Shown piece after piece: positions 1 to 64,000 of a stretch of DNA of 64,000 nt (within the stretch, counting starts at the first letter, position 1; each line of letters begins with the position of its first letter). A model generated the notes under the pieces. The model saw only the letters and a program-made list of their open reading frames with translations. It had not been told where the DNA came from and ran no database searches. Both the position numbers and the translations under genes were made by a program. The stretch comes from an uncultured Acidimicrobiia bacterium (GTDB taxonomy: Bacteria; Actinomycetota; Acidimicrobiia; Spongiisociales; Spongiisociaceae). The stretch is taken from contig OY282370.1 of NCBI GenBank assembly GCA_958295745.1, positions 1,607,724 through 1,671,723 of the forward strand. Direction: 5' to 3'.

Positions 1-1356
1 CTCGACTCGGATGGGCTGCTGCAGGCGGCGGCAGAGGCCGATGAAGCCTTGGCGTCCGGCGGCGGCCGGGGCCCCCTCCACGGCATCCCGATCGCCCTCA
101 AGGACAACATGGCAACCCGGGGTATGGAGACCACCGCCGGGTCGAAGATACTGGCCGGCTACCACCCTCCTTACGACGCCACCGCGGTGGTGCGCCTGCG
201 CAGGGCGGGGGCGCTGGTAACCGGCAAGACCAACCTCGACGAGTTCGCCATGGGGTCGTCCACCGAGAACTCGGCCTTCGGGCCTACCCGCAACCCGTGG
301 AACACCGATCGGGTTCCCGGGGGTTCGTCGGGGGGCAGCGCGGCGGCGGTGGCCGCCGGAACGGCCTTCGGGGCTCTGGGTTCCGACACCGGAGGATCGA
401 TCCGCCAGCCCGCCTCGCTGTGCGGCCTAGTGGGGGCCAAGCCCACCTACGGGGCGGTGAGCCGCTACGGCCTGATCGCCTTCGCCTCCTCCCTCGACCA
501 GATCGGTCCGTTGACCCACACCGTGGAGGACGCGGCGGTGCTGCTCGACGCGGTCAACGGCCCCGACCCCCTGGACGCCACCTCCTATCCGGGCGATCTT
601 CCCCGGTCGGACGGGCGGTTGGGCCGGGGCCTCGAAGGGATGCGGGTGGGTGTGGTTTCCGACCTGGGGGGCTTGGAGGCGGTCGAGCCGGACGTGGACG
701 CCTCCTTCAGGAAGATGGTTGCGGCGATGGAAAGGGAAGGGGCGCGGATCGTGGATGCGTCCCTTCCCGCCGCCCCCCACGCCCTTTCCGCCTACTACCT
801 GATCGCCCCCGCCGAGTGCTCGGCCAACCTGGCCCGCTTCGACGGGGTCCGCTACGGCCTGCGGGTCGACGGGGCCACCACCGAGGAGATGATGTCCCGT
901 TCCAGAGCCGAAGGGTTCGGGCCGGAGGTCGTCCGCCGGGTGCTGATGGGCACCTTCGCCCTGTCGGCCGGTTACCACGAAGCTTTCTACGGCCAAGCCC
1001 AGAAGGTGCGCACCCTCATACGCCGGGACTTCGCCCGCGCCTACGAAGGATGCGACGTGCTGGTTTCGCCTACCAGCCCGACCACCGCCTTCCCGTTGGG
1101 GGACAGGACCGAGGATCCCATGTCCATGTATGTGAGCGATGTGTTCACGATTCCCTCCAACCTGGCCGGGCATCCGGCGGTCAGCGTTCCGATCGGTCTG
1201 GACCGGCGAGAACTGCCGATCGGATTCCAGGTGATGGCGCCGGCTCTGGGGGAACCTGTCATGTTCCAGGCGGCAGAGGCGGTGGAGGCGCTGGCCGGCT
1301 TCGACACCAGGGCGCCCTACGATCCCGGCTTCGGTCTGCGGGGAGGCGTCCGATGA
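1..1356 (+). CDS. gatA: Glutamyl-tRNA(Gln)/aspartyl-tRNA(Asn) amidotransferase subunit A, 5' end missing
   Basis: GatA releases ammonia from glutamine for the amidation of misacylated Glu-tRNA(Gln) or Asp-tRNA(Asn) by the cytoplasmic GatCAB complex. The reading frame is open from base 1, so the true start lies upstream of the window. The amidase signature is present: the catalytic Lys in ALKDN near base 100, the Gly/Ser-rich block [11 protein letters not shown] near base 325 and the nucleophile Ser in DTGGSIR near base 390. The stop overlaps the gatB start (ATGA, 1353-1356), so the two are translationally coupled. gatC is not visible and may lie upstream. About 450 codons are present, close to the usual length, so only a short N-terminal piece is missing. 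Confidence 0.96.
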
Positions 1357-2801
1357 GCTGGGAGGCGGTGATCGGTCTGGAGACCCATGTCGAGCTGTCC
1401 ACCCGCTCGAAGATGTTCTGCGGATGCCCGGCCCGCTTCGACGCCCCTCCGAACACCAACGTCTGCCCGGTCTGCCTGGGGCTTCCGGGGGCGCTACCGG
1501 TGCCCAACCGGGAGGCCATCAACCGCATCATCCGGATCGGCCTGGCGCTGAACTGTTCGGTGACCGGCCGCTCGGTGTTCCACCGTAAGAACTACTTCTA
1601 CGCCGACCTGCCCAAGAACTACCAGATTTCCCAGTTCGACCTGCCGGTGTGCGTGGACGGATATCTCGACGTGGGGGGTGATCATCCCGGACGGGTGGGC
1701 ATCGAACGGGTCCATCAGGAGGAGGACACCGGTAAGAGCACCCATATGGGAGGAGACGGCCGCATCAGCGCCGCCGAGTATTCACTGCTCGATTTCAACC
1801 GTTCGGGGGTTCCCTTGGTCGAGATCGTCACCAGGCCCGACATCCGCTCTGCGGCCCAGGCCCGGGCCTACGCGCAGGAGCTGAGGCTGCTGGTCGAGGC
1901 CCTAGGGGTGTCCGACGCCCGGCTCGAAGAGGGTTCGATCCGCTTCGACGCCAACGTCTCTGTGCGCCCTGGCCCGGAAGCGCCGCTGGGTACCAAGGTT
2001 GAGATCAAGAACATGAACTCTTTCAGGTCCCTGGAACGGGCCGTCGCCTTCGAGATCGGACGGCAGACGGCCTGTCTGGACGGTGGGGAACGCATCGTGA
2101 TGGAGACCCGCCACTGGGACGAGGAAGCAGGCGTGACCAGGGGCGGGAGGACCAAGGAGGGAAGCTCGGACTACCGCTACTTCCCCGACCCCGACCTAGT
2201 GCCGTTGGAGCTGGACCAGGACTGGAAGGACGAGATGGCCGCCCTGCTCCCCGAGCTGCCGGCCCGGCGGAGGTCCCGGTACGAAGGGATGGGGATCGAC
2301 CCGGCCCAGGCCGCAACCCTGGCCGGCGCGGATGTCCATCTGCGCGGCCTGTTCGAGGGGGCGGTGGAGGCGGGGGCGCGGCCGCAGCAGGCCGGTAATT
2401 GGGTGTCGGGGGAGGTGGTGGCCGCCCTCCGAAGCTCGGGCCGGGAGTCCCTGGCGGACTCGCCGCTCTCGGGTCCGAACTTGGCCCGGCTGCTGGCGAT
2501 GGTCGAGGATTCCACGCTCTCCGGGCTGGCCGCCAGGGAGGTTCTGGCCGGGGTTCTGGCCGGTGAGGGGACCCCCGAGGAGGTGGCGTCCGCCCGCGAC
2601 CTTCTCCAGATCTCGGATGCGGGAGTGCTGGAGGCGGCGGTCGAGGAGGTGACCGCCGACCATACGGAGGAGTTCGCCCGCCTTTGCAGCGGGGAGCAGA
2701 AACTGATCGGGTTCTTCGTAGGGCAGGTCATGCGCCGGACCCGCGGGAAAGCCGACCCGAAGCTGGCGGGCCGCCTCATCAGGGAGCGCGCCGGGCTCTG
2801 A
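1353..2801 (+). CDS. gatB: Glutamyl-tRNA(Gln)/aspartyl-tRNA(Asn) amidotransferase subunit B
   Basis: GatB carries the kinase/transamidase site that activates and amidates the tRNA-bound Glu or Asp. The protein is 482 residues, normal for the family, and opens with [15 protein letters not shown]. It keeps the paired zinc-ligand cysteines (CGCPARF then NVCPVCLG), the [11 protein letters not shown] and QEEDTGKS catalytic blocks, and a C-terminal YqeY-like helical domain that ends in [12 protein letters not shown]. The start is fixed by the 4-base overlap with gatA. The same frame is open much further upstream inside gatA, but that extension is only a shadow of the high-GC sequence. Confidence 0.97.
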
Positions 2802-2877
2802 ACTCCGCGTCGCCTCGGGCCGTCGGGCCGCCGCCGAAAGGCGTGTAGCCGAGGGCCGATCTTCATAAGCTGGGCCG

Positions 2878-3090
2878 GTGTTCGAGTTCTGGGATTCCTG
2901 GCGGGGCGAGATCGAAGGCATCATCGAACGGGTGAGCTCGGTGGTTCCCTCGGACGCGGTGCTGGCGGCGGCGGTCGGCGCCACCATCCTGGTGGGGTGG
3001 TGGTTGCTGCGGAAGCTGGTCAGGCTGGCCTTCTACGCCGGGATCGCGGCGGCGGCCGCCTGGTTGTGGTACTTCGGCCTTCCTGCTTGA
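2878..3090 (+). CDS. Small membrane protein, unknown function
   Basis: A 70-residue ORF with a GTG start. It has an amphipathic N-terminus and one or two hydrophobic segments: residues about 25-43 (DAVLAAAVGATILVGWWLL) and about 50-66, separated by a basic RKLVRL turn. No ribosome-binding site stands out. It follows gatB by 76 bases in the same direction and converges on pgpA. I do not recognise a family. The membrane-like composition and the fit between two genes support it as real, but a chance ORF cannot be excluded. Confidence 0.5.
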   Translation: MFEFWDSWRGEIEGIIERVSSVVPSDAVLAAAVGATILVGWWLLRKLVRLAFYAGIAAAAAWLWYFGLPA

Positions 3091-3096
3091 GGCCCT

Positions 3097-3546
3097 TTAC
3101 CCCAAAACCGCCTGCGCCGCCCAGGCCGCCCCCAGACCCCACAGTCCGGCCACTATGTCGTCGGCGGTGATACCGAGCCCCCCCGGCAGGCGCTCCGCCC
3201 GCCTCACCAGGGGAAACGCCTTCGTGATGTCGGCTGCCCGAAAGACCGCGAAGCCGATCAGGGCCGGCCACAGCGACACGCCGATCGTGGCCAGGAAGGT
3301 ACCGGCCGCTTCGTCCACCACTATCCAATTCGGATCCCCCTCGTCGGCGAACCTCCCGCCCGCCCATATCGACAACCCCGTTACCACCACCACCGCCGCC
3401 AGCTGAGCCTCCCACCCCACCCGGGCCAGCAACAACGCCGGGATCAAAGCACCCAAGGCACCCACCGTTCCGGCGCCCTCATCCACCCCCCGCAGGCGGC
3501 GAAGCACGAACCCGCACCCGAACCACGACGCGATCAACCTGGCCAT
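3097..3546 (-). CDS. pgpA: Phosphatidylglycerophosphatase A
   Basis: PgpA dephosphorylates phosphatidylglycerophosphate to phosphatidylglycerol at the inner face of the membrane. The 149-residue protein shows the family signature: VVDEAAGTFLA (around residue 77), FRAADITKAFP and the C-terminal GLGITADDIVAG metal-binding block. Three to four hydrophobic segments fit a membrane enzyme. It stands alone on the minus strand. The usual Pro-containing ITKPFP motif reads ITKAFP here, a minor variation. Confidence 0.88.
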   Translation of the reverse strand: MARLIASWFGCGFVLRRLRGVDEGAGTVGALGALIPALLLARVGWEAQLAAVVVVTGLSIWAGGRFADEGDPNWIVVDEAAGTFLATIGVSLWPALIGFAVFRAADITKAFPLVRRAERLPGGLGITADDIVAGLWGLGAAWAAQAVLG

Positions 3547-3652
3547 CCCGGCGAGGGTAGCCCGTCCCTGCCTGCGGTAGTACGAACTCTCTGCCTGTGC
3601 GAAAATGGTCGCCCTCGTTCCATCAGTCTATATCTGAGACGGGGCACCAAGT

Positions 3653-3681
3653 TTGGGCTAGCGTCATAGTTCATATATGAT
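3653..3681 (+). promoter_or_regulatory. Promoter of the HEPN gene, near-leaderless
   Basis: TTGGGC (3653-3658), a 17-base spacer and TATGAT (3676-3681) resemble a sigma-70/SigA promoter. The -10 box ends only 8 bases before the ATG at 3690 and no Shine-Dalgarno sequence fits in between. The transcript would therefore begin at or very near the start codon, as is common in actinobacteria. Confidence 0.55.
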
Positions 3682-3689
3682 CACGGTTT

Positions 3690-4448
3690 ATGACGAGCGC
3701 TAAAAAACTCACACCTATGCAGGGATTCGAGTGGAACATGGTCGATGCCGATCTGTTGGTCCTGCTTGCTCGTGGCCTTGACAATCAACGCAAGAACAAG
3801 ATGCGTAAGGAGCTGCGCGAAAAGATCGGCGAGGTCTTAAGGGTACCCGTCAAGGATCGTGAGCATCTCGATTGTGCCGAGAGTAACGAGATGTTCGTCA
3901 TCTTGAAATCGGGAAGTTGCCTGAAACGAGAAAACTTCAAAGACATGCGTCCGTTGCTTCGGCAGGCATTGGTAGCAGGGTGTGCTGCGTTGGAGACCTA
4001 TGTGGCTGATATCGCTATGGAATATGTGAATTCTGCTCTTCGTGCCGCGGATCCACCAAGGCGATTTCGTAACATCCATATGACTATTGGTGACTGGTTA
4101 GAGCATATCCAGCCATTGAAAAACAAAGGTTCGGGTATAAGGAGAATCGTTCAGCCTTATCTTCGTAGAACAAGCAGTACAGCACCGAGTCAGATCGGTG
4201 TAGTGCTCGCGACGGTAGGGGTTGAAAGGTGGGCGAAGGATGTGGATAATGCTCGCGGGAAGGAGGGAGGTACTACCGTAAGGGAGTTGGATAGGATCAC
4301 GGATCGACGCAACCTAATAGTACACACCGGTGACCGCAAGGGTAAGGGCCGAGCAAGCCTTACGATTGAGGACGTAGAGAAGGATATTCAGATCATCAAG
4401 GATGTAGCCAACGCTATCAATGTGGTCATGGAGGATCACAAGCCCTGA
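3690..4448 (+). CDS. HEPN-domain protein, putative RNase (MAE_28990-like)
   Basis: A 252-residue protein with the HEPN RNase signature Rx4H (RNLIVH, residues 207-212) at the start of its last helix pair. An upstream helix, RQALVAGCAALETYVADIA (residues about 92-110), resembles the first helix of MAE_28990/MAE_18760-type HEPN domains. In that superfamily the Arg and His form a metal-independent ribonuclease site used in toxins and abortive infection. The N-terminal 80 residues are charged and unassigned. The gene is visibly AT-richer than its neighbours and uses rare AT-ending codons, which suggests recent acquisition. No MNT nucleotidyltransferase or other antitoxin partner lies beside it. 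RNase activity is an inference from the motif. Confidence 0.75.
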   Translation: MTSAKKLTPMQGFEWNMVDADLLVLLARGLDNQRKNKMRKELREKIGEVLRVPVKDREHLDCAESNEMFVILKSGSCLKRENFKDMRPLLRQALVAGCAALETYVADIAMEYVNSALRAADPPRRFRNIHMTIGDWLEHIQPLKNKGSGIRRIVQPYLRRTSSTAPSQIGVVLATVGVERWAKDVDNARGKEGGTTVRELDRITDRRNLIVHTGDRKGKGRASLTIEDVEKDIQIIKDVANAINVVMEDHKP

Positions 4449-4646
4449 AGTCTTTCAACCTCTCCGAATTGAAGCTATATCTCAAAAGAAGGCTTCCTTC
4501 TGGAGTTGGGACAAGTAGGAAGTGTGCGAACTGTCTAACCGCCGATACTTTCTGATCTGGTGTGATTGCCGCCTGTGGGCATCCGGTGAGCGGATTGCCT
4601 GAAGCAGGGCGTAGCCATCTGCCGGCGAGTGCTCTATGATGGGGGT

Positions 4647-5558
4647 ATGGACCTAGGTAGATACATCTGGATGGACGGCCGGATGGTCCCCCACGAGGAG
4701 GCCACCGTGCATGTCCTGACGCACGCCTTGCACTACGGGACCGGAGTCTTCGAGGGCATCCGGGCCTACGAAGCCGCCGGAGGGACGGCCGTGTTCCGAC
4801 TCAAGGAACACATCGACCGCATGATCCGGTCTGCCAAGGCGTACTGCATGGACCCGCCGCACACGTCGGACGAGCTGGTCGAGGCCTGCAAGGAGCTGCT
4901 CCGAGTCAACGAGTTCGAATCGGCCTACATCCGGCCGATCATGTTCCTCGGCCTCGGCGCCCTGGGGCTGGACCCCCGCAACGCCGAGATCAACACCGCC
5001 ATCATCACCTGGAAATGGGGCGCCTACCTGGGCGAGGAGGGGGTCCTCAACGGCATCCGGGTCAAGGTTTCGTCCTGGCGGCGCTTCTCTCAGGACGCCT
5101 TTCCCAACGCCAAGGCCACCGGCACGTACATCAATTCCATCCTGGCCAAGCTGGAGGCGGTGAACGACGGATACGACGAGGCCATGCTGCTCAACTCCGA
5201 CGGGACCCTCTCGGAGGGGTCGGGGGAAAACGTGTTCCTGATCCGGGACGGGGTCGTCTATACCCCTCCTCTGTCCGCAGGCTGCCTCGAAGGGGTGACC
5301 CGCGACGCGGTAAAGACCCTGCTGTCCGACGATGGGTACACGGTGGTCGAGAAGGTGTTCCACCGCTCCGACCTCTACTATTGCGACGAGCTGTTCATGA
5401 CCGGCACGGCGGCCGAGGTGACACCCGTCCGCGAGGTGGACAACCGCACGGTCGGCAACGGACGCCCCGGCCCGGTCACCCGCCGGGCGCAGCAGATCTA
5501 CGCCGACGCCTACACCGGCAAGCTAGATGCCTACTCCCACTGGCTCCACTACGTCTGA
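4647..5558 (+). CDS. ilvE: Branched-chain amino acid aminotransferase
   Basis: IlvE is a PLP fold-type IV transaminase that interconverts Leu/Ile/Val and their 2-oxo acids with glutamate/2-oxoglutarate. Its 303 residues match the usual length. It shows HALHYGTGVFEGIRAY near the N-terminus, the PLP lysine in NAKATGTYINS (about residue 156) and SEGSGENVFLI for phosphate binding. ATG 4647 is preferred because it gives the standard MDLGRYIWMDG N-terminus. An in-frame GTG at 4629 would add six residues. The gene is monocistronic, or followed loosely by the unknown gene at 5628. Confidence 0.94.
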   Translation: MDLGRYIWMDGRMVPHEEATVHVLTHALHYGTGVFEGIRAYEAAGGTAVFRLKEHIDRMIRSAKAYCMDPPHTSDELVEACKELLRVNEFESAYIRPIMFLGLGALGLDPRNAEINTAIITWKWGAYLGEEGVLNGIRVKVSSWRRFSQDAFPNAKATGTYINSILAKLEAVNDGYDEAMLLNSDGTLSEGSGENVFLIRDGVVYTPPLSAGCLEGVTRDAVKTLLSDDGYTVVEKVFHRSDLYYCDELFMTGTAAEVTPVREVDNRTVGNGRPGPVTRRAQQIYADAYTGKLDAYSHWLHYV

Positions 5559-5627
5559 GCAAGGGTCCGGGAGTCCGGCCCCGCCGTTTTCGTCTGTGGG
5601 CCTCGCCCGCTCCGAGGCCACGTCCTG

Positions 5628-6137
5628 ATGGGCCGGCAGCCCAACATCGAAGTCCGCGCCGTCGAGCTGCCGGCCGAAGAGCCGGAGCGGGCGGCCGAGC
5701 GTAGGTGGACACCGAGCCGCCCGGGCGAGATCACCTCACCGTCCGATATGCCGTCGGGGGGTTCTTTCGGACGCCCCGGCCCGGATACCGGATGGGGGCT
5801 GAGGATGATCCGGGCCGCTTCCTTCGCACGAGGCCGGCGGCCCGGGGATCTGGAGAAACTCCTGTGCGCCTTGGTGGGGGCGAGGGCCTCCCATGCCCGC
5901 CGGGGACCGACCCGCCGGGATGTGGAGGCGGCGTTGTCCCTGCTGGGCCTGCACGAAGCCGACGAAGAAAGGCCGCCGGAGGGGCTGGCCGAGATACGGG
6001 AGAGCTGGCTGGATGCTGCGGCCCACGAGCCGTGGCCGGGCAGGACCGCCCTGGCGTCCATCCCCACCGACCTGCTCGTGGACGCGCCCGATAGGGTGCG
6101 GGCCCGCCTCCGGGCCGAGCCGTCCCTGATCGGTTGA
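5628..6137 (+). CDS. Conserved-looking hypothetical protein
   Basis: A 169-residue soluble protein with no signal peptide or membrane segment. It has an Arg/Pro-rich N-terminal half and a helical C-terminal half (residues 75-165, LEKLLCALVGARASHARRG onward). I do not recognise the family. It lies 16 bases before the FAH-family gene and points the same way, which suggests co-transcription. The start is uncertain because no good ribosome-binding site is visible. Confidence 0.6.
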   Translation: MGRQPNIEVRAVELPAEEPERAAERRWTPSRPGEITSPSDMPSGGSFGRPGPDTGWGLRMIRAASFARGRRPGDLEKLLCALVGARASHARRGPTRRDVEAALSLLGLHEADEERPPEGLAEIRESWLDAAAHEPWPGRTALASIPTDLLVDAPDRVRARLRAEPSLIG

Positions 6138-6153
6138 GCCCCGCAGCCGCCCG

Positions 6154-6915
6154 ATGAAGATCGTCCGCATGCAGACCCGTGAGGGAATCCGTTACGGCGG
6201 GGTGGAGCCCGAAGGCGTCCGTGTCTACCAGGGAACGCCCTTCGTAGCCTGGGAACCGACCGAGGTGTTGGCCGACTTCGAGCAGGTACGGTTGCTGTCG
6301 CCGGTGTTTCCCACCAAGGTGGTGGGAGTGGGCGTCAACTACGCCTGTCATGCGGAGCAGACGGGGCGGCCGCCTCCCCGGACGCCGATCATGTTCATGA
6401 AGCCGTCCACCGCCGTGATCGGGCCCGGGAAGCCGATAGTCCTTCCCGCCGGGTCGGAGGAGGTGCATCACGAGGCCGAGCTGGCGGTGGTCATGGGCAA
6501 GGTAGCCCGCAACGTCGCCGCCGAGGATGCTCTAGGGACGGTACTGGGTTACACGGCCGGCAACGACGTGACCGCCCGCGACCTCGAGCGCCAGGACGAA
6601 CAGTGGGTCAGGGCCAAGGGTTTCGACACTTTCTGTCCGCTCGGGCCGGCCATCGAGACGGAGTACGACCCGCGCAACGACTTCTCCATCGAGTGCCTGG
6701 TGAACGGCGAGGTGCGGCAGGCGGCTTCGATCGACGACATGATCTTCGGCGTGCCCGAGCTGATAGCTTTCGTGAGCTCGGTCATGACGCTGTTGCCCGG
6801 CGACGTGATCCTGACCGGCACCCCATCAGGGGCGGGGCCTATCAGGGACGGTGACCAAGTGGAGGTGACGCTCGAAGGGGTGGGCGCCCTCTCGAACCCG
6901 GTGGCGGCCCGGTGA
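6154..6915 (+). CDS. Fumarylacetoacetate hydrolase family protein
   Basis: A 253-residue FAH-superfamily enzyme. These enzymes hydrolyse or decarboxylate C-C bonds in 2-oxo/2,4-dioxo acids with a divalent metal, for example 2-hydroxyhepta-2,4-diene-1,7-dioate isomerase, fumarylpyruvate hydrolase or oxaloacetate decarboxylase. Visible motifs are VVGVGVNYACHAEQTG, FMKPSTAVIGPG, the metal-binding HHEAELAVVMG and GYTAGNDVTARDLE, and LLPGDVILTGTPSGAG near the C-terminus. The exact substrate cannot be read from the sequence. Its stop overlaps the gltX start (GTGA), so the two are coupled. Confidence 0.88.
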   Translation: MKIVRMQTREGIRYGGVEPEGVRVYQGTPFVAWEPTEVLADFEQVRLLSPVFPTKVVGVGVNYACHAEQTGRPPPRTPIMFMKPSTAVIGPGKPIVLPAGSEEVHHEAELAVVMGKVARNVAAEDALGTVLGYTAGNDVTARDLERQDEQWVRAKGFDTFCPLGPAIETEYDPRNDFSIECLVNGEVRQAASIDDMIFGVPELIAFVSSVMTLLPGDVILTGTPSGAGPIRDGDQVEVTLEGVGALSNPVAAR

Positions 6916-8387
6916 GCGCCGCCGAGACCGGCGCGGTCCGGCTCCGGATCGCCCCCTCGCCCACCGGCCATCTCCATATAGGAAACGTGCGGGCCGCCCT
7001 CTTCAACTGGCTCTATGCAAGGCGGCGCGGGGGAGTGTTCATAGTCCGCATCGACGACACCGACCAGGCCAGGTCGGACGATCGTTACATCGACGACATC
7101 ATCGAGGGGTTCCGATGGCTGGGCCTGGATTGGGACGAAGGGATCGGAGTGGGGGGTCCGCACGGAACCTACCGGCAGTCGGACCGGTTCGATCGTTACC
7201 GGGCGGCGGCGGAGACCCTGTTGGAGGCCGGCCGGGCCTACTACGACTTCCGGTCGGCGGAGGAGCTGGAGAAGCTGCGCAGGCAGGCCCAAGCGGAGAG
7301 GAAACCGCCCGGCTACTACATCCGCCGCCCGCCCGACGCCGACTTCGAGGCGGGGAGGCGCCGGGCGGAGGCCGGGGAGAGGGGGGTGATCCGTTTCTCG
7401 ACGCCGGGCCGTCCGGTGGAGTTCACGGACCTGGTCCGCGGAGAGGTGCGGTTCGAACCGGACGCCATCGACGACTTCGTGATGCTCCGTTCGGACGGGA
7501 GCCCCACCTACCACTTGGCCTCCACGGTGGACGACATCGACTACCGGATTACCCACGTGGCTCGGGGTGAGGACCTGCTGTCTTCCACTCCCAAACACAT
7601 CCTGCTGACCGAGGCCCTGGGCGCCGAATGGCCCGTCTACGCTCATCTGCCGCTCCTGTTCGGGACGGACAGGCGGAAGCTTTCCAAACGCCACGGGGAC
7701 ACGGCCCTGCGCGCCTATAGGGAGGGGGGATACCTGGCGCCGGCGGTGTTCAACTACATGAGCCTGCTGGGCTGGTCGATGGGTTCCGATGACGAGATCT
7801 TCGGTCGGGAGGAGGCGGCGGCGGCCTTCGATCTGACCGCCGTCCAGAAGAGCCCGGCGGTGTTTGACGCCGAGAAGCTGGCCTGGATGAACGGGGTCTA
7901 CATGCGGGCGATGGCCGGCGGGGAGTTCGTGGACCTGGCCGTCGGCTGCATCGAGCAGGACCTCGGGCGCGGCTTGGACGAGGACGAGCGCCGCCGTCTG
8001 GCCGGCCTGGCGCCCCTGGTGCAGGAGCGGGTCAAGCTGACCACCGAGGTGGCTCCGGCGGTCCGTTTCCTGTTCACCGACGTCTCCTACGAAGAGCGGG
8101 CCTGGCGCAAGGTCATGAAAGGGGAGGCGGCCCGGGCGCTGGAGGCGGCGCATGAGGCGCTCCGAGCCTTGGAGGATTGGACCACCGCCGGAATCGAGCA
8201 GGCGCTGCGGGCCGTGCTGGCGGCCGAGGGCCTGAGCGCCCGCAAGGGTCTGCAGCCGATCAGGGTGGCTATCACCGGGTCGAATATCTCGCCGCCCCTG
8301 TTCGAAAGCCTGGCCGCCCTTCCCCAAGGTGCGGCTATCGATAGAATCGCCGCCGCCTCGGAGCGCTTGGCCCGGACGGACAGCTGA
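6912..8387 (+). CDS. gltX: Glutamyl-tRNA synthetase
   Basis: GltX charges tRNA-Glu and, where GatCAB replaces glutaminyl-tRNA synthetase, also tRNA-Gln. That fits gatAB in the same window. At 491 residues it has the class I HIGH motif in SPTGHLHIGNVRAALF (residues about 13-28) and the KLSKR loop in DRRKLSKRHGD (around residue 256), followed by the helical anticodon-binding domain. The second conserved block reads IDDTD where IEDTD is usual. The GTG start overlaps the stop of the upstream FAH gene. Confidence 0.96.
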   Translation: MSAAETGAVRLRIAPSPTGHLHIGNVRAALFNWLYARRRGGVFIVRIDDTDQARSDDRYIDDIIEGFRWLGLDWDEGIGVGGPHGTYRQSDRFDRYRAAAETLLEAGRAYYDFRSAEELEKLRRQAQAERKPPGYYIRRPPDADFEAGRRRAEAGERGVIRFSTPGRPVEFTDLVRGEVRFEPDAIDDFVMLRSDGSPTYHLASTVDDIDYRITHVARGEDLLSSTPKHILLTEALGAEWPVYAHLPLLFGTDRRKLSKRHGDTALRAYREGGYLAPAVFNYMSLLGWSMGSDDEIFGREEAAAAFDLTAVQKSPAVFDAEKLAWMNGVYMRAMAGGEFVDLAVGCIEQDLGRGLDEDERRRLAGLAPLVQERVKLTTEVAPAVRFLFTDVSYEERAWRKVMKGEAARALEAAHEALRALEDWTTAGIEQALRAVLAAEGLSARKGLQPIRVAITGSNISPPLFESLAALPQGAAIDRIAAASERLARTDS

Positions 8388-8600
8388 AGGTTCTCAAATA
8401 CGGGTACGTTCGGCATAGAGATCGTCCCGTGTCCAGTTTCGGCCATCCTCATCCGATCCGACATCAGAACGTTCGGCCAACATCAGGAAGTTGGCAAGAG
8501 CCGCGGTTTGCTGCTCTAGGCCGCGTTGACCGAAATGCCTCCTCGACGGCGCGTCGTCAGAGGACACCACAAATCGTTGCCCTCTTTCCTGCTTCCGGAT

Positions 8601-8879
8601 TCATTGCTCCTCTCCCTGCCCGTCAGTCTGATACGAAAGGCTCGCGAAGAAAACCAAAGTAGCCCCGATCCACAGATAGGGGTACCGAAGGGTCTCCACC
8701 AACAGGCTACAGTCACTATCCGGCCCCCCAAAGGCTGATCCCAAAGCGTCAGCCCAGCAGGTGAAGAACGCCACCATCGCACCGTACACGGCCGCCACCG
8801 CTGTGAACACAACTGCACCAGTTACCGCCAGTGCTTTGCCAATATTCCGCACTACTAGTGTTTTGCCAACATCCCGCAT
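8601..8879 (-). CDS. Small two-TM membrane protein, unknown function
   Basis: A 92-residue protein with two hydrophobic segments (about residues 15-40 and 66-84), an extracytoplasmic loop containing two cysteines (FFTCWADALG and DSDCSLL) and a charged C-terminus. A ribosome-binding sequence (AGGAAAG on the minus strand) lies about six bases before the ATG. The N-terminus reads GKTLVVRNIGKALAV, which looks like a short internal duplication also visible in the DNA. No family is recognised. Confidence 0.6.
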   Translation of the reverse strand: MRDVGKTLVVRNIGKALAVTGAVVFTAVAAVYGAMVAFFTCWADALGSAFGGPDSDCSLLVETLRYPYLWIGATLVFFASLSYQTDGQGEEQ

Positions 8880-8950
8880 TAGTTGTCTTTCCTTTCAATA
8901 CGAGACCATCCTTCTGACCGATCCCATAACACGTAACGGGCCTCGCTGGT

Positions 8951-10213
8951 TCAGCCGAGGGCGCGGTCCAAGGCTGATATGAGGCGGTCTATTTCCTTTT
9001 CGGTGGTGTAGTGAATGAAGGACATCCGCAGGGCGCCGGTCTCGGGGGAAACTCCCATGCCCTCCAGCAGGCGGGGGGCGTAGAAGTCTCCGACGCCGAT
9101 CATCATCTTGCGCCGGATCAAGGCCTTCTCCACCTCGGTGATGGGTCGCCGCAGGGGGACGATGGATACGGTGGGGGTGCGCAGGGCGGCGTCGGTGGGG
9201 CCGAGCACCCGCACGTCGCTCCGCTCGGCCAGATATGCCAGCAGGCGGGCCAGCAGTTTCGTCTCGCGGGTGCGGAAGAGGTCGTGGACCGCCCGGCCCC
9301 GCTCCACCGGGGAGGCGTCCGGCCCCCCGTGGTGGGCGTATATCCCGTCGAGGTAGTCGATGACGCCCGCGCAGGCCGCCGTCTGGGCATGGTCGGGTCC
9401 GGCCGGCACCAGCTTGTGGCGGGGGTGGTCGGCGTTGAAGTAATGGCCTTGGTTCTCCAATCGGTCGGCCAGCTCCCGCCGGACGAACATCACCCCCTGG
9501 TGCGGCCCCCAGGTCTTGTAGGCGGAGAACAGGTAGACATCCACCCCCAGGGCGCCGATATCCGGCAGGCCGTGCGGGGCGTATGACACACCGTCCACCA
9601 CCGCATGGGCGCCCGCGCTCGATGCGCGGGCCGCTATCTCGGCCACCGGGTTGACGGCGGCCACCACGTTGGAGGCGTGGGGAAAGATCACCAGGCGGGT
9701 GCGGCGGTTGAGCAACCGGTCGAGGTCGGCGGGATCGAGGATCCCAGTCTCCGGGTGCACCCGCCATTCCCTCACCGTTATACCGGCGGCCTCCAAACGC
9801 CGCCACACCCCGGCGTTGGCCTCGTGATCCTGGTTGGAGGCGGTGATCTCGTCTCCGGGGCGCAACATGGAGCGGAACGCCTGGGCGAGCACATAGGTGT
9901 TCTGGGAGGTGGAAGGCCCGAAGTGGATCTCGTCCGCCCCCACCCCCAGCCAGGCCGCCATCCGTTCGTAGGAGCTCTCCATGGAGGCGGACGCTTCGAC
10001 GGAGAGCGGGAAGGGGTAGTCGGGCTGAACCTTGGTGCGGCGGTAGAAGTCGGTAAGGCGGTCGATCACCTGTCCGCACACGTATGACCCGCCGGCGTTC
10101 TCGAAGTGCGCCCATTCGCGCAGTCGGTCTTCGGAGAAAGCGGGAAACCGGCTGCGGGCGTACTCGACGTCGAGCGGCCTCAGGGGTTTCGTAGGCTCTG
10201 TCTCAGGGGGCAC
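8951..10213 (-). CDS. Class V aminotransferase, cysteine-desulfurase-like
   Basis: A 420-residue PLP fold-type I protein of the NifS/SufS superfamily, most like the cysteine-desulfurase-like group rather than IscS. It carries HFGPSTSQNTYVLAQ (cofactor phosphate site), VDGVSYAPHGLPDI (Asp and His contacting the pyridine ring) and the Schiff-base lysine in SAYKTWGPHQG (about residue 233). It lacks the flexible-loop cysteine block typical of IscS/SufS (no RSGxxC), so true desulfurase activity is doubtful. No Fe-S assembly genes lie nearby. The start is the ATG at 10213; other in-frame starts are possible. Confidence 0.85.
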   Translation of the reverse strand: MPPETEPTKPLRPLDVEYARSRFPAFSEDRLREWAHFENAGGSYVCGQVIDRLTDFYRRTKVQPDYPFPLSVEASASMESSYERMAAWLGVGADEIHFGPSTSQNTYVLAQAFRSMLRPGDEITASNQDHEANAGVWRRLEAAGITVREWRVHPETGILDPADLDRLLNRRTRLVIFPHASNVVAAVNPVAEIAARASSAGAHAVVDGVSYAPHGLPDIGALGVDVYLFSAYKTWGPHQGVMFVRRELADRLENQGHYFNADHPRHKLVPAGPDHAQTAACAGVIDYLDGIYAHHGGPDASPVERGRAVHDLFRTRETKLLARLLAYLAERSDVRVLGPTDAALRTPTVSIVPLRRPITEVEKALIRRKMMIGVGDFYAPRLLEGMGVSPETGALRMSFIHYTTEKEIDRLISALDRALG

Positions 10214-10321
10214 GGGTCGGAGTTTGCCACATCAGGACGGGCCGGCGGCCGGGTAGCCGGAGACGGTGGGAGCTTGTCGAGATTCTGCCGACCGGGGCGT
10301 GAGCAAACGCCCGGCGGGCCC

Positions 10322-10735
10322 TCAGATGCGTTCGAGCACGATGACCGGGATGACCCGCGAGGTCTTGGCCTCGTAATCGGCGAACATGGGGTGGTCCTGT
10401 TTCTGGCGGCGCCAGATACGCTCCCGCTCTTCTCCCTCGGCGACCCGGGCACTGACCTGGATGGTCTCGGTTCCGACTTCCACCTCGGTGCGGGGGTTGG
10501 CTGCCAGGTTGTGGAACCAGTCGGGGTTGGTGTCCGCTCCGGCCTTGGAGGCGAAGACGGCGTAGCCGCCCTCCACGTCCTGGTACATGAGGGGGCTGAC
10601 CCTGGCAGTGCCCGTCCGGGCGCCGACATGGTGGAGGAGCAGCAACGGCTTGCCTTCGAACATGCCCCCTGCCCGGCCCTCGTTAGCGCGGAACTCCTCT
10701 ATCACCGCCCGATTCCAGTCGTTCAGATCGCTCAT
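10322..10735 (-). CDS. Deazaflavin (F420)-dependent nitroreductase family protein
   Basis: A 137-residue protein of the Ddn/DUF385 split-beta-barrel family, which binds coenzyme F420 and reduces nitro or quinone-type substrates. The recognisable segment runs from LLLLHHVGARTGTARVSPLMY through FASKAGADTNPDWFHNLAAN to a C-terminal barrel strand with RVIPVIVLERI. The Lys/Asn-Pro-x-Trp region is the F420 phosphate-contacting part in relatives. F420 use agrees with the cofC gene at 28.7 kb. The physiological substrate is unknown. Confidence 0.85.
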   Translation of the reverse strand: MSDLNDWNRAVIEEFRANEGRAGGMFEGKPLLLLHHVGARTGTARVSPLMYQDVEGGYAVFASKAGADTNPDWFHNLAANPRTEVEVGTETIQVSARVAEGEERERIWRRQKQDHPMFADYEAKTSRVIPVIVLERI

Positions 10736-10830
10736 CCGCCCTTCTCCTTGCCGTATGCCGAGGGTGTCCCCGGTCTCAGGCCGGAGGATGGCACAGTCCC
10801 GGACTTACCGGAGCGGGAGGTGCCGGAGGA

Positions 10831-11034
10831 CTACTCGGCGGCGGACAGAACGGCGGGATGACCTTCGTGCCGACCTTCGATCCGGGCGATGCTCCTGCCG
10901 TTCGCCGCCACCTGGCGGTTCAGGTCGCGGAACTGCAGGTCGATCCGGTCGAACCTCTTCACCAGGAAGCGCCAGAGCAGTGAGCCGCCACCCACGACCA
11001 GCACCGGATTGATCCAGAAAGATAGAAAATCCAT
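10831..11034 (-). CDS. Small protein with one TM segment and a helical tail
   Basis: A 67-residue ORF with a hydrophobic N-terminal segment (FLSFWINPVLVVGGGSLLW) and a charged helical tail (FDRIDLQFRDLNRQVAANG) likely to form a coiled coil. It diverges from the McrBC operon across a 170-base gap. No strong ribosome-binding site is visible. It is plausible as a gene, but the function and its link to the restriction system are unknown. Confidence 0.4.
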   Translation of the reverse strand: MDFLSFWINPVLVVGGGSLLWRFLVKRFDRIDLQFRDLNRQVAANGRSIARIEGRHEGHPAVLSAAE

Positions 11035-11194
11035 GTTTACCAGTATACGAATATTCCGAACTTTGCAACCCCCTTGTTCCCCGTGCCTCCGTCATTTCTG
11101 TCACACGCCCTCCGTATAGTGTTGATGACGGACAGACGACGGCGCGGCGGCGCCCGCCGAGGTTGGCGCCGCGGGAACTGACGGTTACGGCATC

Positions 11195-11200
11195 AGGAGG
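11195..11200 (+). promoter_or_regulatory. Ribosome-binding site of mcrB
   Basis: AGGAGG lies 6 bases before the ATG at 11207 and fixes the mcrB start. It contrasts with the leaderless arrangement of the HEPN and Fic genes. Confidence 0.7.
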
Positions 11201-11206
11201 ACGATC

Positions 11207-14014
11207 ATGACGAACGGAGAGGTCACCGACCCACAGGAAATCGAGTTTCGACGCCGGTGGTACGAGGCGCACCTCCGCCAAGTCGAACCGAACTATGAAC
11301 AGGCCTCCGGATGGGTGGAGAAATACTACGCCGGAGCTTCCGAGGCAATAGCAATTCGGGATGCTCTGTCCGTCCACGGAGATCTGGAGCGGTTCAGGCT
11401 GGATCTGCAAGCTTGGTCGTCTAAGCCCGACACCGAGGGGTTCAAGGGGGCGGCGGGCGCCGGGTTCGTCCACCTGCTCGTTAAGCACACCGATGATCGC
11501 GCCGAGTTGGCCCGGTTGCTCGCCGACGCGCTCACCGCACCCCGGGACCGTTCAGCCGCGGCTCAGAAGCTGGATACGCTGATTGAGCACATTGAGCGGA
11601 TAAAAGTCGGGAGTGTCCCGGCACCCGGGCATGCCCCCTTCCTGCTTTCCTATTTCTGGGGTCTGGATCAAGACTCTCGGTGGCCGGTGCTCTGGCCCAG
11701 CGGCCGCCAGTTTCTTGAGTTTGTGACCGGGCGTCAGCTCCCGAAACCCTCCGGCGAACGCTACCTGCGATATATGGATCAGGCGAGGGATCTCGATGAC
11801 GATCCCGATCGGTTCCAAGTAGTGGCAGGCTGGTGGGACAGTAACAAACCCGTCTTCTTTGACCAGGTTCTGATGGATCGCTGCGTCTTCGGGATGGAAA
11901 TTGCCTCAAGCGGGGACTACGGGGACTATGAGAGGGCTCAGGATAACGGATATGTATTGTCCTGTATTTCCCGATACATAAATCGGGAACTGATAGATGA
12001 TCTTTCCAACATTGTAGGTCAACCATTCAAAAGTAAGAATCCGTTGCCGACATGGGGACGAGGATCGCCTATTCCTCGACCTAACATCTGGACAAGTTGG
12101 GGGATCAGAGGTAGTACTATGGGTTTGTATCTGAGCGTAACCAACCAGGGTGCCTCTATCGGGATAAGACCGGGGTGGGTTCGAAAGGGATGGTACTCTG
12201 AAGCTAGGGAGATTTTCTCCGATGCCAATGTGGACAGCTTTCGCATTTTTTCTATGGGGCAAACGAATACTGCCAGGGGCGGAGACCTAGGATTGATAGG
12301 AGGTCATGGTGAGTCGATCTACGGGCGCGGTTATGAACCCGATCAGCTAGCTGGCTTAGACCTCCGCGCCGAGATAATAGAGGTGGCGTATGCGGCTCGA
12401 CCAGTGATCGAAGCTCTGGTCGATTTGGCCGACAGCAATCCTCGAGTTACCCCCAGTACTAATGATATGCTCGTGCCCATTGTCAAGCAGTTTCTCCAAG
12501 AGACTGGCTACCCAGATGAGCGTGATGTCGAAAACAAGGAAATCCAACCGACGTTCCGGCAGATGCTTCTTTCTGACAACCTGCCTGTGGCTGAGCGCTC
12601 CGACCTTCGGAAGATATGGTCGGGCCAAAAGAACGGATATGGACACCCTGGTGTTCAGCCCGCTTTGCATGCCTCGGTCAAGAACGCTGCCGACGCCGAG
12701 TACCAACGGATCCTCAATACCTTCGACTTCTTGTGCTGGGGCGAAGGCGACGACGCTGATCGGATCGACGCGGTGCTGGATGATTCGTCCTACAAGGTGC
12801 GTGGATTGGGCGAATCGGTCGTTCTCAAGCTGCTGGCCATCTGCCATCCGGACCGCTATCTGTGCGTCTATCCCTACCGGGGTACCCGGGGGAAGCTGCG
12901 GATGCTGAGAGTTCTCGGGCTCGAGGAACCATCCCGAGAGGCCAGTATCGGACGCAGGCACGTCGAGGCGAACGACCGGCTTCGGGAACGGCTCAAGCCC
13001 TTCTTCCCCGACGATCCGTGGGGCATGATGAAGTTCCTCTACTGGTATGCCGACCGGAAAGATGAGCTTTCCACTCCTGTCGGCGAGCCGGACGACCCTA
13101 TCAAGGAGGCCGCCGAGGACCTGTTGGTAGACCGGCGTTTCCTGGATGACATCGTGGAGCTGTTGGAGGACAAGGGGCAGGTGATCCTCTACGGGCCGCC
13201 CGGCACCGGCAAGACCTACCTGGCGCAGAGGTTGGCCAAAGCTATGGCGCCCGACTCCGACTACCGGGCTCTCGTGCAGTTCCATCCTTCCACCTCCTAC
13301 GAGGACTTCTTCGAGGGCTATCGGCCCGATCCGACTGCGGACGGAGGGATCAGCTACCAGCTGACGCACGGTCCGCTGGCCCGCATGGCCAAACACGCCG
13401 AAGAGCACCCGAGACGTAGGCACGTCATGGTCATCGACGAGATCAACCGGGCCAATCTGCCCCGGGTGTTGGGCGAGCTGCTGTTCCTATTCGAGTATCG
13501 GGACGAGTGGGTGTCCACCCTGTACCGGGCCGACGAAGAGTTCAACCTGCCCAAATCCATCTGGTTCATCGGCACCATGAACACCGCCGACCGGTCGATC
13601 GCGCTGGTGGACGCCGCCCTCCGCCGGCGCTTTCACTTCGTACCCTTCTTCCCCGACCGCGGCCCCACCGAAGGGTTGCTCGAACGTTGGCTGGGACGAA
13701 AAGGCCAACCCGCATGGGTGGGCGAGCTGGTGGCCATGGTCAACAGCGAGCTGACCGAAAAGCTGAGCGTCGACCTCCAGCTAGGTGCCAGCCACTTCAT
13801 GCGGGAGGGTTATCTGTCCGAGCCCGGAGAGGACGACCAGCTGTTGCGGAGGATCTGGGAATACAACATCGAACCCTTCATCGAGGACCAGTTTTACGGT
13901 GAACAGGACCGGATCAAGAGTTTCCGTTTCGGGAGGGTGATGTCCCGCTATCGCTCATCGGTCGAACCCGACCAATCTGAGGACGGGCCAGACGAGCAGG
14001 GCGGGATGCCGTGA
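11207..14014 (+). CDS. mcrB: McrB-type AAA+ GTPase of a modification-dependent restriction system
   Basis: A 935-residue motor subunit of a two-gene McrBC-type system; in the known system McrB binds modified DNA and uses GTP to translocate. The C-terminal third is the AAA+ module: Walker A GPPGTGKT (663-670), Walker B VMVIDEINRAN (about 741-751), and NTADRSIALVDAALRRRF (from 792) with the McrB sensor-1 region and Arg finger. The long N-terminal part should carry DNA recognition. I cannot assign its domains, except that residues about 505-570 (FLCWGEGDDADRIDAVL onward) look like the conserved linker seen in other long McrB proteins. Bases about 11,900-12,500 are clearly AT-richer than the AAA part. 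The mcrC start follows after one base. Confidence 0.9.
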   Translation: MTNGEVTDPQEIEFRRRWYEAHLRQVEPNYEQASGWVEKYYAGASEAIAIRDALSVHGDLERFRLDLQAWSSKPDTEGFKGAAGAGFVHLLVKHTDDRAELARLLADALTAPRDRSAAAQKLDTLIEHIERIKVGSVPAPGHAPFLLSYFWGLDQDSRWPVLWPSGRQFLEFVTGRQLPKPSGERYLRYMDQARDLDDDPDRFQVVAGWWDSNKPVFFDQVLMDRCVFGMEIASSGDYGDYERAQDNGYVLSCISRYINRELIDDLSNIVGQPFKSKNPLPTWGRGSPIPRPNIWTSWGIRGSTMGLYLSVTNQGASIGIRPGWVRKGWYSEAREIFSDANVDSFRIFSMGQTNTARGGDLGLIGGHGESIYGRGYEPDQLAGLDLRAEIIEVAYAARPVIEALVDLADSNPRVTPSTNDMLVPIVKQFLQETGYPDERDVENKEIQPTFRQMLLSDNLPVAERSDLRKIWSGQKNGYGHPGVQPALHASVKNAADAEYQRILNTFDFLCWGEGDDADRIDAVLDDSSYKVRGLGESVVLKLLAICHPDRYLCVYPYRGTRGKLRMLRVLGLEEPSREASIGRRHVEANDRLRERLKPFFPDDPWGMMKFLYWYADRKDELSTPVGEPDDPIKEAAEDLLVDRRFLDDIVELLEDKGQVILYGPPGTGKTYLAQRLAKAMAPDSDYRALVQFHPSTSYEDFFEGYRPDPTADGGISYQLTHGPLARMAKHAEEHPRRRHVMVIDEINRANLPRVLGELLFLFEYRDEWVSTLYRADEEFNLPKSIWFIGTMNTADRSIALVDAALRRRFHFVPFFPDRGPTEGLLERWLGRKGQPAWVGELVAMVNSELTEKLSVDLQLGASHFMREGYLSEPGEDDQLLRRIWEYNIEPFIEDQFYGEQDRIKSFRFGRVMSRYRSSVEPDQSEDGPDEQGGMP

Positions 14015-14015
14015 C

Positions 14016-15227
14016 GTGATCGACCTACCCACGCTTCACGAATACCAGTCCGCCGAGGTCCGCCTGTCGGACCGCCAAGCCCGGTTGCTCGCCGCCACCG
14101 GTTACCTGACGGTCTCCCCGCATCCCGATCCCGGGATCTGGCAGGTGAAGGCCCGCCAGTACGTGGGGTCCTTGGTGGTGGACGACATACGGATCCTGGT
14201 ACGGCCCAAGATCAAACCCGAGAACCTGTTCCTCCTGCTCGAGGTGGGTCTCCCGGAACGGGCCTGGCAGAAGGAGGTCTTCGACTACCACACCCATGAC
14301 GACCTGCTCCGTTCCATAGTGTCGTTCTTCGCCTGCACGGTAGAGACCACCCTCGCCCGCGGCCTGTTCCATTCCTATCGGGAGCAGAACGAGGACCTGA
14401 ATACCATCCGGGGCCGGATCGACTTCGGGAGGCAGCTGGCCCGCGCCAGCCTGCCCCTTCCCGTCGCCTGCAGGTACGAGGAGTTCACCGCCGATGTGGC
14501 CGAGAACCGCTACCTGAAGGCCGCCATCCGCCGCTCGCTGCGAGTGGCGGGGGTGCCGGCGGTCGACCGGCGTCGGCTGATGCGCGAGCTGGTCGCCATG
14601 GAAGAGGTGTCCGACGCCGCGGTGCGGGGCGGCGACCTCGACCATATCGACTTCACCCGGCTCAACCAGCATTACCGGCCCGCCCTCCGCCTAGCCCGGC
14701 TGCTGTTGGACAACCTGACCCTCGTAGACCAGCGGGGCGCTACGACTGCTTCCTCGTTCATGGTGGACATGAACGATCTCTTCGAGCGGTTCGTCACCGA
14801 GCGTTTGCGCCGCGCCCTGCAGGGCAGGCTGGCAGTGGAGAGCCAGAAGTGGATGCACCTCGACGTGGAGAACAAGGTGAGCATGAGACCCGACCTCGTG
14901 TTCCATCGCCCCGGTTCTGTTTCATCCGTTTACGTAGGCGACATCAAGTACAAGCTCGCAGACGACGCCCAAGGCCACCACGCCGATTACTACCAGCTGC
15001 TGGCCTACACCACCGCCCTCGACCTCCCCGAAGGGGTCCTGATCTACTGCCGGTCCGACAGCGGCCGCCCCGCCGGGGAGATCACGGTGCGCCACTCCGG
15101 GAAGAGGCTGGCGGTCCGGGCGGTGGACCTCACCGGCCCTCCTGCCGAGGTGGCGGCGGAGATCGAGCGCCTAGCCGACTGGATCGCCGACCGGGCCCAC
15201 CCGGCCCCGCTCTCTCTCGCCGGATAG
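14016..15227 (+). CDS. mcrC: McrC-type restriction endonuclease subunit
   Basis: McrC is the nuclease partner that docks on the McrB ring and cuts modified DNA. The 403-residue protein begins with the McrC beta-barrel region (YVGSLVVDDIRILVRPKI) and contains the TIRGRIDFGRQL block. It ends in a PD-(D/E)xK nuclease core: D293 in MRPDLVFH and D309-x-K311 in VGDIKYK. The GTG start one base after the mcrB stop indicates one operon. The last 25 codons (ERLADWIADRAHP onward) recur as relics downstream, between the duplicated membrane-protein genes. Confidence 0.92.
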   Translation: MIDLPTLHEYQSAEVRLSDRQARLLAATGYLTVSPHPDPGIWQVKARQYVGSLVVDDIRILVRPKIKPENLFLLLEVGLPERAWQKEVFDYHTHDDLLRSIVSFFACTVETTLARGLFHSYREQNEDLNTIRGRIDFGRQLARASLPLPVACRYEEFTADVAENRYLKAAIRRSLRVAGVPAVDRRRLMRELVAMEEVSDAAVRGGDLDHIDFTRLNQHYRPALRLARLLLDNLTLVDQRGATTASSFMVDMNDLFERFVTERLRRALQGRLAVESQKWMHLDVENKVSMRPDLVFHRPGSVSSVYVGDIKYKLADDAQGHHADYYQLLAYTTALDLPEGVLIYCRSDSGRPAGEITVRHSGKRLAVRAVDLTGPPAEVAAEIERLADWIADRAHPAPLSLAG

Positions 15228-15313
15228 GCGCCTTACATAGGAGGCCGCGCTCCAAGGCACTTCCGTCCATCCAATATATCTGCAGGCGCGGGTTTGCTCG
15301 TTATGCTCCGGTT

Positions 15314-16084
15314 ATGGCTCACCTGCAACTGCGTCCGCTCGGCGTCGGTGAGATCATCGACGCAACCTTCACACTCTATCGTCGGCGCTTCGGCCCGATG
15401 ATGATGATCGCCCTGGCTTTGGGGGTGATTCCTTTCGCACTCAGTCTGATCGGGGATTGCACCATCACGAGCACCCAGGACTTCGCCTGTGGGAACTTCT
15501 TGGGCTGGGTCGGACTGGTTGCCTTTGCGGTATCGACGTTCGTGGCGGTCTTCGCCGCCATCCTGGTGGCCGCCTCCGCCTACGCCGACCTTCCCCCCGA
15601 CTGGAGGGGAGCAACGGGGGTCGCGCTTCAGAACATCATTCCGATCGCGGCCGCCGCCATCGTATCCGGCGTCGTGGCCGCCTTAGGCTTTATCGCCCTG
15701 ATCGTTCCCGGGATTATCCTGGTGATCTCGTTCGAGTGGTACGGCGCGGCGTTGATGATCGAGAGGGTGGGGCCGATGGCGAGCCTCGGCCGTTCATGGC
15801 GTCTGGTCGCCGGTGAGCGTTGGCGGCTGTTCTGGGTGGTGTTGCTCTTGATCCTCATCTCGGTCATCGTGTTCTGGATCATCGGGATTGTCCTGTACTT
15901 CCTGATGTCGGGTCTCTTCGGCGCTGGCGACGGCTTCGCCTTCTACTTCATGAGCCAGATCGTTACCTTGCTGTTAATCCCGATGAGCGCCGCGTTTACG
16001 ACGGTCGTCTACCTCGATCTGCGGGTGCGCAAGGAAGGCCTAAACAAGGAAGGGCTCGCCGCCCAACTGTCCGGCGGGAACTGA
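15314..16084 (+). CDS. GDPD-membrane-domain-like protein, array copy 1 (type A)
   Basis: First of four tandem paralogues. The 256-residue integral membrane protein begins MAHLQLRPLGVGEIIDATF and continues TLYRRRFGPMM, the N-terminus typical of proteins annotated as glycerophosphoryl diester phosphodiesterase membrane-domain-containing. No phosphodiesterase catalytic domain is attached. Five to six hydrophobic segments surround the conserved motif LGRSWRLVAGERWRLF (about residues 161-176). The central part (FAAILVAASAYADLPPDW) is the A version. The start is the ATG at 15314. It follows mcrC by 86 bases. Confidence 0.85.
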   Translation: MAHLQLRPLGVGEIIDATFTLYRRRFGPMMMIALALGVIPFALSLIGDCTITSTQDFACGNFLGWVGLVAFAVSTFVAVFAAILVAASAYADLPPDWRGATGVALQNIIPIAAAAIVSGVVAALGFIALIVPGIILVISFEWYGAALMIERVGPMASLGRSWRLVAGERWRLFWVVLLLILISVIVFWIIGIVLYFLMSGLFGAGDGFAFYFMSQIVTLLLIPMSAAFTTVVYLDLRVRKEGLNKEGLAAQLSGGN

Positions 16085-16155
16085 TCCACCCGGTCAGTTT
16101 TCGAGCTTCGCCGGAGGCCCGCACGCTTGTCGGTAGAGCATCGACGGGTTGCTGC

Positions 16156-16233
16156 GGTGTCGGTGGAGGTCGAGCGCCTGGCCGACTGGATCGCCGCCCG
16201 GGCCCATCCGGCCACCTCGCTCTCGTCGTATAG
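16156..16233 (+). pseudogene. Relic of the 3' end of mcrC, copy 1
   Basis: Between membrane-gene copies 1 and 2 the DNA matches the last ~70 bases of mcrC almost base for base. In the right frame it still encodes VEVERLADWIAARAHPATS, against AEIERLADWIADRAHPAPL in mcrC, and ends in TCGTCGTATAG where mcrC has CTCGCCGGATAG. It lies in an otherwise non-coding spacer and is a by-product of the tandem duplication. Confidence 0.85.
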
Positions 16234-16316
16234 AGCCGGACAGAGGAGACCTCCACGAGGCATTCCGATCGTCCGCCTGCCTGCCGCAGGCTCGACCTCC
16301 CCTGTATTCTCTGGTT

Positions 16317-17105
16317 ATGGCTCAACTGCAGCTACGTCCGCTCGGCGTCGGTGGGATCATCGACGCAACTTTCACCCTCTATCGTCGGCGCTTCGGCCCG
16401 ATGATGAAGGTCGCCCTGGTATTGGGGGTGATTCCGTTCGCCATCACCCTATTCGGGGATTGCACCACCACGAGCACCTATAGCTTCGCCTGTGGAAACT
16501 TCCTGGGCTGGATCGGGTTGTCCGTGTTCTGGATCATGCTTACCGTGGCCACCTTCGCGTCTTACCTGATAGCCGCCGGCGCCTACACGGACTTTGCTTT
16601 CGACCGGCGAAGGGCTGCGCGCCTTGCGATCCAGAAGATAGTGCCGATCGTGGCAGCGACCAGCGTGTTCTGCGTCGTGGTCGGTATCGGTACCGGTACC
16701 TTCCTGTTGATCGTTCCCGGCGTCATCATGATGGTCTCAATCGTGGCGGTCTCGCTCGGGATGTACGGTCCTGCGCTGATCATCGAAGAGCTGGGGCCAA
16801 TGGCGAGCCTAGGCCGCTCGTGGCGTCTGGTCTCGGGCGAGCGTTGGCGGCTGTTCCTGGCGGGTTTGGTCGTCGTCGTCATCATGATCATCGGGTTCTG
16901 GATCAGCTGGTGGGTACTTTTCTGGATGTTGGGCATCTTCGGTGCCGGCGCCGGTTTCGCCCCCTACTTCTCGAGGCAGATCGTTACCTTGCTGACGATC
17001 CCGCTGACCGCTGCATTCACGACGGTCGTTTACCTCGATCTGCGGGTGCGCAAGGAAGGCCTAGACAAGGAAGGGCTCGTAGCCCAGTTGTCCGGCGGGA
17101 GCTGA
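16317..17105 (+). CDS. GDPD-membrane-domain-like protein, array copy 2 (type B)
   Basis: Second tandem paralogue, 262 residues, starting MAQLQLRPLGVGGIIDATF. N- and C-terminal thirds are nearly identical to copy 1. The middle differs (TFASYLIAAGAYTDFAFDRRRAARLAI) and matches copy 4 rather than copies 1 and 3, hence type B. It keeps LGRSWRLVSGERWRLF and the same C-terminal YLDLRVRKEG tail. ATG 16317 is chosen by identity to the other copies; the frame is open upstream into the mcrC relic. Function is unknown; membrane location is inferred from hydrophobicity. Confidence 0.85.
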   Translation: MAQLQLRPLGVGGIIDATFTLYRRRFGPMMKVALVLGVIPFAITLFGDCTTTSTYSFACGNFLGWIGLSVFWIMLTVATFASYLIAAGAYTDFAFDRRRAARLAIQKIVPIVAATSVFCVVVGIGTGTFLLIVPGVIMMVSIVAVSLGMYGPALIIEELGPMASLGRSWRLVSGERWRLFLAGLVVVVIMIIGFWISWWVLFWMLGIFGAGAGFAPYFSRQIVTLLTIPLTAAFTTVVYLDLRVRKEGLDKEGLVAQLSGGS

Positions 17106-17186
17106 TCCACCCGGACAATTTCAAGCTTTCACCGGAAGCCCGCGCCTTCGGGGAGGCCTGTCGGTAGAGCATCGACAGGTTGCTGT

Positions 17187-17263
17187 GGTGTCGGCGGATT
17201 TCGAGCGCCTGGCCGACTGGATAGCCGCCCCAGCCCACCCGGACGCTTCGCTCTCGTCGTATA
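17187..17263 (+). pseudogene. Relic of the 3' end of mcrC, copy 2
   Basis: The spacer between copies 2 and 3 holds a second mcrC-tail relic encoding ADFERLADWIAAPAHPDAS, followed by the same TCGTCGTATAG end as relic 1. It is in frame with copy 3, so a GTG at 17185 could in principle yield an N-terminally extended copy 3. The conserved MAQLQLRPLG start makes that unlikely. Confidence 0.85.
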
Positions 17264-17349
17264 GAGCCGGGCAGAGGAGACTTCCACCGAGGCATTCCGA
17301 TCGTCCGCCTGCATACCGCAGGCTCGACCGTCCCTTGTATGCTCCGATC

Positions 17350-18126
17350 ATGGCTCAATTGCAGCTGCGTCCGCTCGGCGTCGGTGGGATCATCGACGCA
17401 ACGATCACCCTCTATCGTCGGCGCTTCGGCCCGATGATGATGATCGTCCTGGTTTTGGGGGTGATTCCGTTCGCCCTCAGTCTCGGAAGGTGTACGGTCG
17501 ATAGGTCCCAGATGTCCGATCCCGTCACCTGCGGAAACGCCTTGGGCTGGGTCGGACTGATCGCTTTTTCGGTAGTGACGTTCGTGGCGGCCTTCGCCGC
17601 CATCCTGGTGGCCGCCTCTGCCTACGCCGACCTTCCCGCCGACTGGATGGGGGCAACGCGGGCCGCGCTTCGGAACATCGTTCCGATCGTGGTCGCCAGC
17701 ATTGTGTTCTACATCGTGGTCGGTATCGGTACCCTCCTGTTGATCGTTCCCGGGATCATCCTGGGGATCTCGTTCGGGTGGTACGACGCGGCGTTGATGA
17801 TCGAGAGGGCGGGGCCGATGGCGAGCCTCGGCCGTTCATGGCGTCTGGTCGCCGGTGAGCGTTGGCGGTTGTTCTGGGCAGGGTTGCTCATGCTCATCAT
17901 CGCAACCATCGTGTTCGGGATCATCGGGGTGGTCGTCTATCTAGTGATCTATGGTCTCTTCGTTGTGAGCGACGGTTACGCGTCCTACCTGGCTCAGCAG
18001 GCCGTCGCCTTGCTGACGATCCCGCTGATCGCTGCATTCACGACGGTCGTCTACCTCGATCTGCGGGTGCGCAAGGAAGGCCTAGACAAGGAAGGGCTCG
18101 TAGCCCAGCTGTCCGGCGGGAGCTGA
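17350..18126 (+). CDS. GDPD-membrane-domain-like protein, array copy 3 (type A)
   Basis: Third tandem paralogue, 258 residues, starting MAQLQLRPLGVGGIIDATI. The central segment FAAILVAASAYADLPADW is of type A, matching copy 1. It differs from copy 1 in the first extracytoplasmic loop (GRCTVDRSQMSDPVTCGN) and in the penultimate membrane segment. It shares LGRSWRLVAGERWRLF and the C-terminal YLDLRVRKEG tail. The start is set by alignment to the other copies. No enzyme motif is visible. Confidence 0.85.
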   Translation: MAQLQLRPLGVGGIIDATITLYRRRFGPMMMIVLVLGVIPFALSLGRCTVDRSQMSDPVTCGNALGWVGLIAFSVVTFVAAFAAILVAASAYADLPADWMGATRAALRNIVPIVVASIVFYIVVGIGTLLLIVPGIILGISFGWYDAALMIERAGPMASLGRSWRLVAGERWRLFWAGLLMLIIATIVFGIIGVVVYLVIYGLFVVSDGYASYLAQQAVALLTIPLIAAFTTVVYLDLRVRKEGLDKEGLVAQLSGGS

Positions 18127-18216
18127 TCCACCCGGACAAGGCGACCTCCACCGAGGCATCCGATCGTCCGCCTGCCTGTTTGCAGGGACCTGGACCACCC
18201 CTGGTATGCTTCGGTC

Positions 18217-18987
18217 ATGGCTCAACTACAACTACGTCCGCTCGGCGTCGGTGAGATCATCGACGCAACCGTCACCCTCTATCGTCGGCGCTTCGGCCCG
18301 ATGATGATGATCGCCCTGATATGGGGGGTGATTCCGTTCGCCATCACCCTGTTCGGGGATTGCACCGTCAGGAGCACCCAGGACATCGCCTGTGGAAACT
18401 TCCTGGGCTGGATCGGGTTGCCCCTGTTCTGGATCATGATTACCGCGGCTACCTTCGCGTCCTACCTGATAGCCGCCGGCGCCTACACGGACCTTGCTTT
18501 CGACCGGCGGAGGGCTGCGCGCCTCGCGATCGGGAAGATCGTGCCGATCGTGGCGGCGACCATCGTGTTCTACATCGTGGCCGGTATCGGGTTCGTTCTG
18601 TTGATCGTTCCCGGCATCATCATGGTGGTCTCGCTCGGGATGTACGGTCCTGCGCTGATGGTCGAGAGGGTGGGGCCGATGGCGAGCCTCGGCCGCTCGT
18701 GGCGTCTGGTCTCCGGCGAGCGTTGGCGGCTGTTCCTGGCGGGGTTGCTCATGCTCATCATCTCGATCATCGTGTTCGGGATCATCGGGCTTGTCCTTTA
18801 CTTCCTGATAGCGGGCCTCTTCGGCGCCAGCGACGGCTTCGCCTCCTACCTCTCGAGGCAGATCGTTACCTTGCTGACGATCCCGATGAGCGCCGCGTTC
18901 GCGACGGTCGTCTACCTCGACCTGCGGGTGCGCAAGGAAGGCCTCGACAAGGAAGGCCTCGCCGTCCAGCTGTCCGGCGGGAACTGA
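18217..18987 (+). CDS. GDPD-membrane-domain-like protein, array copy 4 (type B)
   Basis: Fourth tandem paralogue, 256 residues, starting MAQLQLRPLGVGEIIDATV, with the type B middle (TFASYLIAAGAYTDLAFDRR) shared with copy 2. Its upstream spacer is short: the mcrC relic has been deleted, and the sequence jumps from CCACCCGGACAAG straight to the common promoter-proximal segment. After its stop the common spacer resumes and breaks off inside the relic just before tRNA-Glu(TTC). All four copies are intact, so they may all be expressed. Confidence 0.85.
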   Translation: MAQLQLRPLGVGEIIDATVTLYRRRFGPMMMIALIWGVIPFAITLFGDCTVRSTQDIACGNFLGWIGLPLFWIMITAATFASYLIAAGAYTDLAFDRRRAARLAIGKIVPIVAATIVFYIVAGIGFVLLIVPGIIMVVSLGMYGPALMVERVGPMASLGRSWRLVSGERWRLFLAGLLMLIISIIVFGIIGLVLYFLIAGLFGASDGFASYLSRQIVTLLTIPMSAAFATVVYLDLRVRKEGLDKEGLAVQLSGGN

Positions 18988-19078
18988 TCCACCCGGACAG
19001 CTTCGAGCTTCGCCGGAAGCCCGCACATCGGGGACGCTTGCCGGTAGAGCATCGCCGGGTTGTTGTGGTGTCGGCGTA
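18988..19078 (+). repeat. Truncated copy of the array spacer with start of mcrC relic
   Basis: Downstream of copy 4 the spacer found after copies 1 and 2 recurs (CTGATCCACCCGGACAGCTT onward, through GGTAGAGCATCG). It ends at GGTGTCGGCG, the first bases of the mcrC relic. The breakpoint lies about 20 bases before the tRNA-Glu gene and marks the right boundary of the duplicated region. Confidence 0.75.
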
Positions 19079-19098
19079 GAATCCCCCCATATATCGCA

Positions 19099-19174
19099 GG
19101 CCCCGTCGTCCAGAGGCCTAGGACGCCGGCCTTTCAAGCCGGAAACGCGGGTTCGAATCCCGTCGGGGCCACCA
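19099..19174 (+). tRNA. tRNA-Glu (TTC)
   Basis: Cloverleaf by eye: acceptor GGCCCCG (19099-19105) pairs with CGGGGCC (19164-19170). The anticodon loop CTTTCAA carries TTC between CCGGC/GCCGG stems, and the T loop is TTCGAAT. The CCA end is encoded (19172-19174). It immediately follows the membrane-protein array. Confidence 0.95.
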
Positions 19175-19194
19175 CCGACCGCCAGGAATGGCGG

Positions 19195-19599
19195 TCAGAC
19201 CACGGGCAACCCCTCGGCGATCGCGGCTCGGTGGAGTTGGGTGTCCAGGGTTGCCAGGGGTGCTCGGCGTCTGACGGCCAGTTCCAGGTAGAGGCTGTCG
19301 TAGAAAGTCAATCTATGTGCTCTGGCCAGGTCCAGAGTCATGTCGAGGTCCGGGTTCGTGTCGGTCTGGATCGGCAGTCCATAAACTATTCGGAGACGCT
19401 TTTTGGTCTGCTCGACGGATAGTCGTCCTCGCCGTTCTCCGACAAGCAGTACGTTGCGCAGCTCCAGATGCCAGAGTCGGGGCACGACCGCCCCGCTTTT
19501 TTTGATGCGTATGAGCCCTCTTCCCGCCCGCTCGTCCTCCTTCTCGTCGTCGAACAGCCAGGCCGCGGCCAGAGACACATCGAGAACGCACGATCTCAA
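19195..19599 (-). CDS. vapC: PIN-domain toxin (VapC family)
   Basis: A 134-residue PIN-domain protein, a Mg-dependent ribonuclease fold used by VapC toxins, which commonly cut tRNAs or rRNA. Acidic positions expected for the site are visible: Asp in SCVLDVSLAAAWLF, Glu in LWHLELRNVL, Asp in LTFYDSLYLELA and Asp in LATLDTQL. The TTG start overlaps the antitoxin stop by four bases (TTGA), the normal antitoxin-first arrangement. The target is unknown, but the module sits between tRNA genes. Confidence 0.85.
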   Translation of the reverse strand: MRSCVLDVSLAAAWLFDDEKEDERAGRGLIRIKKSGAVVPRLWHLELRNVLLVGERRGRLSVEQTKKRLRIVYGLPIQTDTNPDLDMTLDLARAHRLTFYDSLYLELAVRRRAPLATLDTQLHRAAIAEGLPVV

Positions 19600-19853
19600 T
19601 AGCGGTGGCCTTCGTGACGGGCGGCAAGTATTTCCTCCCTAGTCATCTTGATCCCGAGCCGTTTCGATTCGGCGCGTAGTGCCCGGACCCGTTCCACCGC
19701 CTCGCTGTAGTCGGCGCTCTCTTGTACGTGGGCGGGCACCAGATGCGCGACGGTCTTGCCGTGGCGGGTGATGGCGATGGTCTCCCCCTGCTCGGCCAAG
19801 CGGAGGAACTCGGCCAGGCGCGCTTTGGCTTGGGTGGCTTGGACTGTACGCAT
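19596..19853 (-). CDS. vapB: Phd/YefM-type antitoxin
   Basis: An 85-residue antitoxin starting MRTVQATQAKARLAEFLRL, with the Phd/YefM DNA-binding core (GETIAITRHGKTVAHLVP) and a charged C-terminal tail that would wrap the PIN toxin. The start at 19853 gives the family N-terminus; the frame is open upstream but has no support there. Two palindromes and a TATAAT box lie just upstream, consistent with autoregulation. Confidence 0.85.
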   Translation of the reverse strand: MRTVQATQAKARLAEFLRLAEQGETIAITRHGKTVAHLVPAHVQESADYSEAVERVRALRAESKRLGIKMTREEILAARHEGHRY

Positions 19854-19910
19854 GATACCAACCGGTTGATCTGACCGGTCAATTATATGGGCAAACCGGC
19901 AGTGGCGCAA
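19854..19910 (-). promoter_or_regulatory. Promoter/operator of the vapBC-type module
   Basis: On the minus strand TTGCGC (19905-19910), a 17-base spacer and TATAAT (19882-19887) form a promoter. Two 8-base palindromes, GACCGGTC and AACCGGTT, lie between the -10 box and the ATG and are likely antitoxin-binding operator half-sites. Confidence 0.6.
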
Positions 19911-19978
19911 GCCGTTTTGCGGAGACGGCAATCGTTCTGTCGACATACGGTGCGTGATCTGGTAGATTTCGTGGCCGG

Positions 19979-20050
19979 TCGGGAGTGGTGTAATCGGCAG
20001 CACAACAGGTTCTGGCCCTGTCAGTAGGGGTTCGAGTCCTCTCTCCCGAG
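19979..20050 (+). tRNA. tRNA-Gln (CTG)
   Basis: Acceptor TCGGGAG (19979-19985) pairs with CTCCCGA (20043-20049), with discriminator G. The anticodon arm is ACAGG-TTCTGGC-CCTGT with anticodon CTG; the T arm is GGGGTTCGAGTCC. CCA is not encoded. With GatAB and GltX in the window, Gln-tRNA is probably made by transamidation. Confidence 0.93.
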
Positions 20051-20088
20051 CCGGTTGGCCGGTACATCCAGTGCCGGCCGCACGCAGC

Positions 20089-20161
20089 GGCCCCGTCGTC
20101 TAGGGGCCTAGGACGCCGCCCTCTCAAGGCGGAAACGCCAGTTCAAATCTGGTCGGGGCTG
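20089..20161 (+). tRNA. tRNA-Glu (CTC)
   Basis: Acceptor GGCCCCG (20089-20095) pairs with CGGGGCT (20154-20160), including one G-U pair, with discriminator G and no encoded CCA. The anticodon loop CTCTCAA between CCGCC and GGCGG carries CTC; the T arm is GCCAG-TTCAAAT-CTGGT. Its 3' end is duplicated 232 bases downstream. Confidence 0.92.
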
Positions 20162-20525
20162 CGACGAGAACGGTCCGGTCGGGCGCGCCGTCTTGGGGTG
20201 AACGACCGGGCTTTTCTTTGTTGTGGGGGCCTGTTCACCGTGTCTCGGTTGGAGTGAACACCCTCAACTCGACACCCTCAGCCCGACTTGTCGACTATCC
20301 AGAGATCGGCCACGTCCAGATCGGCCCACGTTCATCCCGGTTCTTCCCGTCCGCAGCAAGGTGCCGTCTCCTCTTCGAATCTGGTCGGGGCTGCGACGAG
20401 AACGGTCCGGTCGGGCGCGCCGTCTAGGGGTGAACACCCTCATCCCGACACCCTCAGCCCGACTTGTCGACTATCCAGAGATCGGCCACGTTCGTTCCGG
20501 TTCTTCCCGTCCGCAGCAAGGCGCC
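20145..20525. repeat. Imperfect tandem duplication of tRNA-Glu(CTC) 3' end and glycerate-kinase 3' end
   Basis: Two copies, about 20145-20363 and 20377-20525. Both begin with the tRNA 3' end (AATCTGGTCGGGGCTGCGAC), continue through GGTCCGGTCGGGCGCGCCGT and a GAACACCCTCA segment, and end in CGGTTCTTCCCGTCCGCAGC. Copy 1 has about 56 extra bases in the middle. On the minus strand both copies encode VADLWIVDKSG-stop, the C-terminus of the glycerate kinase; the live gene uses copy 2. The stretch between tRNA-Glu and glycerate kinase holds nothing else. Confidence 0.85.
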
Positions 20526-21737
20526 GGCCTGTTCCAGGTAAGGGTAGGAGTCGCATTCGTTCAGATGACGGCGGGCCGGGGCGGGGTCGTTGACCGTGGC
20601 GCCGTCCACGCATCCCCCGGCGGCGTCGGTGGGGCCGTCTATCCCGTCGGTTCCGAAAGCCAGGAACCGGTGGGAGGTCCCCGCTATTTCTATGGCGGCG
20701 GCCAGGGCGGCATGTTGGTTGCGGCCTCCGCGTCCGCGGCCGGTCACCTCCACGGTCGTCTCGCCGACCAGCACCCGGGCGGTGCCTTCGGGGGTGGCGG
20801 CGAGGGCGCGCCGTACCGCCTCACGCGCCTGCCCCGCCAAGGGAACGGGGTCGAGCACCGCTTCCAACCCCGCCTCCGACAGGTGTCGGGCGGCGGCCCT
20901 TCCCGCCGTGAAACCGTCGGCCAGGATCAACGCGCGGTGCGCGGCGGGCGGTTCCTGTACGGACGGCGCCGCGGGCCGATCCGATGCTCGTATCAGGTCG
21001 GCCGCCCGCCCGCCGATCGAGTACCGGTCGAGCAGCTCGGCCGGGCCGGCCTCCGAAGGCGGGGGCGGCACGGTGGGGCCGGACGCCACGACCGCCGGGT
21101 CGCGGCCGGCGTCGGAGACGATCAGCGTCACCACCCGCCCGCGGCATCCGGCGGCCAGGCGGCCTCCCTTTACCTTCGACACCGCCCGGCGTACCTCGTT
21201 GATCGCCCCGATGGGGGCGCCGGATCGGATGAGCCTGTCGTTCAGGTCCTGCAGGTCGTCGAGGGTAAGGCCCGCCGCGGGGGCCTCCATCAGCGCCGAC
21301 CCGCCGCCCGACGCCAAGGACAACAGCATCTCGCCCCGGCCCATCCCCTCCGCCAAGGCGATGGCCGCATGCGCCGCCCGCACGCTGTGGCGGTCGGGAA
21401 TCGGGTGGCCGGACACGATCAGCTCCGCCCACTCCGGGGCATCACCCGCTTCGTCGGTGACCACCAGCCCCCGGGAGATGAAAGACCCCAGGACCTGGCC
21501 GGCCCCCCGGCTCATACCGAGGGCCGCCTTCCCGAAGGCCAGCACCACCGCCCCCTCCGCCGGAATCGGCTCCCCGCCCACCAGGACCCCCCCCTCGCTC
21601 CGGCTCAGCGCCTCGCGGACCAGCCGGTCCGGGGCGGCGGCCTCCAGAGCGGCGTCCACCGCGCCCAGCAGGCGGCGAGCCGCAGCAGGATGGGACGAAC
21701 GCAGATCATCCAACCGCCCGGCCGCGAGATCCGTCAT
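20454..21737 (-). CDS. Glycerate 2-kinase (MOFRL family)
   Basis: A 427-residue kinase that phosphorylates D-glycerate, usually to 2-phosphoglycerate, feeding glycolysis. Visible features are an N-terminal Rossmann-like part (VVLAFGKAALGMSRGAG), LLSLASGGGSALMEAP, INEVRRAVSKVKGGRLA and VSDAGRDPAVVASGPT. The MOFRL C-terminal domain has ETTVEVTGRGRGGRNQH and FGTDGIDGPTDAAG. The canonical VSDVxGD motif reads VSDAGRD here. It lies 13 bases downstream of the PIG-L gene start-to-stop on the same strand. Its 3' end is duplicated (see repeat). Confidence 0.92.
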   Translation of the reverse strand: MTDLAAGRLDDLRSSHPAAARRLLGAVDAALEAAAPDRLVREALSRSEGGVLVGGEPIPAEGAVVLAFGKAALGMSRGAGQVLGSFISRGLVVTDEAGDAPEWAELIVSGHPIPDRHSVRAAHAAIALAEGMGRGEMLLSLASGGGSALMEAPAAGLTLDDLQDLNDRLIRSGAPIGAINEVRRAVSKVKGGRLAAGCRGRVVTLIVSDAGRDPAVVASGPTVPPPPSEAGPAELLDRYSIGGRAADLIRASDRPAAPSVQEPPAAHRALILADGFTAGRAAARHLSEAGLEAVLDPVPLAGQAREAVRRALAATPEGTARVLVGETTVEVTGRGRGGRNQHAALAAAIEIAGTSHRFLAFGTDGIDGPTDAAGGCVDGATVNDPAPARRHLNECDSYPYLEQAGALLRTGRTGTNVADLWIVDKSG

Positions 21738-21750
21738 CCGTTCCGTCCCA

Positions 21751-22506
21751 TCAGGGGGTGATCCTCTTGAACTCCTCCGCCTCGGGGATGCCCGCCGCCG
21801 CTCCGACCGCCCCGGCCCGGGTGTGTATCTCGGCCCGGAAGGCCTCGGTGGCCTCCGCAGATCGGCCGGCTCCGTCCATCGTGGTGACGGCCTGGCTGGA
21901 GTGGGCCAGCAGCGCCTCTACTTTCCGGTCGACGAAGCCGGTCACGTCCTCCCGGTGGTCGGGCCGGTCGGCAGCCCATAGAAGGAGGGCGGCGGGGCGG
22001 TGATGGGTGACGCCCCCTTCCAGCTGCTCGGGGAAGAAGAGATGGTCGCGGGCCGCCACCACCCCGTCCACGGCAGCCCACCCGGCGGCGCGGTGGTCAG
22101 GATGCAGCATGTAGCGGCGCCACGGGTCGTGGGACAGCACCACGTCGGGCCGCACGCGGCGGATCCGGCCGCATATCTCGGCCCGCAGCTCCATCGTGTA
22201 TTCCAGCTCCCCGTCCACGCGGCCCAGGTTGACCGTCTCGGCCACCCCCAGAGCCTCGGCGGCCCGGCGCTGCTCCTCCGCCCTGATCCGCACCAGCTCG
22301 GCGGGCGAAGCAGCCGGGTCCCAAGCGCCCTTCGATCCGTCGGTGATCACCAGGATCGTGACATGGGCGCCGCCCGCCGCCCATTTGGCGAGGGTGGCGC
22401 CCGCCCCGAACTCGGCGTCGTCGGGATGGGCCCCTATAGCCAGCACCCGGCGGGGCAGGGGCAAATCGGCGGTGGCCCGTTCCGACCCGGTGCGGTAGTC
22501 GACCAT
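21751..22506 (-). CDS. PIG-L family N-acetyl-sugar deacetylase
   Basis: A 251-residue zinc-dependent LmbE/PIG-L-type deacetylase; relatives include MshB of mycothiol biosynthesis and mycothiol conjugate amidase. Zinc ligands are in IGAHPDDAEFGAGATL (residues about 24-39) and in the later HPDHRAAGWAAVDGVV block; LVITDGSKGAWDP is the conserved core. Its length is shorter than MshB (about 300), so a distinct substrate is likely. Co-directional with glycerate kinase; divergent from the CO dehydrogenase operon. Confidence 0.88.
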   Translation of the reverse strand: MVDYRTGSERATADLPLPRRVLAIGAHPDDAEFGAGATLAKWAAGGAHVTILVITDGSKGAWDPAASPAELVRIRAEEQRRAAEALGVAETVNLGRVDGELEYTMELRAEICGRIRRVRPDVVLSHDPWRRYMLHPDHRAAGWAAVDGVVAARDHLFFPEQLEGGVTHHRPAALLLWAADRPDHREDVTGFVDRKVEALLAHSSQAVTTMDGAGRSAEATEAFRAEIHTRAGAVGAAAGIPEAEEFKRITP

Positions 22507-22661
22507 GAACCGAGCCTACGCGGATTTCCCTCCCCTTTTGCTGCGCCGCTCTAAGGCACGGCGCGCCGCCGCCGGTGTCAAAAGCACCCGCGGACGTGAT
22601 GCGATCCGAGGTTTTCCCGGCGCGGAGCGGCGTTTGATGCTATAAGAGGGGTAGCGAACGC

Positions 22662-22670
22662 AGGAGGTGA
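22662..22670 (+). promoter_or_regulatory. Ribosome-binding site of coxM
   Basis: AGGAGGTGA six bases before GTG 22677 is near-perfect and selects this GTG over the ATGs further downstream. Confidence 0.75.
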
Positions 22671-22676
22671 GGCTAG

Positions 22677-23567
22677 GTGTACCCATCCGCATTCGAATAT
22701 TCGGCGCCCGGGACCCTCGATGAGGCCCTGTCGGCCCTCGGCGAGGCGGGGGACGAGGGACGGGTGCTGGCCGGAGGCCAGAGCCTCATTCCGATGATGA
22801 AGCTGGGTTTGGCCGCGCCCGGTTGCCTGATCGACATCAACGGTCTGTCCGAGCTTTCTTATATACGCGAGTCCAACGGCGACTTGGCCATCGGCGCCCT
22901 CGCCCGGCATGCCGACGTAGCGGCCTCCGACTTGGTGGGCCGGACCAACGGAACCCTGGCGGCGGCGGCGCCTTGGATATCCGACCCCTTGGTGCGCAAC
23001 CGGGGCACCGTGTGCGGGTCGGTGGCCCACTGCGATCCGGAAGGGGACTGGAACTCGGTCATGCTGGCGGTCGGCGCCTCGGTGGTGGCCAGATCGGCGG
23101 CGAAGAGGAGAAAGAATCGGGAGAGGGTGATACCCATCGCCGACTTCGTGGCAGGCCCCTTCACCAACTCGCTCAACCCCGGAGAGATGGTCGCCGAGGT
23201 GAGGGTGCCCAAGTACCGGGGCGCGGCAGGGGGGGCGTATCTCAAGCTGGAGCGCAAGATCGGCGACTACGCCACCGTCGGGGTGGCCGCCCATCTGGCG
23301 CTCGACGCGGCGGGGAACGTGGCCGAGGCCGGACTGGCGCTCACCTCGGTTCATCAACACAACCTCAAGGTGACCGAAGCCGAGGCGCTGATGGCGGGGC
23401 AGACGCCGAGCCCCGAGCTCTTCGCCGAGGCCGCGGAGGCGGCGGCCCGGAGCTGTGATCCCGAAAGCGACATACGCGGCCCGGCCGACTTCAAGCGGGC
23501 GGTGGTGGCCGAGTACACCCGGCGCGGATTCGCGGCGGCATTGAAACAGGCGCGAGGGGAGGGCTGA
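22677..23567 (+). CDS. coxM: Aerobic CO dehydrogenase, FAD-binding medium subunit
   Basis: CoxM carries FAD and passes electrons from the Fe-S subunit to the quinone pool. The 296-residue protein has the FAD pyrophosphate loop AGGQSLIPMMKLGLA (about residues 32-46) and the second loop RNRGTVCGSVAHCDPEGDW (about 107-125), as in the xanthine dehydrogenase/CODH medium-subunit family. It is the first gene of a coxMSL operon, with a one-base TGATG overlap to coxS. The GTG start is supported by a strong Shine-Dalgarno sequence. Confidence 0.93.
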   Translation: MYPSAFEYSAPGTLDEALSALGEAGDEGRVLAGGQSLIPMMKLGLAAPGCLIDINGLSELSYIRESNGDLAIGALARHADVAASDLVGRTNGTLAAAAPWISDPLVRNRGTVCGSVAHCDPEGDWNSVMLAVGASVVARSAAKRRKNRERVIPIADFVAGPFTNSLNPGEMVAEVRVPKYRGAAGGAYLKLERKIGDYATVGVAAHLALDAAGNVAEAGLALTSVHQHNLKVTEAEALMAGQTPSPELFAEAAEAAARSCDPESDIRGPADFKRAVVAEYTRRGFAAALKQARGEG

Positions 23568-24028
23568 TGCAGATCAACGTAACCATCAACGGGACCGGCG
23601 AGACCAGGGACGTAGAATCCCGGCGTCTGCTGGTCGATTTCATTCGTACAGATCTCGGCATGACCGGCACCCATATCGGCTGCGACACGACTTCGTGCGG
23701 GGCTTGTACGGTGCTGCTGGACGGCAAGCCGGTCAAGTCCTGCACCGTGTTGGCGGTGCAGGCCGACGGCCATGAGGTCACCACCGTGGAGGGACTCGGA
23801 CAGAACGGGGAGCTCCACCCGATACAGGGGGCGTTCAAGGAGCACCACGGCCTTCAGTGCGGTTTCTGCACCCCGGGCATGATGCTGGTGGGCGCCTCCC
23901 TCCTCGAGAACAACCCGAGCCCGACCGACGAAGAGGTCCGTTGGGCGATTTCCGGCAACTTATGCCGGTGCACGGGGTATATGAACATCGTGGCGGCCAT
24001 CCAGGCGGCCGGGGGAGATGGGAGCTGA
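23567..24028 (+). CDS. coxS: Aerobic CO dehydrogenase, iron-sulfur small subunit
   Basis: CoxS holds two [2Fe-2S] clusters that relay electrons from the Mo-Cu site to FAD. The 153-residue protein contains the plant-ferredoxin-type cysteine set GCDTTSCGACTVLLDG plus KSC, and the second cluster set LQCGFCTPGMM with LCRCTGYMNI. Order and overlaps in coxM-coxS-coxL match characterised operons of CO-oxidising bacteria. Confidence 0.95.
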   Translation: MQINVTINGTGETRDVESRRLLVDFIRTDLGMTGTHIGCDTTSCGACTVLLDGKPVKSCTVLAVQADGHEVTTVEGLGQNGELHPIQGAFKEHHGLQCGFCTPGMMLVGASLLENNPSPTDEEVRWAISGNLCRCTGYMNIVAAIQAAGGDGS

Positions 24029-24029
24029 T

Positions 24030-26402
<2,373 letters not shown>

Positions 26403-26461
26403 CCCTGCGGTTCCCGATCCGGCTCGGGATCGGCGATGAAGCGCCGGAGTGAAGGCAGTAG

Positions 26462-27352
26462 ATGAATCTGCTGGCCAGGGCGGCGCGCCTTCAGGAGGAA
26501 GGCAGGCCGTTCGCGTTGGCCACCGTCACCTGGGTGCGGGGGCCCTCGTCGGGCAAGGGAGGATCGAAGGCGATCATCCATCCCGACGGCCGGGTGGAGG
26601 GCTGGCTGGGAGGTGCCTGCGCCACCCCCACCGTGGTACGCCACGCGCTGGAAGCCCTCGGCGACGGCGCCGCCCGGGTGCTGATGCTGGGCGAGGAAGA
26701 CTACCGTCAGGAGGTCGCCAAGGTGGCGATGGCCTGCGACAGCGAAGGGGCCATGGAGGTGTTCGTGGAGCCGATCCTGCCCGCCCCCCACCTGTTGGTG
26801 GCGGGGGTATCTCCGATGACCGAGACCCTGCGGCGGCTGGCCGAGGTGATCGGCTGGCGGGCCGAGACCGTCTCCGAGGTCGGCGACATCGGGCGGGCCG
26901 GGGAACGTTCCTACGTCGTGGCGGCCACCCAGGGCAACTTCGACGAACCCGCTTTGGAGTCGGCCTTGGCCACCCCGGCGGCCTACGTGGGCTTGGTGGC
27001 CTCCCAGAAGCGGGCCTCGTCGGTGATGGCCTGGCTGCGGGAGCGGGGGGTGTCGGATGAGGCCCTGGCCAGGGTGCACGCCCCCGCCGGACTCGACCTC
27101 GGTTCCACCTCCCACGAGGAGATAGCGGTCTCGGTGCTGGCCGAGCTGGTGGCGTTCAAGGCGGTGGGGGCGGGGGCGCAGGTCGTTCAGGTGGACCTTC
27201 CGCCCCAAGCGACCGACCCGGTGTGCGGCATGTCGGTGGACGTCGCCGCGGCCCGTTTCGTCAGCAACCGCGAGGGAGAGCAGGTCTACTTCTGCGCGGC
27301 CGGCTGCCAGCGCGCTTTCGAATCAGACCCGGCGGCCTACCCGACGCCGTAA
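26462..27352 (+). CDS. XdhC/CoxI-family maturation factor fused to a YHS domain
   Basis: A 296-residue protein with two parts. Residues 1 to about 245 are XdhC/CoxI-like: an N-terminal domain ending near GWLGGACATPTVVRHALE and a Rossmann-type C-terminal domain (TPAAYVGLVASQKRASSVM then LGSTSHEEIAVSVLAELVA). Residues about 250-293 form a YHS metal-binding domain (TDPVCGMSVDV, EQVYFCAAGCQRAFESDP). XdhC proteins bind molybdenum cofactor and protect it during sulfuration and insertion into the apo-enzyme. YHS domains occur in copper-handling proteins. Its position 59 bases after coxL suggests it matures the Mo-Cu site of CoxL. The fused YHS might serve copper delivery, which is an inference. Confidence 0.87.
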   Translation: MNLLARAARLQEEGRPFALATVTWVRGPSSGKGGSKAIIHPDGRVEGWLGGACATPTVVRHALEALGDGAARVLMLGEEDYRQEVAKVAMACDSEGAMEVFVEPILPAPHLLVAGVSPMTETLRRLAEVIGWRAETVSEVGDIGRAGERSYVVAATQGNFDEPALESALATPAAYVGLVASQKRASSVMAWLRERGVSDEALARVHAPAGLDLGSTSHEEIAVSVLAELVAFKAVGAGAQVVQVDLPPQATDPVCGMSVDVAAARFVSNREGEQVYFCAAGCQRAFESDPAAYPTP

Positions 27353-27399
27353 GGCATTCGCAGCCCGCGGCGTGGTTGTCCTGGATTGGACCAGGCCGG

Positions 27400-27699
27400 T
27401 CAGGCGGCGCTTACCGGCAACCGGCTGCGCTCGACGATGATCCGGTCCTCGTTCTTACGTGCCTGCGCCAAGTCATAGGCGGCCTGCCGCCGCATCCAGA
27501 ACTCCGCATTGGACCATCCCGCCTTCTCGAACCGGATGGCCATCTCCGGGGAGATCCCCGCCCGCCCGTTCAGCACACGCGACAGGGTATGCCGCGCAAC
27601 TCCGAGTATTTCCGCTGCTTCGGTGACGCTGAGTCCGAGGGGAACCAAGCAGTTCTCCTTGATGCTGAAGCCCGGATGTGACGGTGATTTCATAGCCAT
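27400..27699 (-). CDS. higA: HigA-type antitoxin (XRE family)
   Basis: A 99-residue HigA/VapI-type helix-turn-helix antitoxin. The HTH lies at [20 protein letters not shown] (about residues 23-42), followed by [20 protein letters not shown] and [16 protein letters not shown], both very typical of HigA. It neutralises HigB and represses the operon. GAAGGAAG precedes the ATG. It lies 28 bases downstream of the toxin gene in toxin-first order, the hallmark of hig operons. Confidence 0.92.
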
Positions 27700-27727
27700 T
27701 TTTTCTTCCTTCGTCGTTGCTTTTTTG

Positions 27728-28006
27728 TTAGTGGTAGTCCATCAGATCAACGTCGTAAGCATCTCCATCTTTGAATCGGAAGACTATCCGCCAGTTGGCT
27801 GAGATCCTTATGCCCCATAGTCCTTGCATATTCCCCTTCAAAGGATGCAATCGATATTTGGGAAGGTCCATATCCGAAATATTTTGAGCGGAATCGAGGT
27901 CCGACAAAGCATTATAGATACGGTTCACCTGTTCAGGGGGTACCTTGCTGGTTTTATTATGTTTATAGACCTGCTTAAGTCCTTTGTGTCGGATTGTATT
28001 GATCAT
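27728..28006 (-). CDS. higB: HigB-type toxin (RelE/ParE superfamily)
   Basis: A 92-residue mRNA interferase-like toxin starting [15 protein letters not shown]. The C-terminal fold motif [20 protein letters not shown] continues into [21 protein letters not shown], as in HigB and its GraT relatives, which cut mRNA in the ribosome. ATG 28006 is chosen because AGGAGGG lies six bases upstream; the frame is open a further ten codons. The gene is AT-richer than the surrounding genome, consistent with horizontal transfer of the pair. Confidence 0.92.
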
Positions 28007-28037
28007 TTGTCCCTCCTGACGGGCATCAATCAACAAG

Positions 28038-28108
28038 CTTGACCGAACGAGTGGTCAAGACAAGCCTTACATATTAGTAATTATACCGTGTAGCGGTACA
28101 CACGTCAA
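28038..28108 (-). promoter_or_regulatory. higBA promoter with two inverted repeats
   Basis: On the minus strand TTGACG (28103-28108), a 17-base spacer and TATAAT (28080-28085) make a near-consensus promoter. A GTGTA-GCGG-TACAC inverted repeat (28088-28101) fills the spacer. A second one, CTTGACC-8 bases-GGTCAAG (28038-28059), lies downstream of the -10. Both are good candidate HigA operators. Confidence 0.7.
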
Positions 28109-28160
28109 GCCGGCCGTCGCGGCAAGGGTTAGGGAGGTTCGACGACCGGAGGTCCGGTTC

Positions 28161-28655
28161 TTACTCGATGACGCCTCGTCCGGCCAGTATGTCTTCCAGC
28201 GGGGTTGGCGGTTTCGCGGTCTCGGACCACTCGGCCAGCTGGATCAGGGTTCCGTGGGCGGAGGACGGGTGGATGAAGCACTCGCTCCAACCGCCCGGTT
28301 CCACGTGCAGACCGACCACCTTCAGCCCGGCCTCCTCCGCCCGCCGGGTCGCCTCTTCCACCGACGACACCTTGAAGGTCAGGTGGTGAAGGCCCTCGCC
28401 CCGGGACCGGAGGAACCGCCACAGGAAGCAGTCATCCGTTACGGGGGCCAGGGCTTCTACCTTGGCGCCGCCGGGCAGCCGGTAATGGATCCACCTGTAG
28501 CCGGCATGTACGTCTTCCTCGCCCGTCATGTAGGCGCCGCCCAGCAGCTCGAAGAGCCGGGAGGCGGCGGCCAAGTCGTGGACCGCCAAGGCCACATGGT
28601 CGAATTTCTCGATTAGGTCGGCCAGCGGTTCGAGGTCCGGGGGCAGGTCGGTCAT
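28161..28655 (-). CDS. VOC-family protein, methylmalonyl-CoA epimerase-like
   Basis: A 164-residue vicinal-oxygen-chelate protein. The paired beta-alpha-beta modules carry metal-ligand candidates: His in KFDHVALAVHDLAAA, Glu in GGAKVEALAPV, His in GEGLHHLTFKVSS and a C-terminal Glu near LIQLAEW. This pattern is that of methylmalonyl-CoA/ethylmalonyl-CoA epimerases (propionate pathway) and of glyoxalases; no mutase genes are in the window. The start is the ATG at 28655, 11 bases after the cofC stop, so the two form an operon. Confidence 0.8.
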   Translation of the reverse strand: MTDLPPDLEPLADLIEKFDHVALAVHDLAAASRLFELLGGAYMTGEEDVHAGYRWIHYRLPGGAKVEALAPVTDDCFLWRFLRSRGEGLHHLTFKVSSVEEATRRAEEAGLKVVGLHVEPGGWSECFIHPSSAHGTLIQLAEWSETAKPPTPLEDILAGRGVIE

Positions 28656-28666
28656 CGGGGCCCAGC

Positions 28667-29293
28667 CTACCCGGCGCCGAGCCAGGCCCCTTGAGGATGC
28701 CGGACGGCCGCTTCCAGGTCGGCGGGGCTGTCGATGTCGAGCTGGAACCCCAAGGAAGCGAGCACGGCCGGGGCGGGTGCGGTGTTGAGATGGCGGTGGA
28801 AGCTGCCCGCCCCGTAGGAGAACCGGAAGGGGCCGCATCCGCCGAGCGCCGACGTGCCGCCGTTGTAGGACGGCGCCAGCACATGCCGGCCCGAGCGGAG
28901 CAGGTCCAGCGCCGCCCCCACCTCCTCCGGCGTCAGGCACGGCAGGTCGGCGTGGAGGATCAACCAGGGCCGTCCGGCGGCGCGGCGTACGGCTGCATGG
29001 GCCGCTCCGTCCAGCCCCCCGCCGGGCGTCTCCGCGACCACTTCGTATCCCTCGGCCTCGGCCCACCGCCGCACTTCGGGCGCCGATGTCACTATTGAGG
29101 GCCTGGCCCCCGCCTTGGCCGCCGCGTTGGCGGTGTGGGAGGCCAGCGCCCGGGCGAGGGCGGCTCGCTCCGCCGGGTCGAGGGCATCCGCCAGCCGGCG
29201 GCAGGCATCCCGGAACGAGCGGATAGGCAGGGCTGCGAAGGGCGCCGCCGCCGTCCGATTCCTGCGGCGGTCCGGGGCGGTTCTCCGTTTCAC
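28667..29293 (-). CDS. cofC: 2-phospho-L-lactate / phosphoenolpyruvate guanylyltransferase (F420 biosynthesis)
   Basis: CofC/FbiD couples GTP to 2-phospholactate or PEP to make the activated side chain of coenzyme F420. The protein shows ALPIRSFRDACRRLADAL near the N-terminus (the nucleotide-binding lysine loop of relatives is altered here, with Arg in place of Lys), the metal/nucleotide site LILHADLPCLTPEEV, the substrate region LAPSYNGGTSALG with FRFSYGAGSFHRHL, and DIDSPADLEAAV at the end. The start is uncertain. GTG 29293 gives 208 residues, close to relatives, though its AGGA box is close. A TTG at 29362 would add 23 residues. Confidence 0.82.
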   Translation of the reverse strand: MKRRTAPDRRRNRTAAAPFAALPIRSFRDACRRLADALDPAERAALARALASHTANAAAKAGARPSIVTSAPEVRRWAEAEGYEVVAETPGGGLDGAAHAAVRRAAGRPWLILHADLPCLTPEEVGAALDLLRSGRHVLAPSYNGGTSALGGCGPFRFSYGAGSFHRHLNTAPAPAVLASLGFQLDIDSPADLEAAVRHPQGAWLGAG

Positions 29294-29455
29294 GTTCCTT
29301 ATTCGAATTCCTCGAGCAACCCGCGCAACCCAGACGGCGGCGCTGTCCGCCCGGCGCTGCAAGTATTACCTTCAGATTGTATGGCATGTCACGCCTTCAT
29401 GACGGCAGGCGGCGGTGCGATAGGATCAGGCTTCGATTGACCAAGGAGGTTTGAC

Positions 29456-30241
29456 ATGGGCCGGCTAGACGACAAGGTGGCGGTGGTGACCGGTTCGTCG
29501 CGCGGTCTCGGGGAGGGGATAGCCCGCCGGTTGGCCGCCGAGGGTGCGGCGGTGGTGTGCGCCGATGTGATGGACGCTTCCGAGGTGGCCGCTTCGCTGC
29601 CCGTTGCGCCCTCGGGCGCCGGTCCGAAGGCCGTCCACCTAGACGTCACCGACAACGGTGCGGTCGAGGAGGCAATGCGCGCCGTAGCCGACGAGTACGG
29701 CCGCATCGACATCCTCGCCAACAACGCCGGGGTCGCCCAACCGATCTGCGAGATCATCGACACCCCCGACGATGTGATCGACAAGGTGTTCGCGGTGAAC
29801 GTGCGCGGTGTGATCAACTGTTCCCGGGCGGCCGCCCGCATCATGAAGGAGAACATGTGGGGCCGGATCATCAACACCGCCTCGCAGACCGGCAAGGTGG
29901 CCTGGCAGGGGTGGGGGATCTATTCGATCTCCAAGTTCGCGGTGGTGGGGCTCACCCAGGTCATGGCGCTGGAGATGGCACCCTACAACGTTACGGTGAA
30001 CGCCATCTGCCCGGGCACCATGTTCACCGACATGACCAAGACCGGATTCGGCATGGCCGCCGAGATGCAGGGCCGGGTCCGCGACGAGCTGCTGGCCGAG
30101 CACATCGATGGCATCCCGATGAAGCGGTTGGGGACGGCGGAGGACATCGGGGCTATGGCGGCTTTCCTGGCCTCCGACGATGCGAAGTTCACGACCGGGG
30201 CGAGCCTCAATCTGACCGGCGGCGAGCAGGTCTTCTTCTGA
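29456..30241 (+). CDS. Short-chain dehydrogenase/reductase
   Basis: A 261-residue classical SDR using NAD(P)(H). The cofactor motif TGSSRGLGEG is at residues 12-21, NNAG (ILANNAGVAQP) follows, and the catalytic Ser and Tyr-x3-Lys lie in NTASQTGKVAWQGWGIYSISK. The C-terminus has the substrate-loop pattern CPGTMFTDMT and LNLTGGEQVFF, as in sorbitol/glucose-type oxidoreductases. A strong AAGGAGG precedes the ATG. It is followed 58 bases later by a zinc dehydrogenase, suggesting a polyol or alcohol oxidation pair. The substrate is not determinable. Confidence 0.9.
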   Translation: MGRLDDKVAVVTGSSRGLGEGIARRLAAEGAAVVCADVMDASEVAASLPVAPSGAGPKAVHLDVTDNGAVEEAMRAVADEYGRIDILANNAGVAQPICEIIDTPDDVIDKVFAVNVRGVINCSRAAARIMKENMWGRIINTASQTGKVAWQGWGIYSISKFAVVGLTQVMALEMAPYNVTVNAICPGTMFTDMTKTGFGMAAEMQGRVRDELLAEHIDGIPMKRLGTAEDIGAMAAFLASDDAKFTTGASLNLTGGEQVFF

Positions 30242-30299
30242 GAACCGTCCGGGCGGTCATGACGATCGGCGCCCGATCGATCCAGGGAGGAGCCGGGTC

Positions 30300-31412
30300 G
30301 TGAGCATGCGCGCCGCCGTCTACCACGGCGCCGGCGATATCAGGATCGAGGACATAGAGGTCCCCGAGCCCGGGCCCGGCGAGCTGCTCCTCGAGGTGCG
30401 CGCGGCGGGTGTATGCGGCACCGACGCCTCCGAATGGGACCACGGCCCGATGATGTTCCCCCTGTCGGAGCGCAACGAGTATTCCGGGCACGTCGGACCG
30501 ATGGTCCCCGGCCACGAGTTCGGAGGGAGGGTGGCAGGGCGCGGCCCCGGTGTGGAGGGTTCCGGCGTGAAAGGTTTCCCGGACGGCGCCTTGGTGGCCT
30601 GCGGGGCCGGTGTGTCGTGCGGGTCCTGCGAGGCATGCCGCGCCGTGCTCACCAACTTCTGCGAGCGGTATTACACGGTGGGCCTGCAGCGTCACGGGGC
30701 GCTGGCGCAATACGTCGCCGTCCCCGCCGGTATCTGCTTGGAGGTGGGCGGCTTGGGCCTCGACGACGACGGGGCGGCCCTGGTGCAGCCCATGTCGATC
30801 GCCCTCCATTCGCTCCGTCGAGGCCGCCCCGGTCCCGGCGACAGGGTGGCGGTCATAGGGGTAGGAGGCGTTGGGGCCTTTTTGGTCTACGCGGCGGCCC
30901 GGTCCGGCGCACGCGTGCTGGCCGCCGATCTGGATACAGGCCGGTTGGCCGTAGCCGAAGCGCTGGGAGCGGACGTTGTGGTAGCCGTCGACCGGGACGA
31001 ACCCCTGCAGGCCCAGATAGCCGACTCCATGGGCGGTCCGGCTGCGGCGGTCTACGAGGTGACCGGATCGCCCGCCGTGCTGTCGGCGGCCTTGGATCTG
31101 GTCAGGCCGCGGGGCCGGGTGGTGGCGGTCGGCCTCGGCGCCGAGACCGTCCCGGTCGACGTACGCTCGCTCACCCTGCGGGAGCTGGCCCTGGTGGGGA
31201 CCAACGCCCATGTATTCGCAGCCGACTTCGCCGCCGCCGCCCGGCTGGTCGCATCCCGCTCCGAGGGCTGGTCCGATGTGGCGCCGATGGCCCTGCCGCT
31301 GGACCTGCTGGTCTCCGAGGGCCTCGAGCCGATGGCGGCGGGAAGGCCAGAGCGGATCAAGACCCTGGTCGATCCGTGGGCCGCCCGGAAACGCCCGGCC
31401 TCGGGCAGGTAG
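30300..31412 (+). CDS. Zinc-binding medium-chain dehydrogenase (polyol/butanediol dehydrogenase-like)
   Basis: A 370-residue MDR alcohol dehydrogenase. It carries the catalytic zinc set (Cys in AAGVCGTDASEWD, HE in MVPGHEFGGRVAG), the structural zinc cysteines (CGAGVSCGSCEACRAVLTNFC) and the NAD-binding VAVIGVGGVGAFLVYAAA. The architecture is closest to 2,3-butanediol/sorbitol/threonine dehydrogenases. The GTG start follows a GGAGG box; an in-frame ATG two codons later is possible. Probably co-transcribed with the SDR upstream. Confidence 0.9.
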   Translation: MSMRAAVYHGAGDIRIEDIEVPEPGPGELLLEVRAAGVCGTDASEWDHGPMMFPLSERNEYSGHVGPMVPGHEFGGRVAGRGPGVEGSGVKGFPDGALVACGAGVSCGSCEACRAVLTNFCERYYTVGLQRHGALAQYVAVPAGICLEVGGLGLDDDGAALVQPMSIALHSLRRGRPGPGDRVAVIGVGGVGAFLVYAAARSGARVLAADLDTGRLAVAEALGADVVVAVDRDEPLQAQIADSMGGPAAAVYEVTGSPAVLSAALDLVRPRGRVVAVGLGAETVPVDVRSLTLRELALVGTNAHVFAADFAAAARLVASRSEGWSDVAPMALPLDLLVSEGLEPMAAGRPERIKTLVDPWAARKRPASGR

Positions 31413-31975
31413 CCCTGCGGAAGTTAGGCGGCATCGAGGAAAAGGGAAATCGGCGCATGGCCAACAAGGGCCGGGTCGGTGCGCTCGCCGGAGTGTGCCC
31501 GGGCGTTTCAGGATTGGCCGAGACCGCACTACGAAGGCCGCACCGGGATCGGATTTTCGCGTTCTCCCCGCCAAAATCCCCGGCTTCGCCGGGTTCCCGC
31601 CCCCGCCGCCACCTCCACCGTCTTCGGGCTGCCGGAGGGCGTGTCCGCCCGGTCCGTGCCCGATACGTCTCAGCACAGCAAGTTTCGCGCCCACTGTCCT
31701 TCGAGGTCCGACTTTCTGCAGATTGCGGGCCTTTGGACGGGCGCCTGTGTTCGCCGTGGTCCGGAACCGCGGCGGTGTATGTCTCCTATCTTTATACCGC
31801 AAAACGGCGTCATCGGCTAGAGGGTTGTTCCAAGAGGTGGGGATGTTTTTTCGCGGGTCGTATGTTCGGGTGATGGGCTTCCCCGGCCCGCCCGGGCCAC
31901 GGTCTGCGCCGCCGCTCGGTTCGGGCGGTTAGCCTTCGGTAGAATCGGTTGCCGCTTCCTACCGAAAGGGTTCTC
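31413..31975. other. 563-base intergenic region
   Basis: Open frames on both strands here are short, Pro/Arg-rich and show no family motif, so I annotate none. A small CCCGGC-TTC-GCCGGG hairpin lies at 31579-31593. The last 40 bases carry the inverted repeat described separately. The rest could hold the promoter of the downstream catabolic cluster. Confidence 0.5.
31935..31966 (+). promoter_or_regulatory. Inverted repeat before the M24 gene, overlapping its ribosome-binding site
   Basis: TTCGGTAG (31935-31942) and CTACCGAA (31959-31966) are perfect complements separated by 16 bases. The right arm overlaps the GAAAGGG Shine-Dalgarno of the M24 gene (31964-31970), and the left arm overlaps a TAGAAT -10-like box (31940-31945). 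It could be a repressor operator or an RNA hairpin that hides the ribosome-binding site. Confidence 0.5.
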
Positions 31976-33253
31976 ATGGGTGCTGTGGATCTGACCGAGC
32001 GTCCACCGGAGTTTCCGGTTGCCACCACGCCTTCGCCCGGGGTCATGGCGGTGGACTGGGAGCAGCGGGTCGACTACGACCGGTTGCGCGGCTACCGGCT
32101 GGCCCGGGCCCGGAAGGCCCTGGCAGAGTCGGAACTCGGGGCCTTGTTGGTGTTCGACACCGCCAACATCCGCTACCTGACCGCCACCCACATCGGTTAC
32201 TGGGCCTTCAACAAGATGGAGCGGTGGGCGCTGTTGACCCGGACCGGCGAGCCGTGGATATGGGATTTCGGTTCGGCGGCGCGGGTCCACAAACTCCAAG
32301 CCCCCTGGCTGGTCCCCGACCACTCGGTAGGAGGAAACACCGGTCTGGCCGGGTCCATCGGCCCGGAGACCGGTCTGGTGTCCAGGGCGGTCGGGGAGAT
32401 AATGGATGTCCTCCGCGACGAGGGGGTGGCCGGGATGCCCCTGGGGGTGGACATGGCCGAGGCCGAGATGTACCTCGAGCTGGGGCGGGCCGGAATAGAA
32501 GTGCGCAACGGGCAGCAGACGATGTTGGCGGCCCGCCAGATCAAGAGCCCGGACGAGATCGTATTGCTCACCCAGGCGTCGGCGATGGTGGACGGCGTCT
32601 ACCAGGACATATTCGAAGCCCTCAAACCCGGGGTGCGGGAATCGGACATCGTGGCTCTCGCCAACAAGCGCCTTTACGAGATGGGTTCCGAGCACGTGGA
32701 GGCCGTCAACTCCATCGCCGGGGAGCGCTGCAGCCCACATCCCCACGTGTTCTCCGACCGCCTCATCCGCCCCGGCGACACCGCCTACTTCGACATCATC
32801 CAGGCCCACAACGGCTATCGGACCTGTTATTACCGCACTTTCGTGGTAGGCCGGGCCACCCGGGCGCAGCGCGACGCCTACAAGCAGGCCAGGGAATGGA
32901 TCGACGCCGCCATCGCCTTGGTCAAGCCGGGGGTGTCCACCGACCAGATAGCCGGGGTGTGGCCTGAAGCCGAGGAGTTCGGTTTTCCCGACGAGATGGA
33001 GGCCTTCGGGCTGCAGTTCGGCCACGGGGTGGGGCTGTCGGTTCACGAGCGTCCGGTGATCAGCCGGCTCAACTCGCTCGCAACCCCCGTCGAGCTGCAG
33101 GAGGGCATGTTCTTCGCGCTGGAGACCTTCTGCCCGGCCGCCGACGGCCGCTCGGCCGCCCGGATCGAGGAGCAGGTGGTGTGCACGGCGGAAGGGCCGA
33201 AGGTGGTGACCCTCTTCCCCGCCGAGGAGCTGATGGTGGCCAATGAGTACTGA
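31976..33253 (+). CDS. Creatinase-like M24-family hydrolase
   Basis: A 425-residue pita-bread-fold protein: an N-terminal creatinase domain (LVFDTANIRYLTATHIGY) and a C-terminal M24 domain. M24 positions retained are D273 in AYFDII, the active-site histidines in CSPHPHVFSDR and FGHGVGLSVHE (H350), E383 in FALETF and E398 in RIEEQ. The second metal-binding Asp of aminopeptidase P/DddP is absent, because the segment reads HNGYRTCYYRTF. Creatinase lacks the metal Asp pair in the same way, so this may be a metal-free C-N hydrolase rather than a peptidase. It heads a co-directional cluster with an ABC importer and overlaps the next gene by 11 bases. ATG 31976 is chosen for its GAAAGGG box. Confidence 0.82.
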   Translation: MGAVDLTERPPEFPVATTPSPGVMAVDWEQRVDYDRLRGYRLARARKALAESELGALLVFDTANIRYLTATHIGYWAFNKMERWALLTRTGEPWIWDFGSAARVHKLQAPWLVPDHSVGGNTGLAGSIGPETGLVSRAVGEIMDVLRDEGVAGMPLGVDMAEAEMYLELGRAGIEVRNGQQTMLAARQIKSPDEIVLLTQASAMVDGVYQDIFEALKPGVRESDIVALANKRLYEMGSEHVEAVNSIAGERCSPHPHVFSDRLIRPGDTAYFDIIQAHNGYRTCYYRTFVVGRATRAQRDAYKQAREWIDAAIALVKPGVSTDQIAGVWPEAEEFGFPDEMEAFGLQFGHGVGLSVHERPVISRLNSLATPVELQEGMFFALETFCPAADGRSAARIEEQVVCTAEGPKVVTLFPAEELMVANEY

Positions 33254-34160
33254 GACGACCGGCGCCGCCCCTAAACCGAGGGTGGGTTTCATCGGTCTCG
33301 GCCGGATGGGGTTCCCGATGGCGGCCAACATCGCCGCCGCCGGTTTCCCCCTGTCGGTATGGAACCGGACCGCCTCCAAGGCGGAGGCGCTGGCCGCGCA
33401 GACCGGCGCGGCCGCGGCTTCGTCACCGGAGGCGCTGGCCGGGTCGGTCGATGTCCTGATCACCATGGTGGCCGACGGCCGGGTCCTGCTCGATCTGTAC
33501 ACGGGAGGCGGCGGCGTCTGCGGGGCGCTGCGGGAAGGCGCCCTCTGCGCGGACATGAGTACGGTGAACCCGGACGAGTCGCGGCGGGCCGCCGCCGCGG
33601 TGGAAGCAGCCGGAGGCCGGTTCGTCGACGCCCCGGTCTCAGGGAGCACCCCCCTGGCCGAGGCCGGCACCCTGACCATCATGGCCGGGGGCCGGGCCGA
33701 GGACCTGGAGCGGCTGCGGCCGGTTTTCGACGCCATGAGCTCCCGCATCTATCACATGGGGCCGCTGGGCGCCGGGGCGACCACCAAGCTGGCGGTCAAC
33801 ACCGTCGTCTACGGCCTCGGGCAGTCCGTAGCGGAGGCCTTGGTGATGGCCGAGGCGGCCGGGCTGGAGCGCGAGGCCGTCTACGAGGTGTTCGCCAACA
33901 GCGCCGTCGGCGCCCCTTTCGTCCACTACCGCCGGGAGATATTCCTGACACCGGACGAGGTTCCGCCGCCCTTCAGCATGGTCTTGGCCAAGAAAGACCT
34001 CGACTTGGCCTTGGCCTTGGCGGATTCGGCGGGCGCCTCACTGCCGCAGGCCGTTCTGAACCGCTCGGTGCTGATGGAGGCCATCCGGGCCGGCTACGGC
34101 GAGGACGACATGTCGGCGGTGGCCGAATACCTGCGCTCCGCCCGCGCCGGAGAAAAGTAA
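33243..34160 (+). CDS. Beta-hydroxyacid dehydrogenase (3-hydroxyisobutyrate dehydrogenase family)
   Basis: A 305-residue NAD(P)-dependent enzyme. It has the dinucleotide motif VGFIGLGRMGFPMAANI near the N-terminus, the substrate-binding DAPVSGSTPLAEAGTL, and GAGATTKLAVNTV, which holds the catalytic Lys and Asn. Relatives oxidise 3-hydroxyisobutyrate, tartronate semialdehyde, 2-hydroxyglutarate or related acids. The 11-base overlap with the M24 gene implies coupled translation and a shared pathway. Confidence 0.9.
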   Translation: MSTETTGAAPKPRVGFIGLGRMGFPMAANIAAAGFPLSVWNRTASKAEALAAQTGAAAASSPEALAGSVDVLITMVADGRVLLDLYTGGGGVCGALREGALCADMSTVNPDESRRAAAAVEAAGGRFVDAPVSGSTPLAEAGTLTIMAGGRAEDLERLRPVFDAMSSRIYHMGPLGAGATTKLAVNTVVYGLGQSVAEALVMAEAAGLEREAVYEVFANSAVGAPFVHYRREIFLTPDEVPPPFSMVLAKKDLDLALALADSAGASLPQAVLNRSVLMEAIRAGYGEDDMSAVAEYLRSARAGEK

Positions 34161-34297
34161 AGCCTTTCCGCGCCTCCGGGCGTTTTCATCGGTAACATCG
34201 CTAGGAATTGTCCGAAGTGCCCTGCCCGGATATTCCCGAATCGGCCGGGCGCTCCTTGGTGTCGGATAGCCGCAAGGACCCGGCGGAAAGGAAAAGC

Positions 34298-35347
34298 ATG
34301 AGATCCAGTAAGAAATGGGCGGCCCTGTTCGCCGTGTTGGCTTTGGCGCTGGTGGCGTCGAGCTGCGCAAGTGAGGATGACGATTCCGCGGAAGGCGGCA
34401 CGATCGTCGCCTTCATTCCGACCACCACCAACACATATATCGCGGAATGGGCCCGCGGCGCTCAGGAGCAAGCCGCCGAGCTCGGTTACGACCTGAAGGT
34501 ACTCGAGAACCAGTTCGACCAGGCGGAGCAGGACACCCAGGTGCAGCAGGAGCTGGGCGCCGGCGGCGAGAACGTGGTCGCTTACGCCTGGTGGCCGTCG
34601 GACAACGAGGCGGGGGTTGCTTCGCTGCGGGCGTTGTCCGAGACCGGGGTCCCGGTGATCCAGACCAACCAGCTGCCCTTCCCCGGTTCCGAGAACTACG
34701 TGATCGGATACGCGGGCGTAGACGACCGGCTCAACGGCCGGGTGGCTGCGGAACTCGTCGTGGAAGCCCGTGACCACATGGTCGCCAACGGCAAACAGCT
34801 CCACGGTTCGGGCGGCCACGCCATCGTGATCGGGTTCATCGCCGGTTACCAGGCGGGCATCGACCGTTCGGGGGCCGCCCTTCCGATCCTGGCGCGCGCC
34901 GGCATAGCCGTGCTCGGCGAGGTCGATGTGGGGTTCGGACCGCAGGAAGGATACGACGGCGCCAAGCAGCTGATCGCGGCCCATCGCGAGCAGGGCATCG
35001 ACTTGGTGTACGCCCACAACTCATCTCTGGCCGAAGGAGTCATCCAGGCGTTGGAGGAAGAGGGATACCACCCCGGAGACGATGTGATGGTGGTGGGCGG
35101 CACCTGCCACGGGAACCTCGACCACCTGCTGGACGGCTCCGAGTACGCAACCGGCCTGCAGGCGGCCCGGCTCGAGGGAGTGTTCAGCGTCAACACCCTT
35201 CACGAGTACCTGAGCACGGGTGAGCTGGCGGTTCTCAACAACTTCATTCCGAACCCGGCGGTGCGCAGCCCGGCCTACACCTCTGTCAACCAGATCGAGA
35301 CCGTTACGGTCGAAGGGTTCAGCGTCGCCGACCTCTGCGTGTACTGA
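34298..35347 (+). CDS. Periplasmic sugar-type ABC transporter substrate-binding lipoprotein
   Basis: A 349-residue class B (RbsB-like) solute-binding protein with a lipoprotein signal peptide: basic MRSSKKW, hydrophobic core and C23 in the lipobox ALVASSC. The mature part begins with an acidic linker and then TIVAFIPTTTNTYIAEWARG, the usual first strand and ligand loop of this fold. It contains several Trp/Asn residues (AYAWWPSDNEAG) expected in the ligand cleft. ATG 34298 follows GGAAAGG. A strong hairpin after the stop separates it from the rest of the cluster, which often raises expression of the binding protein over the membrane parts. Ligand unknown. Confidence 0.9.
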   Translation: MRSSKKWAALFAVLALALVASSCASEDDDSAEGGTIVAFIPTTTNTYIAEWARGAQEQAAELGYDLKVLENQFDQAEQDTQVQQELGAGGENVVAYAWWPSDNEAGVASLRALSETGVPVIQTNQLPFPGSENYVIGYAGVDDRLNGRVAAELVVEARDHMVANGKQLHGSGGHAIVIGFIAGYQAGIDRSGAALPILARAGIAVLGEVDVGFGPQEGYDGAKQLIAAHREQGIDLVYAHNSSLAEGVIQALEEEGYHPGDDVMVVGGTCHGNLDHLLDGSEYATGLQAARLEGVFSVNTLHEYLSTGELAVLNNFIPNPAVRSPAYTSVNQIETVTVEGFSVADLCVY

Positions 35348-35359
35348 TAGCTTTCCGGC

Positions 35360-35391
35360 GGCGGGGGCGGGCCTCGGCGTCCGCCCCCGCC
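35360..35391 (+). terminator. Strong GC hairpin after the binding-protein gene
   Basis: GGCGGGGGCGG (35360-35370) and CCGCCCCCGCC (35381-35391) form a perfect 11-bp stem with a 10-base loop, 12 bases after the stop. Only a weak pyrimidine tract follows. It is a likely attenuator or mRNA-stabilising hairpin inside the operon rather than a full terminator. Confidence 0.6.
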
Positions 35392-35490
35392 GGTTTCCTC
35401 GGCCGCCGGTTTCTTCGAGGCAACCGGACGGTGCGGGAGAAACCCCGATGACCGAAAGGCGCGGATGACGACCATGTTGGGCAGCAGACC

Positions 35491-35961
35491 ATGACCGCCG
35501 CCAACCTATTCCACGTGGGCGTCCTGGTTCCCGACCTGGAGGAGGGGGTGGAGCGGTTCTCCGAAGTGCTCGGCCTCACCTTCAAGACGCCGGCCACCGC
35601 TCATGTGGACCAGTTCGAACAGCGGTCGCGGGTGGAGGAGCTCGACCTGCGCATTACCTGGTCCATCGAGGGTCCGCCCTACCTGGAGCTTCTCGAGTCC
35701 CAGGACAACGACGGCCTGTACGGGCGGGCGCAGGAAGGACTGCACCACATAGGCCTCTGGGAACCGGATCCCGAAACCCTCATCGAGCGCCTGGCGGGCC
35801 TCGGTCTGAAGACGGAAGCCGCGCAGTACATGCCGGACGGCCGGATCCTGGCGGCCTACACGGCGCCCCGGGATCTCCACGGCACCCGCTTGGAGTTCAT
35901 CGAGGCGGGCCGCCGGCCCGGTATGGAGGCATGGCTGGCCGGGGAGGAATGGCTGGACTGA
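35491..35961 (+). CDS. VOC-family protein (glyoxalase/dioxygenase-like)
   Basis: A 156-residue vicinal-oxygen-chelate protein. Metal-ligand candidates are His in NLFHVGVLVPDLEEGV, Glu in PPYLELLESQD, His in GLHHIGLWEPD and Glu in TRLEFIEAG. It may be an epimerase, lyase or ring-opening enzyme; the sequence does not say which. It sits inside the ABC/M24 cluster, so a role in breakdown of the imported compound is inferred from context. Confidence 0.82.
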   Translation: MTAANLFHVGVLVPDLEEGVERFSEVLGLTFKTPATAHVDQFEQRSRVEELDLRITWSIEGPPYLELLESQDNDGLYGRAQEGLHHIGLWEPDPETLIERLAGLGLKTEAAQYMPDGRILAAYTAPRDLHGTRLEFIEAGRRPGMEAWLAGEEWLD

Positions 35962-36066
35962 GGCGCCGGAAGCGAGAGAGGAGCGCTCATCGCTCTCCCT
36001 GAATCCCGAGGGAGCCGGACAACGGCGTCTGCCGTCGCCCGGCGCCCTCCTCGACCGTTCGACCTC

Positions 36067-36924
36067 ATGGCCGGGCATTTCACCATCGCCGGTTCGCCGG
36101 TGGGCGCCGGGTACGGAACCGCTTCCCCGTGGCCGTTCGAGGTCAGGGCGGCGGCGGCCGCGGCGGCGGGGTATACGTCGATAGGTCTGGGCGAGGCGGA
36201 TTACGCCGCCATGCTGGGGTCGGGCGTCACCGATGATGAGCTGTTGGATATCCTCGACCGGTGCGGCATCTGGATTTCGGAGATCGAGTTCATGTTCGAT
36301 TGGATGCATGACGACGAGAGGGCCGAGGTTCCGGTCCTCATCGCCGAGAACCTCTTCCACATGGCGGAGGTGTTCCGTCCGGATCATGTCAACGTGGGAG
36401 ATGTGCGGTACCCGCCCGGACTCCCGCCCGCCCGGGTGGCCGACCGCTTCGGCGCGGTGTGCGACCGGTTGGCGCCCTTCGGGGTGAAGGCGGCCATAGA
36501 GTTCATGCCCTGGACGTCGATCCCCGACCTCGACACAGCCTGTGAGATCATCGAGCGGGCCGGCCGGGAGAACGCCGGGATAGATCTCGACGTGTGGCAC
36601 TACTTTCGCGGCCCGTCCCATCTCGGCCGGCTGGCCGGAGTCGATCCGGCCCTGATCCTGGCCGTGGCCCTCAACGACGCCGGGCCTCCGATCGAAGACA
36701 TGGTGCTGGACACCACCCGGCGCCGCCTGCTTCCCGGAGAGGGGACTTTCGACCTGGAGGGTTTCCTGGCCGACCTGGCCGCCGCAGGCGCCCGGCCGAT
36801 GATGGGAGTGGAGGTTCTTTCCGATCGGCACACTTCCCTGCATCCCGACGAAGCGGCCCGGGTCTCCTACGAAGCGGCCGCCCGGGTGCTGACGAAGGCC
36901 GGGTGGCCGCAGGGGACGGCATGA
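36067..36924 (+). CDS. Xylose isomerase-like TIM-barrel protein
   Basis: A 285-residue sugar phosphate isomerase/epimerase-type (AP endonuclease family 2 fold) protein. Expected metal-binding acidic and His positions appear in VKAAIEFMPWTSIPD (Glu), AGIDLDVWHYFRG (Asp and His), VALNDAG and MMGVEVLSDRH (Glu). Relatives isomerise or epimerise keto-sugars, inositol intermediates or hydroxypyruvate. The stop overlaps the ATPase start by four bases (ATGA). Confidence 0.85.
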   Translation: MAGHFTIAGSPVGAGYGTASPWPFEVRAAAAAAAGYTSIGLGEADYAAMLGSGVTDDELLDILDRCGIWISEIEFMFDWMHDDERAEVPVLIAENLFHMAEVFRPDHVNVGDVRYPPGLPPARVADRFGAVCDRLAPFGVKAAIEFMPWTSIPDLDTACEIIERAGRENAGIDLDVWHYFRGPSHLGRLAGVDPALILAVALNDAGPPIEDMVLDTTRRRLLPGEGTFDLEGFLADLAAAGARPMMGVEVLSDRHTSLHPDEAARVSYEAAARVLTKAGWPQGTA

Positions 36925-38429
36925 CCTCCGGCGCCCCCCTCCTCGAAATGCGGTCGATCTCGAAGTCCTTCGGGTCCATCAGGGCGCTCGACCAGGTCGA
37001 CTTCGAGGTGCGGCACGGCGAGGTAATGGCCCTGGTAGGCGAGAACGGGGCCGGCAAGAGCACCCTGGTGAAGATCCTGGCCGGGATGTACGCCCCCGAC
37101 AGCGGGGAGATCGAGCTGGCCGGCCGGGCTGTCGAGTTCAGCGGGGCCAGCCAATCGGAGCACGCCGGCATCGCGGTGGTGCAGCAGGAGCTGTCGCTGG
37201 TTCCGACCCTCTCGATAGCCGACAACATCTTCCTGGGCGACACCAAACGCGGATGGAACACCGCTCCGCGGGTCTTGGCGCTGGCCGCCATGCCCTTCCT
37301 GGCCCAGGTGGGTCTGGAGAACCTCGACCCCCGCGGCCGGGTGGAGCGCCTCACCGTGGCCGAACGGCAGCTGATCGAAGTGGCCCGCCTGCTGGCCAGG
37401 GACGCCCGGGTGCTGATCTTCGACGAGCCCACCGCGGCGCTGGCCGATCGGGAGATCGAGCGGGTGAAATCGGTGGTGCAGTCCCTTCAGTATCAGGGGC
37501 GCTCGATCATCTACGTGACCCACCGGCTCGACGAGGTCTTCGACCTGGCGGACCGGGTCACGGTGTTCCGGGACGGGCGTTCCAACCCTCCGGTGTCCAC
37601 CGGGGACATCACGCTCGACGCGCTGATCTCGATGATGCTGGGGGGAAGCCTGGCCGCCTTGTTCCCCGATCGGGGCGGCGGCCGCCCCGGCGAGGTGGTG
37701 CTCGAGGTCAGCGATCTGCTCACCGACCGGCTGTCGACGCCCGTCAGCCTGGAGGTGCGGGCCGGCGAGATCGTGGGGCTGGCAGGGCAGCTCGGCAGCG
37801 GCGCCGGCGACACCCTCCGGGCCGTCGCCGGGCACGAGACCCTCCTGTCGGGAAGCGTGACGGTGGCCGGCCGCGCGGTGCGCGCCAACTCCCCGGCCGC
37901 CGCCATACGGAGCGGCGTCGGATACAGCTCCTCCGACCGGAAGCGGGACGGCATATTCCTCCAGAGGCCCGTGGTCGAGAACCTGACCTCCCCCAGCCTC
38001 GGCCTGGTGTCCACCGCAGGTTGGCTGAGCAGGCGCGCCGAACGGAGGATGAGCGACCGGATCGCCCGTGTCTTCACCATCGATCGGGCCCGGCTCGGGT
38101 CGATGGCGGGCGCCTTGAGCGGCGGCAACCAGCAGAAGGTGGCGGTGGGCAAGTGGACGGGTTCCCGCCCCCGGGTGCTGCTGGTGGACGAACCTACCCG
38201 GGGGGTGGACGTGGGGGCCCGGGCGGAGATATACAGCCACCTGCGTTCCATCGCCGGGGACGGCATGGGGATCGTCTTCGCCTCGTCCGACACGCAGGAG
38301 GTGCTTGGCATATCGGATACGGTGGCCGCCTTCTTCCGGGGCGCCCAGGTGAGCGTGCGGGCCCGTGAGGACACCGATTCGAGGCTGCTCACCCGCGAGA
38401 TAACCCATCCCCGGACGGACGGCTCATGA
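36921..38429 (+). CDS. Sugar-type ABC importer, double ATP-binding subunit (RbsA/MglA-like)
   Basis: A 502-residue protein with two nucleotide-binding domains. NBD1 has Walker A GENGAGKST, a degenerate signature LTVAERQLIEVARLL and Walker B VLIFDEPTAAL. NBD2 has a degenerate Walker A (GQLGSGAGDTL), a good signature LSGGNQQKVAVGKW and Walker B VLLVDEPTRGVDVGA. Such asymmetry is normal for RbsA/MglA/XylG. It overlaps both neighbours by four bases (TIM-barrel gene before, permease after), defining an operon. Confidence 0.93.
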   Translation: MTSGAPLLEMRSISKSFGSIRALDQVDFEVRHGEVMALVGENGAGKSTLVKILAGMYAPDSGEIELAGRAVEFSGASQSEHAGIAVVQQELSLVPTLSIADNIFLGDTKRGWNTAPRVLALAAMPFLAQVGLENLDPRGRVERLTVAERQLIEVARLLARDARVLIFDEPTAALADREIERVKSVVQSLQYQGRSIIYVTHRLDEVFDLADRVTVFRDGRSNPPVSTGDITLDALISMMLGGSLAALFPDRGGGRPGEVVLEVSDLLTDRLSTPVSLEVRAGEIVGLAGQLGSGAGDTLRAVAGHETLLSGSVTVAGRAVRANSPAAAIRSGVGYSSSDRKRDGIFLQRPVVENLTSPSLGLVSTAGWLSRRAERRMSDRIARVFTIDRARLGSMAGALSGGNQQKVAVGKWTGSRPRVLLVDEPTRGVDVGARAEIYSHLRSIAGDGMGIVFASSDTQEVLGISDTVAAFFRGAQVSVRAREDTDSRLLTREITHPRTDGS

Positions 38430-39400
38430 CCGGATCCGGCCGGGTCCCAACCGGCGGCGCCCGGCCCCGCTCCATGATCGTCCCGCTGGCTGTGGTGGGG
38501 GCGTTGGTCGTCCTCGGTGTCATCGGCTGGGTCACCACTCCCGAGTTCATCACCTACCGGAACTTCCTGAACATCATCCGGGCGGCGGCGCTCATCGGGA
38601 TCATCGCGGTGACGATGACGTTGATCACCATCGCCGGCAGTTTCTTCTCGCTGTCGGTATCGCAGACCGCGGCCATGTCGGCGATAGGCTTCGCCGCCTT
38701 CATGAGCTGGGGATGGCCGGTCTGGTCGGCGGTCCTGGCCGTGATCCTGCTGGCCTCGGTCGTCGGTGTGCTTCAGGGCGGCGCCGTCGCCCTGGGCGGC
38801 AACCCGATCGTGGTGACGCTGGCGGTCGGGGCGGTGCTGTTCGGGTTGGCGGCCTGGCTCACCGACAACAAGACGGTGCGGACCGGAACCTACGCCGCCG
38901 AATGGATAGGCACCTCCCGCCCGCTGGGGATACCCACCCAGACCTGGGCTTTCGTTCTGATCGCCCTGTTAACGGCCGTGATGCTGACCCGAACCCGTTT
39001 CGGACGGGAGGTGACCCTGGTGGGGGCCAACCGATGGGCGGCCGCCACGGTCGGCATCCGCCCCGGACGGATCGCCGTCTACGTCTTCTGGGTGTCGGCG
39101 CTGGGCGCCGCCCTGGCCGGTATATTCACAGCCGCCCAGTTCAGCCAGGGCCGGCTGGATCATTTCGACGGGGCGGACATCGACGCCATCGCGGCCATCC
39201 TGGTGGGCGGGGCCGCCATCCAGGGAGGGGAGGGTTCGGCGCTTCGGACGGCGGTCGGGGCGGTGTTCATCGCCGGTCTGCAGAACCTCATGGTGCTGCG
39301 GGGTTTCAGCTATGGGGTCAGGGTGTTCTTCGTGGGCTTGGCCATCCTGGTGAGCGTGAGCGCCTACACCCTCCTCCGCAACCGGCGGAGGCTCGCATGA
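38426..39400 (+). CDS. Sugar-type ABC importer, permease 1 (RbsC-like)
   Basis: A 324-residue BPD-type-2 permease with eight to ten hydrophobic segments. Conserved RbsC-family pieces include AVTMTLITIAGSFFSLSVS, VALGGNPIVVTLAVGAVLFG, RTRFGREVTLVGANRWAA and ILVGGAAIQGGEGSALRTAV. The usual GGxDLSVGS loop is changed to GSFFSLSVS, suggesting divergence in the partner surface. ATGA overlaps with both neighbours. Confidence 0.92.
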   Translation: MTGSGRVPTGGARPRSMIVPLAVVGALVVLGVIGWVTTPEFITYRNFLNIIRAAALIGIIAVTMTLITIAGSFFSLSVSQTAAMSAIGFAAFMSWGWPVWSAVLAVILLASVVGVLQGGAVALGGNPIVVTLAVGAVLFGLAAWLTDNKTVRTGTYAAEWIGTSRPLGIPTQTWAFVLIALLTAVMLTRTRFGREVTLVGANRWAAATVGIRPGRIAVYVFWVSALGAALAGIFTAAQFSQGRLDHFDGADIDAIAAILVGGAAIQGGEGSALRTAVGAVFIAGLQNLMVLRGFSYGVRVFFVGLAILVSVSAYTLLRNRRRLA

Positions 39401-40407
39401 CCGGAGTCAGGCGGCTGGCGGCCCGCGTAGAGCCGATGGTCTGGACCCGTCTGGCCCTCTTCATCGGTGTTTTCCTGTTCTTCGCCGTCCTGAACCGGCG
39501 CTTCGCCTCCCCTAACAACATCTTCACGATCTTCGAAGGGTTCGCCTGGTTGGGGCTGGCCGCCCTGGCCGTGGGCGTGACCATCATCGCCGGAGAGCTC
39601 GATCTCTCGGTCGGGTCTACGGCGGCCGTGTCGGGAATCATCGCCGTTTCGATCGTCGATGACATCGGTCTGGTTCCGGCGGTGCTCATAGCCACCCTGG
39701 CGGGCCTCCTCTTCGGGGCCGTCCAGGGGTATCTGGTCCACCGGCTGAAGATACACTCGCTGGTGCTCACCCTGGGGGCGCTGATCGCCCTCCGGGGGCT
39801 GGCCTTCATGATCTCCGGGGAGAACACGGTGGCGATGGAGAACCTCGACATAGCCTTCGTCGTGCGCCGGCAGCTGGGGATATTCTCTCCCTTCAGCCTG
39901 GTGACCATCGCGGTCTTCGCCCTGGTGGGTTTGTTCCTCGTGTACACCCGGTACGGCAGGGAGATATTCGCCGCCGGAGGCGGACGCAGCGAGGCGGCGG
40001 CGGCGGGTGTTCCGCTGGTGCGGCCCCTGGTGCTGGCCTTCGCCCTGTCCGGTTCGATAGCGGCGCTGGCCGGGGCGATGACCTCGATCAAGTCGGGCAG
40101 CGCCGGCCCGGCCGCTTTCGAACAGTTGCTCCTCCCTGCGGCCACCGCGGCGCTCATCGGCGGGGTCAGCCTGCTGGGCGGCAAAGGCTCGGCGGCGGGG
40201 ATCGCCGTCGGTGCTTTGACCCTGCGGTCCATCAGCAGCGGGCTGAGTCTGGAAGGGGCCCCCTTCTACGTTCTCACCCTGGCGACCGGGGTGGTCCTGA
40301 TCGTGGTGGTGGTGCTCGAGCTGCTGGTGGAACGGCCCGAGATCCGGGCAGGTCTGCGGCGATGGCGCGACCGGAGACGTATGCGAACAGGAGTGCAGAC
40401 AGGATGA
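39397..40407 (+). CDS. Sugar-type ABC importer, permease 2 (RbsC-like)
   Basis: A 336-residue permease of the same family, keeping the canonical loop IIAGELDLSVGSTAAVSG and LIGGVSLLGGKGSAAGIAVG. With permease 1 it probably forms a heterodimeric channel served by the double ATPase. It starts at ATG 39397 within the preceding stop and is followed by the bicupin gene through another ATGA overlap. Confidence 0.92.
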   Translation: MTGVRRLAARVEPMVWTRLALFIGVFLFFAVLNRRFASPNNIFTIFEGFAWLGLAALAVGVTIIAGELDLSVGSTAAVSGIIAVSIVDDIGLVPAVLIATLAGLLFGAVQGYLVHRLKIHSLVLTLGALIALRGLAFMISGENTVAMENLDIAFVVRRQLGIFSPFSLVTIAVFALVGLFLVYTRYGREIFAAGGGRSEAAAAGVPLVRPLVLAFALSGSIAALAGAMTSIKSGSAGPAAFEQLLLPAATAALIGGVSLLGGKGSAAGIAVGALTLRSISSGLSLEGAPFYVLTLATGVVLIVVVVLELLVERPEIRAGLRRWRDRRRMRTGVQTG

Positions 40408-41174
40408 CCTACGACCTGGGGATAATGAAGGTTGCCGGGCCGACCCCGGACCGGCAGGCCGTGGGGCCGGACGTCTTCGACGACCCGCGCCAGCGGATAT
40501 CGGTCGGCGTGCTCGGCAAAGGAGAGTCGGCGGGGCCTCGGCGGTCGTGGCCGGGCCGGGAAGAAGCTTGGATCGTGCTCGACCCCGGCGCGGTGACCCT
40601 GGAGTCCGGCGATCGGGTGGAGCGCCCCGAACGGGGTGTCCTGGCAGGCTTCTCAGGGTCGGTGCATGGGTTGGCCAACCCCGGTGAAACCCCCATCCGC
40701 TACATACGGGTGGAGATGGGCGGCGACCTGACCGGCGCTCCTCCCGGGGACGCCCCGGCGGCGGACCGGACAGCCGCGGAGTGGGCGCCCCTCGACCGCG
40801 CCCGGCTGGAGGCCGCCAAGGCCCACGGCGGGATGGGCGAGATCCGGTTCCGCAGCCTCTGGGAACATGACCGGTTCACCACCCCTTGGGGATTCGTCCA
40901 TCATGTGCTGGTCGATCCCGGAACATCGGTCGGGTACCACCGCCACCATACGGTCCAGGAGTGTTACCTGATACTGGCCGGGGCCGGCGTCATGAAAGTC
41001 GACGACGCCGTATTCGAGGTGGGTCCCGGCGGCTGCGTTCCCAACCGCTTGGGAGGCGCCCACGGGTTGGCGGCCCATCGCGAGCCGGTCGAGTTCATCA
41101 ACCTGGGCCTCTACACGGAGGGCCGCTTCGACGCCACCGACCTGGGGGACGACCTGTCCGACTGCCTGCCGTAA
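40404..41174 (+). CDS. Bicupin-type protein, last gene of the catabolic cluster
   Basis: A 256-residue two-cupin protein. The second cupin (residues about 160-250) carries the metal motif pattern PGTSVGYHRHHTVQECYLIL then GPGGCVPNRLGGAHGLAA, giving His, His, Glu and His ligands. The first cupin (about 30-110) is weaker (EEAWIVLDPGAVTL, SVHGLANPG). Cupins of this kind include dioxygenases, isomerases and lyases; substrate unknown. ATG 40404 overlaps the permease stop, so it belongs to the transporter operon. Confidence 0.82.
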   Translation: MTYDLGIMKVAGPTPDRQAVGPDVFDDPRQRISVGVLGKGESAGPRRSWPGREEAWIVLDPGAVTLESGDRVERPERGVLAGFSGSVHGLANPGETPIRYIRVEMGGDLTGAPPGDAPAADRTAAEWAPLDRARLEAAKAHGGMGEIRFRSLWEHDRFTTPWGFVHHVLVDPGTSVGYHRHHTVQECYLILAGAGVMKVDDAVFEVGPGGCVPNRLGGAHGLAAHREPVEFINLGLYTEGRFDATDLGDDLSDCLP

Positions 41175-41210
41175 AGGCCGCAGAAGGACCGCCCACCGGC
41201 GGCGGCCTGT

Positions 41211-42377
41211 TCAGTCCAGATCGGGCAGCGTTGCCTGTCCGAACAATTCGTACGGGTTCAGATATCGGCGCTCCCGGCGGCGGGCGGGGAGGGTGCGCCA
41301 GACGTCCTGCAGGTGAGAGGATGGCAGGTAGCGGCGGCTGCGGGCCTCGCCTGCCTTTACCAGCAGGCCCGCCCTGACCAGCGCCGCCAGATCGCGGGTG
41401 GCCACCGCTTCGCCGGGCCGCTCCGCGGTGGTCAGTTCGGTCACCCGCCGGTAGATGGAACGCCGCAGGGTCCTGCCCCGGGCCGCATCGCACAGCGCCC
41501 CCACCACCCGTTCCGGGAGGCCGGCCCCCTCCGCCAGGATCTCGCATTCGGCCCATAGCTGCTCCGTTGTCTCGATTCGACGCAGGTGGTGTCGGGCCTG
41601 TCTGTAGTGGGCGGTCAGGCAGTATTCGATCCAAGGGCGGGCATCGCGGTCGGGTGACCATTCGCCTCCGCCCACCCCGGCCAGTGCTCGGTAATAGGAA
41701 AGGGTGTGGCCCCCCAGGTACTCCTCGATGCCGGAAAAGACCGGTTCCATGATCCCTTCGGCGCCCAGCACGAAGGTCTGCAGGCAGCGGGCCATCCGTC
41801 CGTTGCCGTCCCTGAACGGGTGGATCAAGGCCAGGTTCAGGTGGGCCATCGCCGCCTTGGCCAGGGGAGGGGCGGTTTCGTCGGCCAGCCGGCCGGTCAT
41901 CTCGTCGATGAGGTCCTCCATCCCGTGGCGGTCTGGGGGTGTATACACGATCTCCCCTGCGCTGTTTCGCACCCATACCATGCCCGGCCGCCAGTTGCCG
42001 GGGCCGGCTTCCAGGTCGCGGCGGACCATCATGTAATGCAGCGCCCGCAATACCGAGGCGTCGATCGTCGGCCAGTCCGCCGCTACCTGCAGGACGAAGG
42101 TCATGGCGTCCCGGTAACCCGCCAGCGCATCCAGCGTCTCTTGTTTCTCGTCCACCCCTTCGTCCCCTTCCACCAGCGCGGTGACGTTCTCCAGGGTGGA
42201 GACGTACCCTTCGATAGAGGTGGAACCCCGGATGGCCCGCGCCAGCACGCTCCGCCGCAACGGCCCGGTCCAGCGGCGGGGCACATGCAGATACAACCGC
42301 AGCCGCTCCCTCAGCCCCGCTATTTCATCCAGGACGCGTTCATCGATCGGGCTCAGAGATGGTATTAAATAGATCAT
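41211..42377 (-). CDS. Class II Fic-domain protein (AMPylator) with C-terminal winged helix
   Basis: Fic proteins transfer AMP or related groups from nucleotides to target-protein hydroxyls. The 388-residue protein has the active motif HPFRDGNGRMAR (from about residue 185). It has the N-terminal inhibitory helix motif STSIEG (S52-E56-G57) that marks class II self-inhibited Fic proteins, and an N-terminal DUF4172-like region. The C-terminal 100 residues (ERPGEAVATRDLAALVRAGLLVKAG) look like a winged helix. ATG 42377 is preferred because a consensus -10 box ends 7 bases upstream, implying a leaderless mRNA. The target is unknown and no partner toxin-antitoxin gene is adjacent. Confidence 0.9.
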   Translation of the reverse strand: MIYLIPSLSPIDERVLDEIAGLRERLRLYLHVPRRWTGPLRRSVLARAIRGSTSIEGYVSTLENVTALVEGDEGVDEKQETLDALAGYRDAMTFVLQVAADWPTIDASVLRALHYMMVRRDLEAGPGNWRPGMVWVRNSAGEIVYTPPDRHGMEDLIDEMTGRLADETAPPLAKAAMAHLNLALIHPFRDGNGRMARCLQTFVLGAEGIMEPVFSGIEEYLGGHTLSYYRALAGVGGGEWSPDRDARPWIEYCLTAHYRQARHHLRRIETTEQLWAECEILAEGAGLPERVVGALCDAARGRTLRRSIYRRVTELTTAERPGEAVATRDLAALVRAGLLVKAGEARSRRYLPSSHLQDVWRTLPARRRERRYLNPYELFGQATLPDLD

Positions 42378-42384
42378 ATACGCT

Positions 42385-42413
42385 ATTATAATAGGGTAAT
42401 CGCCTTCCAGCAA
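42385..42413 (-). promoter_or_regulatory. Leaderless promoter of the Fic gene
   Basis: On the minus strand TTGCTG (42408-42413), a 17-base spacer and TATAAT (42385-42390). The -10 box ends 7 bases before ATG 42377, so transcription should begin at the start codon or within a base or two. Confidence 0.6.
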
Positions 42414-42574
42414 GTATGATACAGCTCATGGGAGCCGAAACAAACTAACAATTCTTTCGTTGGCGCATTCGTAAAGCAGTTCAACCCTGATTGTTCATGA
42501 AGTCTCGGTTGGGGTGTGCCGGGCCCGTTCCTATGCCGCGGCCCTTCTTGGCCGAGACCTCGGGCGCCGCCGTG

Positions 42575-43780
42575 TCAACGGGCGGAGAACTCCCCCCGGC
42601 CGTGGGCCATCGCCACCGCGGCGTGCATGGCCATCCCGGCGGCCATCACCTCTTCGTGGAACACCACCCGATTGGAATGGTTGCCGGGCGCTTCCTCCGG
42701 CGCCAGGTCGGGCGGGCAGGCGCCCAGGTAGGACATCACGCCGGGCACCTCCTTGAGCACATAACTCCAGTCCTCGCCTCCCATCGACGGCGCGGCCAGG
42801 GTTTCCACCAGGTCGCCGCCGACGGTGCGCCTGGCCACCGCGTCTACGAAGGCCGTGTAGTCGGGGTCGTTGACGGTAACCCCGTACCCGCGGGAGATGT
42901 CCACCTCGGCTTCCACCATGTGGGCGGCGGCCAGGTTCCCGGCCACCCGGCGGAGCAGGTCGTGCAGCTCGTTGCGGGTCGTTTCGGACAGCGCCCGGAT
43001 CGTCCCGACCAGCCGGGCCGTCTCGGGAATGATGTTGTGGGTGGTGCCCGCCTCGATCATGGAGAAGGTGATGACCCCCGGGTCGAATACGTTCACCCGG
43101 CGGGTGACGGCCGTCTGGGCGGCCTGTACGATCCCCGCGGCGGCCGGAATCGGATCTAACGACAGGTGGGGGGCCGAGGCGTGGCCTCCCTTTCCCCGCA
43201 CGGTGATCTCGAAGTCGTCGGCCGACGCCATCTGGGGGCCGGGGCGGTGCCGGATGGTTCCGGCGGAGTGCCAGCTCACCACATGGAGGGCGAAAGCCCC
43301 GGTGGGGCGCTCCCCGGCGGTGTCCAGCAAGCCTTCTTCGATCATGTAACGGGCGCCGAAGAAGCCCTCCTCGCCCGGCTGGAACATGAAGATCACGTCG
43401 CCGGCCAGCTCGGATTGCATCCCCGACAGGAGCCGGGCCGCCCCCGCCAGTATGGCGGTATGCAGGTCATGGCCGCAGGCGTGCATGAAGCCGGGATTCT
43501 CGCTGGCGAAGGGGAGCCCCGTCTCCTCCTGCAGGGGCAGGGCGTCCATGTCGCCCCTCAGGATGATGGTCGGCCCCGGAAGCCCGCCCCGCAGGACGGC
43601 CGCGACGCCGCTGGTGGTCTCGTGCAAGGTGATCTCCAGCGGCAGCCCTTCCAGTGCTTGGAGAACCATCCGGCGCGTCTCGGGGAGGTGGAGGCCGCGT
43701 TCGGGGCGGCGATGAAGCCGCCGCCGCAGATCCACCGTTTGGGGATAGAGGCGGCGCGCTGCCGAGAGAAGATCGCTCAT
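42575..43780 (-). CDS. M20-family amidohydrolase (N-acyl amino acid/peptide hydrolase)
   Basis: A 401-residue zinc amidohydrolase of the IAA-amino acid hydrolase/hippuricase type. Metal ligands are visible in ILRGDMDALPL, HACGHDLHTAILAGAA and FMFQPGEEGFFGA, and the final His in PGNHSNRVVFHEE. The dimerisation insert contains GGHASAPHLSLDPI. Likely substrates are N-acyl amino acids or amides. It is isolated on the minus strand; no signal peptide is present, so it is cytoplasmic. Confidence 0.9.
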   Translation of the reverse strand: MSDLLSAARRLYPQTVDLRRRLHRRPERGLHLPETRRMVLQALEGLPLEITLHETTSGVAAVLRGGLPGPTIILRGDMDALPLQEETGLPFASENPGFMHACGHDLHTAILAGAARLLSGMQSELAGDVIFMFQPGEEGFFGARYMIEEGLLDTAGERPTGAFALHVVSWHSAGTIRHRPGPQMASADDFEITVRGKGGHASAPHLSLDPIPAAAGIVQAAQTAVTRRVNVFDPGVITFSMIEAGTTHNIIPETARLVGTIRALSETTRNELHDLLRRVAGNLAAAHMVEAEVDISRGYGVTVNDPDYTAFVDAVARRTVGGDLVETLAAPSMGGEDWSYVLKEVPGVMSYLGACPPDLAPEEAPGNHSNRVVFHEEVMAAGMAMHAAVAMAHGRGEFSAR

Positions 43781-43875
43781 GGGTTGTGAATCCTATCCAA
43801 CCCCTGATCCTTCATATGGCTTTGCGCAACCATGAAACAACAAGGGTAGAGGCGCCGCCGCCCCAGGCCTATCGC

Positions 43876-44376
43876 CTACCGCCTGTATGAATCTCGGTGG
43901 ACGATCTCACCGATCGATTTGCGGCCTCCGAACCGGGCCGGTTCGGCCGACGGCGCCGGATATCCGATGGCGATGACGTACCGGCAGCGCCAACCCTCCG
44001 GCACGCCCAGCACCGCGGCGGCGTCGTGTTCCCGATGCATGGTCACCGGACACGTCGCCATCCCCAGCGCATCGGCCGACAGCATGATGTTCTGCGCCAT
44101 GCGCCCGATGTCGAACTCGTAGGTCTCGGGTTCCTGCACCAGCGCCAGCCCGGCCGGGGCCTTGCTGAGTGGCCCGCCGGTGTTGCAGCACCCGGCCAGC
44201 CGTTCTTTCTGGTCCGGGTCCTGGACGACCACCACCGACCAGTTCTGGCGGTTCTTGGCGCTGCCCGTCCATCGGGCGGCTTCGAGCACCCGGTCGAGGT
44301 CTTCCGGATCGAGAGGGCGGTCCTGGAATTTGCGGATGGCCCGTAGGCCGAGGATGCGCTGGTATGTTCTGTCCAT
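43876..44376 (-). CDS. Nitroreductase family protein
   Basis: A 166-residue FMN-dependent nitroreductase-fold protein. FMN-phosphate contacts are in LRAIRKFQDRPLDPEDL (residues about 10-26), with ARWTGSAKNRQNWSVVVV and GRMAQNIMLSADALGMATCP as the usual core, and GYPAP near the C-terminus. Natural substrates of such proteins range from quinones to nitroaromatics. ATG 44376 gives the family N-terminus; an ATG 13 codons upstream is the alternative. Divergent from the membrane-protein pair at 44.5 kb. Confidence 0.86.
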   Translation of the reverse strand: MDRTYQRILGLRAIRKFQDRPLDPEDLDRVLEAARWTGSAKNRQNWSVVVVQDPDQKERLAGCCNTGGPLSKAPAGLALVQEPETYEFDIGRMAQNIMLSADALGMATCPVTMHREHDAAAVLGVPEGWRCRYVIAIGYPAPSAEPARFGGRKSIGEIVHRDSYRR

Positions 44377-44465
44377 GGGCCGATACCCTACCGCTCGCCG
44401 GGTGGTTTTATCCATTTCGGCTTGCGTCGCGCACCATACCGGCCCCTCGTTGCTCCGTCCGGGCC

Positions 44466-44981
44466 ATGGCTGACCCGGCGGCGGAGGAAAGGCTGGCGGC
44501 TTCGGCGGGTGGATCCCGACTCTCCGGCAACCGGATACTGCTGTGGTCCGCGGTCGTGATCGGCGTCCTGTTGGCGGCGGCGGTCGTCTTCTCCTTCACG
44601 AGGGACACGACGCTGGACGCCGGCACCCCGGAAGGAGTGGTGCAGCGTTACCTTTCGGCGATGATCGACGGACGCCGCGGCGCCGCCCGGGCCTATCTCT
44701 CGGACCGGCTGCAGCGGGAGTGCGCCATCGAAACACCGCACCGCCTGCGGGACGGGTCCTACCGGATCGAATGGATCGAGACCACGGTGGAGGGATCGAC
44801 CGCCTACGTGGACGTCCGGATCACCGAGGAATGGCCGTTGGCGCCGGACTATCCGGAATACCGGATGTTCGTTCTGGCCAACGAGGAGGGCGAAGCCGGC
44901 GGGGGGAACTGGCGCATCACCCGCCAGGACTGGCCGTGGTACGAGTGCTCCGAGGATCATCTGGATACGGAGGCGGGTTAG
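44466..44981 (+). CDS. Membrane-anchored protein with extracytoplasmic domain
   Basis: A 171-residue protein: a 25-residue cytoplasmic head, one membrane segment (about residues 26-45) and an extracytoplasmic domain with DAGTPEGVVQRYLSAMIDGR at its start. That start resembles an NTF2/DUF4878-like fold common in actinobacterial exported proteins. It ends two bases before the DUF5671 gene, so the two are likely co-expressed and may interact. No enzymatic motif is seen. Confidence 0.75.
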   Translation: MADPAAEERLAASAGGSRLSGNRILLWSAVVIGVLLAAAVVFSFTRDTTLDAGTPEGVVQRYLSAMIDGRRGAARAYLSDRLQRECAIETPHRLRDGSYRIEWIETTVEGSTAYVDVRITEEWPLAPDYPEYRMFVLANEEGEAGGGNWRITRQDWPWYECSEDHLDTEAG

Positions 44982-44983
44982 CG

Positions 44984-46672
44984 ATGACTGTGCTGGTAGG
45001 GATCGTCCTCTGGTGGCTGATGCTCTTGGCCGCCGTCATCTCCTCGATCGTGTACCTGTCCTCGAGGTCGAAGAGAGAGCGAGGGGGCGCCCTGCGCCGC
45101 TTCTTCCAATACGGGATGTTGTTGCTGTTGGTGATACTGGCCGCCACTGGGCTCACAGGGCTGCTCACCGGCGCCGCCGCCGGAACCGGATACAGGGCGT
45201 TCATGCTCTCGTGCGTGATCGTGGGGACGCCCGGCCTGGTGCTGATGGCCGGATGGGTGCGGCGCACCCTCGGTTCCGAGGGCGGAGACCCCCCGGGATG
45301 GAAGGTCTATCTGACGGTGGCCGAGATGGTCGGGCTCCTGGTGGGGGGCGCCGGGGCGGTTGTCTGGGGTCAAAGGCTCCTGGAGGGCCGGTTCGACCGC
45401 ACCGCCGCCGTCACGGCGCTGGTGTGGGGGCTGGTATGGCTGGTTCACCACACGATGGCCGGCCGGCGGGCGCTCTCCGCCCGGCACGAGTGGGGCGTGA
45501 TACTGGGATCGCTGGTGGGCCTGACCGCCGCGGCCGGTTTCGGCGTCGCCTTCCTCGACGCCATCCTGCAAAGGGTGTACGACGCGGTGTGGGGGGTTGC
45601 GGTGCTTGCCGAAACCGGGGACGCCCTCCGTGAAGGGTTGTCCGGGTTGGCGGTAGGCGGTGCGGCCTGGGTGCTCTACTGGTGGCGGCTGGCGCGCCGG
45701 GGGGAGTGCAGCACCCTGTGGCGCGGATACGTGCTACTGGCCGGGGTGGTGGGCGGCCTGGTGATAGGGCTGGCCGGAGTCTGGAACTTCGCCTACCGGA
45801 TACTCGACTGGCTGGCCGGCGGCTCCGCACTACCGGCCGGCCTCCACTTCGGCGGTCTACCGCTCGCCGTTGCCCTGGCAGTGATAGGGGGAGGTCTGTG
45901 GCGTTACCACCGGGCGGTGCTCCGCTCCGCGGCTGCGGCCGTCCGCACCGAGGTGGACCGGGTGTACGAGTACACGGTATCGGGGGTGGGGCTGCTGGCC
46001 GCGGCGGCGGGCTCGACGGCGGTGGCGGCGGCTTCCATCGGGGCTTTGACCCCTTCCCGATTCATATATCCGGAGGCCTACGACCGGTCGGGGTTGATCG
46101 CCGCGGTGACGGTGCTGGCGGTAGGCGGTCCCCTATGGTGGCGCAGCTGGTCGTCGGTCCAGCGTAAGCGGAATAACGATCCCGGCGCCGAGCTCCGGTC
46201 ACCCAACCGGCGGATCTACCTGACATGCCTGTTCGGGGTGGGGGGTTTGGTGGCCCTGGTCAGCCTCCTCGTGCTCGTGTACGAAGTGGCGGCCTCGGTA
46301 CTGGATCGGACCTTTGACGACGGGACGGTTTTCGCCGTGCGTTGGCCGCTGAGTCTGGTAGTGATCGTGGGTTTGACCGCCGCATACCACTGGGCGGTCC
46401 GCCGAGCCGACCTGGCCGAGGCGCCCGAGACGGGCCCCGCCGCGGCAGGCTCGATGGTGAAGTCGGTGGTGTTGTTGGGATCGTCGGACCGGGAAGCGGC
46501 CGGGATAGTGAGGGAGCGAACCGGCATCCGGGTAGAGGTCTGGGCCCGGCCGGATGCAGAGGCCCCCCTGTCGGCGGAAGAGGTGATAGAGGCCATAGAG
46601 TCGGCGGAGCACCCCAATCTGCTCATCGTGGCCCGTCCGGAAGGCCCCGAGGTGATCCCCTACAACGAATGA
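44984..46672 (+). CDS. Multi-pass membrane protein with DUF5671-like repeats
   Basis: A 562-residue protein with about fourteen hydrophobic segments organised as repeated blocks of three or four helices. Each block resembles DUF5671 (for example VTALVWGLVWLVHHTMAGRR, RWPLSLVVIVGLTAAYHW). The last 90 residues are soluble and read VKSVVLLGSSDREAAGIVRE. Function unknown; a membrane sensor or scaffold is possible but unproven. The start is ATG 44984, directly after the upstream gene. Confidence 0.78.
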   Translation: MTVLVGIVLWWLMLLAAVISSIVYLSSRSKRERGGALRRFFQYGMLLLLVILAATGLTGLLTGAAAGTGYRAFMLSCVIVGTPGLVLMAGWVRRTLGSEGGDPPGWKVYLTVAEMVGLLVGGAGAVVWGQRLLEGRFDRTAAVTALVWGLVWLVHHTMAGRRALSARHEWGVILGSLVGLTAAAGFGVAFLDAILQRVYDAVWGVAVLAETGDALREGLSGLAVGGAAWVLYWWRLARRGECSTLWRGYVLLAGVVGGLVIGLAGVWNFAYRILDWLAGGSALPAGLHFGGLPLAVALAVIGGGLWRYHRAVLRSAAAAVRTEVDRVYEYTVSGVGLLAAAAGSTAVAAASIGALTPSRFIYPEAYDRSGLIAAVTVLAVGGPLWWRSWSSVQRKRNNDPGAELRSPNRRIYLTCLFGVGGLVALVSLLVLVYEVAASVLDRTFDDGTVFAVRWPLSLVVIVGLTAAYHWAVRRADLAEAPETGPAAAGSMVKSVVLLGSSDREAAGIVRERTGIRVEVWARPDAEAPLSAEEVIEAIESAEHPNLLIVARPEGPEVIPYNE

Positions 46673-47110
46673 CCCAACACGTCCATCCTCGTAACCGGCG
46701 CCCCTGCCCCACCCCGATCGAAACTTCATGCCAAGAACGCGAAACATAGGGGTTGACCTTTCCTAGAAAATGGGAGATGCTGTAGGGGAAGAAGGAATCC
46801 GCCGCTTCTGTCCGGACGGCAGTGGATGAATATCGGAAGTCTCGTCCGATGCCCGGCCCTCTGCGGGGGGTAACGGAACGGAGGGCGGGCAATAGCCGAA
46901 ACCGAATCAAGACTTCGGATCGGGGTCGGGTCCGCGCGCCCGTGTCCACGGTCCTGGCGCAGTGTGGCGGGGGCAGGGCCCATCGGGGCGGCGATTCGGG
47001 TGGGGATTTTCGCGGTCTTGGGCGGGGATGGGAGTCAACGGGCGGCGGATTCGGACAGGGTTTTTCCGCGAACTGCCGGTGTTGTTCACCTGCGGCTAGT
47101 CTGGCCGGCC
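46673..47110. other. 438-base intergenic region, nothing recognised
   Basis: Short open frames exist on both strands but overlap one another and show no family motif, so none is annotated. I see no tRNA, riboswitch or clear terminator. A TTGACC sequence at 46752-46757 lacks a properly spaced -10 box. Confidence 0.5.
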
Positions 47111-47377
47111 ATGTGCCGCAGCATTCGCACCCTTCACAATTTCGACCCGCCGGCCACCGACGAGGAGGTCTACGCCGCCGCCCTCCAGTACGTCCGCAAG
47201 ATATCGGGAACCCCCCGGCCCTCGAAGGCTAACCAGGTGGTGTTCGACCGGACAGTGGGGGAGATCGCCGCCGAGACACGGAGGTTGGTGGACTCCCTGG
47301 TTACCTCCGCCCCTTCCAAGAACAGGGAGTTAGAAGCGGCAAAGGCCAGAGCAAGGGCCGCCCGCCGCCGAGCTTGA
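47111..47377 (+). CDS. DUF2277 family protein
   Basis: An 88-residue protein with the characteristic DUF2277 N-terminus MCRSIRTLHNFDPPATDEEV, then AALQYVRKISGTPRPSKANQ and a helical, basic C-terminal tail. This small family is widespread in actinobacteria and some other phyla and has no known function. ATG 47111 gives the family start exactly. It converges on the DUF6159 gene. Confidence 0.88.
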   Translation: MCRSIRTLHNFDPPATDEEVYAAALQYVRKISGTPRPSKANQVVFDRTVGEIAAETRRLVDSLVTSAPSKNRELEAAKARARAARRRA

Positions 47378-47433
47378 CCGCCATCCTTCACGGACGGGAG
47401 GGCGGTGTTTCCATCCGGTCCGTGCAACCGGTT

Positions 47434-48276
47434 CTACCGGCTTCGGAATCGACCGATGCGCCTGGCGCCGAAAGCGGCCTTCATGGCGTTGTTGTCGAAG
47501 TAGCCGGACGGAACCCGGCCGTCCACCGCAAAGTGGTACAGAGCCGTCTGATAGATAGCGCTCAGGGCGGCGATGACCACCGCGACCACGATCCCCCAGA
47601 GCACCCCCAGGCCGATTACGGCGCCGCCCGCCGCGCCTCCGGCTGCTATCCCCGCCGCCAAGAGGGCGAGCGCGGGCAGGAGAAGCAGGAAACCGAGCAA
47701 TCCGAACCCGATCTGGGCGGCGAGGTTCTCACCCCAGGTTTCGCGGAGTAGAGAACCCGATTTCTTGACCGCCCGGCCGGTTCCTAGGCCCTCGATCACG
47801 ATGATCGGCAATACGAGGAAGGTCACCACCGCCCAAGCCATCCCCGCGATGGCGGTCACGATCTGGCCGAGGAAGCCGGCCCGCTCCTCGATGGCTCTCA
47901 GGATCATGGATACGACCGCCGAGAGCAGGGCCCAGGGAACGATCTTCCCGGCTCGCCCGGCAGCCCCCCGAAGGGCGCTTCCGATGGTCGGGTCCCCGCC
48001 CTCGAGCCGTTCATGGGCCGCGCTTATGAGGGCGGCGTTGAAGAAGATCGTGATGTAGGCCAAGACGAAGTACATCACGATCAGCAACAGGATGGAGGCG
48101 CCGCTCATCCCGTCCGATGGTCCGCCTCCGGCGGCGAAGAGCGGGACTATGAAGGTGGCCGCCACCGCCAACGAGGCGATCCCCGAGATGAGCGGCAGCA
48201 GGAGCAGTTCCTTGTCCGCCTTGAGAACTTCCCAAGAGGATCGTGCCAAGGCCATGGAGTTGCGCAGTCGTATCAT
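47434..48276 (-). CDS. DUF6159-like membrane protein
   Basis: A 280-residue protein with five or six membrane segments, starting MIRLRNSMALARSSWEVLKA. It contains the pattern ADKELLLLPLISGIASLAV and a C-terminal ALYHFAVDGRVPSGYFDNNA followed by a charged tail. These features match the DUF6159 family, which is of unknown function. Hydrophobic segments dominate residues 25-240. Divergent from the lipoprotein gene at 48323. Confidence 0.82.
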   Translation of the reverse strand: MIRLRNSMALARSSWEVLKADKELLLLPLISGIASLAVAATFIVPLFAAGGGPSDGMSGASILLLIVMYFVLAYITIFFNAALISAAHERLEGGDPTIGSALRGAAGRAGKIVPWALLSAVVSMILRAIEERAGFLGQIVTAIAGMAWAVVTFLVLPIIVIEGLGTGRAVKKSGSLLRETWGENLAAQIGFGLLGFLLLLPALALLAAGIAAGGAAGGAVIGLGVLWGIVVAVVIAALSAIYQTALYHFAVDGRVPSGYFDNNAMKAAFGARRIGRFRSR

Positions 48277-48322
48277 GGGCGGGAGGGTAGCCCGGCGGCG
48301 AGGCTATCGGGAGGGTTTGAAC

Positions 48323-49195
48323 ATGTCTCTTTTCTCGCGTTGCGGGGTTCGACCGGCGGCCGGCCCGAGACGGTGGATCGCAGGGCGGCGGTTGGGCTTG
48401 GCGGCGCTGCTTGCGGTGTTGCCGGCCTGCATCTTCGTCGATTGGTCTACAGAGCCTCCGCCTTCCTCCATCACCGTGTTGCCTGATGCCTCTGCACCGG
48501 CTTCGACGGAATCCCCCGCCGTTGCGGACACCCGGTCGGAGGCCGCCCCGTCGAGTACGTCCGCTCCGTCGAATACGGCCGCTGTCACGACCGCGCCGTC
48601 CGAACAGCTGCCGGGCGAACCGTTCGACCTGGCGGAGGAAGGAACCCGCCTAGCGGTCATCGGGGTGCGGTTCGACGACGTGCTCACCCTGCGCGGGCGC
48701 CCGGGCGCCGACCAGCTTGTCCTCGCCGGACTCGCCCCTCATGCGGACGATCTCACCGCCACGGGAAGGAGCCGGGCCCTGACCCGTTCCTTCTGGTTGG
48801 AGGTGGTCGCCGGCGACGGGAAGGTCGGCTGGGTGTCCGCCAAGTACATCGGTGTGTTGGGCCGCACCCTCGACAGCACCTCGGCGGTGACCGAGGCCCT
48901 CGGAGGAGCGCCCCCGAGCGCGCCGGACATGGCCGGCCTCGGCATGACCGCGGCCCGGGCCATGGCCTCGGAGGAACCCCCCTCCGAGATCGTCATGTCC
49001 GGCCCGCCCGCCGAAGGGGAGACAGGGGAGGTGGTCTTCGACGTCGTGGGGCTGGGCGACGACTCGGTGCTGGGGATGCGGCTTCGCGTATTCGGCGTCC
49101 GGGGCGCCGACGGCGGTTACACGCTCGAAAGGGTCGAGGAGACCGTTGTCTGCTATCCCCGCCGCGGCGCAACCCCCGAGGGCTTGTGCCGATGA
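48323..49195 (+). CDS. Putative lipoprotein with SH3-like domain
   Basis: A 290-residue exported protein. The signal peptide ends in a lipobox, LPAC with C36. A Ser/Thr/Pro/Ala-rich linker (about residues 45-95) precedes a domain containing LAVIGVRFDDVLTLRGRPGA and GDGKVGWVSAKYIGVLG, which resembles a bacterial SH3 domain. The C-terminal part (TGEVVFDVVGLGDDSVLG onward) is unassigned. ATG 48323 follows GGGAGGG at proper spacing. Probably cell-envelope located; function unknown. Confidence 0.78.
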   Translation: MSLFSRCGVRPAAGPRRWIAGRRLGLAALLAVLPACIFVDWSTEPPPSSITVLPDASAPASTESPAVADTRSEAAPSSTSAPSNTAAVTTAPSEQLPGEPFDLAEEGTRLAVIGVRFDDVLTLRGRPGADQLVLAGLAPHADDLTATGRSRALTRSFWLEVVAGDGKVGWVSAKYIGVLGRTLDSTSAVTEALGGAPPSAPDMAGLGMTAARAMASEEPPSEIVMSGPPAEGETGEVVFDVVGLGDDSVLGMRLRVFGVRGADGGYTLERVEETVVCYPRRGATPEGLCR

Positions 49196-49240
49196 GCCGC
49201 CGCGTCGCGATATAGTGGATTCCCCCCACGGAGGCAGGGC

Positions 49241-50014
49241 ATGTGCTTCGACCATGATTCCGAACCGCCGATCCCCCGAGGCGACCGGGAGGCCGCCGGG
49301 CGCGACCTGATCCTGACCGCCCGGGACGGCAACCGCTTCGCCGCATTCGAGGCGGCCGGCGATCCGCCGTCGAGCGCCGCGGTGGTGGTGCTGCCCGACG
49401 TCCGGGGCCTCTACCGCTTCTACAAGGACTTGGCCGTGCGCTTCGCCCAGGCCGGCCATGATGCGGTCGCCGTCGATTACTTCGGGCGCACCGCCGGAAT
49501 CGCAGAACGCCCCAACGACTGGGACTACTGGCCCCACGTCTACGGCGCCTCCTTCGAGGGAATCCGCGACGACGTGACCGCCGCCGTATCGCACCTGCGG
49601 TCGGCCGACCCCGATCGTGCGGTGTTCACGGTCGGTTTCTGCTTCGGCGGTTCCTACTCATGGCACCAGGCCGCCAACGGACTCGGGCTGGCCGGTGCGG
49701 TCGGCTTCTACGGCAAGCCCCGGCGGCCGGAGGAGACGGCCGGCGCCATCGACCGGACGGCGGGGATGGCCTGCCCGATCCTGGCGCTGATGGGAGGGGA
49801 CGACCCGAGCATCCCCCTCGACGCGGTGGAGGAGTTCCGCACCGCGCTGGAAGAGGCCGGAACCCCCCACGAAGTGGTGGTGTACCCCGGCGCCCCGCAT
49901 TCTTTCTTCGACCGCCGGTACGCGGAGTTCGCCGACGATTCCGCCGATGCCTGGCGGCGGGTCCTGGAGTTCATCGAGGCCAACACGGACGGGCCGCCGG
50001 CGGAGACCGGGTAG
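49241..50014 (+). CDS. Dienelactone hydrolase family protein
   Basis: A 257-residue alpha/beta hydrolase with the dienelactone hydrolase triad: nucleophile Cys in VGFCFGGSYSW (about residue 134), Asp in LMGGDDPSIPLD and His in PGAPHSFFDRR. DLHs open the lactone ring of dienelactone in chloroaromatic and protoanemonin pathways, but many paralogues act on other esters. The final HSFFDR motif is classic. It ends four bases before the ABC ATPase gene, though a functional link is unclear. Confidence 0.9.
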   Translation: MCFDHDSEPPIPRGDREAAGRDLILTARDGNRFAAFEAAGDPPSSAAVVVLPDVRGLYRFYKDLAVRFAQAGHDAVAVDYFGRTAGIAERPNDWDYWPHVYGASFEGIRDDVTAAVSHLRSADPDRAVFTVGFCFGGSYSWHQAANGLGLAGAVGFYGKPRRPEETAGAIDRTAGMACPILALMGGDDPSIPLDAVEEFRTALEEAGTPHEVVVYPGAPHSFFDRRYAEFADDSADAWRRVLEFIEANTDGPPAETG

Positions 50015-50017
50015 CCG

Positions 50018-50971
50018 GTGGGGGCAGGAAAGGCGGGGAGCGGGGCCCCGCGGACGATCGAAACCGCCGGCCTCACCAAGTACTACGGGAATACGCCCGG
50101 GATCGTCGACTTGGATCTGGCGGTCGAGGCGGGCGAGGTGTTCGGGTTCATAGGCCCCAACGGCGCCGGAAAGACCACCACCATCCGCCTGTTGCTCAAC
50201 CTCATCCACCCCACGAGGGGAACCGGGGCCGTCTTCGGCATGGACATAGCGGGCGGTTCGCTGTCCATCCGCCGCCGGGTCGGTTACCTGCCGGGTGATC
50301 TGGCGGTGTATCCGTCAATGACCGGGCGGGAGTTCCTGCTCTATTTCAGCCGGCTGCGCGGCATCGACACCGCCGCCCACACTTCCCTCCTGGCCGAGCG
50401 GTTCGATCTCGACCTCGACCGCCCGGTCAAGGAATATTCGAAGGGCAACCGCCAGAAGGTGGGTTTGGTCAACGCCTTCATGCATGAGCCGGATCTGCTG
50501 ATCCTCGACGAACCCACCGCCGGACTCGACCCGCTGGGCCAGCAGGAGTTCGGGGATCTGGTGTCCGAGGTCCGCCGGGAAGGCCGGACGGTGTTCCTGT
50601 CCTCCCACAACCTGCCCGAAGTGGAGCGGGTGGCGGACCGGGTGGGGATAGTCCGCCGCGGCCGGCTCATCGCCGTGGACACTCTCGAGGGTTTCCGGTC
50701 GAAGATACGTTCCAACCTGTCGATCGAGTTCGCATCCCCGGCCGACCCCGCCGCTTTTGCCGCCCTCGAGGGCGTGACGGTGACGGGCGTCCGCAAGGGG
50801 GGTTCCCTGCTGCGGTTGAGCGTGGCGGGGCCGCACGATGCGGTGGTCAAAGCGGCGGCCGCCCGGAACGTGCGTGCGGTCGCCTCCGAAGAGGCCGACC
50901 TGGACGAGGTTTTCTTCTCCTACTACGAGAATGGCGGCGAGGCCGGCGCCGACCCGGATGCCGAGGGCTGA
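50018..50971 (+). CDS. ABC exporter ATP-binding protein
   Basis: A 317-residue single ATPase: Walker A GPNGAGKTT, signature EYSKGNRQKVGLVNAF (a variant with YSKGN in place of LSGGQ) and Walker B LLILDEPTAGLDPLG. The C-terminal 90-residue extension of the drug/antibiotic-exporter (DrrA/CcmA) type follows. The GTG start at 50018 is the only plausible one near the domain. The permease gene starts 14 bases before its stop, so they form a two-gene exporter. Confidence 0.92.
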   Translation: MGAGKAGSGAPRTIETAGLTKYYGNTPGIVDLDLAVEAGEVFGFIGPNGAGKTTTIRLLLNLIHPTRGTGAVFGMDIAGGSLSIRRRVGYLPGDLAVYPSMTGREFLLYFSRLRGIDTAAHTSLLAERFDLDLDRPVKEYSKGNRQKVGLVNAFMHEPDLLILDEPTAGLDPLGQQEFGDLVSEVRREGRTVFLSSHNLPEVERVADRVGIVRRGRLIAVDTLEGFRSKIRSNLSIEFASPADPAAFAALEGVTVTGVRKGGSLLRLSVAGPHDAVVKAAAARNVRAVASEEADLDEVFFSYYENGGEAGADPDAEG

Positions 50972-52673
50972 CCCGTTGGGCGCCCTCATCCCGGTCGAGT
51001 TCCCCATCCTGGTCAAATGTCTACGCGACCGGCGCCGGGCCTTGGTGGGAAACAGCCTGGGCCTGGCGGCGCTGATCGCCTGGTTGGGCGTGACCTTCCC
51101 GATCTTGCGGGATTCCGAGGCGTTCTCGGGTTTCATCGAAGACCTCCCCCCTCAGCTGCTGGCCGCGTTCGGGATAGACCCGGCCACCTACCTGACCGCC
51201 GCCGGGTTCCTGTTCGCCTACCTGTATTCCCTGTTCGGTCCGCTCCTCGTCCTCATATTCGTCATCGGAGCGGCGACCACGGAGGTGACGGCCGAGGAAC
51301 GGGACGGTCTGATGGACATGCTGCTCTCGGTTCCGGTGTCCCGCACCCGGGTATTCGTAGAGAAGGCCGGCGGGGTGGCGCTGGCCTCCCTGGCGCTGGT
51401 CGGCGTCCTGACCGCCGCCCTCCTGATCGCCGATGCCGTCTTCGGGATGGGGCTGGCCGTGACCGGGATCCTGGCGGCGGGCCTGTCTCTGTGGCTGCTG
51501 GGGATACTGTTCGGGGCGGCGGCCCTGCTGGCCGGAGCCTTCACAGGCCGCGCCGCCTCGGCGGGCGGAGCAGCAGGTGTGCTGACGGTTCTGGCCTGGT
51601 TCATCGAGGGGTTCTCCGATCTCTATTCGTGGTTGGAGGGTCCGGCGGCGGCCAGCCCCTTCACCTGGTACCTGGATCCCAATCCCCTGCTCGGAGGGTG
51701 GGGCGCCGGTCACCTGCGGCTCCTGGCCGCGTCCGTCGTGACAGCCGCCGCCGCGGCTCTGATGTTCCGCCGCCGCGACATCGCCGCCGAGCGGATCGTG
51801 TTGCCCGAGAAGGGCGCCGAACGCCGGCCCTCCCGGACGCGGGTTCGCCGGCCCCGGGCCGCCTGGCTGCTGTCGGGCGTGTTCGGCAAGACACTGTGGG
51901 ACCGCCGCCGCTCGATCTGGGCCTGGGGGGGAGGTCTGGCCTTCCTGACGCTGATCATGTTCGCGACCTGGCCGTCCTTTTCCCAGGATACGGCGGCGCT
52001 CGAGAGCCTCTTGACCGCCCTTCCCCGGGAGGTGTTCGCCATGTTCGGTGTCAGCAACCCCGAATCCATGGCCACCGCGGCCGGTTTTCTCTCCTCCCGA
52101 ACCTATCAGTCCATCGGCCCCCTCATGGTCATCATCTTCGCCGTCAGGGGGGTTTCGACGGCCATGGTGCGCGAGGAACACACCGGCGCCCTCGACCTGC
52201 TGCTGGCCAATCCGGCCGCCCGCCGGAAGGTGATCGCGGCCAAGGCCTCGGCGATTGCGTTCTCCACGGTCTTGGTGGTGCTCATACCGACCCTGGCGGC
52301 TCTGGCGGGAGACGCCGTATGGAACACCGGCCTGGGCGGCGGCAACATACTGGCCGCAGGGGCGGGCCTCTGCTTGCTGGGCCTGTTCTTCGGCGGGCTG
52401 GCGACGGTTTTCTGGGCTATGGCGGGGTCGTCCTTTCCCGCCGTGCGGATCACCGCCGTAGCGTCGTTGGCGGCGTTCCTCCTCAACGGTCTCGGCGCCC
52501 TCACGGACGGCTTGGCGCCGGTGCGGGTGTTGTCGCCCTTCTATTGGTACTTCGGGGACGCCCCGCCCCTGGGCAAAGGCTTCCAACCCCTCTACCTGCT
52601 CCTCCTGGCGGGAGCCCTAGCCATGACCTGGGCGGCAACCCGCCGCTTCCGCCGCCGCGACCTGGCGGTCTGA
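50958..52673 (+). CDS. ABC exporter permease with two fused ABC-2-type halves
   Basis: A 571-residue membrane protein with about twelve hydrophobic segments in two related halves. Each half begins with a charged, membrane-proximal segment (PILVKCLRDRRRALVGNSLG and FGKTLWDRRRSIWAWGGGLA). Each continues with a similar FGIDP/FGVSNPE region and ends in a matching motif (SPFTWYLDPNPLLGG and SPFYWYFGDAPPLG) followed by a basic RRRD tail. This internal duplication replaces a homodimer by one chain and is typical of GldF/polyether-antibiotic-type exporters. Translation is coupled to the ATPase by overlap. Substrate unknown. Confidence 0.9.
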   Translation: MPRADPLGALIPVEFPILVKCLRDRRRALVGNSLGLAALIAWLGVTFPILRDSEAFSGFIEDLPPQLLAAFGIDPATYLTAAGFLFAYLYSLFGPLLVLIFVIGAATTEVTAEERDGLMDMLLSVPVSRTRVFVEKAGGVALASLALVGVLTAALLIADAVFGMGLAVTGILAAGLSLWLLGILFGAAALLAGAFTGRAASAGGAAGVLTVLAWFIEGFSDLYSWLEGPAAASPFTWYLDPNPLLGGWGAGHLRLLAASVVTAAAAALMFRRRDIAAERIVLPEKGAERRPSRTRVRRPRAAWLLSGVFGKTLWDRRRSIWAWGGGLAFLTLIMFATWPSFSQDTAALESLLTALPREVFAMFGVSNPESMATAAGFLSSRTYQSIGPLMVIIFAVRGVSTAMVREEHTGALDLLLANPAARRKVIAAKASAIAFSTVLVVLIPTLAALAGDAVWNTGLGGGNILAAGAGLCLLGLFFGGLATVFWAMAGSSFPAVRITAVASLAAFLLNGLGALTDGLAPVRVLSPFYWYFGDAPPLGKGFQPLYLLLLAGALAMTWAATRRFRRRDLAV

Positions 52674-52837
52674 CCGCCGACGGGACCCGGCTATTCCATC
52701 GGGTGCCCCGAGCAACCTCATGAACCGGGATCATCGGAGGCGACGACACGCGGCTGTCTTCTTCCTATGATGAGGGAAAGGGCCTTCTCGACGCCGTCGC
52801 GTAGGATGCCCTGAGCCCCGCTCCTCAGAGGTCGTCG

Positions 52838-55021
52838 ATGGTGGAACTACAGCGCAACCTGGGTCTGTCGGCCGTGTTCACGGTCAGCCTGGGCGCCATG
52901 ATCGGCAGCGGAATCTTCGTGTTGCCGGGCTTGGCCGCCGAGCTGGCCGGGCCCGCCGTGATCCTCGCCTATCTGATAGCCGGGTTGGTGGTGATCCCGG
53001 CGGCTGTGAGCAAGTCGGAGCTGGCCACCGCCATGCCGAGGGCCGGAGGCGCCTATCTGTTCATCGACCGGGCGATGGGGCCTCTCGTAGGCACCGTGGC
53101 CGGGTTCGGGGTGTGGTTCGCCCTGGTCTTCAAGTCGGCCTTCGCCTTGGTGGGTCTGGGCGGATACCTGTTGTTCTTCCTGGACCTGCCGATGCGGACG
53201 GTGGCGGTGGTCCTGGCCTTGGCGCTGTGCGCGGTGAACATGGTTGGCGTAAAGCAGTCGGGCCGGTTCCAGACCATCGTCGTCTTCGGCGTGCTGGCGG
53301 TGCTCGGATTGTTCATCCTCACAGGTGCGGTCAACATAGAGAGCGGGTCGTTGACTCCTTTCCTCCCCGAGGGCGTCGGAGGGCTGCTGTCGGCCACCGG
53401 GCTGGTGTTCGTGTCCTATGCGGGGGTGACCAAGGTGGCCTCGGTGTCGGAAGAGGTCAAAGATCCGGGCTCGATCCTTCCCCGCGGGATACTGTGGTCG
53501 ATAGCCCTGATGTTGGTGGTCTATCCGGCCATAGTGTGGGTGGTAGTAGGCAACCTGCCGCTGTCCGCCCTGTCGGGCAATTCGGCGCCGGTAGCCTCCG
53601 CCGCCGAGGTGATCATGGGGCGTTTCGGCGCCGGGCTCATATCGGCCACCGCGGTGCTGGCGCTCATCTCGATGGCCAACGCCGGGCTGCTCTCGTCGTC
53701 CCGCTACCCCTTCGCCATGGCGCGCAACCGGCTGGCGCCGGGGTTCTTCTCATCCATAAATCGGCGGACGGGCACCCCCATCGCCAGCATCGCCCTCACC
53801 GGAGCGGTGATGATCGCGTTGATCCTGTTCGTGCCCCTGCTCGAGCTGGCCAAACTGGCTTCGGCTTTCCAGGTGCTGGTCTTCTGCTTGATCCACCTCT
53901 CGCTGATCGCCTTCCGGGAGTCCAACCCCTCCTGGTACCAACCGCCTTTCCGGGCGCCCTTCTACCCGTGGATACAGATATTCGGTATAGGCGGTTCCCT
54001 GGTGCTCCTAACCCAGCTCGGCTGGATATCGATGGTCGGATCGCTCGGCATCGTGGTGGTCGGGGTGGCCTGGTACCGCTTGTTCGGCCGTTCGAGGGCC
54101 AGTCACGAGAGCGCCATGCTCGACACCCTGCGGCTCCGCTCCATCGGTCCCCTGGTGGCGACCACCCGCCGGTCCCTCTCCTCCCCGGGGCGTGACCATG
54201 TGGTCATACCGGTGGACGACGGCACCGGCATCGACCGGCTCCGTGAACTTCTCCGCATAGCCCAGGCGGTGACCGCCCATGACGGACGCATCACCCTTGC
54301 GCGGCTGGACAGGACCCGCCGGAGCGGCTTCTGGTGGCGCCGCGACCCCCTCCCCCGGCCGGACGACCCCTTCCGGGCGGCCGCCAAGAACATCGCCGAG
54401 GAGACGGGGCTGGACATCGCCGTCGTGCAGCCCCGCGGCAACGACCCCCGCCAGGCCTTGGTCGATTACGCCGCCCGGCATGCGGTGGACCTCATCCTGG
54501 GGGAGTTCCAGTATTCCGACGCCCGCCGCCGCACCAAGTTCGACCTGGCCCGGGTCCAGGATCACGCGAACACCGACGTGATGCTGCTGGGCAAGGCCGC
54601 CATGGTCGACGTCTCCACCATTACCGTGCTCGGCGCCGGCAGCCCGAACGACGTGGTGAAGATCGACACCGCCTACCGTCTCGGGTTCGCCGAGCAGGCC
54701 GAGGTGAGGCTGTTCCATGTGCTGGACGAGAACGCCAACGAGCCCCAGCACAAGGCGATCCAGGACTATCACGATCAGCTTCTGGAGATGAGCCGGGTAG
54801 ACACCTACAGCGACATCGATTCCTCCGCCGACCTGCTGGGCGCCATCGCCGAGCGGCAGCGGGAGGCGGACCTGGTAATCATCGGCGCTTCGAGAACCGG
54901 AATCGGAACCGAGCTGAGCTCGCGGATAATCGGCATGGTGGACGGAACCGTGCTGGTGGTGCACACGGTCGAACCCGCCGACTCCTGGGGCCGCCGGCTC
55001 CTCCACCGACTGATCTACTAG
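52838..55021 (+). CDS. APC-superfamily amino acid transporter with C-terminal UspA domains
   Basis: A 727-residue fusion. Residues 1 to about 425 form a twelve-helix APC transporter (VSLGAMIGSGIFVLPGLAAE, the substrate loop of TM1; later GLVFVSYAGVTKVASVSEEV). Residues about 445-715 hold two universal-stress-protein-like domains; the second ends with LVIIGASRTGIGTELSSRII, a nucleotide-loop-like GxxRxG pattern. UspA-tailed cationic-amino-acid-type transporters are known, and the tail may sense ATP or cyclic nucleotides. The substrate is likely an amino acid or polyamine. The 164-base upstream gap contains no recognised element. Confidence 0.9.
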   Translation: MVELQRNLGLSAVFTVSLGAMIGSGIFVLPGLAAELAGPAVILAYLIAGLVVIPAAVSKSELATAMPRAGGAYLFIDRAMGPLVGTVAGFGVWFALVFKSAFALVGLGGYLLFFLDLPMRTVAVVLALALCAVNMVGVKQSGRFQTIVVFGVLAVLGLFILTGAVNIESGSLTPFLPEGVGGLLSATGLVFVSYAGVTKVASVSEEVKDPGSILPRGILWSIALMLVVYPAIVWVVVGNLPLSALSGNSAPVASAAEVIMGRFGAGLISATAVLALISMANAGLLSSSRYPFAMARNRLAPGFFSSINRRTGTPIASIALTGAVMIALILFVPLLELAKLASAFQVLVFCLIHLSLIAFRESNPSWYQPPFRAPFYPWIQIFGIGGSLVLLTQLGWISMVGSLGIVVVGVAWYRLFGRSRASHESAMLDTLRLRSIGPLVATTRRSLSSPGRDHVVIPVDDGTGIDRLRELLRIAQAVTAHDGRITLARLDRTRRSGFWWRRDPLPRPDDPFRAAAKNIAEETGLDIAVVQPRGNDPRQALVDYAARHAVDLILGEFQYSDARRRTKFDLARVQDHANTDVMLLGKAAMVDVSTITVLGAGSPNDVVKIDTAYRLGFAEQAEVRLFHVLDENANEPQHKAIQDYHDQLLEMSRVDTYSDIDSSADLLGAIAERQREADLVIIGASRTGIGTELSSRIIGMVDGTVLVVHTVEPADSWGRRLLHRLIY

Positions 55022-55833
55022 CCCCCTTCTGGTGAGGGTTCACCACCCGGGGGCCGGCGTTCGAGGGCGGTCCGCACTTCGTCTCCTACGGGGGGGGAGG
55101 ACGCCGCCAGCAGCGGGGTGATGGCGATCTCGCCCCTCAGGTTGACCCCGATGTCGGTTCCTTCCAGGGAATCCGAGTCGAACTGTTCCCGATAACGATG
55201 GCCGAACGACCCGTCCGGGCGGCGCTCGTGTATCTGCCCGTAGGAAACCCGGGCGGCCGGTACGACCCGACGCGCGGTGGAGGAGTCAGCCTCCCACGGA
55301 ACGTTCACGCTCACCACGTCGCCGGGCATTTCCACCGAGCGGATCTCCTCCAGCAGCCCGGCGCAGAGGTCGGCCAGACGGTTCCACACCGGGATGGCCG
55401 CCTCCGAATGCATGAATTGATACCACTCGGCCCATTCGCCGCGGCACCCGGCCGAGAAAGCCACCGCCGGGATGCCCAGCTCCCATCCTTCCAAAGCCGC
55501 CCCCACCGTCCCTGACGAGGCGATGTATCCGGTTCCGTGGTTGTAGCCCAGGTTGATTCCCGACACGACTAGGTGCGGCGGGGTGTCGAAGTAGGCGGCC
55601 GCAATCTGGACGGCATCGGCCGGGAATCCGGACACCGTCACCAAGGTGTTGCCCTCCCGTTCCACCTCGGCCGCCTCGATGGGGTCGAACCGGGTCAGGG
55701 CCTTGCCGATCCAGCTCCGCTCGCTGTCGGGCACCACGACCCGCACCTCGCCGAGTCTGGCCAGGGCGGCCCTGAACGGCATCAGGGCCGGGCTGTCCAC
55801 TCCGTCGTCGTTGGTCAGCAGGATCCAGGACAC
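55018..55833 (-). CDS. surE: 5'-nucleotidase SurE
   Basis: A 271-residue SurE-family phosphatase acting on nucleoside 5'/3'-monophosphates and short polyphosphate. The metal site is at [14 protein letters not shown] near the N-terminus, followed by [16 protein letters not shown] and [20 protein letters not shown], all family hallmarks. GTG 55833 places the first strand at the usual distance; the open frame extends upstream over the mogA start region and is not used. Convergent, overlapping four bases with the APC-UspA gene, and divergent from mogA. Confidence 0.92.
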
Positions 55834-55921
55834 GCCGCCGGAGGGTAGCGGCCTGCACGATGCCGGATGGATTCCGTGTCGGGGGTGGATGACCGAGGGT
55901 GACCTCGGAATCACATCTAGC

Positions 55922-56410
55922 ATGGCGTTCATGGAAGATATGTCCGCAGCCGCGGTCACGGTGAGCGACGGGGTCACCCACGGGGCCAGGGAGGATCTGT
56001 CCGGCGTTGTGCTGACCCGGCGGCTGGCAGCCCTGGGGTTCGAGGTGGATCGGCGGGTGACGGCGGATGAGCTCGATCAGATCCGGGACCTGCTGGCCGG
56101 TTTGGCCCGCGTCCACCCGTTGATCGTCACCACCGGAGGGACCGGCTTCGGCCCGCGGGACGTAACCCCGGAGGCCACCTCGGCTCTGATCGACCGCCCG
56201 GCCCCGGGCCTGGCCGAGCTGATACGGGCGGAGGGCCTGCGGCACACCCCGATGGCGGCGCTCTCCCGCGGTGCGGCCGGGGTGATCGGCTCGTGCCTGG
56301 TGGTCAACCTGCCCGGCAGCCCGAAGGCGGTGGAGGAGGGCATGGACGCGCTGGAGCCGCTGCTGCCGCACATCCTGCAGCTGCTGGCCGGCGACACGGA
56401 ACACGCATAG
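55922..56410 (+). CDS. mogA: Molybdopterin adenylyltransferase (MogA/MoaB family)
   Basis: MogA adenylates molybdopterin, preparing it for molybdate insertion. The 162-residue protein contains [17 protein letters not shown] (N-terminal strand and loop), [19 protein letters not shown] (MPT-binding TGGTG motif) and [20 protein letters not shown]. In-frame ATGs at 55931 and 55940 are alternative starts. The product is needed by molybdoenzymes such as the CO dehydrogenase encoded 30 kb away, although CODH also needs cytidylylation (MocA), not visible here. Confidence 0.9.
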
Positions 56411-56451
56411 GGCGGTTCGGCGGGGCGGCGCGCGGTGCCGCCTGACCCCTT

Positions 56452-57261
56452 TCACCCGGTGATGCGGCGGGGGTGTGTGTATAGGTTGAAACCGCCCGGA
56501 CGGACGAATCCGGCCACCGTCAGGCCCAGCTCGTCGGCCAGGTCCACCGCCAGGGAGGAAGCGGCCGACACTCCGGCCAGGAGGCCAAAACCGGCCACCG
56601 CCGCTTTCTGGACCAGCTCGAAGGACACCCGGCCCGACACCGTGACGATCATCTCGCCCATAGGCAGCCCGCGGGCGGCCAGGAATCCGACCAGCTTGTC
56701 CATGGCGTTGTGCCGCCCCACGTCCTCCCGCAGGCCCGCCGGCGCCCCGTCGGGTGTGAAAGCGGCCGCGGCATGCAGCCCGCCGGTCTCCTTGAAGCCG
56801 GCCTGGGCGGCGCGCATGGACTCCATCAGGCCGATCAGCCGGTCGGCGGCGATGAACGGGCCGTCGGGAGGGGGAGGGGCCGCCACCCGCACCGCGTCGA
56901 TCGAGGCCTTCCCGCACACCCCGCATGACGAGGTGGAGTACAGGTTGCGGCGGAACTGCTCCGGGTCGATGTGGAGGCCGTCGACCGGAACCAGCTCGTA
57001 GCGCCCCTCGCCGTCCCGCCCCGGCAGGCGGCGCACCTCTGCCAGCTCGTCCGGCCGCAGGATGATCCCCTCCGTGAGGGCGAATCCCCTGGCCAGGTCT
57101 TCGTCGTGTCCGGGGGTGCGCATCAGCACCGCGATCGGCACCCCCGCCAACCGGAACTCGACCGGTTCCTCGGTGGGCAGCAGATCGCTTCGCTCGGAGC
57201 GGCCCTCCGCGTCGATGCGGACGATGGGCCGGGATGAGCTGGCGGACATACTGCACTCCAT
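56452..57261 (-). CDS. fdhD: Formate dehydrogenase accessory sulfurtransferase FdhD
   Basis: FdhD transfers sulfur from a cysteine desulfurase to the molybdenum cofactor of formate dehydrogenase. The 269-residue protein has the catalytic CxxC in STSSCGVCGKASIDA, preceded by PGHDEDLARGFALTEGII. It is followed by GGLHAAAAFTPDG and LREDVGRHNAMDKLVG, and the C-terminal VSGRVSFELVQKAAVAG. No formate dehydrogenase is in the window. The class V aminotransferase at 9-10 kb is a possible but distant sulfur donor. Confidence 0.93.
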   Translation of the reverse strand: MECSMSASSSRPIVRIDAEGRSERSDLLPTEEPVEFRLAGVPIAVLMRTPGHDEDLARGFALTEGIILRPDELAEVRRLPGRDGEGRYELVPVDGLHIDPEQFRRNLYSTSSCGVCGKASIDAVRVAAPPPPDGPFIAADRLIGLMESMRAAQAGFKETGGLHAAAAFTPDGAPAGLREDVGRHNAMDKLVGFLAARGLPMGEMIVTVSGRVSFELVQKAAVAGFGLLAGVSAASSLAVDLADELGLTVAGFVRPGGFNLYTHPRRITG

Positions 57262-57455
57262 ATCGGGCTGCCCTTGGCGGCGGGCCGCCGGTGCGTGTGC
57301 CGCGATTATGGCGCGTCGATCGCTTTGGGTGATACGGACCGGACCCGTCGAGGCCGGATTCGGCTGCGGTACCCTTCCCTGTCTGCGGCCGGGTCCGGTT
57401 CATCGAGGCGGCTCTTCCTCCGAGAGGCCCCCGCCGGCGCCGTCAAGGAGGTCGG

Positions 57456-58442
57456 ATGATCATCGACATGCACTCCCACTACTACCTCCCGGAATACGTC
57501 GAAGCGGTCCGCTCCTCCGACGCCTTCGAGGTGTACACCCGCGAGGACGGGCGCATCGTGGTGCTCTGGAAGGGCGGGGTGACCCTGACCGTTCCGCAGC
57601 CCCATCCGGGCGAGGCGGAGCGCATCGAGATGATGGACCGGCTGGGGATCGACATGCAGGTGCTGTCGGTGCCGTCCCCGAGCGTCTACTTCGTGGAAGG
57701 CGGCGCAGCCCTGCGGCTGGCCCGCTCCGTCAACGACGGTCTGGCCGAGGTCGTCCGCCGCCGCCCCGACCGTTTCCGCGCCCTGGCCGCCCTCCCGCTC
57801 AAGGGCCTGGACGACTCCATCGCCGAAATGGAGAGGGCCGTGGGCGAGCTGGGGATGGCGGGGGTGATGATCCTCACCAACATCGACGGGGAGCTGCTGG
57901 ACTCGCCCCGCCTGGAACCCTTCTGGGAGCGGGCCGACGAGCTGGGCGCCCTCGTGTACGTGCATCCGACCAGCCCGGTCTCCTCCCGGGGAATGGAGGA
58001 CTACAGCCTGGCCATCGCCTTGGGTTTCCTGCATGAGACCAGCCTCGTCTTGGCCCGACTGGTCTTCGGCGGGGTGTTCGAGCGCTACCGGTCGATCCGC
58101 TGGGTGTTCTCCCACTTGGGCGGCGCCATCCCGTTCATGGCGCCCAGGCTGGACATCTTCGCCCGGCAGTTCTCCCAGTGCCGGGAGCACATCTCCAAGC
58201 CCCCCACGGAATACCTGGCCGGCCTGACGTACGACACGGTCAGCACCCACGTCCCGGCCCTGCGATGCACCGTGGAGACGATGGGCGCCGACCGGCTGGT
58301 GTTCGGGAGCGACTATCCGCACATACCGGCCGGGTCCGGCCCCTTTCTCCAGGCCGTCCGCGACCTCGGATTGCCCGGCAACCGGCAGGCCGAGATATTG
58401 GGCGGGCGCGCCCGGCGGCTGCTGGCGGGCGGCTGCGGCTGA
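57456..58442 (+). CDS. ACMSD-like amidohydrolase/decarboxylase
   Basis: A 328-residue amidohydrolase-2 family TIM barrel. Metal ligands are in MIIDMHSHYYLP (HxH), GALVYVHPTSPV (His), WVFSHLGGAIPFM (second-shell His) and LVFGSDYPHIPAG (Asp). Relatives decarboxylate aminocarboxymuconate semialdehyde, gamma-resorcylate or 4-oxalomesaconate. ATG 57456 has AAGGAGG upstream. No aromatic-degradation operon surrounds it, so the substrate is open. Confidence 0.9.
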   Translation: MIIDMHSHYYLPEYVEAVRSSDAFEVYTREDGRIVVLWKGGVTLTVPQPHPGEAERIEMMDRLGIDMQVLSVPSPSVYFVEGGAALRLARSVNDGLAEVVRRRPDRFRALAALPLKGLDDSIAEMERAVGELGMAGVMILTNIDGELLDSPRLEPFWERADELGALVYVHPTSPVSSRGMEDYSLAIALGFLHETSLVLARLVFGGVFERYRSIRWVFSHLGGAIPFMAPRLDIFARQFSQCREHISKPPTEYLAGLTYDTVSTHVPALRCTVETMGADRLVFGSDYPHIPAGSGPFLQAVRDLGLPGNRQAEILGGRARRLLAGGCG

Positions 58443-58522
58443 CCTCCGGTCATCTACAGCCCCGATCAGGGTTGCGATAACCTCGATGATCCTGGACAGG
58501 GATCGACCACCGGGGAGTCGAA

Positions 58523-59746
58523 ATGCCATTGGACCGTTTGACTGGCGTATTGGACGGGCGGGTCGCCCGATTGGAGGAGCAGGGCACGGCCAAGGGCCGG
58601 GAGGCCGTGGTCAGGGGGGTGATCCCGCCCGAAGGGGAGCGGGGCGCTCGCCTTCTGCTGGAGGGCGAGGGGGACCGGACCTTCATACGGATGAACTCGA
58701 ACTCCTATCTCGGTCTGGGGCTGCACCCCGAGGTGATCGGCGCAGGTGAGGCCGCCGCGCAGGCCATGGGGGCAGGCCCGGGCGCGGTCCGCTTCATCAT
58801 CGGCGCCCACACCCCCCACGTGGAGCTGGAACGCGCCCTGGCCGATTTCCACGGACGAGAGGAGGGGATGATCTTTTCGTCGGCTTACGCCGCGGTGGTA
58901 GGCGTCCTGGCTGCTCTCATCGATTCCGATACGGCGGTGATCTCCGACGAGCTCAACCACAACTCGATCATCAACGCCGTCCGCCTCGGCCGGCCCCGCA
59001 GCAAGTCGGTCTATCCGCACCTGGACATGGCGGCGCTCGACCGTCTGCTCGGAGAGGCGCAGGGCCGGGCGCGCCGCGCCGTGGTCGTGACCGACGGGAT
59101 CTTCTCGATGCGCGGCGACCACGCCCCGCTCGACGAGATCATGGAGATCGCCCGCCGCCGCGACGGGGGCTTTCCCGAGAACGCGGTGGTGGTCGTGGAC
59201 GATTCGCACGGCGTAGGCGCCTTCGGTCCCACCGGCCGGGGAACCGAGGAGTACACGGGGAGCCCGCCCGCGGATCTGCTCATCGGCACCCTGGGCAAGG
59301 CCTTCGGGGTCAACGGGGGATACGCCGCCTCGTGTGCACCGGTTATCCGTTTCCTGCGGGAGACCTCACCGCTCTACATCTACTCGAACCCGATCACCGC
59401 CGGGGAGGCGGCCGCGGCGCGGGCGGCCCTCGGCATCCTGCGGAGCGAAGAGGGGGCGCGGCGCCTCGCCAGTCTCCGCCGCCTCACCGCCAGACTGGAG
59501 TCCGGATTGGTGTCGCTGGGTTTCGAGGTCATCCCGGGGGAACACCCGATCGTTCCTCTCATGTTGCGGGACACCGACGAGACCCGGAGGCTGGTTTCGG
59601 CGCTGTTCGACGGCGGCGTCCTCGCCACCGGGCTGGCCTACCCGGTCGTGCCGAGGGGAGACGAGGAGATACGCCTCCAGGTCAACGCCGACCACACCGC
59701 GGCCGATATCGACCGCGTCCTGTCGGTTCTCGCCGCCGCCCGGTGA
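58523..59746 (+). CDS. Alpha-oxoamine synthase (KBL/BioF-like PLP enzyme)
   Basis: A 407-residue PLP fold-type I enzyme of the alpha-oxoamine synthase family, which condenses an amino acid with an acyl-CoA. Members include 2-amino-3-ketobutyrate CoA ligase and 8-amino-7-oxononanoate synthase. It has NSNSYLGLGLHPEV, ISDELNHNSIINAVRL, VVVDDSHGVGAFGPTGRG (PLP contacts) and the Schiff-base Lys in LIGTLGKAFGVNGGY. The lack of a tdh or bio gene beside it leaves the exact member unresolved. GGGGAG precedes ATG 58523. Confidence 0.9.
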   Translation: MPLDRLTGVLDGRVARLEEQGTAKGREAVVRGVIPPEGERGARLLLEGEGDRTFIRMNSNSYLGLGLHPEVIGAGEAAAQAMGAGPGAVRFIIGAHTPHVELERALADFHGREEGMIFSSAYAAVVGVLAALIDSDTAVISDELNHNSIINAVRLGRPRSKSVYPHLDMAALDRLLGEAQGRARRAVVVTDGIFSMRGDHAPLDEIMEIARRRDGGFPENAVVVVDDSHGVGAFGPTGRGTEEYTGSPPADLLIGTLGKAFGVNGGYAASCAPVIRFLRETSPLYIYSNPITAGEAAAARAALGILRSEEGARRLASLRRLTARLESGLVSLGFEVIPGEHPIVPLMLRDTDETRRLVSALFDGGVLATGLAYPVVPRGDEEIRLQVNADHTAADIDRVLSVLAAAR

Positions 59747-59783
59747 CCCGGCTCGGCGCGTTGTGGGTTGACATGGGTGGACA

Positions 59784-59980
59784 GAATTGCCCCTGATGGG
59801 CCCGAATTACCCCGAATCACCACGAATTACCGGAATTACCATGAATTACCCCGAATTACCGGGATCGCCTCGAATTGACCCGAATTGACCCGAATTGACC
59901 CGAATTACCATGAATTACCGGAATTACCAGGAATTGCCCCGAATTACCCCGAATTGACCCGAATTGACCCGAATCATCAT
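59784..59980. repeat. GAATT-based short tandem repeat array (~10 bp period)
   Basis: About sixteen GAATT cores at intervals mostly of 8-12 bases, with variant tails GAATTACCCC, GAATTGACCC, GAATTACCAT and GAATTACCG. The spacing is near one helical turn. The array fills the convergent gap between the oxoamine synthase gene and the broken ATP-binding gene. There are no long unique spacers, so it is not CRISPR. Confidence 0.85.
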
Positions 59981-59989
59981 AGTTCCTGG

Positions 59990-61384
59990 TCAAGGTAGTT
60001 TCCATCGGGCGCCCCGGCCGTGACCGGTGAACACTGCCAGTCCCCGAGCCTTCAGGATGGAGAGGTCTTTCCCCAGTCGTCGATCGTTGGTCTGCAAAGC
60101 CAACCGGGAGCGTATCTCGCGTGATGCCAAGGCTCGATCCGACCCCTCGAGCATGTCGAGGATGGCCTGCTGTTGTTCGGTCAGATCGCCTGCGTCTTGT
60201 CGGGTCTGCAAGGCTCGTCCGTGCCGGAAACGCACCGTCACACGCCCTCCCGTATCCTCGATCTCGAGCGGCGGTAAGCCTGCGGAGGCCGCTCCCTCCG
60301 CCATCTTGAGCGTCCCGAGCCCCCACTCCTCGATGACGCCGCGGCGGTAGAAAGTGCGGGCGATCAGCGGGTTCCACGGCTGGGACTCGTGGGGTGCGAA
60401 TAGCTACTCCGGGGTCAACCCGAAAGGCAGCGCGCCCGATGATGTCACTTCCAATCGGTCGTCGTATACCGCCACGCCCACGGAACCCCCGCCGATCGAG
60501 TAATCGCGATGGCACAGGGCATTCGCCAGCGCCTCCCGCGTGGCCGAGGGCGGGTAGAGCGGTTCGTCGATCCGCTCGATGCGGTCCGCCTCGAACCGGC
60601 CGGCGATGGGAAGGGTGTCGCGCAGGAAGCGTTCCGCATCCGCGAGGAGCTTGAATGCGTTGCCGTAGAACTGTCGATTGTCCAAGAACTCCGTGCGGCC
60701 GACGCCCCGGAAGCGGGCGGCCTTGAGCTTGCACTGCGTCATCTCCAACTCGATGCGGTTGGAGTTGCCGAACAGCACGACTGCCGCCCGCAGCAGTACC
60801 CCATCCCGGTAGAGCCCCAGCCCGCGCAGCAGCTCGACGGGTTCCGGCGTCCCCGGGTCCTGCAGCCGGCTTCGCTGGACAGCCTCAGTTATCGTGCGCC
60901 GGATCTCCGCCGCATCCAGGTCTTCTACTTTCCATCCGGCGGCGGGTTGGGTCTCCCAGCGCTGTTCGTTGTGCATACGCTCGAATAGCATTCGGTTGTA
61001 CTCGTCGGACGACATGGCCAAGGTGGTGCTGCCGACCCGGCGATATGCGGCGCCCCGATAGACGTAGGGCCTCACGGTCCCCGGACTCACGCGAACCGCT
61101 ATCACCTCGCGGTTCTCCGCTGCCGGAACCCTCTCGACCATCGGGAAGGCCGGTGGATCTATCTGCTGTATCTCGGCGCTCACGTCTTCCAACGTCCTTC
61201 TGCCTATCTCTTGGCCCGCGGCCTTTCCTTCCGGTGTGACGCCGAACAGCACATACCCGCCGCGAGTGTTGAGCATGGCGCACATGGTGCGGGCCGCCTC
61301 GCGGCGCTGTCCGGTCGAGGCCTTGAACTCCAGCGTCTCGGATTCGCCCGCCGCGGTCAGCGCTGTGATCTGTTCAGGGGTCAT
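59990..61384 (-). pseudogene. AlbA/Schlafen-domain ATP-binding protein, interrupted by an in-frame amber codon
   Basis: The N-terminal part starts at ATG 61384 (MTPEQITALTAAGESETLEF). It has an AlbA_2/Schlafen-like domain (AMLNTRGGYVLFGVTPEGKA) and then a GHKL-type ATP-binding region (ATREALANALCHRDYSIGGG, DDRLEVTSSGALPFGLTPE). A TAG at 60404-60406 then stops translation. In the same frame the conserved sequence goes straight on (LFAPHESQPWNPLIARTFYR, then EEWGLGTLKMAEGAASAGLP) to a winged-helix-like end and the natural stop at 59990. There is no frameshift and no deletion. A single base change from a sense codon explains it, so it is a recent pseudogene, or else the amber is read through. 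COG2865-type proteins are putative transcriptional regulators/helicases. Confidence 0.85.
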
Positions 61385-61456
61385 GTAGTCGTCCGTTGTT
61401 TTCGCCGTACGGTTCACTTCGATGCCGGTCGCTGTCCATGTTAAGATAGATGGGTA

Positions 61457-61552
61457 ACACACGGGAGCCCGGGAAGGGCTGAGAGGGAGACCACAGACCG
61501 TCGTCTCCGACCGTTGGAACCTGATCCGGGCAATACCGGCGAAGGAAGTGAC
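61457..61552 (+). ncRNA. TPP riboswitch (THI element)
   Basis: The conserved THI-box parts are all present: CGGGAGCCC...GGGCTGAGAGGG in the pyrimidine-sensing arm, a variable stem (GGAGAC...GTCTCC), and the pyrophosphate-sensing arm GGAACCTGATCCGGG with AATACCGGCGAAGGAA. ACAC at the 5' end and GTG at the 3' end can form P1. It lies 40 bases upstream of thiB and should shut the thiamine importer off when TPP is plentiful, probably by masking the GGGAGGAGG ribosome-binding site at 61580-61588. Confidence 0.93.
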
Positions 61553-61592
61553 CTCCGGCCCCTCCCCAAAGCCCCACCGGGAGGAGGCGCGT

Positions 61593-62663
61593 ATGCGTAT
61601 GAGGAGATCGAGGATCACGAGAATCGGGGCCGCGGCGGCAGCAGTTGCGGTGCTCGTCGCCGGGTGCGGCGCGGGAACCCCCGAGGAGGAAGGCCCCCAG
61701 ACCATCCGTCTGGTCACCCACGACTCCTTCAACCTGAGCGAAGGAACCCTGGAACGGTTCGAGGCGGCGACCGGCCATACCGTCGAGCACCTCGCATCGG
61801 GAGACGCCGGCGCCATGGTGAACCAGGCGGTGCTCACCAAGGGCAACCCGATAGGGGATGTCATGTTTGGGGTCGACAACACCTTCCTGGGCCGGGCCCT
61901 CGAAGAAGGCCTGTTCGAGGAGTACGTGTCGCCGTACCTGGCGGACGTACCCGACGACCTGAAGCTCGACACCCGGGTCACCCCCATCGACTTCGGTGAC
62001 GTGTGCCTCAACTACGACATCGCCGGGCTGGCCGACCTGGGCCTGCCGCCGCCCTCGACCCTCAGGGATCTGACCAGGCCGGAGTACGCCGGACTGCTGG
62101 TGGTGGAGCATCCCGGCACTTCCTCGCCAGGCCTGGCTTTCCTGCTGTCCACCGTGGCCGTGTTCGGCGAAGAGGGGGGCTACACCTGGCGCGACTACTG
62201 GGCGGATCTCGCCGCCAACGACGTTCTGGTAAGCGCCGGATGGGAGGACGCCTATTACGGGTCCTTCTCAGGAGGGTCGGGAGGCGGCGACCGTCCGATC
62301 GTGGTGTCCTACGCCTCGTCTCCGCCGGCGGAGGTCATCTTTGCCGACCCGCCGGTCGCGGAGGCTCCCACCGCGGTGGTGCCGGCCGGATGCTTCCGCC
62401 AGATCGAGTTCGCCGGGATCCTGGCCGGCACCCCGGTTCCCAAGGCGGCCCGGCAGCTGATCGATTTCATGCTCGGCCTGGAGTTCCAAGAGGACATCCC
62501 GCTCAACATGTTCGTGTTCCCGGCCAACGAGAAAGCCGAGCTTCCCGAGGAGTTCGTTCGATACACCGAGATACCGGATGACCCGGCCGGGTTGCCGCCC
62601 GAGGAGATCGACGCCAACCGCTCCCGCTGGATCGATGAATGGACCGAGGCCGTAATCTCCTGA
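61593..62663 (+). CDS. thiB: Thiamine ABC transporter substrate-binding lipoprotein
   Basis: ThiB captures thiamine or its phosphates outside the membrane. The 356-residue protein has a lipoprotein signal (basic start, lipobox VLVAGC with C25). It then follows the thiamine-binding family pattern TIRLVTHDSFNLSEG, LTKGNPIGDVMFGVDNTFL, VTPIDFGDVCLNYD and VEHPGTSSPGLAFLLST. The TPP riboswitch immediately upstream confirms the role. ATG 61593 follows GGGAGGAGG. It overlaps thiP by 25 bases. Confidence 0.94.
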   Translation: MRMRRSRITRIGAAAAAVAVLVAGCGAGTPEEEGPQTIRLVTHDSFNLSEGTLERFEAATGHTVEHLASGDAGAMVNQAVLTKGNPIGDVMFGVDNTFLGRALEEGLFEEYVSPYLADVPDDLKLDTRVTPIDFGDVCLNYDIAGLADLGLPPPSTLRDLTRPEYAGLLVVEHPGTSSPGLAFLLSTVAVFGEEGGYTWRDYWADLAANDVLVSAGWEDAYYGSFSGGSGGGDRPIVVSYASSPPAEVIFADPPVAEAPTAVVPAGCFRQIEFAGILAGTPVPKAARQLIDFMLGLEFQEDIPLNMFVFPANEKAELPEEFVRYTEIPDDPAGLPPEEIDANRSRWIDEWTEAVIS

Positions 62664-64000
62664 AGTCCGAAGTCCTGAAGTCCGGGGTCCCGAAGTCCGG
62701 GATTCTGAAATCTGGGGCGGGCCGGTGGCTGCTCGTCGTCCCGGTTCTCTTCTTCGGGTTGTTCTTCCTCTACCCGCTGGTGCGGGTGGTGATGCGCAGC
62801 CTGTCGCTCGACGGAAGCCTGGACCTATCGCCCTTTCTCGAGATACTCACCAAGGGTTCGCTGCGGAGGGCGGCCTGGTTCACGGTCTGGCAGGCGGCCG
62901 CGTCCACCCTGGCCACCCTGGTGTTCGCCCTGCCCGGCGCCTACGTCCTGGCCCGTTATTCCTTCTTCGGACGTCGGCTGGTGCGGGCGGCGGTCACGGT
63001 GCCGTTCGTGCTGCCCACGGTGGTGGTGGGCGCCGCCTACCTGGCCCTGCTGGGTCCGGGCGGCCCGCTCGGGGTGGACCTCCGCCAGACGGTTTGGGCG
63101 ATCCTGATCGCCCATGTGTTCTTCAACTACGCGGTGGTTGTGCGCATGGTGGGAAGCTTCTGGGAGCTGATCGACCCGAAGTTGGAGGAGGCGGCCCGGG
63201 TCCTGGGCGCCGCCCGCCTGCGGGCTTTTCTCAACGTCACGCTGCCCCTTCTTCTCCCCCCGATCGCGGCGGCGGCCTCGATAGTGTTCCTGTTCACCTT
63301 CACCTCCTTCGGAGTGGTGCTGATCCTCGGCGGGTTCGGTTACGCCACCATCGAGGTGGCGGTGTGGCGGGAGGCCGTCATCAACCTCGACTTGGCCGCC
63401 TCGGCCGCCTTGGCGGTGGTGCAGCTGGCCGGAGTGGGGGCCGCCCTGTGGGCCTACACCCGCCTCCAGCAGCGTTACGCCCGCCGGTTGCCCCTGCGAC
63501 CGTCCGGCTCGGCCGCCCGCCGGCCCCGCACCCCCCGCCAGTACCTAGTGGTGGGCGCCGTGCTGGCCTCGATGCTCATCTATCTCGGAGCGCCTATCGC
63601 CGCTCTGGTATGGAGATCTTTGGACACCGCGGCCGGGCTTGGTCCGGACCATTACACCGCCTTGGTCCGGGGGGGCGCCCCCTTCGTCGATCCGGGTGAG
63701 GCGGTGGTCAACTCGTTGTGGTTCGCGGTTGCGGCCGTTGTTCCCGCCTTGGCCGTCGGCCTCGCCTCGGCGGTGGTCATCGTGCGCCGTCCCGGCCGCC
63801 TGGGCGCCCGGCTGGACACCCTCCTCATGCTGCCGCTGGGAACCTCGGCGGTGACGATAGGTTTCGGATTTCTGGTCGCCTTCGATTGGCCGGTGGATCT
63901 CCGCACTTCGCTATGGCTGATCCCGCTCGCCCATTCGGTGGTGGCCGTACCGTTCGTGATCCGCACCGTGGTACCGGTGCTGCGGTCGGTCCAGCCCCGC
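62639..64000 (+). CDS. thiP: Thiamine ABC transporter permease, 3' end outside the window
   Basis: A 454-codon open frame reaching the last base without a stop. ThiP proteins are fused two-half permeases. The first half contains ARYSFFGRRLVRAAVTVPFV and the ATPase-docking EAA loop (DPKLEEAARVLGAARLRAFL); the second half begins near LGAPIAALVWRSLDTAAGLG and is cut off. ATG 62639 inside the thiB 3' end is the only ATG before the first membrane segment. It gives an unusual N-terminus made of LKS-x-V/I-x-KSG repeats encoded by 15-base DNA repeats. A CTG/TTG start further down is possible. Confidence 0.88.
   Translation, partial: MDRGRNLLKSEVLKSGVPKSGILKSGAGRWLLVVPVLFFGLFFLYPLVRVVMRSLSLDGSLDLSPFLEILTKGSLRRAAWFTVWQAAASTLATLVFALPGAYVLARYSFFGRRLVRAAVTVPFVLPTVVVGAAYLALLGPGGPLGVDLRQTVWAILIAHVFFNYAVVVRMVGSFWELIDPKLEEAARVLGAARLRAFLNVTLPLLLPPIAAAASIVFLFTFTSFGVVLILGGFGYATIEVAVWREAVINLDLAASAALAVVQLAGVGAALWAYTRLQQRYARRLPLRPSGSAARRPRTPRQYLVVGAVLASMLIYLGAPIAALVWRSLDTAAGLGPDHYTALVRGGAPFVDPGEAVVNSLWFAVAAVVPALAVGLASAVVIVRRPGRLGARLDTLLMLPLGTSAVTIGFGFLVAFDWPVDLRTSLWLIPLAHSVVAVPFVIRTVVPVLRSVQPR
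62660..62716. repeat. 15-base tandem repeat in the thiP N-terminus
   Basis: Four successive units of about 15 bases: CTGAAGTCCGAAGTC, CTGAAGTCCGGGGTC, CCGAAGTCCGGGATT, CTGAAATCTGGGGCG. They are in frame with thiP and would encode four near-identical pentapeptides (LKSEV, LKSGV, PKSGI, LKSGA). Confidence 0.8.

Follow-up and report, generated by a model that had tools for sequence, protein, structure and literature searches.

Tandem duplication across borders that share 9 bp of microhomology has been shown in Escherichia coli and Bacillus subtilis (PMC11111574). In such laboratory duplication–amplification systems, the unit is joined end to start by a single novel junction, the match between the borders is short, and further copies can arise through homology between the repeats. 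Here, we describe a natural locus that is alike on each of these counts: four membrane protein genes lie in tandem between mcrC and a tRNA-Glu(TTC) gene, and the parental borders match over about 10 bp. Two differences stand out. The event is old, with copies now at 70–79% protein identity, and its junction is read from relics and from single-copy relatives rather than from laboratory selection. We consider it very probable that a single illegitimate tandem duplication founded the array and that ordinary homologous recombination then shaped it. The duplication scar is clearly readable, ordinary in kind, and well documented here. As a natural record of gene amplification in bacteria, the locus is unusually complete: the junction and its two parental endpoints, a relative with a single copy, later exchange between copies, and a secondary deletion are all visible.

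The array and its single-copy counterparts

The features of the locus are given in Table 1, numbered from the first base of the window, that is, the whole 64,000-nt stretch analyzed. The array begins downstream of mcrB and mcrC, which are adjacent and recognizable by their domains, as in described McrBC type IV restriction systems; mcrB orthologues likewise adjoin mcrC in five relatives (G004, G007, G008, G011, and G012).

Table 1. Coordinates of the array, its mcrC relics, and the flanking features
Feature	Position	Strand	Basis or remark
Window in the contig	G000:C1:1607724-1671723
mcrB, AAA+ subunit, 935 aa	11207..14014	+	Pfam AAA_5, E 1.6e-23
mcrC, 403 aa	14016..15227	+	Pfam PF10117 McrBC, E 2.3e-54
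Source of the relics, last 85 nt of mcrC	15143-15227	+
5' parental breakpoint zone in mcrC, TGCCGAGGTGGCGGCG	15143..15158	+	12/16 identical to 19061-19076
Membrane gene copy 1, 256 aa	15314..16084	+	ORF; family occupies the same place in relatives
Relic 1 of the mcrC 3' end, spacer after copy 1	16150..16233	+	score 103, shuffle maximum 41
Membrane gene copy 2, 262 aa	16317..17105	+	79% identity to copy 4
Relic 2 of the mcrC 3' end, spacer after copy 2	17181..17265	+	score 84, shuffle maximum 42
Membrane gene copy 3, 258 aa	17350..18126	+	mosaic: middle copy-1-like, 3' end copy-2-like
Spacer 3, 90 nt, shortened, relic gone	18127..18216	+	length and identity to spacers 1 and 2
Membrane gene copy 4, 256 aa	18217..18987	+	ORF
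3' parental breakpoint zone, TGTTGTGGTGTCGGCG, end of the duplicated unit	19061..19076	+	common to spacers 1 and 2
TAGAAT, -10-like box 5' of tRNA-Glu, beyond the duplicated unit	19077..19082	+	conserved in relatives
tRNA-Glu(TTC)	19099..19174	+	ARAGORN

Among the 15 genomes of the family, the multi-copy array occurs in this genome only. Specifically, G004, a member of the same family but of another genus, carries mcrB, mcrC, one membrane gene, and tRNA-Glu(TTC), in that order. In G001 and in eight genomes of a third genus, a single membrane gene and tRNA-Glu occupy the same place, with no mcrBC there and with the same aminotransferase and nitroreductase genes flanking the locus. The G004 arrangement thus corresponds, as far as gene order can tell, to the predicted pre-expansion state, which bears out the claim of an initial annotation of this DNA that the first membrane gene adjoined mcrC before the array expanded. 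No relative of copy 4 emerged from a scan of GTDB contigs.

Cargo varies among relatives in the slot that separates the nitroreductase gene from the tRNA-Glu-linked membrane gene (window 10735-15313; L039-L048): this genome has mcrBC, G004 has both ADP-ribosylglycohydrolase and mcrBC, G001 has an ADP-ribosylglycohydrolase-like gene, and the third genus has Rieske-type plus cytochrome-P450-like genes. The cargo genes other than mcrBC were named from sequence by eye, except the G004 ADP-ribosylglycohydrolase, which matches PF03747. McrB has 935 aa here and 735 aa in G004, where ~180 residues separating the N-terminal part from the AAA domain are missing; the long form is found in four genomes of another genus. 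On the far side of the array, a PIN/Phd-YefM toxin–antitoxin-like pair (19195-19871, minus strand) sits between tRNA-Glu(TTC) and tRNA-Gln(CTG). Short direct repeats, including repeated segments of 65 and 41 nt, lie 3' of tRNA-Glu(CTC) at 20125-20526, and among them is a second copy of the 3' end of that tRNA (20357-20435, 87%).

mcrC relics and the duplication junction

The spacers after copies 1 and 2 contain remnants of the mcrC 3' end. Over the last 85 nt of mcrC, spacer 1 (16085-16316) aligns with one gap, and its score lies far above those of 1000 dinucleotide shuffles (mean 22.7); spacer 2 (17106-17349) exceeds its own 1000 shuffles likewise (Table 1). When 64 nt of mcrC (15143-15206) were scanned ungapped across the whole window, the two relic sites matched at 56/64 and 53/64 positions, and other sites outside mcrC reached at most 37/64. 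The region is rich in GC, and the initial annotation, which had noticed both relics, named chance similarity between GC-rich sequences as the reading that could overturn it. The shuffle scores rule that reading out, and we assign it a negligible probability. The relics are slightly longer than the ~75 bases first proposed, spanning ~85 bp and reaching the position of the mcrC stop codon. Spacers 3 and 4 score at chance level against mcrC (21 against a null mean of 20.0, and 20 against 20.3, respectively); the relic is absent from spacer 3.

The relics appear to be without function and to drift at the rate of the surrounding spacer. Relics 1 and 2 are 87% identical, and the neighboring spacer is 89% identical. 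Relic 1 is 88% identical to mcrC, a comparison in which one lineage, the relic, has been free to change, and the post-stop spacers of the first and second units, where both lineages have been free to change, are 70% identical. This pattern matches the prediction for neutral decay. Near the relic end, small indels shift the frame, and the in-frame mcrC stop is lost. Could these stretches instead be regulatory elements or small-peptide genes held by selection? They are still 81–88% identical to mcrC, and the mcrC frame is mostly open in spacers 1 and 2. Such selection is, however, very unlikely: divergence between the relics keeps pace with that of the adjoining spacer, their ends carry the frameshifts and the lost stop, spacer 3 has lost its relic while copy 4 remains intact, no comparable element precedes the gene in relatives that lack mcrBC at this site, and the likely promoter, TANNNT 6–7 nt before the ATG, lies outside the relic.

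Reading the relics as dead mcrC sequence, we turn to the junction that they preserve. Alignment of all spacers shows that spacers 1, 2, and 4 correspond from the end of the gene as far as position 19076. Past that point, spacers 1 and 2 turn into the mcrC tail, and spacer 4 proceeds as TAGAATCCCC. The tRNA-Glu gene begins 16 nt after TAGAAT; TAGAAT or TAGGAT occurs at a similar distance 5' of the same tRNA-Glu in 10 relatives, with GCG directly before it in eight of the ten, as in this genome. The conservation of this box indicates that the right-hand part of spacer 4 is ancestral. The first description had the spacer after copy 4 stopping just inside the relic. That is literally right, since spacer 4 shares with spacers 1 and 2 the first 16 columns only of the mcrC-like stretch (19061-19076), but a truncated relic is ruled out because the sequence runs into the conserved box upstream of tRNA-Glu. 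Spacer 4 is better read, on its alignment, as the parental downstream flank, and as the original flank it marks the second parental endpoint. The sequence 5' of the tRNA in G004 aligns with spacer 4 no further than the promoter region, so this comparison confirms only the last bases of spacer 4 as ancestral.

Both endpoints can be placed side by side. The two 16-nt zones are identical at 12 positions, and in their last ten positions GGTGTCGGCG of the downstream flank matches GGTGGCGGCG of mcrC at nine. Matches this good occur at 2 of 12138 position pairs between the two endpoint regions, and a short match of this kind is expected of short-homology illegitimate recombination. At the sole mismatch in the last ten, spacers 1 and 2 carry the flank base (GGTGTCGG, not GGTGGCGG) and then the mcrC bases, so the crossover is confined to about CGGCG. 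The duplicated unit starts ~20 codons short of the mcrC stop, takes in the membrane gene, and ends immediately 5' of the -10-like box that precedes tRNA-Glu(TTC). Thus, as had been proposed, it combined the mcrC end with a membrane gene: in spacers 1 and 2, the mcrC tail follows the 3' flank of the gene. The units lie head to tail with one novel junction, unit end to unit start, and the relatives carry single copies, with mcrBC (G004) or without it (G001 and the eight), all as expected of a tandem duplication.

Relics 1 and 2 share this one junction together with derived changes relative to mcrC (CTGGCC, GCCGCCC, and TCGTCGTATAGA). In the stretch after the relic, spacers 1, 2, and 3 are mutually 83–89% identical and are 66–70% identical to the spacer before copy 1. 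Together, these features indicate that the junction arose a single time and was then carried along when the second unit was copied. A single illegitimate event would therefore have made the junction, and later copies would have inherited it. Across 28 mcrC-tail positions past the junction, relic 1 agrees with mcrC at 26 and relic 2 at 24, and the relics agree with the G004 mcrC at 23. These few positions suggest that the duplication postdates the split from G004, with which the restriction of the array to this genome agrees.

The notion is that the ancestral locus would have held a single membrane gene just 5' of tRNA-Glu(TTC), with mcrBC arriving directly before it, as the relatives show. Recombination or a replication slip would then have joined GGTGTCGGCG, before the -10-like box of the tRNA, to the similar site GGTGGCGGCG in mcrC, yielding a second unit composed of an mcrC tail, a promoter, and a membrane gene. 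The junction is observed; the process we infer from the junction only.

Exchange between copies and loss of a relic

Once ~1 kb direct repeats existed, unequal crossing-over would presumably have raised the number of units to three and then four, and the copies would later have exchanged sequence. Exchange itself is evident from mosaicism. Between positions 350 and 735 of the unit alignment, 55 sites pair copy 1 with 3 and copy 2 with 4 (13|24), and 3 sites support 14|23; after position 735, 11 sites support 14|23, pairing 2 with 3 and 1 with 4, against 1. This switch between the middle and the 3' part is highly significant (Fisher p 2e-9). Third-codon-position identity between copies 1 and 3 ranges from 97% to 50% along the gene. 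The mosaic assignment of copy 3 rests on such segment identities and on the 2:2 site patterns.

Since the copies exchanged sequence later, the full order of duplications cannot be recovered. The history of the locus is thus readable, as originally asserted, in its junction, endpoints, and deletion, and is blurred by the mosaic copies in its order. The most economical account is that unit 1 gave rise to unit 2 with its junction, that more unit-2-type copies followed, and that the middle of copy 3 was converted from copy 1. The 3' flanks of copies 1, 2, and 4 resemble one another to the same degree (87–90%), and the outlier is the spacer before copy 1 (66–70%). A simple stepwise order predicts that the copy-1 3' flank should be an outlier, and it is not, so conversion must be invoked.

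Alternatively, copies 3 and 4 may have arisen jointly through duplication of a two-gene block (1–2). In the middle of the gene, copies 3 and 4 look like copies 1 and 2, respectively, and 62 sites back 13|24 against 10 and 19 for the other pairings. We regard this origin as unlikely. With no relic after copy 4, it would require a further illegitimate junction between copies 2 and 3, but spacer 2 repeats both the junction and the derived changes of spacer 1. Moreover, the 13|24 signal stops at ~735, where the 3' part turns to 14|23, a switch better explained by conversion of copy 3 by copy 1, or by exchange.

The locus also records a loss. Spacer 3 is 90 nt long versus 232 nt for spacer 1 and 244 nt for spacer 2, and its right part is 83–88% identical to both. 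It joins CCCGGACA of the gene 3' flank to a GGCGACCTCC-like stretch; at this place, spacer 1 has CCGGACAGAGGAGACCTCC. In the last step of the proposed history, a deletion of ~140–155 bp took the relic before copy 4, the explanation already offered on first inspection. The deletion probably occurred between CCGGACA-type repeats, presumably by a repeat-mediated step.

The membrane protein, its neighbors, and its probable promoter

The nearest described family of the encoded protein is only weakly matched. The second halves of three of the four copies resemble GPDPase_memb (PF10110)/DUF975-like multi-helix membrane proteins (E 3e-5 to 5e-4). The PF10110 scores of copies 1, 3, and 4 (19.4, 23.3, and 20.6 bits) lie below the curated cut-off of 29.6, and copy 2 gave no match. 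The membrane proteins showed no phosphodiesterase domain. The protein is mostly helical; its predicted structure is of low confidence (mean pLDDT 64.5).

The membrane genes are not a constant component of McrBC systems. In four of the genomes with a single membrane gene at tRNA-Glu (G007, G008, G011, and G012), mcrBC lies elsewhere without the membrane gene, and the membrane gene occurs without mcrBC beside it in G001 and the third genus. PADLOC gave no match for the two membrane gene copies tested, and a literature search for McrBC next to duplicated membrane genes returned nothing relevant. A defense role for the membrane genes thus finds no support in PADLOC or in gene order. The membrane genes are probably tied to McrBC by position alone, an accident of proximity, so the array should not be called a defense component.

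The relatives also retain a second, distant paralogue of the membrane gene (31–38% identical), which lies before a nifU-like/meaB-like cluster (L070, L071) and, in G011, after rpiB. Here, the rpiB, nifU-like, and meaB-like genes adjoin one another (L072; G000:C1 ~1592.4-1596.2 kb) and the paralogue is missing, while the tRNA-Glu-linked paralogue is amplified. A tblastx comparison of the paralogue loci with the window gave scattered short matches only. We speculate, as a rather doubtful idea, that array expansion and divergence replaced the distant paralogue apparently lost here. If so, a chance-born array beside mcrC, with a promoter in each unit, would represent compensatory amplification after paralogue loss.

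Regarding that probable promoter, TANNNT ends 6–7 nt 5' of the ATG in all 14 tRNA-Glu-linked genes (4/4 copies and 10/10 relatives), and the motif stands 5–8 nt before 1.5% of all ATGs in the window. Its presence before every copy implies that each duplicated unit probably carried its own promoter. Such a signal ~12 bp before the start codon is a mark of leaderless genes, which are common in Actinobacteria (PMC3160421), and TANNNT upstream of each copy (window 15270-18219) suggests leaderless transcription.
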